NCBI GenBank assembly: GCA_947631645.1
Contig: CANRMD010000014.1
Coordinates: 1 to 39,113 of the forward strand
Reading direction: 5' to 3'
Origin: Candidatus Gastranaerophilales bacterium
GTDB lineage: Bacteria; Cyanobacteriota; Vampirovibrionia; Gastranaerophilales; Gastranaerophilaceae
Length of the DNA stretch: 39,113 bases
Shown here piece by piece: positions 1-39,113 of this stretch. The notes below the pieces were generated by a model. It did not search any database. It was not told the origin of the DNA and saw nothing but the letters and a program-made list of their open reading frames with translations. Every line of letters begins with the position of its first letter. Position 1 is the stretch's first letter. Made by a program: the position numbers and the translations under genes.

Positions 1-464
1 CCATCCAACATTTTTATATGTATTGTCATTAATGCCGATTGAGCAAAACTTGAAAAGAAATGAGGAAGTAATACCGTTTCAAAATCAGAAGTTCTTTCAT
101 CTTTCAATATTGCATCCACTTTTGAAAATACTCTGCCCGAAAAATCAATTGCACACAATACAAGAGCATCATCCATAGGCAGAATTTTTTCTCCATACCT
201 AACTATGCCCTTTTTATCACCCAATGCTTGATTTAAAGTACTACCCAGAGTTATTGCAACATCTTCTACTATATGGTGATTGTCATTATCTTTAGAAATT
301 ACATCAATATCTAAATCAAAATTTGCATGATGAGCAAATTGTTCAAGCATATGATCAAAAAATTTAATACCGGTATTAATATTATATTGACCGCTGCCCT
401 CAATTGTAAGATTAACTTTTACTTCCGTTTCAGAAGTAACTCTTGTTTTATAACACTGTCTCAT
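1..464 (-). CDS. hisB: Imidazoleglycerol-phosphate dehydratase, partial (3' end outside window)
   Basis: This enzyme removes water from imidazoleglycerol phosphate to give imidazoleacetol phosphate in histidine biosynthesis. About 154 N-terminal residues are visible and the rest lies beyond the left edge. The two metal-binding signatures of the family are present: FFDHMLEQFAHH near residues 35-46 and DNHHIVEDVA near residues 60-69. There is no N-terminal phosphatase domain, so this is the monofunctional form, unlike the bifunctional E. coli HisB. The ATG at 464 starts 17 bases inside the 3' end of the hisC::HAD gene, so the two are probably translationally coupled. Its substrate-to-product chain runs directly into the upstream gene, since HisC uses the HisB product. 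Confidence 0.93.
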   Translation of the reverse strand, partial: MRQCYKTRVTSETEVKVNLTIEGSGQYNINTGIKFFDHMLEQFAHHANFDLDIDVISKDNDNHHIVEDVAITLGSTLNQALGDKKGIVRYGEKILPMDDALVLCAIDFSGRVFSKVDAILKDERTSDFETVLLPHFFSSFAQSALMTIHIKMLD

Positions 465-2175
465 CTTGTTTCTCCAAAATTGATTTAATATTTTCCACCG
501 AATCTATAACGGCATAAGCCCCTGTATTTTTCATTTTAGAAGCGAGTTCATCTGATTTATCCTGAGGAGGAAGAACTCCGATAGGAGTATATCCTGCTGA
601 TTTTGCCGCTTTTATATCATCTATGGTATCGCCAAAATAATAGTATTTATCTGCTATTGTTATTTCTTTTGTTAAATTTAACCCCCAAGGATCGGGTTTT
701 CCTTTGTCGTGCGGGATATCATCACTTGTTATTATAGGATAGAATAAATCAGTAACATTAAATCTGTTTAATGCAAACATTGCTTCATTTTTAAATCTTC
801 CCGTAAATATTGATATATTGTAATTCTTTGATAAATCTTGCATTAACTTTCTGTCAAAAAGTACAGATTCGTTATTTATAAGACCTTTTCCGTTATTCCA
901 ATATATATTTTGAAAAGTTTCAACAATATCATCATAAGAAACTTTCACCCCTGCTTTATCAAGCAAATACATAGTTAAATCCCAGTCGTTATTATATCCC
1001 CCGAGATTTTTTACGTACTGAATTTCCTTTGGGTCAATCTTTTTACCCGAATATTTTTCGTAAGTCTGTTCTATTGTTGCTCTATATGATTTTCTTGCAT
1101 CAATCAGAACGCCATCCATATCAAAAACAAGTGCGGGTTTAACTTTTAAGGCTTCTTTTATTCTTTTAACTCCATATACGGTCGGAATTGTAACTCGCAG
1201 ATGGTTCTCCAATAAACTCCCTTTTTTAAATAATTTTACGCTTATGTTTTCTTTTTTTAGCTTATTATATACAAAATCAGCTTTTTGTTTAAAATCAATT
1301 AACAAAAAGTTAGCGTATGAATCATATACAACAGCACCTATGTCTTTAAAGAATTTTTTCAATTCCTCTTTTGATTGAATGACCTCGGCTTTTATATGCT
1401 CAAAATAATTTAAATCAGATAAAGCCTCAATCCCCGCAATCATAGCAATTGAATTAACACTAAACGGACTTACAACTTTTTTTAATACTTTTATGTTTTC
1501 GGGATTTGAAATTATATAGCCTAATCTTAACCCCGCTAATGCAAAATCTTTTGAAAATGAACGTACAATAAAAATATTATCATATTTATTAACTAAATCT
1601 TTATAAGATTTTCCCATATAATTTGCATAGGTTTCATCTATAATTATAACCTTGTCTTTTGCCTTATTAATAATTTTTAAAAGGTCATTTTCTTCAATAA
1701 TACTGCCTGTAGGATTATTAGGTGATGCAATATAAATAATATCAGCATCATTTATAGAATTTAAAAATTCGTCAACAGGAAAAACCCATTTTTCTTTAAA
1801 AGGAACTTTTATGGTTCTTCCGCCCTGAACGGAGGCATAAATTACAGGCATATCGAAAGACGCATCAAGAGTTAAAAGAACTCCGCCATCTTCCATATAT
1901 GTTTGAAAAATTGCCCCTAATGCCTCATCTGCACCGTTTGTAACCTTTATATTATCCGATGAAAAGCCTGTATATTGTGCGATTTTTTGAGTTAATTCGC
2001 CATAGAAAGGATAAAAACTTATATTTTTATAATCAATATTTTTTAATCTTTCTGTAACTTTTAAAGACGGCCCATAGTTATTTTCATTGCTGTCAATTTT
2101 TATATCCCAATTGTTTTCAAACATCGGAACAAAATAACCGTCCATATTTACAACAGATTTTTTTGGCTTAATCAT
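448..2175 (-). CDS. hisC: Histidinol-phosphate aminotransferase fused to a HAD phosphatase
   Basis: Residues 1 to about 345 are a class I/II PLP aminotransferase of the HisC type, with SPNNPTG near 151-157, the pyridine-binding Asp in IIIDETYANY (D180) and the PLP lysine K209 in SFSKDFALAGLR. Residues from about 347 to 565 are a complete HAD domain: DMDGV with D352 and D354 (motif I), T458 in FTGR (motif II), the lysine in HDKGKPDP (motif III) and GDTIDD at 515-520 (motif IV). HisC makes histidinol phosphate, and the next step is its dephosphorylation. It is therefore an inference, not proof, that the HAD half is the histidinol phosphatase. The continuous reading frame and intact motifs argue against a sequencing fusion. 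It lies 8 bp after the SIMPL gene and overlaps hisB. Confidence 0.9.
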   Translation of the reverse strand: MIKPKKSVVNMDGYFVPMFENNWDIKIDSNENNYGPSLKVTERLKNIDYKNISFYPFYGELTQKIAQYTGFSSDNIKVTNGADEALGAIFQTYMEDGGVLLTLDASFDMPVIYASVQGGRTIKVPFKEKWVFPVDEFLNSINDADIIYIASPNNPTGSIIEENDLLKIINKAKDKVIIIDETYANYMGKSYKDLVNKYDNIFIVRSFSKDFALAGLRLGYIISNPENIKVLKKVVSPFSVNSIAMIAGIEALSDLNYFEHIKAEVIQSKEELKKFFKDIGAVVYDSYANFLLIDFKQKADFVYNKLKKENISVKLFKKGSLLENHLRVTIPTVYGVKRIKEALKVKPALVFDMDGVLIDARKSYRATIEQTYEKYSGKKIDPKEIQYVKNLGGYNNDWDLTMYLLDKAGVKVSYDDIVETFQNIYWNNGKGLINNESVLFDRKLMQDLSKNYNISIFTGRFKNEAMFALNRFNVTDLFYPIITSDDIPHDKGKPDPWGLNLTKEITIADKYYYFGDTIDDIKAAKSAGYTPIGVLPPQDKSDELASKMKNTGAYAVIDSVENIKSILEKQDETVL

Positions 2176-2183
2176 AATCTTAT

Positions 2184-2927
2184 CTACTTAACATAAAAAT
2201 CTGCATTAACATAAACTCTGACTTTAACTTTTCCGGGTTCAACAGGAGTGGAAGATACTGCCTCTTGAGCAACACCGTCAGCTAACATTGCTTTTGCCGA
2301 ATAAAATCTTCCGTTAGAAACAACAGAATCCATAGAGCATGAAACCCCGATTTGTTTAATTCCGTCAATCGTTGAACCTGCAGCTTGTGCTAATATTGAC
2401 GCTTGATTTCTTAAATCTTTTAATAATATGGGGTATTGTTCTTCACAAACAGACTTATCATTTTCAAATGTGTAAGAAAGTCCCTCCGTTCTGTTCGCAC
2501 CGTTTGATATGGCAGTATCAATATATTTTGAAATTTTATTTATATCTTTTGTTTCAACACTAACAGAATTAACAGCGGTATAATTTTTAATAACTCGCTC
2601 ACCGTTTTTTGTGGTTGTATATATGGGACGAATTGCAAAGCCTGTCGTCTTAATTACATCATTTTTCGTATCCGTTACTAATTTTAATGCTTCAATTATT
2701 TTATTTGAAATTTCATTATTTTCTGATGAAGCTTTCTGAGCACTTTGTGCTGTATTTTCAACCGCAAAAGTAACTTTTGCTTTATTCGGCTCCATCTCTT
2801 TTGTTACAGATTTATTTAAAGATATATAACCCGCTTCTTTTTTAGCATTTTCAACACTTGCAAATGAAATTTGGTTTAAATACATAAAAGAAAACATAAT
2901 CAAAAGAGATAATATAACTTTTTTCAT
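2184..2927 (-). CDS. SIMPL-domain (DUF541) exported protein
   Basis: This is a 247-residue protein with a signal peptide (MKKVILSLLIMFSFMYLNQ, cut probably after SFA) and a SIMPL/DUF541 body. The family folds in the periplasm or on the surface, and its biochemical role is not settled. Typical features are the early VTKEMEPNKAKVTFAVE strand and the long helix with repeated Asn/Glu (SSENNEISNKIIEALK). A longer reading frame begins at a GTG at 2954, but I prefer the ATG at 2927. It starts directly with the signal peptide, follows the upstream stop codon by one base, and has a GAGG about 12 nt upstream. It is the third gene of the ligA-to-hisB unit, with no obvious functional link to histidine synthesis. 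Confidence 0.82.
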   Translation of the reverse strand: MKKVILSLLIMFSFMYLNQISFASVENAKKEAGYISLNKSVTKEMEPNKAKVTFAVENTAQSAQKASSENNEISNKIIEALKLVTDTKNDVIKTTGFAIRPIYTTTKNGERVIKNYTAVNSVSVETKDINKISKYIDTAISNGANRTEGLSYTFENDKSVCEEQYPILLKDLRNQASILAQAAGSTIDGIKQIGVSCSMDSVVSNGRFYSAKAMLADGVAQEAVSSTPVEPGKVKVRVYVNADFYVK

Positions 2928-2928
2928 A

Positions 2929-5396
<2,468 letters not shown>

Positions 5397-5405
5397 AAAA
5401 AGAGT

Positions 5406-6770
5406 ATGTCGATAATAAATTTTATAGAAAAATTTAAAAAACTAAACAGGACTTTATATACTACTCCCTCTCACGGACAGGGTGATTTTGTTGCCCCATT
5501 GGCTCTAAAACATATCGGGCATAAGTTTTTTACTTGTGATTATTCTGAAATTGAGGGTTTTGATAATTTATCTAATCCCATCGGGATTATAAAAACCGCT
5601 CAAGATAGGGCCGCTGAAATATATAATGCTAAGGCTACATTCTTTCTTACTAACGGAGCAACATCGGGAATTATTGCATCTATGTATGCAATATTAAAAC
5701 GAGGCGATAAAGTTTTAATTGCAAGAAACTGCCATAAATCAGTCTATAACGGTTTAGTTTTAACAGGTGCCGTTCCGATTTGGCTTATGCCTCAATATAA
5801 CAGAGATTGGGGAATATTTGATTCCATTAACTTGGATTATCTTGAAGAAACACTATCAAGAAACAAAGATATAAGAGCTTTTATTATGACAAACCCTACT
5901 TATGAAGGTGTTATGTCTGATATTTACAGAATTTCCAATGTTTGTAAAAAATATAATGTAATATTAATTGTAGATGAAGCACATGGAGCTTTATGGCACT
6001 TCCATAAAGCACTGGGAACACCTGCTCTATATCAGGGAGCTGATATTGTTATTCAATCCTTGCATAAAACCGCCGGAGCTCTTAATCCGTCTGCCTTGTT
6101 ACATATTAACAAACATTCACCACTGGGAACAAAAGCAATTCAACAGGCTTTAAATCTTATAACTACAACATCTCCATCATATCCTATGCTTGTAAATATT
6201 GAAGCCGTTATTAATTTCTTAGACTCCGAAAAAGGTAAATTCTACCTTTATGATATAGTAAAAAATGTTAACAGGTTGGTACGCACTTTAAAACAAATAC
6301 CAAATTTAGAAGTATATTCTTACAATAACGATGTTACTAAAATTTTAGTTAAAGTTACTAATATGTCAGGTTTTGAGCTGTCTGATATATTATTTGAAAA
6401 ATACAATATAGAAGATGAATTAGCTAATGAAAAGTCAGTGCTGTTTTTAACGGGTGTCGGAACAACAAAAGCAAAACTTAAAAAACTTGAAAAAGCACTT
6501 ATTGATCTGTGTGCAAACAATATTAAAATAACGGAAGAAACTCCTCAAAAACACTTCGAACCTGTTGAACCGAGAGTAAGATATATTCCAAATCTTGTCT
6601 GGGGTAGAGAATATAAAGAAATAGAATTAAAATATGCACTATCAAGAGTTTCTATGGAACTAATTGCAGATTATCCTCCGGGTATTCCTGTTTTATTACC
6701 GGGGGAAGTTATAAAAAAGGAGCATATTGAATATCTTTCAGGCAGACAAAAAATTAAGGTTTTGGTATAA
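5406..6770 (+). CDS. Orn/Lys/Arg decarboxylase family PLP enzyme
   Basis: This 454-residue fold-III-type basic amino acid decarboxylase belongs to the Gram-positive and cyanobacterial SpeA-like family. The family usually decarboxylates arginine, lysine or ornithine to give a polyamine precursor; the substrate here cannot be read from sequence. Visible motifs are TPSHGQGDF near residue 20, TNGATSGI near 82-89, the cofactor-contacting DEAHGALWHFH (D190, H193) and the PLP-binding lysine K221 in QSLHKTAGALN. A C-terminal specificity domain follows, with YPPGIPVLLPGE, a hallmark of this family. Its stop overlaps the start of the radical SAM gene (TAATG), so expression is coupled. There is no real SD, consistent with a leaderless mRNA. 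Confidence 0.88.
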   Translation: MSIINFIEKFKKLNRTLYTTPSHGQGDFVAPLALKHIGHKFFTCDYSEIEGFDNLSNPIGIIKTAQDRAAEIYNAKATFFLTNGATSGIIASMYAILKRGDKVLIARNCHKSVYNGLVLTGAVPIWLMPQYNRDWGIFDSINLDYLEETLSRNKDIRAFIMTNPTYEGVMSDIYRISNVCKKYNVILIVDEAHGALWHFHKALGTPALYQGADIVIQSLHKTAGALNPSALLHINKHSPLGTKAIQQALNLITTTSPSYPMLVNIEAVINFLDSEKGKFYLYDIVKNVNRLVRTLKQIPNLEVYSYNNDVTKILVKVTNMSGFELSDILFEKYNIEDELANEKSVLFLTGVGTTKAKLKKLEKALIDLCANNIKITEETPQKHFEPVEPRVRYIPNLVWGREYKEIELKYALSRVSMELIADYPPGIPVLLPGEVIKKEHIEYLSGRQKIKVLV

Positions 6771-7747
6771 TGTTCAATTTTTTTCAAAGAAAGCATAAAT
6801 ATTTAAATTGTCCCCATTTAAAACATTCTTTACATTTTTTTCACGATGAAATAAGAAGCTGCTGTTCTAATGCAAAAGGGCCTGTTTTTTATAAAGAATT
6901 TGATAAAATTGACTGGAATTATATCTACAATGAACGTAAAAAATACCTTAAAAATATAAATAAGACATATAAAAACGGTATTCCCCCCGAATGCGAAGGA
7001 TGTTTTGAAATAAATCACTGTTTAGAAGATAAAGAAATTAAAGATATTGAAAACAGAGTAGACAGAATTTATTTTCAAAATAATATGACTTGCAATGCAA
7101 AATGCATATATTGTACTTTTAAAGATGAATCAAAAGGTCAAGAATATCAAGGACTACCCCTTATAAAACAATTAATAGAAAAAAAGATATTATCTAAAAA
7201 TGCTTGTGTTTATATGAGCGGCGGAGAAATAACTATTTCTCCCGAATTTGAAAACTTATTAACAACTCTTACGGAATATTTGGATAACAAGGTTGAAATA
7301 TTAACTTCCTGCATTAAATACTGTGAATCAATCAAACAGGCATTTATTAAAGACAAATTAAGAATGGTTGTTTCTTTGGACAGTGCCTCACGAGAAACTT
7401 ATTTAAAAATCAAAATGGTTGATTGCTTTGATAAAGTAATTAATAATCTGAAAGCCTACGTTGAAGCTTCAGATTACGCAAAAGATAATATTACTCTAAA
7501 ATACATTATTGTAGACAATGTTAACGATAACATTGAAGAAATCACAAAGTTTATAAACCTAGTAAAAAATCTCGGAATAAAAAATATCAGAATGGATATA
7601 AACTATGAGGAATACAGATACACCGGAGATAAAAAAGTACCTGAATATTATTTTGACCTATATGAAAAATTTAATAAAACCGCACAAGATTTAGGTTTAT
7701 GCATTCAAAAATGTGAACAGGTGGAAGCTATTCTAAATAAAAAATGA
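6770..7747 (+). CDS. Radical SAM protein with N-terminal SPASM-like cysteine block
   Basis: The protein has 325 residues. The radical SAM cluster motif CNAKCIYC lies at C108, C112 and C115, the SAM-binding SGGE follows near residue 150, and the rest of the partial TIM barrel is normal. Before the barrel is an unusual cysteine set: C14, the pair C31-C32, then C75, C78 and C84. The order 'C...DEIRSCC...GPVF...CEGC....C' looks like the auxiliary Fe-S (SPASM) domain, which in known enzymes follows the barrel. The substrate is unknown. It overlaps the decarboxylase by one base and the EamA transporter by four (ATGA). A role in modifying the decarboxylase product or a peptide is an inference. No short RiPP precursor gene is visible between the three genes. 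Confidence 0.82.
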   Translation: MFNFFQRKHKYLNCPHLKHSLHFFHDEIRSCCSNAKGPVFYKEFDKIDWNYIYNERKKYLKNINKTYKNGIPPECEGCFEINHCLEDKEIKDIENRVDRIYFQNNMTCNAKCIYCTFKDESKGQEYQGLPLIKQLIEKKILSKNACVYMSGGEITISPEFENLLTTLTEYLDNKVEILTSCIKYCESIKQAFIKDKLRMVVSLDSASRETYLKIKMVDCFDKVINNLKAYVEASDYAKDNITLKYIIVDNVNDNIEEITKFINLVKNLGIKNIRMDINYEEYRYTGDKKVPEYYFDLYEKFNKTAQDLGLCIQKCEQVEAILNKK

Positions 7748-8607
7748 TTAATATATCTACAATAATATTTCTTTTAATCAGAATATTTTCAAACCCTTTT
7801 GCAAATGTTTTTCAAAAAAAATTATCGAAAGATAATCAATCTTCTGTCATAAATTTATATTCTTATTTAATATTAAGCATATTAACTTTTCCGTTTATAA
7901 AAAAATATCTGTTCGGTTTAAACTATGAAACAAATCTTATAATATTAATTCTTATTGCGGGTTTTTTATGTGCAATGGGAACAATCTGCATTATAAAAGC
8001 AGTAAACATAGGGGAACTTTCCGTTCTGGGTCCTATTAATTCGTATAAAAGTATAATAGGGCTTATTAGTGCAATATTTTTATTGAAAGAATTTCCGTCA
8101 ATTATTGGTATTACAGGCATTATACTTATAATATTCGGAAGCAGATATATTTTTGACACAACAAACGAGGGTTTTTCTTTAAAGCTTTTTAAAAGAAAAG
8201 ATATTCAATTAAGATTTTTAGCACTTGTTTTAACAGGGATAGAAGCGGCATTTTTAAAAAAAATAATTATATTAACAAGCGTTGAAGCATGTTTTATTTT
8301 TTGGTGCCTATCCGGACTGTTTTGGTCGTTCATTTTCGTTATAATTTTAAAAAAAGATATAAAGCCAAAATCAAAGAAATTTATTCAATATATTATAACA
8401 ATTGCAATTTGCTTAGGTTTAATGCAATATTCTACAAACTATGTATTTGAAAGAATGAACGTAGGGTATGCTTTAGCTTTATTTCAGCTCTCATCAATAG
8501 TTACAGTCATCTTGGGATGTAAATTTTTTAAAGAAAAAAATATTATAAGGAAACTAATCGGGTCAATAATTATGATTATAGGCTCTGTTTTGATAATTTT
8601 ATATTAA
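7744..8607 (+). CDS. EamA/DMT-family transporter
   Basis: This 287-residue protein is almost entirely hydrophobic, with about ten transmembrane helices in two repeated halves, as in EamA drug/metabolite exporters. The first half carries LSVLGPINSYKSIIGLISAIFL and the second repeats the pattern at YALALFQLSSIVTVILGCKFF, a typical duplicated EamA signature. It sits in the inner membrane. The ATGA overlap with the radical SAM gene suggests a single operon, so it probably exports (or imports) the compound handled by the upstream decarboxylase and radical SAM enzyme. Members of this superfamily move amino acids, amines and nucleotide sugars, so the substrate is open. Confidence 0.85.
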   Translation: MINISTIIFLLIRIFSNPFANVFQKKLSKDNQSSVINLYSYLILSILTFPFIKKYLFGLNYETNLIILILIAGFLCAMGTICIIKAVNIGELSVLGPINSYKSIIGLISAIFLLKEFPSIIGITGIILIIFGSRYIFDTTNEGFSLKLFKRKDIQLRFLALVLTGIEAAFLKKIIILTSVEACFIFWCLSGLFWSFIFVIILKKDIKPKSKKFIQYIITIAICLGLMQYSTNYVFERMNVGYALALFQLSSIVTVILGCKFFKEKNIIRKLIGSIIMIIGSVLIILY

Positions 8608-8661
8608 CACTTGACTTAGAGCAGCTATAATAATGTACAATAATAAAAAAGGGAGAATAAT

Positions 8662-9546
8662 ATGACAAAATCAAAAGTTTATTTTATAAAAGAAATCACA
8701 CCAAGTAATTTAATAAAAATATATGAAGTATTAGGCGTAAAACTTAAAGACAAAGTAGGTGTTAAATTATCAACGGGAGAACCCGGCGGACATAATTTTT
8801 TACAGCCAAAATTAATAAAAGATATAGTAAGTAAAGTAAACGGAACTATTGTTGAATGTTGTACGGCATACGAAGGCAGAAGAATGGATCCAAAAGAACA
8901 TTGGAAAGTTATGCAGGAACACGGGTTTAAAGATATTGCCCCTTGCGATATTATGGATGAATTTGAAGATATTCCGCTAAAAGTTGAAAACGGTTTTCAC
9001 TTGAAAGAAAATTTTGTCGGAGAACACATTAAAAACTACGGTTCATTTTTGGTATTATCACATTTTAAAGGTCATTTAATGGCAGGCTTTGGCGGAGCAT
9101 TAAAAAATATCAGCATCGGTATTGCATCTACTAAAGGAAAAACTAATATTCATACGGCGGGAGTTACGCAAGACGCATCTAAACTCTTTGATAATCTGCC
9201 GCAGCAAGACTATTTCCTTGAATCAATGGCGGATGCTTGCCAATCAGTCATTAATTTTATGGGAAAAGAAAATATGGCATATATAAATATAGCAAACAGG
9301 CTCTCTGTTGATTGCGATTGCGACTCGCACCCTTCAGAACCCGAAATGGCTGATATCGGAATATTTGCTTCAATTGACCCGGTGGCTGTTGATCAGGCTT
9401 GTTATGACTCTGTTATAAATTCTCCCGATAATGGCAAAGCTGCCCTTATTGAAAGAATGAATTCACGACACGGCATTCACACGGTTGAAGCTGCGTTCAA
9501 ACTTGGCTTAGGCAATAGAGAATATGATTTAATCCCCTTGGATTAA
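8662..9546 (+). CDS. DUF362-domain protein
   Basis: This 294-residue protein matches the DUF362 family: VGVKLSTGEPGGHNFLQPKLIKDIV near the start, SHFKGHLMAGFGGALKNISIG in the middle and IGIFASIDPVAVDQACYD towards the end. Many family members carry a ferredoxin-like 4Fe-4S domain; this one does not, having only scattered cysteines (ECC, CDCDSH). The biochemical function is unknown. The SD GGGAG at 8651-8655 is well placed and fixes the start. The 54-bp gap after the EamA gene is short enough for read-through, but a separate promoter is also possible. The 3' end overlaps the convergent SGNH gene by 18 bp. Confidence 0.85.
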   Translation: MTKSKVYFIKEITPSNLIKIYEVLGVKLKDKVGVKLSTGEPGGHNFLQPKLIKDIVSKVNGTIVECCTAYEGRRMDPKEHWKVMQEHGFKDIAPCDIMDEFEDIPLKVENGFHLKENFVGEHIKNYGSFLVLSHFKGHLMAGFGGALKNISIGIASTKGKTNIHTAGVTQDASKLFDNLPQQDYFLESMADACQSVINFMGKENMAYINIANRLSVDCDCDSHPSEPEMADIGIFASIDPVAVDQACYDSVINSPDNGKAALIERMNSRHGIHTVEAAFKLGLGNREYDLIPLD

Positions 9547-10449
9547 CAGTTTTTCTGCTATCAACGGAGTAAAATAATTCCACGCTTCTTCTGACGGGTG
9601 TCCGTCTTTTTGTGCCATTTTCTTTTGATTTTCCGCTCCGTTTTTAAATTCTTTTATATCTATTACGTTAAACCCGTTTTTCTTTAATTTTTCTTTTAAT
9701 ATGTCCTCATATTTTACATATCCGTATATTACGACATTAAAGTCAATTTTATGACCAAAATGTTTTTCCAAATTTTCTCTTGTTTTGATAAAGTATAAAA
9801 TAACCAAATCTGTTATTTCATCAGCATTTTTTTCATTTTTAATATAATTTTCGACATATTTATGATTTATCAATTTTACAATATATAATGATTTAAAAAA
9901 ATTTAAATATGGATTTTTATAATTATCCATAGTCAATTTACCTTTTTTTTCGCTATAGTGAAGATAAAAATTAACAAAATTTACATTAAATGTATATACA
10001 AGCATCCTTTTCAAATGGTCATCAATCATAATATATATAACACTATTTGCATCAGGAATAATTTTATAAAATTTAGACTTTGTTGATTGATAATACATAT
10101 GTTGAAAACCACCGGCCATTATAGCTCTGTTTATTAGCAGTATACTCAATATATCAGAAAGTTTATAAGAAAAAGTCTGTTCATATTTTAAGTTTTGACC
10201 ATATGCAAATGAACCACCAAACAAAACAATAGGGTTTTTATTGTTGTTAATTTTTCCTTTAAAATCATTTCTTCCATACTTATTTAAATCTAATTCATAA
10301 ATTTTAGGTTTAGCAAAACTGTATTTTTTAGGAGTTTTCCTTTCAATATTTGAAATACTGTTTCTGTAAACCATATCATCGGTAATAAAAAATACAACAA
10401 TAACCAATACAATATTAATTAATAAAATTTTTAATAAGTTATTTCTCAT
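9529..10449 (-). CDS. Membrane-anchored SGNH-like hydrolase, copy A
   Basis: I place the start at the ATG at 10449 (306 residues), because the protein then begins directly with its N-terminal membrane anchor (LLKILLINIVLVIVVFFI). An upstream ATG at 10521 would add 24 unlikely residues and overlap larE. The body is SGNH/GDSL-like: a nucleophile motif GGSFAYG and a C-terminal KDGHPSEEAW block with the catalytic-type His. Such proteins usually act outside the inner membrane as esterases or acyltransferases on glycans. It is a clear paralogue of the gene at 24651: both share FAYG, YKLS-IL, NRA, YQS...FYK, VIY and DH in the same order. No SD is visible. The substrate is unknown. Confidence 0.72.
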   Translation of the reverse strand: MRNNLLKILLINIVLVIVVFFITDDMVYRNSISNIERKTPKKYSFAKPKIYELDLNKYGRNDFKGKINNNKNPIVLFGGSFAYGQNLKYEQTFSYKLSDILSILLINRAIMAGGFQHMYYQSTKSKFYKIIPDANSVIYIMIDDHLKRMLVYTFNVNFVNFYLHYSEKKGKLTMDNYKNPYLNFFKSLYIVKLINHKYVENYIKNEKNADEITDLVILYFIKTRENLEKHFGHKIDFNVVIYGYVKYEDILKEKLKKNGFNVIDIKEFKNGAENQKKMAQKDGHPSEEAWNYFTPLIAEKLLIQGD

Positions 10450-10511
10450 TTTTTTTATTTCAACTTTAATATAGGAGAATTTTAGCATAAAATAACTATA
10501 TCGGAGGATAT

Positions 10512-11336
10512 ATGATAACAAACGAATTAAATGACAAATATAACAATTTAAAGAATTATATAAAAAGCTTAGGTTCTGTTATAGTGGCTTTTTCATCAGG
10601 AGTTGATTCAACATTTTTATTAAAAACTGCTCAAGATGTACTCAATGATAAAGTTATAGCTGTTACGGCATCTTCTTGTTCATTCCCGAAGCGAGAATTA
10701 AATGAAGCTATAGAGTTTTGCAAAAAAAATAATATCAAACACTTTGTTATAGAATCTGAAGAACTGGATATTGACGGTTTTAAAAATAATCCTCCAAATC
10801 GTTGTTATCTTTGCAAAAAGGAACTTTTTACAAAAATAAAAAAAATAGCACAAGAAAATAATACCGAAAATATTATAGAAGGTTCAAATCTCGATGATAA
10901 CGGAGATTACCGCCCGGGGCTTATTGCGATAAAAGAATTAGATATAAAAAGCCCTCTGAGATATGCAAAACTTTCTAAAAATGACATAAGACTTCTATCT
11001 AAAGAATTAAACCTTAATACTTATGATAAACCCTCTTTTGCTTGTTTGGCATCAAGATTTCCCTACGGGGAAATGATAACCAAAGAAAAATTACAAATGG
11101 TTGAAAGAGCAGAGCAGTTTTTGCTTGATTTGGGTTTTAAACAAGTAAGAGTCCGCATTCATAACCTTATGGCTCGTATAGAAATAGAAGAAACAGAATT
11201 TGAAAAATTAATACAAAAACATACAAGAGATGAGGTTGTAAAAAAATTTCAAGAATTAGGTTTCACCTATATATCTATGGACTTAAAAGGCTATAGAACA
11301 GGCAGTATGAATGAAGTTATTACGGTTTTAACATAA
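10512..11336 (+). CDS. larE: LarE-type ATP-dependent sacrificial sulfur transferase
   Basis: LarE activates and thiolates the nicotinic-acid-derived precursor of the nickel-pincer cofactor of lactate racemase. The 274-residue protein has the PP-loop SSGVDST (residues 28-34) and the family signature KPSFACLASRFPYG, in which C177 matches the sacrificial cysteine near position 176 of the Lactobacillus enzyme. Two more cysteines form CYLC (C97, C100). Some LarE proteins with three cysteines bind a 4Fe-4S cluster and can work catalytically, and this one has that arrangement. No larA, larB or larC is present in the window, so its actual target is open. A strong GGAGG at 10503-10507 fixes the ATG. 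Confidence 0.9.
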   Translation: MITNELNDKYNNLKNYIKSLGSVIVAFSSGVDSTFLLKTAQDVLNDKVIAVTASSCSFPKRELNEAIEFCKKNNIKHFVIESEELDIDGFKNNPPNRCYLCKKELFTKIKKIAQENNTENIIEGSNLDDNGDYRPGLIAIKELDIKSPLRYAKLSKNDIRLLSKELNLNTYDKPSFACLASRFPYGEMITKEKLQMVERAEQFLLDLGFKQVRVRIHNLMARIEIEETEFEKLIQKHTRDEVVKKFQELGFTYISMDLKGYRTGSMNEVITVLT

Positions 11337-14300
11337 TTCTTGAGTAATCATATTTTTTTCTGTCTATTTTAGGATAATAAGACGAAGTTACATCTCCTAA
11401 GATATAATTTAAACCGAATTGGAAACCGATACCGTTAATGCCTGCATTACGCAATGTAAGTTGTCCGTACAGTCCTAATTTATCTTTTATAACTTTAGTT
11501 CCGCCTAATCCGTATTGAATATATCCGTGATCCATGTGAAGTTTGGGAAGATTTACATTTCCCGCCATTCCGTCAATACCGTCATTAATAAAGAACATAT
11601 ATTGGAAAGTGGCATATAAACTCCAAGTTCTTTTTGCCAAAATTAAATTTAACCCCGGAGCAGCATTAAATGCATTCAACATGCCCGAGTTCATGCTCAT
11701 TTCACCGAAATCGGTACCCCAATTTTGTTTGCCGAATAAATTATATGAAGCAAATACATTTGGCTGGAATATAAAATCTTCAAACGGATGGAAGTTATAT
11801 GCAGATTTAATTACTGCACCCGTGTACCAATTACCTGCATTATCTCTATATACATCAACATCCATATCATTCATATAACCGCCGCCATATACCGCAACAG
11901 AAGTTACAGAATCATTATGTCCTATAAATGTACCCATTAAACCCAGTTGTCCGCCTTCTTGGTTCATTCTTACATCTTTATAATGTTGTCTTCCGCCGTT
12001 ATATGCCATAAATACTGTAGGAATGAATTTCCAATTATTATTGATATCCGCAGCTTTAAAATCAGCACCGACTAATGTACCCCAAACATTTGAACCCACA
12101 TCAAGATTATGTGTCATATCCAATCTGTTGAATGAAGCATATGTTTTTGCCCATAGTCCGCCATTTTCGTAGGTTTTTTGATAAGGAACAAATAAACTTT
12201 GAGCATCCGCATATTTATTAGCATTTTTAGCATTGTCAATAAATCTTTCCTCATGCAATACAAAGTGATTTGTAAGTATATCATCAAACATCACTTGGTT
12301 AGTATATGCTGCAAGAGTTGCGGCTTGACCTCTGTATGTATGAGGGTTAACGGTATCTAAATATGCTCTATATCGTCCGTTCCCAATCGCTTGTAAACCG
12401 TATGTGCCGATTGGAGTATCTTTTAATGCATTTGATGCACTAAAAGTTATATCTCCGTTTATGTCTCCGTCAAATAGTTGAAGTTCAACAGTTTCATCAA
12501 TCGGAGCCTTTCCTAAGAAATCAAAGTCGTATACGTTTAATTGTGCATTTGACGCGTTAAGACTGTCAAATTTAAATGTATCAGCTTTTCTCGCACGAGG
12601 GTCAATATCTACCGTAAAGTTAGCATTGTCTGAAATGTCAACATTTCTTGCCTCTATAGATTTTATTTCTCCGTTTTTCAATGCGAAAACTGCATTTTCA
12701 GACATTTTTAAGTTATCAGCGTAAAATTCTTGTACGGCTTTTCCGAGCATCAAACTTGAATTATTTTTAATTTCTACATTTCCGCCTTTTATATAACTGT
12801 CATTACCGGTAATTGATACTTTAGAGTTTTCATCCAACACAAAATTTCCGCCTGTCTGCTGAAGTCCGCCGCCTTGTTCCGTTGAATTTTCTATCCCTTT
12901 AGCTGTAAGAGTTCCACCCTCATTTTTTATTAATCCGTGCCATTTATCATTTGTTTCTTCATCCAGATTAAATTTTCCGCTTTTTAAATCAACAGTTGCA
13001 CCTTTTTGTATATCTACAGCAACGGCATCTTGAACGTCACTTGGCTCGACTATTGTTAATATTGAATCACTTAAAAGATTTAAGTTGCCCTTTGTCGCCG
13101 TCAATGTTCCGTCTATTGATTTCATACCGTAATCAAAAGTACCGCCGTCTAAATTAACGTTACCTGACCATGTATCCGCATAATCCCCGTCATTAAGAGT
13201 TAATTCTCCGCCTGTTTGAACATTAACCGTCGAATCTTTTTCTATATTAACCACAGCTTTTCTGTGCACAAATGAACCATAGTCTCCTTGCTGATTTAAT
13301 GATACATTTGAGCCTCCGGTTATATTGACATTACCGCTTTGTGCTTGTAATAATCCGTTAGTAGAGGCATCTCTTGTTTGCATCGAAGAAGATGCATTAT
13401 ATCCGTCAATATTTAATGTGCCTGTTGAATCATCAAGAATTAATATATTTCCGCTCCACTTATCATTATTATCAACGCTGAATGTTCCGTTATTGTCTAT
13501 AATGACATTTGAATTTTCCTGTATATCTGTTTGTACTTCTTTTGCAACTTTACTGTTTTCATTAATCGTCAAATTTGATTCATTTTTTAATGTTAATTTA
13601 CCGCCTGTAGCATCAAGTTTTCCGTTTGATTTTACGGAGTCAAGAGTTAAAGAGCCATTGGATAAACCGACTTTCCCCAGCCAATTTGAACCGTTTCCGA
13701 GCGTTATATCAGCACCCGCAACGTCAAGTTCCCCGTTTGAATATATATTTGTTTGAGCGGCTTCTGATATTGAACTTCCCTCTTTAAATGTTAATTTGCC
13801 GGCATGTTCTGTTCCGTCACCTATATTTAATGTTCCGCCGTTAACTTTTAATGTTGCACCGTCAACTAAATCATCCTGACTCATCCAGTTCAAAATACCA
13901 TCTTCAATTGTGGAATTTCCGCCAAAGAACTTTCCGAAAACATTTGTTTTAACATCATCAGAATATAGACTGCCATCATCTTTTTTACTTTGAGTAAATG
14001 TACCTTTGAATCCTGATGCATCACCTGATAACAACAATCCGCCTTTATTTGTAATTGAAGCATTATTACCGTCTGAACCGCTTGTAACTGTTGAACCTTG
14101 TGCAAAATCCAAATAACCGCCGTTAGATAAACTTCCTTTGTTTTCTAATTGTTTGCTGATATATAAATTGCCGTTGTTTTTAGCATTAGAAGCAGTGTTA
14201 TTAACAAAAGAATTACTTACAGTATTATTACCGCTAAAGTTTGCCTCAGCATTATTTGTTAAATCGGTTATAGTGTTTTTACCGCCGAATGTAACTGTCG

Positions 14301-17300
14301 CATCAGCTTCATTAGTAAATTTTGTAATTAAACTGCCTTGTTCTCCATCTAAGTTATCACTGTGGAATGTAAAATTACCTTTATTTGTAATATCACTTTC
14401 AAAATTATTAGAACCGAGTACATTAGCTTCACCGGCATTATATATATCATTTTTGGCAGAATTATTCATACCCTCAACTATGACATCTTCAAGAACCATA
14501 TGTCCTTGTGAATCATTATATATAGCTCCTCCTAATGAAGAAGAACTGTTAGAAGAGAATTTAGCGTTATGGACATATAACCCCGTATAATTTTCCGATG
14601 TATGTTCACCGCCCGAACCTCCGTTATTATATATTGCACCGCCCTTTTCGGCACTTGAAGAATTACCTTCAACTATAACGTTATCAAGTACAACCTGTGA
14701 AGTTTCACTGTTATTTTTAAGAACCGAGCCTCCCGTACCACTTTCATCCGCTGCAATATCAGCATCTTTAACAGTTAAATTTCTTACCATCAATTTTGTA
14801 TTAACATCTTCATCAATATCAAAGAAGTGTCCCTTATTATCCGTAATTTGACTACCCTGAATTAATTTACCTGATAATACACTGTCTTGTGCATTTGCAT
14901 TTTTACCAGATACCGTAAATCTTCCCTCTGTTGTTTTCCCCAGAGAACTATCTATATGATAATCAGTATCATCACCTTCCGAAAATTGGAAAAATCTGTC
15001 TTGACCTTTTCCGCTATTCATATCAGATAATGAATTTGAATCAGCTTGTCCTGAAACTTTTAACGTAACGCCTCTTCCATCTTCATTAACATCTAGGTCA
15101 TAAGTATATTTTGTAGTTGCACCTTGTATGGTTCCGTCTCCCGAGAGAGTTAAAGAACCTTCTCCCCTTATAACACCCTCATTATCTTTGGTTGAATATT
15201 TTTGACCTCTTGTTGCATTTTCTTCACCGGAAATGAATACCGAAGCTAAAGAAAGACTGCCTGATGAGTTTTGACCGACAGTTAATGAATCGGTTGCAAG
15301 ATAGTCCGTATCTCCGTTTGTAATGTGTACATTAAAATCAATACTGCTGTTTTCAGATTTTAAACTGTCAAATATATAATCATGAAGAACGCTTGAATGG
15401 TCGCCGTCACTTAATTCACCAAGTTTTAAAACAGAATCTTTTAATGTAAAATCTTTATAATTATAATTTAAAGAGCCATCTGACCCGCTTTCAAGTTTAA
15501 GTTCAGCATTACTAAATGCAATATTGTTATCATTAGAACCTTGAATACCGCTTTTTAAAGTAAAAGTTGATTTCTCGTTACCCTCAAAACCTTTAAATGA
15601 AGCAGTTGCACCAGTCCCGGCAAATTGGAGTAAATCTTCTGAAATTATACCGCCTGACATGTCATAAGTTGTATAATCAAACTTCGTATTACTACCAAGT
15701 TTAACAACACCGTTATAATCCAATCTGTCGGCTGTAACAGTTAAACTTCCTGATTTTATATCCTTTTCACCGCTAAATAATTTAGCATTAGAACTTTTAC
15801 TTGTAGTAACAGTTGTTGAACCATCATTTTGAACATATTTACCTGTATAACCCGAAGCATCTCCATTAATTGTAACATTTCCTCCGTTGTTGTGGATTTC
15901 ACCGCCGTTCCCCGTTATAGTTCCTGATATTGATAAATCAGAAGAGGTTGTAATGTTTCCGTGGTTTTCCACATCAGATAATGAACCGCCTAAAAATGTT
16001 ATATTAGCGTTAGTTTGATTAGTTAATTTCCCACTAGCCGTTATATTACCTTGCGTTGTAATTGTACCTGAATTTTCAACTTCTTGAAGATTAGCACTTC
16101 CAAACGTAACATTAGCATCGGAATTATTGGTTAATTTCCCCGATGCACTTAACAAATCAGTAACATTTATTGTACCCGAATTTTCTATCGTACCTTGAAC
16201 ATTAAGTGAATTAACTCTTAATTGTGCTTTGTTTGTATTTGAAAGAAGATGTTTTCCGTTAAAATCTTCACCCGTACCGTTCAAAGTAAGTTTCCCGGAA
16301 GCATCAAATTGACTTTGGTTTTCCAATGCTCCAAAAGTCATATCATTACCTTGAATGGTTCCGAAATTGCTCACTGTATTACTAACGGTAAAAGCACCGT
16401 TTGCATTACGCATATCAACAGTTCCGCTGTTTGTAAGATTTTTTAAATTTAAACTTCCCGAGCCGGTGCTTGTTATGGTTCCGTTTTCATTTTCAACAGT
16501 TTCAATTGTTATATCACCCGTATTATCAATTCTTCCGGCATTTTTTAAATTTGTTCCAGAAAGTGTTCCTAAATTTAAGATTTCACCGTCTGATTTATTT
16601 TCATTTGTTAAACCTTCAAGTTTTAAATTACCCTTATTGTTAATTTTTCCGCTGTTTTCAAGACCATTTGTTCCTTGTACAACAATTGTTTTGCCATAAT
16701 CGTTTACAACAGAATAAAAGTCATCAGCTTTATTAGCATTTTGAATTTTTAATCCGCCTGTAAATTCTGTGTTATTAGCATTATTTGAAACTTTGGCATT
16801 GTTTGATACCACCGTTTGACCCGTAATTTTATTATTTGAACCGTTTATATTAAGTTCTTTAATGCCTGTTCCGTTAATGTTTACAGTTGCAGAAGAAGCT
16901 GCAGCAATATAATCAGTCAAATTCAATATTAATCCCGAATTTTGTGCAGTTTCAGCCGCTATTGACTCTAAAGAAGTATCATTATCAAAATTTAATAAAT
17001 TAACTACAGAGTTATTTCTTGAACCGAATTTAATCGTTGAAGCTATACCTGATTTATTTCCCTCATCTCTGTTTGAGCCGTCAAGTGTTAAATTTATTCC
17101 GTCAATAACAAACTTTCCGTTTCCTTTAATATGTTTTTCTAAAGTAACATCCCCTAAATTATATAAAGTCAAAGTTCCGTGGTCACTAACGGTAATATCA
17201 ATTGTTTGTGACAAAACTGAATTTGATTTTTTTAAGGTTAAATTAGCCTCGTTTGTTCCGTCACCAACAACAAGTTTTGTATTGTTTTGCAGTTCAAGTA

Positions 17301-18072
17301 AGGTTTTAACACTTGTACCCGTGGAATCATATAAATCATTTTTTGTATACCAATGTAGTTCTCCATCTTTGAATGTTGATTTACCATGAAAGAATGTAGC
17401 ATCTTTTTTTAATTCAAAAACCCCGGACTCGTTAACAAAATTTCCGCTATATAAACTATTAATACCTCCGACTTCAAGTTTTGAAGCACCTTTATGTGTT
17501 ACGGTGCCGTATCCCGAAAGTCCTGCGTCGAGAGTAACTTTTCCGCCCGTGCCGTTTATCTCTGTTGTTGCATCTTGATCAACATATATATCTCCACCGC
17601 CACCGCGTCTATCTGTACCATTACCTGTAAAAATTACGTTTTTCCCATCTTCAGCAGTAATTGTTAACTTACCGCTGTTTCTTATAACTGCACCGAATAC
17701 TACACCTGATGAACCCTTAAAATCTTTAAAGGTAACATTTTTTAACGTTAGACTGCTGCCTTTATTTACATTAAATGCATCACGATTAAATGAACTTTGA
17801 ATTTCTTTTGCTTGAGTAAATGTTGCATGAGAAGAATCTCCATCCTTAGCTCCTTGAATTGTGATATCAACATTATTAACCTCTTCGGTGCTTTTCCCTA
17901 AATCTATTGTTCCGTTAAATTCTATATCTTGCTTTACTTTTATATCAGAATTTGAATTAACTTTTTCTTTTAATTCATCATACGAACTGACATCTTCCGC
18001 AAAAACACAAGATGTGGTTATTAACATTGCACAAAGCAATGAAGCAGCATTTAGTTTCCAATTCCTTTTCAA
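11320..18072 (-). CDS. Giant autotransporter adhesin-like protein (type V secretion)
   Basis: The protein has 2250 residues. It starts at a TTG with GAGAGG eight bases upstream, giving a good signal peptide (about 25 residues, cut after VFA). The long passenger is rich in Asn, Gly, Ser and Thr and is built of short beta-helix-type repeats such as 'NSGTI' and 'GNIT'. A middle section near residues 1140-1190 has Pmp-like GGAIYN and FSSN motifs. A linker (about 1910-1965) and a C-terminal beta-barrel (about 1965-2230) begin with GLWAKTYASF and end at GFQFGLNYILG. About 20 extra residues follow, ending in Pro, whereas most autotransporters end in an aromatic residue. It is probably displayed on the cell surface, and adhesion is an inference. 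The stop overlaps larE by 17 bp. Confidence 0.88.
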   Translation of the reverse strand: MKRNWKLNAASLLCAMLITTSCVFAEDVSSYDELKEKVNSNSDIKVKQDIEFNGTIDLGKSTEEVNNVDITIQGAKDGDSSHATFTQAKEIQSSFNRDAFNVNKGSSLTLKNVTFKDFKGSSGVVFGAVIRNSGKLTITAEDGKNVIFTGNGTDRRGGGGDIYVDQDATTEINGTGGKVTLDAGLSGYGTVTHKGASKLEVGGINSLYSGNFVNESGVFELKKDATFFHGKSTFKDGELHWYTKNDLYDSTGTSVKTLLELQNNTKLVVGDGTNEANLTLKKSNSVLSQTIDITVSDHGTLTLYNLGDVTLEKHIKGNGKFVIDGINLTLDGSNRDEGNKSGIASTIKFGSRNNSVVNLLNFDNDTSLESIAAETAQNSGLILNLTDYIAAASSATVNINGTGIKELNINGSNNKITGQTVVSNNAKVSNNANNTEFTGGLKIQNANKADDFYSVVNDYGKTIVVQGTNGLENSGKINNKGNLKLEGLTNENKSDGEILNLGTLSGTNLKNAGRIDNTGDITIETVENENGTITSTGSGSLNLKNLTNSGTVDMRNANGAFTVSNTVSNFGTIQGNDMTFGALENQSQFDASGKLTLNGTGEDFNGKHLLSNTNKAQLRVNSLNVQGTIENSGTINVTDLLSASGKLTNNSDANVTFGSANLQEVENSGTITTQGNITASGKLTNQTNANITFLGGSLSDVENHGNITTSSDLSISGTITGNGGEIHNNGGNVTINGDASGYTGKYVQNDGSTTVTTSKSSNAKLFSGEKDIKSGSLTVTADRLDYNGVVKLGSNTKFDYTTYDMSGGIISEDLLQFAGTGATASFKGFEGNEKSTFTLKSGIQGSNDNNIAFSNAELKLESGSDGSLNYNYKDFTLKDSVLKLGELSDGDHSSVLHDYIFDSLKSENSSIDFNVHITNGDTDYLATDSLTVGQNSSGSLSLASVFISGEENATRGQKYSTKDNEGVIRGEGSLTLSGDGTIQGATTKYTYDLDVNEDGRGVTLKVSGQADSNSLSDMNSGKGQDRFFQFSEGDDTDYHIDSSLGKTTEGRFTVSGKNANAQDSVLSGKLIQGSQITDNKGHFFDIDEDVNTKLMVRNLTVKDADIAADESGTGGSVLKNNSETSQVVLDNVIVEGNSSSAEKGGAIYNNGGSGGEHTSENYTGLYVHNAKFSSNSSSSLGGAIYNDSQGHMVLEDVIVEGMNNSAKNDIYNAGEANVLGSNNFESDITNKGNFTFHSDNLDGEQGSLITKFTNEADATVTFGGKNTITDLTNNAEANFSGNNTVSNSFVNNTASNAKNNGNLYISKQLENKGSLSNGGYLDFAQGSTVTSGSDGNNASITNKGGLLLSGDASGFKGTFTQSKKDDGSLYSDDVKTNVFGKFFGGNSTIEDGILNWMSQDDLVDGATLKVNGGTLNIGDGTEHAGKLTFKEGSSISEAAQTNIYSNGELDVAGADITLGNGSNWLGKVGLSNGSLTLDSVKSNGKLDATGGKLTLKNESNLTINENSKVAKEVQTDIQENSNVIIDNNGTFSVDNNDKWSGNILILDDSTGTLNIDGYNASSSMQTRDASTNGLLQAQSGNVNITGGSNVSLNQQGDYGSFVHRKAVVNIEKDSTVNVQTGGELTLNDGDYADTWSGNVNLDGGTFDYGMKSIDGTLTATKGNLNLLSDSILTIVEPSDVQDAVAVDIQKGATVDLKSGKFNLDEETNDKWHGLIKNEGGTLTAKGIENSTEQGGGLQQTGGNFVLDENSKVSITGNDSYIKGGNVEIKNNSSLMLGKAVQEFYADNLKMSENAVFALKNGEIKSIEARNVDISDNANFTVDIDPRARKADTFKFDSLNASNAQLNVYDFDFLGKAPIDETVELQLFDGDINGDITFSASNALKDTPIGTYGLQAIGNGRYRAYLDTVNPHTYRGQAATLAAYTNQVMFDDILTNHFVLHEERFIDNAKNANKYADAQSLFVPYQKTYENGGLWAKTYASFNRLDMTHNLDVGSNVWGTLVGADFKAADINNNWKFIPTVFMAYNGGRQHYKDVRMNQEGGQLGLMGTFIGHNDSVTSVAVYGGGYMNDMDVDVYRDNAGNWYTGAVIKSAYNFHPFEDFIFQPNVFASYNLFGKQNWGTDFGEMSMNSGMLNAFNAAPGLNLILAKRTWSLYATFQYMFFINDGIDGMAGNVNLPKLHMDHGYIQYGLGGTKVIKDKLGLYGQLTLRNAGINGIGFQFGLNYILGDVTSSYYPKIDRKKYDYSRIMLKP
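12925..13700 (-). repeat. Imperfect repeats in the autotransporter passenger
   Basis: Four copies of a unit of roughly 75-97 residues can be followed by a Trp-Gly core: GSNWLGKV, NDKWSGNI, ADTWSGNV and NDKWHGLI. The coding cores lie near 13680, 13455, 13165 and 12935. Each is followed by a G-T/S-L strand and preceded by a run like 'L-N-N-S-N-L-T-I'. This is protein-level repetition with diverged DNA. Confidence 0.6.
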
Positions 18073-18204
18073 AATTTTTACCTCTCGATAGACTATTTAC
18101 GGAGAGAACTTCTTTCTCATACTTGTTTTGATTATCTTATAAAAAGATTTATTTACAATAACTGCTCAAATATAAGATGGTATTGCGTTACAAACCTTAA
18201 TAAA

Positions 18205-18924
18205 TTAAATATCAAATATAAGTTTTGATACCAGTTTTAAAAATTCATCCACACTCAATATTGAAAAAGCTTCAACTGCATCTATATTTTTTAATAAACC
18301 TCTGTATGAGTTTAAACCTATAATTTTATCCGCATAATTTTTTGATGCAACTTGAGATTTATGAATATTTATCATTTCTTTTTTCTTATTCGCAACAGGC
18401 GAAATATTAACGTAATATTGCGGCATATTTATAGTTGACCATACCTCATAAAAAGCTATTTTTAATGACTTTTTACAGTCAGATTTTTTTATTTTTTCAC
18501 TTAAAAGTAAACTTACAGCCTTATGGTCTTTATGCTGGTCAAAAATATACGGAATAAAAATAGTATCATACAAAGATATATCAATTAAATTAAAATCTTT
18601 TTGTGAATTTATAATATTTTTATCAGGTAAATCAAGCATTTTAAAATTTTTCACACCTGCAAAATTCATTGCATTATAAAATTCTTCTTTTCTTATATCA
18701 TCATCTTTCCCGTGTGTAAGACAAATTACATCAATAAAGTCGGGATACAAAGAAATAATTCCGCCGCAACCTATACTTTCATCATCAGGGTGAGGAGCTA
18801 TAACCAAATATTTTTCACCTTCTTTAGGAATAAATTCCATAGGTTTAATATTGGTATACAAAAACGGGTTGTATATACGGTTAATTAGTTGTTTATATAT
18901 TAATTTGATAAATGTTGTTTTCAT
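18205..18924 (-). CDS. PIG-L (LmbE-like) deacetylase
   Basis: This family removes N-acetyl groups from GlcNAc-containing substrates with a zinc ion. From the ATG at 18924 the protein has 239 residues. The zinc motif APHPDDESIGCGG is at about residues 43-55 (H45, D47, D48) and the second metal motif DQHKDHKAV supplies H131, D133 and H134. The ORF is open further upstream, but the longer version adds an 18-residue tail that would overlap the start of the divergent gene, so I chose the internal ATG. It lies 6 nt after a TATAAT on this strand and has no SD, suggesting a leaderless mRNA. The divergent GT4 gene suggests a shared role in envelope or small-thiol glycan synthesis. Confidence 0.85.
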   Translation of the reverse strand: MKTTFIKLIYKQLINRIYNPFLYTNIKPMEFIPKEGEKYLVIAPHPDDESIGCGGIISLYPDFIDVICLTHGKDDDIRKEEFYNAMNFAGVKNFKMLDLPDKNIINSQKDFNLIDISLYDTIFIPYIFDQHKDHKAVSLLLSEKIKKSDCKKSLKIAFYEVWSTINMPQYYVNISPVANKKKEMINIHKSQVASKNYADKIIGLNSYRGLLKNIDAVEAFSILSVDEFLKLVSKLIFDI

Positions 18925-18930
18925 AAATTT

Positions 18931-18940
18931 ATTATATAAT
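18931..18940. promoter_or_regulatory. Overlapping divergent -10 elements between PIG-L and GT4 genes
   Basis: The near-palindrome ATTATATAAT holds a TATAAT on each strand (plus at 18935-18940, minus at 18936-18931). The plus start codon follows 7 nt later (18948) and the minus start codon 6 nt later (18924). The -35 boxes are weak. Transcription from either strand would begin almost at the ATG. Confidence 0.5.
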
Positions 18941-18947
18941 AAATAAT

Positions 18948-20048
18948 ATGTATAAAGTAGCTGTAATAACAAATACACTTTATGATAAAGAAGGAGTTGG
19001 AAAAACTGCAGGCGGCGGTTATGTTGTTACGGCAGAATTAATTTCTCAACTGAAAAATATGCCCGAAGTTGAACTCAGTGTTATTGCTTACAAAAATAAT
19101 TTATCTTCCGCCCCTGAATATAATGTCGTTATTTTTAGTAGCAACAATATAAATGATTTTATTAAAAAAGCTGATGATTATATTAAAATTAATAATTTTG
19201 ACCTTGTTTTGACCTTGAATATCGAACAAATTTACAAGAATAACTTTCTTCAAGCACACTCCGTAATATACAAATGTAATAAACAAAATTTTTTAATGTC
19301 CGCAATAAAAAAGCAAATTTCCAAAAAAAGAATAGAAAAAGAAAAAAATATATTTAAAAATACAACTTTGGACTCTGAATTTATTGCAATGTCTGAAGCC
19401 ATAAAAGAAGATTATTCAAAAACATACAACATACAAAAAGAAAAAATAAAAGTAATATATCCGGGGTGCAACCAAGTTTTTAAAGAATTTGAAACTCCCC
19501 TCAAAAAGACAGAACCCGTTTTTGGAATTGTAGCTAACAGCTCAATTAATAAGGGCGGTCATTTATTTTTATTGTCTGCCGGCATTTTAAAACTTTTAGG
19601 CTGCAAATTTCAAATAAATATTATTGCTCCAAAATATAACAGTGATATTTTAATGAAGTTTATAGTTAACATTTTTAGACTTAAAAACAAAATTAATGTC
19701 TTGGATAAGCAAGAAAATATGTCAGAATTTTATAAAAATATAGATATACTTGTAATGCCTTCATTTTTTGAAGCATTCGGACTGGTTCCTTTAGAAACCG
19801 CATCTTACTTTAAACCATCCGTTGTATCTTCAAGCTGCGGAATTTGCGAAATATTAGATAAAGATAATTCTTTTATATTTAGATCAAAATCAGTTTTCTC
19901 TTTAATTAATACTCTAAAAAAAGTTTATAACATTTATCATAATAATTACGATTTATATATAAACTATTGTAAGAAGGCTTTTGAATTATCAAAAAAATAT
20001 TCTTGGGAAAGATTTGCACAAGAGATAATCAGTATTATAAATAACTAA
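18948..20048 (+). CDS. GT4-family glycosyltransferase
   Basis: This 366-residue GT-B fold protein has two Rossmann-like halves. The N-terminal part begins MYKVAVITNTLYDKEGVGKTAGGGYVV in a donor/acceptor-loop style. The C-terminal half holds the GT4 signature EAFGLVPLETASYFKPSVV, in which the E-x7-E pair binds the nucleotide-sugar ribose. The linker region includes YKNIDILVMPSFFEAFGL. It transfers a sugar from a nucleotide donor; the acceptor is not visible. There is no SD and the ATG is 7 nt after a TATAAT. It diverges from a PIG-L deacetylase, so both may act on one glycan. Confidence 0.85.
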   Translation: MYKVAVITNTLYDKEGVGKTAGGGYVVTAELISQLKNMPEVELSVIAYKNNLSSAPEYNVVIFSSNNINDFIKKADDYIKINNFDLVLTLNIEQIYKNNFLQAHSVIYKCNKQNFLMSAIKKQISKKRIEKEKNIFKNTTLDSEFIAMSEAIKEDYSKTYNIQKEKIKVIYPGCNQVFKEFETPLKKTEPVFGIVANSSINKGGHLFLLSAGILKLLGCKFQINIIAPKYNSDILMKFIVNIFRLKNKINVLDKQENMSEFYKNIDILVMPSFFEAFGLVPLETASYFKPSVVSSSCGICEILDKDNSFIFRSKSVFSLINTLKKVYNIYHNNYDLYINYCKKAFELSKKYSWERFAQEIISIINN

Positions 20049-20187
20049 TTTTTCAATTATTAGGTTTATAATAATTAATTTTTACAATTAAATAATGCCA
20101 AAGTAAAAAATATAAAGATACGACACAGAATCAGAATAAATTTATCTTAAAAAAATTTTTAAATTCAATATAACACCAATAAAAAAA

Positions 20188-20259
20188 TGGGCCCGGTAGG
20201 ATTCGAACCTACGACCAAGGGATTATGAGTCCCCTGCGCTACCGCTGCGCCACAAGCCC
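20188..20259 (-). tRNA. tRNA with anticodon CAU (Ile2 or elongator Met)
   Basis: A 72-nt cloverleaf reads from 20259 down to 20188. It has acceptor arm GGGCTTG/CGGGCCC (with two G-U pairs), anticodon loop CTCATAA, T-loop TTCGAAT and discriminator A. CCA is not encoded. The G1-C72 pair and the anticodon stem (an A-T at 31-39) exclude an initiator tRNA. Whether it is the lysidine-modified Ile2 or a Met tRNA cannot be decided here. The stretch CTCATAATCCCTTGGTC resembles Ile2. Confidence 0.92.
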
Positions 20260-20274
20260 ATGCTTTTTATGAAA

Positions 20275-20357
20275 GACCTTAGCTGCGGTAACTTTTGTGC
20301 TACCTACCTCTCCTTAAACGATATTTAATCGTTTCCGTCGGCAGAGTGCCAAAGCCC
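20275..20357 (-). other. tRNA-sized folded spacer, possible tRNA remnant
   Basis: Between the tRNA-Phe and tRNA-CAU genes lies an 83-nt stretch that starts with the same GGGCTT and 5' flank (a short A/T run ending in ATGGG) as the tRNA-CAU. It has three hairpins: GGCA/TGCC, AAACGAT/ATCGTTT with a 5-nt loop, and GGTAGC/GTTACC. A weak outer pairing of its ends has 5 of 7 pairs. It lacks a T-loop and a normal D-arm, so it is not a working tRNA. It may be a decayed copy, a processing spacer, or a small structured RNA. Confidence 0.4.
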
Positions 20358-20374
20358 ATGTCTTTTTATAAAAA

Positions 20375-20450
20375 TGGTGCCACAACTCGGAATCGAACCA
20401 AGGACACAGGGATTTTCAGTCCCTTGCTCTACCAACTGAGCTATTGTGGC
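20375..20450 (-). tRNA. tRNA-Phe (GAA)
   Basis: A 76-nt cloverleaf reads from 20450 down to 20375. It has acceptor GCCACAA/TTGTGGC, D-arm AGCTCAGTTGGTAGAGC, anticodon loop CTGAAAA (anticodon GAA), T-arm with GGTTCGATTCC, discriminator A and encoded CCA. It lies 53 bp downstream of the Fe-S gene and is probably transcribed with it or from a close promoter, then the tRNA-CAU follows. The window 20049-20503 (455 bp) has no protein gene; its 20049-20187 part is AT-rich with no feature I can support. Confidence 0.95.
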
Positions 20451-20503
20451 TCACCTTTATGTATCTATAATATCAATTCAAAACTTTTAGTCAACCTATT
20501 TTT

Positions 20504-21538
20504 TTATTTATCTTCTTTTACTATATATTCCGCATATGATAGTATTTCCGATTTGTATTTTTCTTTTTCTAATCCGATTTTTGAATGCGGGCATGTTGTT
20601 ATTATTTTTTTACCCTCCGTTTCTTTATCCGAATACTTTGTTTTTTCTTTTATTGATTGGGCAAATTCTTTATTCTTTAATATTAAAAAATTTTCCATTA
20701 ATGTGCTGCAGCCCTTTTTATTTATTTCCTTTACATTTTCCGGCAGATAAACTTCTTCTTCTCTCATTAACGTTTTATGATAATATACCGGTTCTTTACT
20801 TTGAGGAAGCACATAGTTATTTATTTTAAGTAACTTATCAATTGTTATTAACTTATCAATATTGATATTTCCATTTAGTACTTCTTTTAAAGTTTCATAA
20901 CAGCTATCACAAGAGCATAATATATATTTTGCATCAGATGGTATAGAAGAAATAATTTTCAAAGAATTAATTCTGAATTTTTCCAATTCTCCGTCGGATA
21001 AATAAGGCAAACCGCAGCATTGTTTATTGATTTGAATATTTTTATATCCCATTTTTTCTAATAATTTCATAACTGCATTTGCATCGTCCGAATCAACATA
21101 TTTGTTTATACATCCTTCAAAATATATAATTTTTTCTTCTCTGTAACCTTTTAATGAATTAGGGTTTATTCTTTTGGCAAATATATTTTTTATACCGTAT
21201 AAAAACATTTTTAATTTAAAAACAAAACTAAAATGAACAACAGAATATTTATACTTATATTCATTTTTAATTTTGGTAAATATTTTTACACTGTCAATAT
21301 TACTTGGGCAAAAATTTTTGCACAAATTACAGTTTAAGCACTTATCCAAATCTTTAATAAATTTTTTTGATAGTTTTTTATTATTGTTGAAAAAATTATT
21401 TAGAATAATAAATCTGCCTCTTGGCAAATACATTTCATTTTGAGTTGCAATATATACGGGGCACACACTTTTGCATAGTGCACATTTTGAACATTTATAA
21501 ACTTCTTCTTTTATATCGCTTAAATTTTTATTATCCAT
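20504..21538 (-). CDS. GlcF/HdrD-like Fe-S oxidoreductase subunit
   Basis: This 344-residue protein has an N-terminal pair of 4Fe-4S motifs, KCSKCALCKSVCPVYI at about residues 15-30 and KCLNCNLCKNFCPSN at about 66-80. A CCG-type domain follows (C in EGCIN, then QCCGLPY near residue 178), and the C-terminal half is less typical (CSCDSC near 208-214, CPHSKIG near 315). This order is found in the iron-sulfur subunit of glycolate oxidase and in heterodisulfide-reductase-like subunits, which pass electrons from a flavin partner. No flavin subunit (GlcD-like) is beside it. A promoter with its -10 box 6 nt before the ATG is visible. It diverges from lptC. Confidence 0.8.
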   Translation of the reverse strand: MDNKNLSDIKEEVYKCSKCALCKSVCPVYIATQNEMYLPRGRFIILNNFFNNNKKLSKKFIKDLDKCLNCNLCKNFCPSNIDSVKIFTKIKNEYKYKYSVVHFSFVFKLKMFLYGIKNIFAKRINPNSLKGYREEKIIYFEGCINKYVDSDDANAVMKLLEKMGYKNIQINKQCCGLPYLSDGELEKFRINSLKIISSIPSDAKYILCSCDSCYETLKEVLNGNINIDKLITIDKLLKINNYVLPQSKEPVYYHKTLMREEEVYLPENVKEINKKGCSTLMENFLILKNKEFAQSIKEKTKYSDKETEGKKIITTCPHSKIGLEKEKYKSEILSYAEYIVKEDK

Positions 21539-21544
21539 ACTTAA

Positions 21545-21602
21545 ATTATGTTATAAAAACAAATACTTCACAATTGCATTTTAAATTTAATTATATGATA
21601 AT
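21545..21602. promoter_or_regulatory. Back-to-back divergent promoters, Fe-S gene and lptC
   Basis: Minus strand: -35 TTGTGA (21573-21568), a 17-bp spacer and -10 CATAAT (21550-21545), with the Fe-S ATG 6 nt later. Plus strand: -35 TTGCAT (21574-21579), a 17-bp spacer and -10 GATAAT (21597-21602), with the lptC ATG 11 nt later. The two -35 boxes touch. Confidence 0.6.
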
Positions 21603-21613
21603 TAGTAGTTATA

Positions 21614-22189
21614 ATGTTTGAAAAATTATTTAAGAAAAAAAGAAATATTGCATATGTTGTTTTATTTTCCGTAATCATTATAGGATGTTTATGGGCGTTC
21701 ATTTCAGCAAGCGTAATAACGAAAACATTTAAAAATAAAATTATCGACCAAACATATAAAAATAAAGAAGCTAACATTGAAAGTCTTCTTGTAACAGAAA
21801 CGGATCAAGGCAAAAAATTATGGGAACTCTATGCCGATACAGGCATGTATACAGATGCCGATAATATTGTACTGTTAGAAAATTTAATCGGTAATTTTTA
21901 CGAAGATGATAAAGTAAAAGCAAGCTTTAAAGCGGATAAAGGAACATATAACAGTACAAAAAAACAAATAATATTGTATGATAATGTTGTACTGGTATAT
22001 ATTGACGGCACAAATATTATGACGGACAGATTAATATATTCCGGGAAAAATGAAGATATAGAGGCAATTGGTAATATAAGAATAGAAAAACCTAACGAAG
22101 CAATAATCATGGGAAATAAAGCGGTTTTAAAAGGAGATTTTTCCGATTTCCATATTATTGGCAGAACAAAAACTCAATTCTATATGTAA
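21614..22189 (+). CDS. lptC: LPS transport protein LptC
   Basis: LptC is a bitopic inner-membrane protein that passes lipopolysaccharide from the LptBFG ABC transporter to LptA. The 191-residue length matches. It has one N-terminal transmembrane segment (IAYVVLFSVIIIGCLWAFISA, about residues 12-32) and a beta-jellyroll periplasmic domain. Typical LptC/OstA strands are visible: the sequence around KLWELYADTGMY, KADKGTYNSTKKQIILYDNVVL, and IMTDRLIYSGKNEDIEAIGNIRIEKP. It is followed 15 bp later by an LptA-like gene, the classical order. lptB, lptF and lptG are not in the window. Confidence 0.88.
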   Translation: MFEKLFKKKRNIAYVVLFSVIIIGCLWAFISASVITKTFKNKIIDQTYKNKEANIESLLVTETDQGKKLWELYADTGMYTDADNIVLLENLIGNFYEDDKVKASFKADKGTYNSTKKQIILYDNVVLVYIDGTNIMTDRLIYSGKNEDIEAIGNIRIEKPNEAIIMGNKAVLKGDFSDFHIIGRTKTQFYM

Positions 22190-22204
22190 AAGATAGGATA
22201 AAAT

Positions 22205-23152
22205 ATGAAAAGAACACTTATTAACTTATTATTAATTTTATATATAACCTCAGGAATAGCTTATGCTTCATCATTAAGCGTAGAATCAGATACTCAGGAG
22301 TTTAAAGACTCGGATAAAAAAATATATTTAGAGGGCAACGTTAAAGTAAAAAGCGGGGATGCTAATGTTTTAAGTCCAAGAGCTGTTGTTGAAGTTGATC
22401 CTAAGTCTAACAAAGTTAATAAAGTTGAATTTCAGGAGAATGCATATTCATATCAGCTTAAAGACGGCAAAAAACATGAAATAAAAGCTCAAATACTTGA
22501 AATGTCACTGTTAAATAAAGTTTTTAGTGCACAAGGTAATACATTATCTTCGATTACTGAAAATGATAAACCTGTTGTTATTGTTACGGCGGATAGACAA
22601 GAATATAACAAAACTACAAATACTATGAAAGCTTTTGGCAACGTAAACATTATTTATAAAGATGTTGAAACCTATTCAAATCAAGCAATTGTAGATTTAA
22701 CGGATAAAAATGACGTAAAAATTATTCATTTGATAGGGAATGCAAAACTGCATCAGGATAAAAGCAAGATTAGTGCTAAAAAACTCACATACAACAATAT
22801 TAAACAGGAAGCAACCGCTACGGGTAATGTATATAGTGATATCACAACCGAAGATAATAAACGTATTGAAGTTTGGTCTGATTTTCAATCCTATAATAAA
22901 GCAGCAAATGTAGTAAGTGCCTCAGGTTCAACAAGAATTAAATATGAAGACTATAATGCCAGCGGGCCAAAGGTCAATGTATATGGCGATAAAAAATCTG
23001 GTAAGTTAAATCAAGCCGTATTTTTAGGCAGATCAAAAATAGAGACAAAAGGCAGAACTATTGAAGCGGATAGAATTACAATTACAATGAACCCCAAAGA
23101 CTTTAAAGCCGAGGGGCATGTAAAATCAACAATACCTAATATAGGAAATTAA
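22205..23152 (+). CDS. lptA: LptA/OstA-like periplasmic LPS-bridge protein
   Basis: The 315-residue protein has a signal peptide (MKRTLINLLLILYITSGIAYA, cut before SSL) and two or more OstA-like jellyroll units. Repeated phrases are 'YLEGNVKVKSGDANVLSPRAV', 'AFGNVNIIYKDVETYSNQAIV', and 'AEGHVKS' near the end. E. coli LptA has about 185 residues, so this one is longer, perhaps with doubled domains that span the periplasm. Its role is to carry LPS from LptC to the outer-membrane LptD. It lies 15 bp after lptC with an AGGA sequence upstream. A bidirectional terminator follows at 23158-23190. Confidence 0.85.
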   Translation: MKRTLINLLLILYITSGIAYASSLSVESDTQEFKDSDKKIYLEGNVKVKSGDANVLSPRAVVEVDPKSNKVNKVEFQENAYSYQLKDGKKHEIKAQILEMSLLNKVFSAQGNTLSSITENDKPVVIVTADRQEYNKTTNTMKAFGNVNIIYKDVETYSNQAIVDLTDKNDVKIIHLIGNAKLHQDKSKISAKKLTYNNIKQEATATGNVYSDITTEDNKRIEVWSDFQSYNKAANVVSASGSTRIKYEDYNASGPKVNVYGDKKSGKLNQAVFLGRSKIETKGRTIEADRITITMNPKDFKAEGHVKSTIPNIGN

Positions 23153-23157
23153 AAAAT

Positions 23158-23190
23158 AAAAAAGAGTGGTTTTTTAACCACTCTTTTTTT
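23158..23190. terminator. Bidirectional rho-independent terminator
   Basis: A 14-bp stem (AAAAAAGAGTGGTT paired to AACCACTCTTTTTT) has a TTTT loop and a T run on both strands. It lies between the convergent genes lptA (+) and the NhaD/ArsB-type transporter (-), so it can end both transcripts. Confidence 0.88.
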
Positions 23191-23210
23191 AGTCTTATTA
23201 TTTCATCAAT

Positions 23211-24536
23211 TTACATAAAATGTCTTACCCAAATATAAACGGAAGAAAGTCCTAAAGAAATAAATACAACCACTACGCCGTATTTCATAAATTCCAAGAA
23301 CTTAATCACATGCCCGTGTTTAGCAGAGTTCTCAGATACTATAACGTTAGCGGCAGCACCGATTATAGTCAGGTTACCGCCTAAACATGCACCTAACGAC
23401 AAACACCACCACATAGGAAGAACGAATTCTCTGCCTTTTTCAACTTCCATTGCGGATATCATCGGTGCCATAGTAGCGGTATAGGGGATATTATCAATGA
23501 TACCCGATAAAACACCAGATGCCCATAATATTACGAAAGAAGCTATTTTTTGAGAACCCGCCGTAACTTTTAACAGCCAATCAGCCATTAGCTGAATACC
23601 GCCTGCAGCTTCAAATGCACCAATAATTATAAATAAGCCGATAAAGAAAAATATTGTATTCCATTCGACCTCTTTAAATGTATCTTGAGGGTTTTCAAAT
23701 AATAACAAAACACTTGCTCCGATAAAAGCAACTATACACGTTGCAATATGAGTTATATCGTGAGTAACAAAACCTAAGATAACTAAAGCCAAAACCGTAA
23801 CACTTCTTTTTAACAGAGCATAATCCGTAATTGTATTTGAATTATCTATCTCTTTAATGCTTTCCATTTTCTCTTCTGATGTTACAAGGTCTTTTTTGAA
23901 ACATAAGTATAAAAATGCAATAACACAGCACATAATTATAAAACAAATAATTGTTAATTCTGATAAGAAGTTCATAAATGTAAAGTTAGCCGCACTGCCT
24001 ATAATTATGTTCGGCGGATCACCTATTAAAGTCGCTGTACCTCCGATATTTGAAGCAAATATTTCCGTTATTAATAAAGGTACTGAATTTATATCCAATT
24101 GTTTTGCAACAACAAAAGTTATAGGCATTATTAATATTACGGTGGTAACATTATCAAGAAATGCCGATAAAATCGCAGTAAAAAATGCAAGAACTATTAA
24201 AACCAAAAGCGGTCTACCTTTTGTCAATTTCAATAACTCTATTGCGAGCCAATTAAATACACCGCACCTGGTTGTAATATTAACTATTATCATCATCGAC
24301 ACAAGTAAAAATATTACGTTAAAATCAATAAAGTTAATAAAATAATGAGCATTTAACCCTTCATCTAACACTTTATCCTGACTTACAAGCCCCGAAAAAA
24401 CAACCACTGCCGCACCTAAAAGTGCTATAGTAACTTTTGGTATTTTTTCAAGAGCAATAAAAATATATGCAAGTATTAATATAGCAGCAGAAATAGCTAT
24501 ATTATAATTTTGCACGATTTCATAAAAATGTTCCAT
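23211..24536 (-). CDS. NhaD/ArsB-type ion transporter (IT superfamily)
   Basis: This 441-residue membrane protein has about eleven transmembrane segments and the family signature GGTATLIGDPPNIIIGSA near residues 165-182. A second half has the mirrored motif DNIPYTATMAPMISA. IGDPPN is typical of NhaD Na+/H+ antiporters and ArsB-like arsenite or anion permeases. The name ArsB would need an ars operon, and none is here, so a Na+/H+ or dicarboxylate role is the safer reading. The ATG at 24536 has a GAGAGG-type SD (AGGAGAGG) upstream. It is transcribed away from the second SGNH gene and ends at a bidirectional terminator. Confidence 0.85.
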   Translation of the reverse strand: MEHFYEIVQNYNIAISAAILILAYIFIALEKIPKVTIALLGAAVVVFSGLVSQDKVLDEGLNAHYFINFIDFNVIFLLVSMMIIVNITTRCGVFNWLAIELLKLTKGRPLLVLIVLAFFTAILSAFLDNVTTVILIMPITFVVAKQLDINSVPLLITEIFASNIGGTATLIGDPPNIIIGSAANFTFMNFLSELTIICFIIMCCVIAFLYLCFKKDLVTSEEKMESIKEIDNSNTITDYALLKRSVTVLALVILGFVTHDITHIATCIVAFIGASVLLLFENPQDTFKEVEWNTIFFFIGLFIIIGAFEAAGGIQLMADWLLKVTAGSQKIASFVILWASGVLSGIIDNIPYTATMAPMISAMEVEKGREFVLPMWWCLSLGACLGGNLTIIGAAANVIVSENSAKHGHVIKFLEFMKYGVVVVFISLGLSSVYIWVRHFM

Positions 24537-24604
24537 TTTTTCCTCTCCTAGTGTATATTCACATTAATTTTACCAAAAAAATAAATAAATTTAAAATAAA
24601 ATTG

Positions 24605-24633
24605 TTGCTCAGTTTTCTTTATTAGAATATGCT
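24605..24633 (+). promoter_or_regulatory. Promoter of SGNH-like gene B
   Basis: A -35 TTGCTC at 24605-24610 is followed by a 17-bp spacer and -10 TATGCT at 24628-24633. An AAGG-type SD lies at 24640-24643, before the ATG at 24651. Confidence 0.5.
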
Positions 24634-24650
24634 AAACTTAAGGTAAAAAA

Positions 24651-25586
24651 ATGAAGAAATTTTTTAAAAACACATTTATAATACTATTTAATATAATAAT
24701 TATTTTTATACTTATTGAAATATTATGCTATTCAAAATTCATTTTTTCAAAAGTTAAAGATTATGACGGAAGTTTAATAAAAACTATTAAATATAATAAG
24801 TACCAATTTTTTAAATATAAAAATTTTGATGATTTATATCAATACATAAAAACAGAAAGATTAAGGCAGCCTATTGGATTAAAATACAAAGAAAAGCCAA
24901 TATTATTAATGGGTTGTTCATTTGCATACGGGTATGGTTTACAAGACAATGAGAGTCTTGGATACAAATTATCAGAAATATTAAAAAGACCGTTATATAA
25001 CAGAGCTTTTGAATGGCTTTGGGGTTTACAAACAATGCTATATCAATCAAGGAGGAGCGATTTTTATAAAGAATTTCCCCCTCCAGAATATGTTATTTAT
25101 GTTTATATATTCGATCATATAAACAGAATATCAGCGAGTGTAATGGCTCCAGACTATAATATACCCCATTTACGGTATATTTATAAAAACAATAAATTGC
25201 AAAGAGAAAAATTCCATTCCAGATATAATTTATATATATTTAGAACTTATTCAATTTTAAGGGCTAAATCAATTGCCGAAAAAATGGATTATAAAATGAT
25301 AAATGAATATTTTATTGAAACAAAACAAGAATTTGATAAACACTGGAAAAATTATAAATTCATAATTTTAATATATGATGAGGGTCCGTATTCAAGAGAA
25401 AAAATAAATATTGAGGAATTAAATAAGCATGGATTTATTGTTATCGGAACAAAAGATTTAACAGGACGATATCTTGATCAACCCCAAGATAAAATTGAAG
25501 ATAAATTTCATCCGAGTGAATATGCTTGGTCTTTAGTTGCACCAAAACTTGCTGACAAATTAAAAGAACTTGAACAATATAATTAA
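24651..25586 (+). CDS. Membrane-anchored SGNH-like hydrolase, copy B
   Basis: This 311-residue protein begins with an anchor ([18 protein letters not shown], about residues 8-25). The SGNH-type motifs are [11 protein letters not shown] (with the nucleophile Ser) and, near the C-terminus, [10 protein letters not shown] (D three residues before H, as in a DxxH block). It is paralogous to the gene at 9529-10449, with the same block order. In copy A the acid sits two residues before His instead. An AAGG-type SD precedes the ATG. The 3' end overlaps the convergent prfB by 4 bp. The likely site of action is outside the inner membrane, on a glycan or lipid; the substrate is unknown. Confidence 0.72.
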
Positions 25587-26692
25587 TCAATTTTGATATT
25601 TTGTTTTAAATACGCTTCAATAAAACCGTCAAGGTTGCCGTCCATTACGGCATCAACATTACCTACTTCATAATTAGTTCTGTGGTCTTTAACCATTTTA
25701 TAAGGATGAAAAATATAAGAACGAATTTGAGAGCCGAAATTTATATCAACATTTTGACCTTTTAACTGCATCAATTTTTCTTCGTGTTCAGCTTGTTTTA
25801 TTGCAAGCAGTTTAGAGGCTAAAATTTGCATCGCCGTTTCTTTATTTTGAAGCTGTGAACGCTGCTGCTGACATCTTACTACAATTCCTGTCGGCTTATG
25901 TAATATTCTAACGGCAGTTTCAACCTTATTTACATTCTGACCGCCGGCCCCGCCCGAACGCATTGTATCTACGACAATATCCTCAGCCGGTATTTCTATT
26001 TTTTTACTGAAATCTTCAATAACAGGGCTGACTTCCAAACTGGCAAAACTTGTCTGTCTTTTTCCGTTTGCATTAAATGGTGAGATCCTGACCAGTCTGT
26101 GTACTCCTTTTTCGGCTTTCATTAACCCGTATGTATATTTCCCGCAAACTTTTATTGTTGCAGATTTTATTCCCGCTTCTTCTCCGTCTGAATGTTCTAT
26201 TAAATCAACTTTCCAATGCTTATTTTCAGCATATCTCATATACATTCTTAAAAGCATTTGTGCCCAATCCTGAGCATCAGTACCGCCTGCACCTGCGTTT
26301 ATTGTAATTATTGCATCTGATTTATCATATTCCCCGCTTAAAGTTGATTCTATTTCCCATATTTCAAGTTCTGTTTTTAATTTATTTATTGTATTACTAA
26401 TTTCTTCTAAAAGTGTTTCATCTTTTGTTTCTTCATACAATTCAAAAAGAGTATCAATATCACTGATGAGATTTTCCCATAATGAGATTTTTTCCAAATT
26501 ATCTTTATCTTCTTTTATCTCTTGGGAAATTTTTGAAGATATTTCAGGGTTAGACCAAACATCACTTTGCTGCAGTTTTTGTTCGTTTTCTTTAACGGAA
26601 TTTTTTAAAGACTCGACATTAAAAAACTTTAATGCCTTATCAAACATCGTTTTAACGGGATTATAATTCTGTTTTACTTCATCATACAGCAA
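25583..26692 (-). CDS. prfB: Peptide chain release factor 2
   Basis: RF2 releases finished proteins at UGA and UAA stop codons. The 369-residue protein has the SPF tripeptide (S204-F206) that reads the stop codon and the GGQ at 250-252 ([11 protein letters not shown]) that triggers hydrolysis. The first codon is TTG at 26692, which gives the usual full length: DVW at 44-46 lines up with DVW at 47-49 of E. coli RF2. Unlike most bacteria, no internal TGA frameshift site is present. The frame is open from the TTG through the coiled-coil domain. It follows metG after a 6-bp gap, so the two are one unit. A weak AAGGG lies inside the metG end. Confidence 0.93.
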
Positions 26693-26698
26693 TTTGTA

Positions 26699-28264
26699 TT
26701 AACCCTTCTTTTTATCCGCAAATTCAGAATCTAATCTTAAAAAGACAGGTTTAATCTTATCTTTTTCGGTTATTTTAGCCGGTTTTAAACCGCCCCAATA
26801 AAGGTTTTCATATTTGAAATCAATTTTCTCATTTAACTGAGTTAATATATCCGAAGCTATATTCGGGCAGAACGGATAAAGCATAATTGCAATATGACGC
26901 ATTGCTTCAAGCACGTCATATAAAACTTTTCCGCATTCAATCATTTTTTCTTCTTTCGCAAGCGTCCAAGGAGCCGTATCTGTAACATACTTGTTAACCG
27001 CATCTGAGAATGAAACTATTAAATTAGCCGCTTCCGCAAGCTCATATTTATTAAATGCTTCAATTATCTGGATTTTTGTATTTTCAGCCTGAACGGCTAT
27101 TTTATTATTTTTATCAGAAACAAATTCATTTCGTATCTCGCCGTCAAAGTATTTTACAAGCATATTTAACGTTCGGTTAAGAAGATTTCCTATATTATTT
27201 GCAAGGTTTGCATTAACTTTCTCTTTAAAATCTTCATCCGAATAATTACCGTCTCTGCCCGATGGAGCAGCAGATGCCATATAATACCTGAAAGCGTCAG
27301 GTTTTTCAAGATTAAATGCTTGTAATACATCATGAGGTGATATTACATTGCCGAGAGATTTACTCATTTTTGATTGATCTATCGTTATCCATCCGTGGGC
27401 AAATATTGTTTTAGGCAAAGGAAGCCCTAAAGACATCAATATCGCTATCCAGTATATTGAATGAAATTTTATAATATCTTTACCGATAACGTGAACATCA
27501 GCAGGCCATAAAGTTTTAAATTGTTCCGACGGGTTTTCGACATCATAGCCTATTGCAGTTATATAGTTAGAAAGTGCATCAATCCAAACATAAATTGTTT
27601 GGCTTTCATCGCCGTCAACTCCTATTCCCCATTGAACAGACTCTTTTGTTCTTGAAACTGATATATCCTGAATATCTTCCAATTGATGCAAAAGTTCATT
27701 TACTCTTGACGAAGGCTGTATAAATTCTTCGTGAGTTTTTATATAATCCGCAATCTTATCTTTATATTTTGTAAGCTTAAAGAAATAGTTTTCTTCCGTA
27801 ATTTCTTCGGGCTTTTTTAAGTGGTCGGGGCAGAGTCCGTCTTCTGTCAAATCTTTAGGACTTAAAAAAGATTCGCACCCCGAGCAATACAGCCCTGTAT
27901 ATGAGTGTTTATATATATCACCGTTTTCAAGCAATTTTTTAAATATTTGTTTAACAACCTTTTTATGCTGTTCGTCGGTTGTTCTGATTATTTTATCGTA
28001 GCTTATTTCAAGTTCTTTCCATGCCTGTTCAAACTTAGAAAAATTTTCATCGCACAATTGTTTTGGCGTAATACCTTTTGATGCTGCGGTTTTTTGAATT
28101 TTAATTCCGTGTTCATCAGTCCCCGTGAGCATAAAAGCGTTATCTGTCAACTGCCTTTTATGACGGATTATGACATCCGATAATATTTTTTCATAAGCGT
28201 GCCCGATATGAGGAGCTCCGTTTACATAATCTATTGCGGTAGTTAAATAAAATTTTTCCTGCAT
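26699..28264 (-). CDS. metG: Methionyl-tRNA synthetase (short form)
   Basis: It charges tRNA-Met. The 521-residue length corresponds to the form without the C-terminal EMAP-like tRNA-binding domain. The ATP site is seen as PHIGH (residues 18-22) and KMSKS (299-303). A single zinc knuckle is present (C127, C130, C145, H148; CSGC and CPDH). An anticodon-binding helical domain follows (WTLAKEEK, YPFCPNIASDI). A good AGGTGA SD precedes the ATG. It leads prfB on the minus strand and diverges from rph across 71 bp. Confidence 0.96.
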   Translation of the reverse strand: MQEKFYLTTAIDYVNGAPHIGHAYEKILSDVIIRHKRQLTDNAFMLTGTDEHGIKIQKTAASKGITPKQLCDENFSKFEQAWKELEISYDKIIRTTDEQHKKVVKQIFKKLLENGDIYKHSYTGLYCSGCESFLSPKDLTEDGLCPDHLKKPEEITEENYFFKLTKYKDKIADYIKTHEEFIQPSSRVNELLHQLEDIQDISVSRTKESVQWGIGVDGDESQTIYVWIDALSNYITAIGYDVENPSEQFKTLWPADVHVIGKDIIKFHSIYWIAILMSLGLPLPKTIFAHGWITIDQSKMSKSLGNVISPHDVLQAFNLEKPDAFRYYMASAAPSGRDGNYSDEDFKEKVNANLANNIGNLLNRTLNMLVKYFDGEIRNEFVSDKNNKIAVQAENTKIQIIEAFNKYELAEAANLIVSFSDAVNKYVTDTAPWTLAKEEKMIECGKVLYDVLEAMRHIAIMLYPFCPNIASDILTQLNEKIDFKYENLYWGGLKPAKITEKDKIKPVFLRLDSEFADKKKG

Positions 28265-28335
28265 TTATATTCACCTTTAAAACAATATGCTAAAATAAAT
28301 TTATCACAAAAGTAATCAGATTAAAAAGGTTTATT

Positions 28336-29037
28336 ATGAGCAAAAGATTAAATAACAGAAAAAATAATGAATTAAGACAAATAAAAATAACAAAAGGATA
28401 TACTTGCCACGCATTAGGCTCTGTTCTAATTGAGTTTGGTGATACTAAAGTTATTGTTACGGCATCTGTTGAAGATGGTAAACCGAAATGGATGGATAAA
28501 GAGGATAAAAGAGGATGGGTTACGGCAGAATATTCCCTTTTGCCATCGGCTACTCATACAAGATGCCAGAGGGAAAGAACAAAAATCTCAGGCAGAACAC
28601 AGGAAATTCAAAGACTTATAGGCAGAAGCCTCAGGTCTTGTGTTAATTTAGAAAAGTTAGGGGATAGAACTGTCACTATTGATGCAGATGTAATTCAAGC
28701 AGACGGAGGTACAAGATGTGCTTCTATATGCGGAGGTTTTATAGCAATGAATATTGCTTTTAATAAACTTGTTGAGCAAGGCTTATTAATTGAAAATCCC
28801 ATTATTGAACCTGTTGCAGCCGTATCTGTCGGGATTATTGACGGCGAAATTAAGCTTGATTTAGATTACTCTGAGGATTCTCATGCACAAGTTGATTCAA
28901 ATGTTGTTATGACAAAATCAGGTAAAATTATTGAATTTCAGACAACTGCAGAAGGTGCTCCTTTTGAAAAATCACAGCTTGATGAAATTTACAACATCGC
29001 AAATAATGCTATTCAAAAAATAATATCTTTATATTAA
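28336..29037 (+). CDS. rph: Ribonuclease PH
   Basis: RNase PH trims the 3' end of tRNA precursors by phosphorolysis. The 233-residue protein shows the family marks: GSVLIEFGDTKVIVTASVE near residues 27-45, the RNA-binding arginine-rich stretch RCQRERTKISGRTQEIQRLIGRSLR, and the phosphate site QADGGTRCASICGGFIA. An AAAGG SD sits a few bases before the ATG. The 21-bp gap to the DHH gene makes co-transcription likely, which pairs a 3' exonuclease with a nano-RNase. Confidence 0.95.
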   Translation: MSKRLNNRKNNELRQIKITKGYTCHALGSVLIEFGDTKVIVTASVEDGKPKWMDKEDKRGWVTAEYSLLPSATHTRCQRERTKISGRTQEIQRLIGRSLRSCVNLEKLGDRTVTIDADVIQADGGTRCASICGGFIAMNIAFNKLVEQGLLIENPIIEPVAAVSVGIIDGEIKLDLDYSEDSHAQVDSNVVMTKSGKIIEFQTTAEGAPFEKSQLDEIYNIANNAIQKIISLY

Positions 29038-29058
29038 TTTTTATATTACAATTATTAT

Positions 29059-30294
29059 ATGAAAATTAATAACATTCATACAGCTATAAGTTTTATGGCA
29101 AATAAAATACCAAAGAAACAAGCCGAATACATTAACAATCATTTAATAAATTCTGACAGTGTTGATATTTTCTGTCATATAGCTACTGATGAAGATGCTT
29201 TTAACAGTGCAAAAATAATGTACGAATATCTCGCACAACAGGGAATTAAACCGAGAATACTCTGCAATAATGCTAAAGAAAATTACGGTTTTGATGAATC
29301 GGAATATGATATAATAGACCTGTCAAAAACCTCTGCTCCCAAACAAAAAGCCTCAAGTGCACTTTGTCTTGATTTTAGCGACTCGGAAAGAATACGAGGA
29401 GATGCTCTTAAATATTTAAGTCAATTTAGTAAAGATGATATATTCTTAATGGATCATCATATTCCCGTAAAATCAATTATAAAAAGTAATAAAGTAACAA
29501 CACCGACAACGGGCGAAAAAAGATTTACCACAGCTAGAAACGGATATATTGATACAACGGCACGTTCTAATGCATCAATTCTTGTAAGGTTTTTTAACGC
29601 ATTAAACATTAAAATGTCAAAATCTCAATATGAATCAGCTTATTGCGGTATGGTTGACGATATGAATAAAGCTAATCTTTTAAGTATTCAAAACGGAGAA
29701 ATAATAAAAAGCCCCGAACTTATTAGAGATAAAAATGCCGATGAAGTTTTCAATATGGTATCTGAAAATGTCAGCGAAGATAAAAAACGGGAAATTCTTT
29801 CACACCTTGATGTTCTATCCCATCTGAGCGAACAAGAACAAGCATTCAGAGAAAATTTATTCAAAAAAATAATGATTTCTGATAATAAAAAATTTGCTTA
29901 TGCAATAATTGAGCCTGATGATGAAACTTGGCAAGCAATCGGCGGAGATAATTCCACAACAAGCAAAATTTTAAGAGATTTCAGACTGAAAGTTTTAGCT
30001 CATAAAAACCCCGATAAATATATTAATCCTGAACAGATGAAAGAGCTTCAAGAAGTTGAAGCCGCTGCCGTATTCTATCCCGATTACAAAACAGGACGCT
30101 ACAGGATAAGTATTCATTCAAATAAAGATTATGCAATGAAAATTATTGAATACAACAGACAAAATTATAATAAAGATTTAATTGCAGGCGGTCACGACGA
30201 ACGAGCCGGCGGAAGCATACAGAGTCTTGACGGGAAAATCTGCTCAAAATGGATTAGAGATTTTATATTCGCAGCCCAAAATATTAATTACTGA
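29059..30294 (+). CDS. DHH-family phosphodiesterase (NrnA-like)
   Basis: This 411-residue DHH/DHHA1 protein likely cleaves nano-RNA or dinucleotides (pApA). The metal motifs are present: HIATDEDA (H40, D44, D46), DFSDSERIRG, FLMDHHIP (the DHH triad) and MVDDMNK. The C-terminal DHHA1 motif GGHDERAGGS lies at about residues 383-392. Typical NrnA proteins have about 315-340 residues, so some 70-90 residues are extra, mostly in the helical region after residue 220. No SD is visible; a TACAAT lies 6 nt before the ATG. It follows rph closely. Its end overlaps the convergent unknown gene by 11 bp. Confidence 0.83.
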   Translation: MKINNIHTAISFMANKIPKKQAEYINNHLINSDSVDIFCHIATDEDAFNSAKIMYEYLAQQGIKPRILCNNAKENYGFDESEYDIIDLSKTSAPKQKASSALCLDFSDSERIRGDALKYLSQFSKDDIFLMDHHIPVKSIIKSNKVTTPTTGEKRFTTARNGYIDTTARSNASILVRFFNALNIKMSKSQYESAYCGMVDDMNKANLLSIQNGEIIKSPELIRDKNADEVFNMVSENVSEDKKREILSHLDVLSHLSEQEQAFRENLFKKIMISDNKKFAYAIIEPDDETWQAIGGDNSTTSKILRDFRLKVLAHKNPDKYINPEQMKELQEVEAAAVFYPDYKTGRYRISIHSNKDYAMKIIEYNRQNYNKDLIAGGHDERAGGSIQSLDGKICSKWIRDFIFAAQNINY

Positions 30295-31642
30295 TTAAAT
30301 TTTCAAAATTTTTGAATATTTCAGGCTTATTCTGAGAATATATATTAAAATCATTATTCAAAGTTTTTTCTTTAAGCTGTTTATTATATCTGTATTGTGT
30401 AAATAATCTGGTAATTGCGGAAAGAGTAAAGCCCATAAAGAGTAAACTGAATGCATAAGGGACTAAAGAAATAAATGCTTTTTCTTTAGTGAGTCTTGAA
30501 AGTTCTTTAACGGGTGATGTATTTTTTACTTTTGCAATATTTTCCGCAATTTTAGGCAATTCGGCACGCAAAGGGGTTGAAAATGTGCCATCTGATGATT
30601 TCTTTAATATATCGGGGAATGCATTTTTCTTTTCCAATATTTTAGTAAAACCTTTTTCAAAAAGCTCACTTCCGAATATTGTGTAAAAAACAACTAAAGG
30701 AACCCTTGTCCAAACTTCCGCTACGTCTAATTTTCCTCTGTCTTCTGCAGCTTTAGAATAGCCAAACAATCCTAATATTGCCGTTAATGCAAGCTGACCT
30801 TTACTTAATGCCAGCTTGCCGTTATTATTAGCAAAATCAAGACTGAATTTAGATAAAATATTACTTAATTTATCCGATTTTACTCCTGTCTTTTCTATCG
30901 TATTTGCAAGTGTTTTACCCGGTTCAAGAATAGTTTTTGCCGCTTTTTGTAATCCGTCAGATTTATGCCCGAAAAGAGCCAAAGCCGTACCGAGAGCAAT
31001 TCCCGATGCAGATATTATTGCCGCTTTTTTTAGCTGTTTTTTTGAATTTTTTTCAACTCGTTCTTGCTGAGCTTTGTCTTCTTTTTCATTTTGATTTTTA
31101 TCAAGATTTGCAATATTGTTAAAATTACTTTTCTTAAATGTTTTCAGCGTAAATAAATTTTTAGCAAAGCTCAGAGTATATTCAGCAACCGGTACTATTG
31201 CACAAGCAAGTAATATTCCCGCTTTTGTTGCGATGGCACGTCTTTGTACTTCTTCAGTTAATGCAGTATTTTTAGTTATCTGCTCAACAGTTTTAGGAAG
31301 CTGTTCATTTATTTTATTTTGCAAAGCTTTTGGCTGGAAGTGTTTAAAAATACAGTTTCTGAAAAGTTTTTCACCTAAAATCGGAGTTGCAAAATAAAAT
31401 ATTGCAGATTCAATAAACTCCAAAAAACTCATCTCTGCAAAATCAGCTTTGCTTCTGGAAAATATTGCTTTCGGGAACCAGTTTGTTGCCGTATCTTGTA
31501 TAAATCTTGTTGAAGATAAATTCTCCTGTGATTTTAAAAATATATCAGCTGCTTTTGCAACGTCCGTAAGGTTTGAAGTTATTCCTTTAAATGATTGTTT
31601 GTTGTTATTTTTATTATTTAATTTTTCATTAAGTGTTATCAT
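30284..31642 (-). CDS. Unknown multi-pass protein, lineage-restricted looking
   Basis: I do not recognise this 452-residue protein. It has no signal peptide. The N-terminus is Asn/Lys-rich (KLNNKNNNKQ) and then SFKG at residues 17-20. Hydrophobic segments occur at about 141-160, 207-224, 283-295, 314-327 and 405-425, separated by Lys-rich helices with predicted coiled-coil character (EKEDKAQQERVEKNSKKQLK, about 186-205). It could be an integral membrane scaffold protein. The ATG at 31642 has an AGAGG SD. It lies just past the terminator of the mini-gene at 31718-31807. Confidence 0.7.
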   Translation of the reverse strand: MITLNEKLNNKNNNKQSFKGITSNLTDVAKAADIFLKSQENLSSTRFIQDTATNWFPKAIFSRSKADFAEMSFLEFIESAIFYFATPILGEKLFRNCIFKHFQPKALQNKINEQLPKTVEQITKNTALTEEVQRRAIATKAGILLACAIVPVAEYTLSFAKNLFTLKTFKKSNFNNIANLDKNQNEKEDKAQQERVEKNSKKQLKKAAIISASGIALGTALALFGHKSDGLQKAAKTILEPGKTLANTIEKTGVKSDKLSNILSKFSLDFANNNGKLALSKGQLALTAILGLFGYSKAAEDRGKLDVAEVWTRVPLVVFYTIFGSELFEKGFTKILEKKNAFPDILKKSSDGTFSTPLRAELPKIAENIAKVKNTSPVKELSRLTKEKAFISLVPYAFSLLFMGFTLSAITRLFTQYRYNKQLKEKTLNNDFNIYSQNKPEIFKNFENLISN

Positions 31643-31670
31643 AATTACCTCTGTTTAAAACTGCAAACTA

Positions 31671-31697
31671 AAAAAGCTGCCTATTCAGGCAGCTTTT
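31671..31697 (-). terminator. Rho-independent terminator of the Met-rich mini-gene
   Basis: The stem AAAAGCTGCC/GGCAGCTTTT (10 bp) has a 6-nt loop. In the minus direction it ends in a run of five or six T's, so it ends transcripts leaving the small ORF at 31718-31807, before the start of the unknown gene at 31642. Confidence 0.85.
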
Positions 31698-31717
31698 AAA
31701 TTATTTTAAACGAGGTT

Positions 31718-31807
31718 TCACATTCGCACAAAACAATGACTGCCTGACCCTAAGCCTTGCATTTGCATCATCATATTCATCATCATTTGTACGAAATTGT
31801 TTATCAT
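31718..31807 (-). CDS. 29-residue methionine-rich small protein (candidate)
   Basis: A short ORF of 29 codons starts at the ATG at 31807 and ends in TGA at 31718. The peptide holds nine Met, including two MMM triplets at residues 8-10 and 12-14, then M16 and a GLGSGSHC segment (18-25) and a C-terminal Met. An AAGGA SD lies 6 nt before the ATG. A TTGACA box is upstream and a strong terminator is downstream. The whole unit is about 150 nt and independent of its neighbours. The run of ATG codons could also be chance in a small RNA. Met- and His/Cys-rich composition would suit soft-metal binding, but this is speculation. It is too short for a reliable family call. Confidence 0.5.
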   Translation of the reverse strand: MINNFVQMMMNMMMQMQGLGSGSHCFVRM

Positions 31808-31825
31808 TATTATTCCTTTGTTTAT

Positions 31826-31854
31826 AAGTTATCTTAATATACTTTTTTTGTCAA
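31826..31854 (-). promoter_or_regulatory. Promoter of the Met-rich mini-gene
   Basis: A perfect TTGACA occupies 31854-31849 on the minus strand, only 8 bp after the end of the cation exchanger gene. At 17-bp spacing the -10 is TAACTT (31831-31826), a weak match. A start near 31819 would give a leader of about 12 nt with the AAGGA SD. Confidence 0.5.
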
Positions 31855-31861
31855 GCCATCA

Positions 31862-32788
31862 TCATTTTTGTATTAACATAACCAAATATGAAATATACAA
31901 AACTAAAAAAGATATTCCTTGCCATCTGTATAATTTTTTTGATTTACAAGAATATAAATATAACAGCAAAATTGATATTACAGCAACAAAAGAATCAAAT
32001 AAAAATTCTTTACCGAATTGCAAAGGTTGAATTACTCCCGTAATACCCAATACGAAAAGTATATTAAAAATATTTGAACCGATAATATTACCTACAGCCA
32101 AATCTGACTGTTTTTTTATTGCGGCTGTAATACAAGTAATCAGTTCGGGCAAACTTGTACCAACAGCAATAATCGTTAAACCGATTATTCTATCTGAAAT
32201 ATTCAGCCTGTGAGCAATATCAACAGCGGAATTAACAGTTAAATCACTGCCGTAGACCAAAGCGGCAAGCCCTCCGATTATATATATTATTATTCTAAAA
32301 AGTCCGATTGATTTTTCTTCAACTTTATAATTATTAGACTCTTTTGAAATTTTAAATAAATAAATAAAAAATAAAACAAATAACAAAAGTAATCCGATTG
32401 CACAATATCTGTTAATATTTCCGAAAAAATATCCGACAGTGCAAAGCAAAACAGTAATAAACCCGACAAAAGGTATTTCATAATTTACGGTATTTTTTTG
32501 AAAAGAAATAACACCTATAGCGGCAGTAACACCAAGAATAAGTAAAATATTAGCAATATTACTGCCTAAAATATTCCCGACGGCAACTCCGTTTACACCT
32601 TTTAGTGCAGAAACTATACTTACACTTGCTTCAGGGGCACTTGTTCCCATTGCAACAACCGTTAAACCTACTATTATAGCGGGAATTTTAAATTTTAAAG
32701 CCAAGTTGCTTGCACCGTCAACAAAAAAGTTTGCCCCGTTTGATAAAAGAACTAATCCCAGAATAAATAAAACTATACTTAATAACAT
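31862..32788 (-). CDS. CaCA-family sodium/calcium exchanger
   Basis: This 308-residue membrane protein has two homologous halves. Each carries an alpha repeat: the first is AMGTSAPEASVSIVSALKG with GNILGSNIANILLILG, the second VGTSLPELITCITAAIKK with GNIIGSNIFNILFVLG. The paired acidic residues in these repeats coordinate Ca2+ or K+ in known YrbG-like exchangers. It probably moves calcium against sodium or protons across the inner membrane. An AAGG SD lies just before the ATG at 32788. The ion cannot be read from sequence. Confidence 0.93.
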   Translation of the reverse strand: MLLSIVLFILGLVLLSNGANFFVDGASNLALKFKIPAIIVGLTVVAMGTSAPEASVSIVSALKGVNGVAVGNILGSNIANILLILGVTAAIGVISFQKNTVNYEIPFVGFITVLLCTVGYFFGNINRYCAIGLLLLFVLFFIYLFKISKESNNYKVEEKSIGLFRIIIYIIGGLAALVYGSDLTVNSAVDIAHRLNISDRIIGLTIIAVGTSLPELITCITAAIKKQSDLAVGNIIGSNIFNILFVLGITGVIQPLQFGKEFLFDSFVAVISILLLYLYSCKSKKLYRWQGISFLVLYISYLVMLIQK

Positions 32789-32834
32789 AAATGCCTTATA
32801 TAATAATTATAATTAATTATTATATCATAATGCA

Positions 32835-33491
32835 TTAAATAAGAGAAACAACGCTTTCAGCCGCCAGTAAAGCAGAATTTTGGTTTTGCCCCGTTATAAT
32901 ATTACAATTAATTTCTACATGCTCACTCCAAGGCTTATCTTCAATAAAAACAGCTCCGAGTTTTTTAATCCTGTCTTCTAATGAAAACGGCATAAATTCG
33001 GTCATTTTTACAATTTTTTCTTCTTTATTTGTAAATGCGGTTATATGCTTATTTTTTAAAATTGAATTACCGCAAGAATCTTTCGCTAAAAGAAGTCCCG
33101 CAATACCATGACATACTGCAGATATTAATTTGTCATTATTATACATATATTCAACAATATTTTTTAAATTTTCATCTTCAGCTAAATCAAACATAGGGCC
33201 ATGACCGCCGGGGATAAATATTGCATCAAATTCTTTATAATTAATATCGGATAGTTTTTCTGTATTTTTTAAATTTTTTGCCGCATCATCCCACTCCATA
33301 GGATTAGAACAGGATAAACTGTTTTCATCTATCGGAGAATTACCGCCTTTTGGGCTCGCAACCGTTATATTATACCCTGTTGCTTTAAATACTAAGTATG
33401 GAACTGCAAATTCTTCTAACCATACACCTGTATGTATATCATCATTAATATCCGAAAAATTCGTTGTTACTATTAAAACATTTTTTGCCAT
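32835..33491 (-). CDS. DJ-1/PfpI-family protein (Hsp31/glyoxalase-III-like)
   Basis: This 218-residue class I glutamine-amidotransferase-like protein has the nucleophile elbow AVCHGIAGLL, with C127 and H128, and the conserved acidic WLEE (E26). The PGGHGPMFDL segment is the glycine-rich turn next to the nucleophile in the Hsp31/HchA group. Proteins of this group remove methylglyoxal or act as deglycases or chaperones. The stress-protection role is an inference from the family. An AAGGAG SD sits 5 nt before the ATG. It lies 46 bp upstream of the cation exchanger on the same strand, so they may be one unit. Confidence 0.85.
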   Translation of the reverse strand: MAKNVLIVTTNFSDINDDIHTGVWLEEFAVPYLVFKATGYNITVASPKGGNSPIDENSLSCSNPMEWDDAAKNLKNTEKLSDINYKEFDAIFIPGGHGPMFDLAEDENLKNIVEYMYNNDKLISAVCHGIAGLLLAKDSCGNSILKNKHITAFTNKEEKIVKMTEFMPFSLEDRIKKLGAVFIEDKPWSEHVEINCNIITGQNQNSALLAAESVVSLI

Positions 33492-33595
33492 ATCTACTCC
33501 TTATTTTTAAAATAACCGAATTTTAAAAGAATTATATTCTTCGTTCAGTTAATATACTTATGGCAAAAATTTAGTTTACGGGGTTTATTTAAAAT

Positions 33596-34438
33596 ATGGA
33601 AATAAAATCAAATATTTATAATATAAAAACTCATTTTAAATCGAGGAACCACTTGATAAGAGAAGCTGACGATATAAGAAGAGCAGCTCGAAGTACCTTT
33701 CCGATGACAAGTTCTACTTATATTGATGAATTTTATTTAACAGCTTCACCACAATCCGTACATAAAAATTATGCAAGAATGCTTTCTGATAAATATAAAA
33801 AGAAAATAGAAACAGTAAGAGATATTGTAAGCGATCAAAAATATTATTTACCGAAAAGTAACGAAGAAAAAAATGCCCCCTACGGAGTTAATCTTCAATA
33901 TATAAAATTAACAAGATTAGGGAACTGTAAAGAGTCTGCAATTGCGGCACTTGCTGCACTTTGTGCTAACGGATATAACCAATCGGAACGAGTTGAACTA
34001 TATATAAAAACTCAATATATAAATAAAAAAACAGGTGAAATTGAATATGAGGGAACAGACCCGCTTGATCACTCTTTTGTTGTTACAACAATGAATAAAA
34101 AAGACTTGTACAAGGCAAAAGAAAAAGATTTAATTATTATTGATCCTTGGATGGGCTTTACTGACAGTTTTTCAGGTGCCAAAGCAAGATATAAATCAAT
34201 ATATGATAAAGAAAGTTTAAAAGATATAAATTCATACAGAAATTCAATGTTTAGGTTTCAACAAGCAAAAAATGGAAATACTTCAGCTGATTTAAAGGAT
34301 TATCAGATTAAACAAACTTTTGTCATAAAAAGTACAGATTGGGTTACAGCTATTGAACTAAAAAGAGCTCAATGTTATTTTCAACACAAATATCCATCAC
34401 TGATTAAGATGCCTCAAAATACTCAAGCCAATATTTAA
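33596..34438 (+). CDS. Unrecognised protein with a Cys-His-Asp triad
   Basis: This 280-residue soluble-looking protein matches no family I can name with confidence. Its central part carries C111 in LGNCKESAIAALAAL, H159 in DPLDHSFVVT and D183 in IIIDPWMGF. The order and spacing are those of a papain/transglutaminase-like Cys-His-Asp triad, as in bacterial cysteine proteases and glutamine deamidases. A Cys at the start of a helix, His in a strand and the D-P-W turn all fit. No signal peptide or transmembrane segment is seen. No SD is visible at the ATG. The 3' end overlaps the convergent HNH gene by 35 bp. It may be an effector-like enzyme or an intracellular one. Confidence 0.68.
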   Translation: MEIKSNIYNIKTHFKSRNHLIREADDIRRAARSTFPMTSSTYIDEFYLTASPQSVHKNYARMLSDKYKKKIETVRDIVSDQKYYLPKSNEEKNAPYGVNLQYIKLTRLGNCKESAIAALAALCANGYNQSERVELYIKTQYINKKTGEIEYEGTDPLDHSFVVTTMNKKDLYKAKEKDLIIIDPWMGFTDSFSGAKARYKSIYDKESLKDINSYRNSMFRFQQAKNGNTSADLKDYQIKQTFVIKSTDWVTAIELKRAQCYFQHKYPSLIKMPQNTQANI

Positions 34439-34916
34439 CAACATTTTCAGGATATTTTTTTATCTCAAATTTTAAATAGTCTTTAGGACGATAAGGACGT
34501 CTTAAAAGTTTCATTCTTGCTTCTTTTGGAGTTCTGTCAGCCTTTTTTTGATTACAATCTTTGCAACACGCAACAATATTTTCCCATATATCAGGACCTA
34601 ACCTCGATTTTGGATACACATGGTCTAATGTCAATTCTGAAGCATTAAACTTTTCTCCGCAATACTGGCATACAAATTCATCCCTAACAAGTATATTCTC
34701 ACGACAAAATGGCAGCTCTTTATATTGAACTGCCAAATCATAAGTTAATTTTATTACTCTTGGTATTAATACATTTTCTACCTTAATCATACTTTCAATA
34801 TCATTTAATCTGCGAGCATTCTCCGCTTTCCCTTTCATTATCAAAACTAATGCCCGCTTCCACGTGCATATATTAATCGGATGATTATGTTTATCAAGTA
34901 ATAATACCTTTTGCAT
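34404..34916 (-). CDS. HNH endonuclease (cyanobacterial type)
   Basis: The 170-residue protein has the HNH core: CQYCGEKFNASELTLDHVYPKSR (about residues 86-108, with the DHV His), then CCKDCNQKKADRTP, which supplies the zinc cysteines (CxxC twice). The N-terminal part (VLLLDKHNHPINICTWKRALVLIMKGKAE) is the helper domain common to a group of HNH proteins that is very widespread in cyanobacteria. It would nick or cut DNA; no toxin, immunity or mobile partner is beside it. An AGGAG SD lies 5 nt before the ATG and partly overlaps a palindrome at 34925-34936. Confidence 0.9.
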   Translation of the reverse strand: MQKVLLLDKHNHPINICTWKRALVLIMKGKAENARRLNDIESMIKVENVLIPRVIKLTYDLAVQYKELPFCRENILVRDEFVCQYCGEKFNASELTLDHVYPKSRLGPDIWENIVACCKDCNQKKADRTPKEARMKLLRRPYRPKDYLKFEIKKYPENVVKYWLEYFEAS

Positions 34917-34924
34917 AACAACTC

Positions 34925-34936
34925 CTACAATTGTAG
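34925..34936. repeat. Perfect 12-bp palindrome at the HNH gene SD
   Basis: CTACAATTGTAG is a perfect dyad covering the upstream edge of the HNH SD. It could be an operator or a small mRNA hairpin. No other copy was noticed by eye. Confidence 0.4.
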
Positions 34937-35008
34937 TATTCCCATTTTTGCCGTTTTTTAAACTTTGTAGCTGTTTTTAAAACAAAATTTTTATGCAATA
35001 ATCAAATT

Positions 35009-35557
35009 ATGAATAATTCATTTTTTGAAATATTTAAAATATTTTTTATAATCGGTATTCAACTCTTAGGCGGCGGGTACGTAATAGTTCCACTTTTAAA
35101 AAAATACATTGTTGACGATAAAAAATGGATTAGTGAAGAAGAGCTTGTTAACCTATATGCAATGAGCCAGTGTTTACCGGGGATTATTGCTTGTAATATA
35201 GCAATATCAACAGGATATAAAGCAAAAGGCTTTATTGGTGCACTTGCAGCCGCATTAGGAATAATTATTCCGCCCTTTTTCTGCATTATTATATTGGCCA
35301 ATATTTTATCGGGAATTGTTAATATTGAAACAGTAAAAAATGCATTTTGGGGAATCAGAATTTCTGTTATTGTTCTTATATTAATTACCATTAAAGATTT
35401 GTGGGCAAAAAGTGTAAACTCGCTTTTTTCATATATATTATTTTTTATAATTTTGATATGTTTATTAGTTTTACCCGTATCACCAACTGTTGTAATAATT
35501 CTTTCCGCGATTACCGCATTAATTTCGGGTCAGATTAGGAGGAAAATAAATGATTAA
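35009..35557 (+). CDS. Chromate transporter, first half (ChrA-like)
   Basis: This 182-residue CHR-domain protein is a half-size chromate transporter. The family motif FFIIGIQLLGGGYVIVPLL (residues 12-30) is followed by five or six hydrophobic helices and the typical CLPGIIACNIAISTGY. Two such halves act together in bacteria with split ChrA proteins. It overlaps the second half by 8 bp, so they are made together. No SD is visible before the ATG; an AATAAT lies 6 nt upstream. The real substrate may be sulfate-like anions, since many CHR proteins are annotated only by family. Confidence 0.88.
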   Translation: MNNSFFEIFKIFFIIGIQLLGGGYVIVPLLKKYIVDDKKWISEEELVNLYAMSQCLPGIIACNIAISTGYKAKGFIGALAAALGIIIPPFFCIIILANILSGIVNIETVKNAFWGIRISVIVLILITIKDLWAKSVNSLFSYILFFIILICLLVLPVSPTVVIILSAITALISGQIRRKIND

Positions 35558-36110
35558 ATTATATTTTCTTCTTTTTACGGAATTTTTAAAAATAGGTGTA
35601 TTTGCTCTTGGCGGAGGTTATGCAACATTACCGTTTTTATATTATCTGCAAGGGCAATATAATTGGTTTACTCTTGAAGAATTAACTAATATGATAGCTG
35701 TATCAAACATAACCCCCGGACCTATCGGAATAAATATGGCTACTTATACCGGTTTTACAACAGCAGGCATTTTAGGTTCTTTAATTGCGACATTTGCAAT
35801 TGTTTTAATACCAAGCATAATTGTTATGTTTATGACAAAACTCTATAGCAAATTTCAAAGTTGTAAAAGCGTAAATGATATATTTTGGGGCTTAAGACCC
35901 GCTGCTTGTGCTCTTTTAGCGTCTATCGGATTAAAATTACTCTTTCAAAATATTATAACAGAGGAAGAATGGGCATTCCCTATACATTTTAATTATCAGG
36001 CATTAATATTATTTCTTATATTAATAATACCGTTTTCTTTCTTTAAGAAAAATCCCTTATTAACAATATTATTAGGGGCTATAGGCGGTATTATAATTAA
36101 AAGTATTTAA
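35550..36110 (+). CDS. Chromate transporter, second half (ChrA-like)
   Basis: This 186-residue partner of the gene before it has the same CHR signature early (FLKIGVFALGGGYATLPFL, residues 10-28) and NITPGPIGINMATYTGFTTAG near 53-73. A second hydrophobic half ends in LLTILLGAIGGIIIK. Its ATG overlaps the first half by 8 bp and an AGGAGG SD lies inside the first gene. The pair would form a heterodimer in the inner membrane. Transcription may stop at the AT-rich hairpin at 36112-36137, though no U-tract follows. Confidence 0.88.
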   Translation: MIKLYFLLFTEFLKIGVFALGGGYATLPFLYYLQGQYNWFTLEELTNMIAVSNITPGPIGINMATYTGFTTAGILGSLIATFAIVLIPSIIVMFMTKLYSKFQSCKSVNDIFWGLRPAACALLASIGLKLLFQNIITEEEWAFPIHFNYQALILFLILIIPFSFFKKNPLLTILLGAIGGIIIKSI

Positions 36111-36111
36111 T

Positions 36112-36137
36112 ATTTTGTTAAGAAATATTAACAAAAT
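36112..36137. repeat. 10-bp AT-rich inverted repeat
   Basis: ATTTTGTTAA and its complement TTAACAAAAT are separated by 6 nt. It lies one base past the second chromate transporter gene and about 90 bp before the ATG of the 197-residue protein. It could be an operator or a weak terminator; only one G-C pair is present in the stem, so a terminator role is doubtful. Confidence 0.45.
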
Positions 36138-36225
36138 TAACCTTAAAAGTAAATTTCAAAATGAAAATTGTTTTTATATAAATGTGGGTAGTTTAGGTTA
36201 ATTAAATTTATAGTGGAGGTTAGTT

Positions 36226-36819
36226 ATGACAGTATCTTTTCAAAATGGTAGTTTCTTCGGCGGAAGTGCAATAGCAAATACAAATACATCAAGCGGCGGT
36301 GTTTCCGTTGCAAGCTTATATAACGAAGGTTACTTAGATAATAAATATTCTTACAATGACAAAAAAGAATCTTATGAATTAGCATACTCAGGAAGAGATG
36401 CAGCTCTTGATACAAAAATTTCAAACATTGGTTCTTACTTAGCAAAAGGTCAAGAAGATAAAGCAATGACAGCATATCAAGAATTATTAGAACAAATTTC
36501 TTCACAAGAAAGATATTCTCAAATTGCAAAAGATGAAACTCAATTAAAATCAATTGCAAGACAAATGATAGAAGCTGAAATAGGTACAGACCTTGAAGAC
36601 TTTATCAGAGAAAATGCAAAAACCGCATCAGGTGTTGAAGCACAAAAACTGTTATCTTGGGGTAATTGCGACTCAACTTCTCAAGAAGATTTGTTAAAAG
36701 CAATGTGCGATATAGATGAAGATGAAAGCCATAGCTTAATATTAGACGGATTAGCAATAATCGTAAGCCCATTCGTAGTACTTGGTAACGCTCTCTTCAA
36801 CGGCGGAAAGAAAATGTAA
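36226..36819 (+). CDS. Unknown protein with strong SD and C-terminal hydrophobic tail
   Basis: I do not recognise this 197-residue protein. It has a polar, Gly/Ser/Asn/Thr-rich start (residues 4-30, with FFGG and NTNTSSGG) and no signal peptide. A long helical middle (45-165) follows, rich in Ala, Glu, Gln and Lys with acidic patches. A hydrophobic segment comes at about 171-192 (LILDGLAIIVSPFVVLGNAL), then a short basic end, GGKKM. That layout would suit a tail-anchored or membrane-inserting protein. The ATG has a strong GGAGG at 36213-36217 and a leader of at least 90 nt. It ends at the terminator at 36855-36883. Its leader and SD suggest high expression. Confidence 0.65.
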   Translation: MTVSFQNGSFFGGSAIANTNTSSGGVSVASLYNEGYLDNKYSYNDKKESYELAYSGRDAALDTKISNIGSYLAKGQEDKAMTAYQELLEQISSQERYSQIAKDETQLKSIARQMIEAEIGTDLEDFIRENAKTASGVEAQKLLSWGNCDSTSQEDLLKAMCDIDEDESHSLILDGLAIIVSPFVVLGNALFNGGKKM

Positions 36820-36854
36820 TTAAAAAACCTAATCTAAACTATAAATAATAACTC

Positions 36855-36883
36855 AAAAGGCAGATTAATTATCTGCCTTTTTT
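36855..36883. terminator. Bidirectional rho-independent terminator
   Basis: The stem AAAAGGCAGAT/ATCTGCCTTTT (11 bp) has a 5-nt loop and T runs. The plus strand ends the unknown 197-residue gene. On the minus strand the stem overlaps the last codons and the stop of cysE, so it may end that transcript as well. Confidence 0.85.
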
Positions 36884-37524
36884 AATTCTTCCATTTGTTC
36901 TTTTAAGTCCTGAATTTCATATTTTAACCTGTTTAATTGGCAAGTAATGGGATCAGGAATTCTGTTATGCATCAATTGACCTTGAATTAAAAGTTTCTGT
37001 TTTACAATTCTTCCGGGGATACCAACAACAGTTGAATTTTCAGGAACATTATCAACAACGACAGAACCCGCACCTATCCTTGAATTTGAACCGATTTCTA
37101 TATTACCTAATACTTTTGCCCCTGACCCTACTACTATATTATTACCCAAAGTGGGGTGGCGTTTTCCGTGTTCATTGCCTGTTCCGCCAAGAGTTACCCC
37201 TTGATATAAAAGTACATCATCACCTATTATGGTTGTTGCTCCTATTACAACACCCATCCCATGGTCTATAAAAAATCTTCTGCCTATAGTTGCCGAAGGA
37301 TGAATTTCAATTCCCGTAAAAAATCTTGAAATATTAGAAATAATTCTTGGGATTAAAGGTATTTTCCAATAATTAAGCTTATGTGCAATTCTGTGCAAAA
37401 TAAGTGCATGTAAACCCGGATAACAAAATAATACTTCAAGTATATTTTCCGCTGCAGGGTCTTTTTCGTATATTGTTTGAATATCTTCTTTTATTTGAGA
37501 TATTACTTTTTTTATAAGACGCAT
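36865..37524 (-). CDS. cysE: Serine O-acetyltransferase
   Basis: CysE makes O-acetylserine from serine and acetyl-CoA, the first step of cysteine synthesis. The 219-residue protein has the N-terminal helical domain with ENILEVLFCYPGLHALILHRIAHKLN and then left-handed beta-helix hexapeptide repeats from IHPSATIGRRFFIDHGMGVVIG to VGIPGRIVK (about residues 73-178). The catalytic-type His in DHGMG and a CoA-binding end are present. Its ATG at 37524 directly follows the tyrS stop codon, so it is co-translated with tyrS. The C-terminal charged tail (EQMEELKKADN) is a short helix. The 3' end is part of a terminator. Confidence 0.94.
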   Translation of the reverse strand: MRLIKKVISQIKEDIQTIYEKDPAAENILEVLFCYPGLHALILHRIAHKLNYWKIPLIPRIISNISRFFTGIEIHPSATIGRRFFIDHGMGVVIGATTIIGDDVLLYQGVTLGGTGNEHGKRHPTLGNNIVVGSGAKVLGNIEIGSNSRIGAGSVVVDNVPENSTVVGIPGRIVKQKLLIQGQLMHNRIPDPITCQLNRLKYEIQDLKEQMEELKKADN

Positions 37525-38748
37525 TTATACACCTTTTATGTATTTTCTTTTCCCGTATTGAACTATAACAGGAAGATTTGATGTTGTAATTAAGAAATTA
37601 GGGTTAGCCTGTTTTTCCGAATTTATTTTTAAGGCTCCTGATTGTGCCAATCTTTTTATTTCTCCTCGGCTTAATGATTTATCATAATTTGAAATAAAAT
37701 CAATCAATGTAATATCTTCATTAACATTTACCTCGGGAATATCATCAGGCAATTCTTTATTTTGTACAACTTTAACAAAATTTTCTTGAGCTTCTTCTGC
37801 CGCTTGTTTTCCGTTATACATTTCAGTTATTGTATATGCCAGTTTCATTTTTATATCACGAGGGTTAGATGTTTTTAACTGTTCTTCAATTTGATTAAGT
37901 TCTTTATTTGAAATTTCAGTTAAAAGTGCAAAATATTTAACAATTAAATTATCTGAAATTGACATTAATTTACCATACATATCATTCGGTGTATCAGTGA
38001 GCGAAATACAATGCTGAGGGAATGATTTAGACATTTTAACTATTCCGTCGGTTCCCTCAAGAAGCGGTAAGAGCATAACCATTTGAGGGTGTTCTTTACC
38101 ATAAGCTGATTGAATTTCGCGTCCGAGTAAATTATTAAATCGCTGGTCTGTTCCGCCAAGTTCAATATCTGCATCTACAACAACACTGTCATAAGCTTGC
38201 ATTAAAGGGTAGAAAAATTCATGAACCGAGATGGGTCTATTTTCTGCATATCTTTTTGCAAAATCATCTCTTGTCATTATTTGAGCAACCGTAACTTTTG
38301 ATGCAAGTTTTAACATATCAACAAAGTTTAAATCAAATAGCCAGTCGGAATTATTTCTTATCTCAGCTTTATTTACATCAACAACTTTAGAAATTTGCTC
38401 AAAATATGTTTTTGCATTTTCTTCAACTTGTTCTTTTGTTAAACTCGGGCGTGTATCTGATTTACCTGACGGGTCACCTATCATTGCGGTACCGCCGCCG
38501 ACTATTAAGATAATCTTATGCCCTAAATCTTGAAACTGTTTTATTTTCCTCATAACAACTGTATGACCCAAATGTAAATCAGGTCTTGAAGGATCCATCC
38601 CCAATTTTATTCTTAAAGGTTTATTTTCTTCTTTTGATTTTTGAAGTTTTAATGCTAATTCTTCAACTCCACCCGGAAGTACTTCGGCACCTCTTGAAAG
38701 TAATTGTGCCTGAGCTAAAAATTCTTCTTTTATTTTTATTGTTTCCAT
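37525..38748 (-). CDS. tyrS: Tyrosyl-tRNA synthetase
   Basis: This 407-residue class I synthetase charges tRNA-Tyr. The HLGH site (H59-H62) lies in DPSRPDLHLGHTVVMRK, the QAYD...DIELGGTDQRFN tyrosine pocket at about 184-204, and KMSKS at 238-242. A C-terminal S4 RNA-binding domain lies at about 345-405. The motifs GDPSGKS and DIELGGTDQ resemble the TyrZ-type (HxGH with the 'GGTDQ' motif) rather than the E. coli-type enzyme. It is the promoter-proximal gene of the tyrS-cysE pair. The linker to the mini-gene terminator at 38797-38828 suggests a separate promoter upstream. Confidence 0.95.
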   Translation of the reverse strand: METIKIKEEFLAQAQLLSRGAEVLPGGVEELALKLQKSKEENKPLRIKLGMDPSRPDLHLGHTVVMRKIKQFQDLGHKIILIVGGGTAMIGDPSGKSDTRPSLTKEQVEENAKTYFEQISKVVDVNKAEIRNNSDWLFDLNFVDMLKLASKVTVAQIMTRDDFAKRYAENRPISVHEFFYPLMQAYDSVVVDADIELGGTDQRFNNLLGREIQSAYGKEHPQMVMLLPLLEGTDGIVKMSKSFPQHCISLTDTPNDMYGKLMSISDNLIVKYFALLTEISNKELNQIEEQLKTSNPRDIKMKLAYTITEMYNGKQAAEEAQENFVKVVQNKELPDDIPEVNVNEDITLIDFISNYDKSLSRGEIKRLAQSGALKINSEKQANPNFLITTSNLPVIVQYGKRKYIKGV

Positions 38749-38796
38749 TTTTCTTACCTATCTATTTAAGATAATTATTACAAAAAAATAACAATA

Positions 38797-38828
38797 AAAA
38801 AAGTCCGGTTATTAAACCGGACTTTTTT
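38797..38828. terminator. Rho-independent terminator
   Basis: A 14-bp stem (AAAAAAGTCCGGTT/AACCGGACTTTTTT) has a 4-nt loop and a T run in both directions. It ends the small DUF2582 gene on the minus strand, whose coding part stops at 38845, and lies before tyrS. Confidence 0.9.
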
Positions 38829-38844
38829 AAAATAAAGTTAACTA

Positions 38845-39042
38845 CTATACTAATTTAACATTAGTAGAAGTACCTTTTTTAGTCATTTCAACTTTACCTT
38901 CTCTTGCTAACCAGCCAAGCCCTAATTCTGCAAAATTAGCTTTTAAATCTAAATCTTTTTTCATTTTTGCTAAAGTTGTTTCGCCGTTTTCATTTAAATA
39001 ATTCCAAATTTGACCTGCTGTTTCGCCTATCATTTCCATCAT
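38845..39042 (-). CDS. DUF2582 winged-helix protein
   Basis: This 65-residue protein matches the small winged-helix DUF2582 family. It has an early IGETAGQIWNYLNENGETTLAKMKKDLDL, in which the helix-turn-helix is seen, and a wing region WLAREGKVEMTKKGTST. Such proteins may bind DNA, but their targets are not known to me. I chose the ATG at 39042 because an AAGGAG SD lies 6 nt upstream; the longer frame to 39084 has no such signal. It stands alone on the minus strand between its own terminator and the window edge. Confidence 0.85.
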   Translation of the reverse strand: MMEMIGETAGQIWNYLNENGETTLAKMKKDLDLKANFAELGLGWLAREGKVEMTKKGTSTNVKLV

Positions 39043-39113
39043 GAATTTCTCCTTTTTTAGTAACGTTATTAACATTCCAAACATGTTATGTATAATTAAA
39101 GTATAGTACAGAT

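Follow-up and report, generated by a model that had tools for sequence, protein, structure and literature searches.

Terminator-based control of methionine genes is known from SAM riboswitches and Met T-boxes, while the ErmC and TnaC type are translational attenuators with Shine-Dalgarno (SD) sequestration. In the available part of PMC1262725, methionine genes of other species are described as lying under S-box riboswitches, and no conserved upstream RNA element was observed for the Met operons of Actinobacteria. The available part of PMC2965389 refers to SAM riboswitches and to a T-box that precedes a methionine transporter, and states that leader-peptide systems had, before the Firmicutes case and to the knowledge of its authors, been shown only in Proteobacteria and Actinobacteria. 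Among the matches listed in our search of the open-access literature, with subscription journals mostly outside its scope, we found no attenuator or leader that reads Met codons, and no codon-reading leader in Melainabacteria or Gastranaerophilales. Here we describe an element that is very probably a ribosome-mediated transcription attenuator of the trp/his type sensing methionine.

The element was found on the minus strand of the window (the whole stretch of 39,113 nucleotides analysed), and its parts can be read directly from the sequence; all coordinates given below refer to that strand. The predicted promoter (31826..31854) is composed of a TTGACA box (31854-31849), a 17-nt spacer and TAACTT (31831-31826). 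The SD sequence AAGGA (31814..31818) precedes the leader-peptide ORF (31718..31807), which encodes MINNFVQMMMNMMMQMQGLGSGSHCFVRM followed by a stop codon and contains nine Met counting the initiator. The putatively regulatory Met codons are codons 8-10, 12-14 and 16 (31760..31786), and the conserved CGAATGTG at the end of the ORF (31719..31726) is a possible RNA polymerase pause. An intrinsic terminator (regions 3:4) follows, with an 11-bp hairpin (31697-31672) and a T-run (31675-31670). The TTGACA box, AAGGA, ORF and terminator reported by an initial annotation were all confirmed in place, as was its count of nine Met. The hairpin is located 29 nt from the start codon (31642) of a gene on the same strand (30284..31642), which encodes an uncharacterised 452-aa protein. 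Because the terminator lies so close before the next same-strand gene, the unit is not a stand-alone one. Elsewhere in the window, the minus strand carries a 2250-aa ORF (11320-18072) with Asn/Gly/Ser-rich repeats and, by eye, an autotransporter-like C-terminus.

We searched for the leader region at the DNA level in 58 genomes (own, genus, order and class) and found it in 23 of the 34 same-genus genomes at E < 1e-19, with no match of this strength outside the genus. A protein search with the downstream gene in 41 genus genomes yielded 28 orthologues whose 5' end is intact, and all 28 bore the leader in the same order: a Met-rich ORF ending R-M-stop, then the terminator, then the gene. Eleven of the 34 genus genomes in the DNA search had no leader; ten of them had no orthologue, and in the other (G030) the orthologue was cut by the contig end. 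A profile built from 17 orthologues led to 76 named contigs, whose titles were mostly Gastranaerophilales, the rest being Melainabacteria, Cyanobacteria, unspecified bacteria and three other names. Records titled Muribaculaceae, Fusobacterium and Clostridia (L132, L142, L146) have the same gene and leader, which may reflect mislabelling or mixed bins. Of the 76 named loci, 74 were of the Met type; the other two (L158, L159) were Trp-led paralogues and were excluded from all Met counts. The 28 genus loci and the 76 named loci come largely from the same genomes, and their counts are not additive. A terminator between leader and gene was detected by scan in the window and at 73 of the 74 Met-type loci. 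The exception, L115, had just two Met after the initiator, and was excluded from the Met composition, terminator-pairing and folding counts. By this linkage, the leader belongs to the next gene and does not form an independent unit. It had previously been described as a self-contained small transcription unit between two unrelated genes: a small transcription unit with a translated frame does look real by prediction, but it is partnered with the next gene, whose leader it forms.

The same layout recurred across the loci. At 69 of the 72 loci scored, a TTGAC-type -35 was followed after 16-18 nt by a -10-like hexamer, with a 17-nt spacer in 64, the scoring giving such spacers a small bonus and omitting two loci whose upstream sequence was too short (L118, L146). 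An SD-like motif of at least three letters was present at 68 of the 74 leaders, a count biased upward because the start codon was picked partly by the SD. At least four Met codons after the initiator were found in the short upstream ORF of 73 of the 74 Met-type loci. In the 74 leaders (the window plus 73 loci), Met made up 554 of 2016 residues after the initiator (27.5%), with a median of 7.5 per leader and a range of 4-18, the 18-Met version being that of L112. When a fixed rule (15-52 codons, at least five Met after the initiator and at least 20% Met) was applied to the 76 named loci (632,686 bases), 71 of 27,811 ORFs qualified, and 68 of these 71 were located at the leader position.

The RNA pairings were then compared with permuted partners or shuffled letters; the permutations keep no phylogeny. 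Region 1 (UUCGUACAA, 31787..31795) and region 1' (GUCAUUGUUUUGUGCGAA, 31723..31740) are the 5' and 3' arms of a predicted ORF hairpin, in which the whole ORF folds and the arms flank or include the Met run (-22.5 kcal/mol in the window). Over 71 loci the region 1 and 1' duplexes summed to -1351.5, against -1082.6 for permuted partners (sd 22, minimum -1172.8). The folding energy of the ORF was moderately below that of dinucleotide shuffles (mean z -1.57), being below 0 in 65 and below -2 in 23 of the 71. A short hairpin located after the Met run and before region 2 showed no excess over letter shuffles (-3.46 vs -3.16 kcal/mol; lower in 30 of 63). The sequence of region 2 (UCAGGCAG, 31740..31747), within the ORF, complements that of the terminator 5' arm, CUGCCUGA. 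After identical leader/terminator pairs had been merged (74 to 70), the score with own partners was 1367.5, compared with a permuted mean of 1034.7 (sd 26.8, maximum 1130; 5000 permutations). The core pairs covary, for example as GGCAG/CUGCC, GGUAG/CUACC, GGUGG/CCACC, GGCGG/CCGCC, CAGGC/GCCUG and GCGGC/GCCGC. Of the 70 pairs, 18 had a best leader-terminator helix of only 5-6 bp, and the best helix of L103 and L112 was located at a different place. From this partner-specific complementarity, region 2 is predicted to be an antiterminator strand of the trp type.

A further helix can be formed by ACCUCGUUUAAAA, located directly after the stop codon (31704..31716), with UUUUAAACAGAGGU in the SD region of the downstream gene (31647..31660); in the window this helix encloses the terminator. 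We retained 63 of the 71 loci for its analysis, omitting short intervals. In the 34 loci that include the window's clade, taken as the leaders not ending RMC, RMQ, RMR or FRM, own partners gave -309.6, against -241.0 for permuted ones (sd 11.6, minimum -286.3). In the 29 other loci own partners were not better (-98.1 vs -106.1 permuted). We read the SD helix as an added translational control in the window's clade.

From these parts, the following mechanism can be proposed. A short mRNA with the Met-rich leader ORF would be made from the element's own promoter. With charged tRNA-Met in good supply, translation would proceed through the Met run, and the ribosome would sit on the GGCAG strand of region 2 as the terminator is being transcribed; the terminator could then fold, and transcription would stop ahead of the downstream gene. 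When methionine is short, the ribosome would stall in the Met run, opening the ORF hairpin and freeing GGCAG, which would pair with CUGCC in the 5' arm of the terminator, which would prevent the terminator and allow transcription of the downstream gene. The extra helix of the window's clade could in addition bury the downstream SD. At 73 loci (L135 was dropped) we modelled, with the ribosome footprint masked, how often the 5' arm of the terminator is paired with leader sequence while its 3' arm has yet to be transcribed. The modelled pairing was 0.73 on average with the ribosome on Met codons, 0.61 with it on the last one and 0.42 ribosome-free; it fell to 0.03 once the ribosome was 3-6 codons beyond the Met run and was 0.64 with it at the stop codon. 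The best Met position exceeded the ribosome-free state in 73 of 73 loci and the stop position in 57 of 73. These modelled values suggest that a stall on Met favours read-through, and that a ribosome over region 2 favours termination. Since the modelled ribosome at the stop codon still permits the antiterminator, the off state would have to be kinetic, a matter of timing in which the ribosome is over region 2 just as region 3 emerges. For the trp leader, the available part of PMC1183508 describes basal read-through after ribosome release at the stop codon.

The leader ORF might instead be the gene of a functional small protein, and the initial annotation had suggested soft-metal binding by its Met, His and Cys. 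The presence of an SD and a promoter would suit such a gene, as would the codon statistics of the window's clade (27 distinct C-terminal stretches, 18 codons), where diversity at codon positions 1/2/3 was 0.138/0.144/0.204 and NG86 gave dN 0.173 and dS 0.436 (314 of 351 pairs usable), although Met has no synonymous codon and dN is thereby lowered where Met is kept. The RMC clade (23 distinct stretches, 15 codons) behaved differently in this test, which the initial annotation had proposed, its codon positions varying evenly (0.275/0.318/0.272), so the C-terminal half is not conserved as protein in both clades. Soft-metal binding was not borne out: leaders have anywhere from 4 to 18 Met, neither His nor Cys is constant among them, and those HC/SGS codons that are conserved lie in RNA helices. 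The ORF is moreover linked to one downstream gene, and Trp or Ile codons replace Met in the leaders of paralogues, and we consider an independent small protein scarcely credible. The residues flanking the Met run differ among clades (MMMNMMMQMQGLGSGSHCFVRM, MMMQMMMMQSLMSGGHCYADRMC, MSSLSKIMTTMLIMQMPFCGLEFRM), a drift predicted by codon sensing and not by a conserved peptide product or an arrest motif. The latter belongs to another explanation, an arrest peptide or translational attenuator whose nascent chain, ending SGSHCFVRM-stop, would respond to a ligand by stalling near the stop codon; covering ACCUCG, the ribosome would then expose the downstream SD. In its favour, R-M is close to the leader end in 68 of the 74 leaders, the loci that include the window's clade support the anti-SD helix, and the modelled state at the stop codon also permits antitermination. 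Yet the C-terminal sequence is unconserved between clades (SGSCHM, FWAGFLR and SGMNYFVSI are examples), the codon positions of the RMC clade vary evenly, and the anti-SD helix is unsupported in the 29 other loci. The nucleotide motif CGAATGT[G/A] (CGAATGTGA) ends 64 of the 74 Met leaders; the single Ile leader also has it, read in a different frame, and it therefore seems to be kept as nucleic acid. We accordingly regard an arrest peptide as unlikely. The TGTG of this motif resembles the TGYG core of RNA polymerase pause sites, and a pause there would leave the polymerase some 40 nt downstream of the final Met codon in the run.

A metabolite-binding riboswitch or other non-coding RNA, in which the ORF would be incidental, agrees with the RNA constraint within the ORF, but not with the persistence of the frame and the Met codons despite sequence divergence. 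No Rfam leader or riboswitch family was matched at threshold in the window or 12 further loci: Phe_leader and Leu_leader remained under their gathering scores (33.5 vs 55 bits and 21.8 vs 50 bits), and the SAM riboswitch and T-box models gave no match at gathering score in the window or the further loci and, in one of the scans, none up to E 1. We judge this reading very improbable. Protein and non-coding RNA had been offered as equal readings of the unit; the frame and the RNA function both matter and hold together. What selection appears to preserve is the reading frame together with its Met codons and the RNA, and not a peptide product.

Related leaders were found upstream of paralogues of the downstream gene. 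Nine paralogues in the genus (42-44% identity) have a tandem-Trp leader upstream, such as MYSCNSNHNQAWWHLLLETGVLSWR followed by a stop codon, with 1:2, 2:3 and 3:4 partners recognised by eye. We inspected 40 further family members across the order; 31 had an ORF with WW or WWW, eight had a second kind of Met-rich leader, for example MSMAMMMGMQMMMCMPTLTCRM and a stop codon, and one (L188 (G230:C33) / L265) had the Ile-rich leader MITSLNIAIISLIIISLLDSKRLLYCECEI ending in a stop codon, with 2:3 and 3:4 partners by eye. The Trp-codon WW/WWW leaders (L068-L076, L192, L193, L195-L223) are trp-like by eye and precede paralogues almost devoid of Trp; some of them are very short (ending SWWRL-stop), with the stop codon within region 1. 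In L209, L211 and L213, a near-perfect palindrome (TTGTATCGATATATCGATACAA-like) is located before the Trp-type leader and is a possible operator. A distant paralogue had no Met-, Trp- or Ile-rich small ORF within 330 bases upstream at 8 of 8 loci, and at L081, L082 and L083 the gene just before it is presumably tatC, judged by eye. A family member was found at E <= 1e-15 in 151 of the 286 genomes drawn from the order. The amino acid that the leader is predicted to sense thus changes between paralogues.

The 452-aa protein of the window is probably membrane-bound, as suggested by its hydrophobic segments, and it matched no Pfam or NCBIfam family above the cut-off. Against Pfam, 53 family members gave scattered weak matches only, and PDB sequences gave no match to the family profile. 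The AlphaFold2 model is almost all-helical (pLDDT 83.5, pTM 0.77); searched with it, Foldseek and VIA returned no confident relative and none indicating transport. The protein is poor in Met (0.44% after the initiator, the lowest among the 30 ORFs of at least 180 aa in the window). The Met content was 0.67% in 74 Met-led proteins and 0.68% in eight proteins of the second Met-led class, compared with 2.10% in eight leaderless paralogues, 1.29% in 19 Trp-led proteins and 3.47% in the one Ile-led protein. One Met-type protein (<=380 aa) and one of nine second-class stretches were dropped from this comparison; five of the eight second-class proteins were kept as partial sequences, and the leader of one (L251) was not seen. 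A Met-poor composition fits the model, since a protein needed under methionine scarcity would be expected to spare Met. The Trp content was 0.03% in the Trp-led class and 0.11% in the leaderless class, and Ile made up 6.07% of the Ile-led protein; these compositions prove little, because paralogues without a leader are likewise poor in Trp and the Ile-led protein is not poor in Ile.

We surveyed the methionine physiology of 24 genomes (own, genus and order). The MetQ lipoprotein and the activation domain of the B12-dependent synthase were found in 0 of 24, a MetE domain in 2 of 24 and a MetH-type homocysteine methyltransferase domain in 1 of 24, giving 3 of 24 genomes with a Met-synthase domain. 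As MetQ and the Met-synthase domains are absent or rare in these genomes, methionine is likely imported by another route, for which the membrane-protein family is a candidate. Seven genomes (G004, G008, G036, G037, G038, G042, G043) had neither a family member at E <= 1e-5 nor any of the searched Met-synthase domains, so the presence of the family is not a simple substitute for methionine synthesis. G003 and G010 had the distant leaderless paralogue only and G039 a Trp-led member, none of them being of the Met type. The gene trpA was found alongside a Trp-led member in four of five tested genomes (G001, G006, G011, G013) and was absent in G039; because of this co-occurrence, the Trp-led paralogue is no substitute for Trp synthesis. 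That the downstream protein has an uptake role seems to us about as probable as the opposite. We are likewise evenly divided on the broader proposal that this unrecognised helical membrane-protein family consists of amino-acid-specific uptake or uptake-related proteins, whose own-amino-acid attenuators label their substrates (Met in two classes, Trp in a third, Ile in one), with Met-led proteins avoiding Met and the Met attenuator being the first of its kind. For a membrane-protein family of gut bacteria that has no name in the libraries searched, the leader type would allow testable predictions of what each paralogue does in the cell and, perhaps, of its substrate.

Compared with the known systems, the element differs from SAM riboswitches and Met T-boxes in that sensing would be performed by the codons of an ORF, and no such family was matched in the window. 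In the window's clade its post-stop helix can sequester the downstream SD, as in the ErmC/TnaC type, but the element has an intrinsic terminator and no nascent-chain motif is conserved across clades. With the trp, ilv and cys leaders of Actinobacteria (PMC1262725) and the hisS leaders of Firmicutes (PMC2965389), it shares comparative evidence and codon-specific leaders beyond Proteobacteria; those leaders, as far as the available parts of these reports describe them, use Trp, Cys, branched-chain and His codons, whereas Met codons are used here. The closest likeness is to the trp and his attenuators of enteric bacteria, which, in the available part of PMC1183508, also have an ORF with regulatory codons, an ORF hairpin (putative in the present element), an antiterminator competing with a terminator and a possible pause after the hairpin. 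Unlike them, the element in the window has Met as control codons, a probable membrane protein of an uncharacterised family as its target and Gastranaerophilales as hosts, and its terminator-pairing strand is located well before the stop codon, mostly by 7-12 codons. The class of mechanism is therefore known, while the Met specificity, the lineage and the target family appear, provisionally, to be new within the literature searched.
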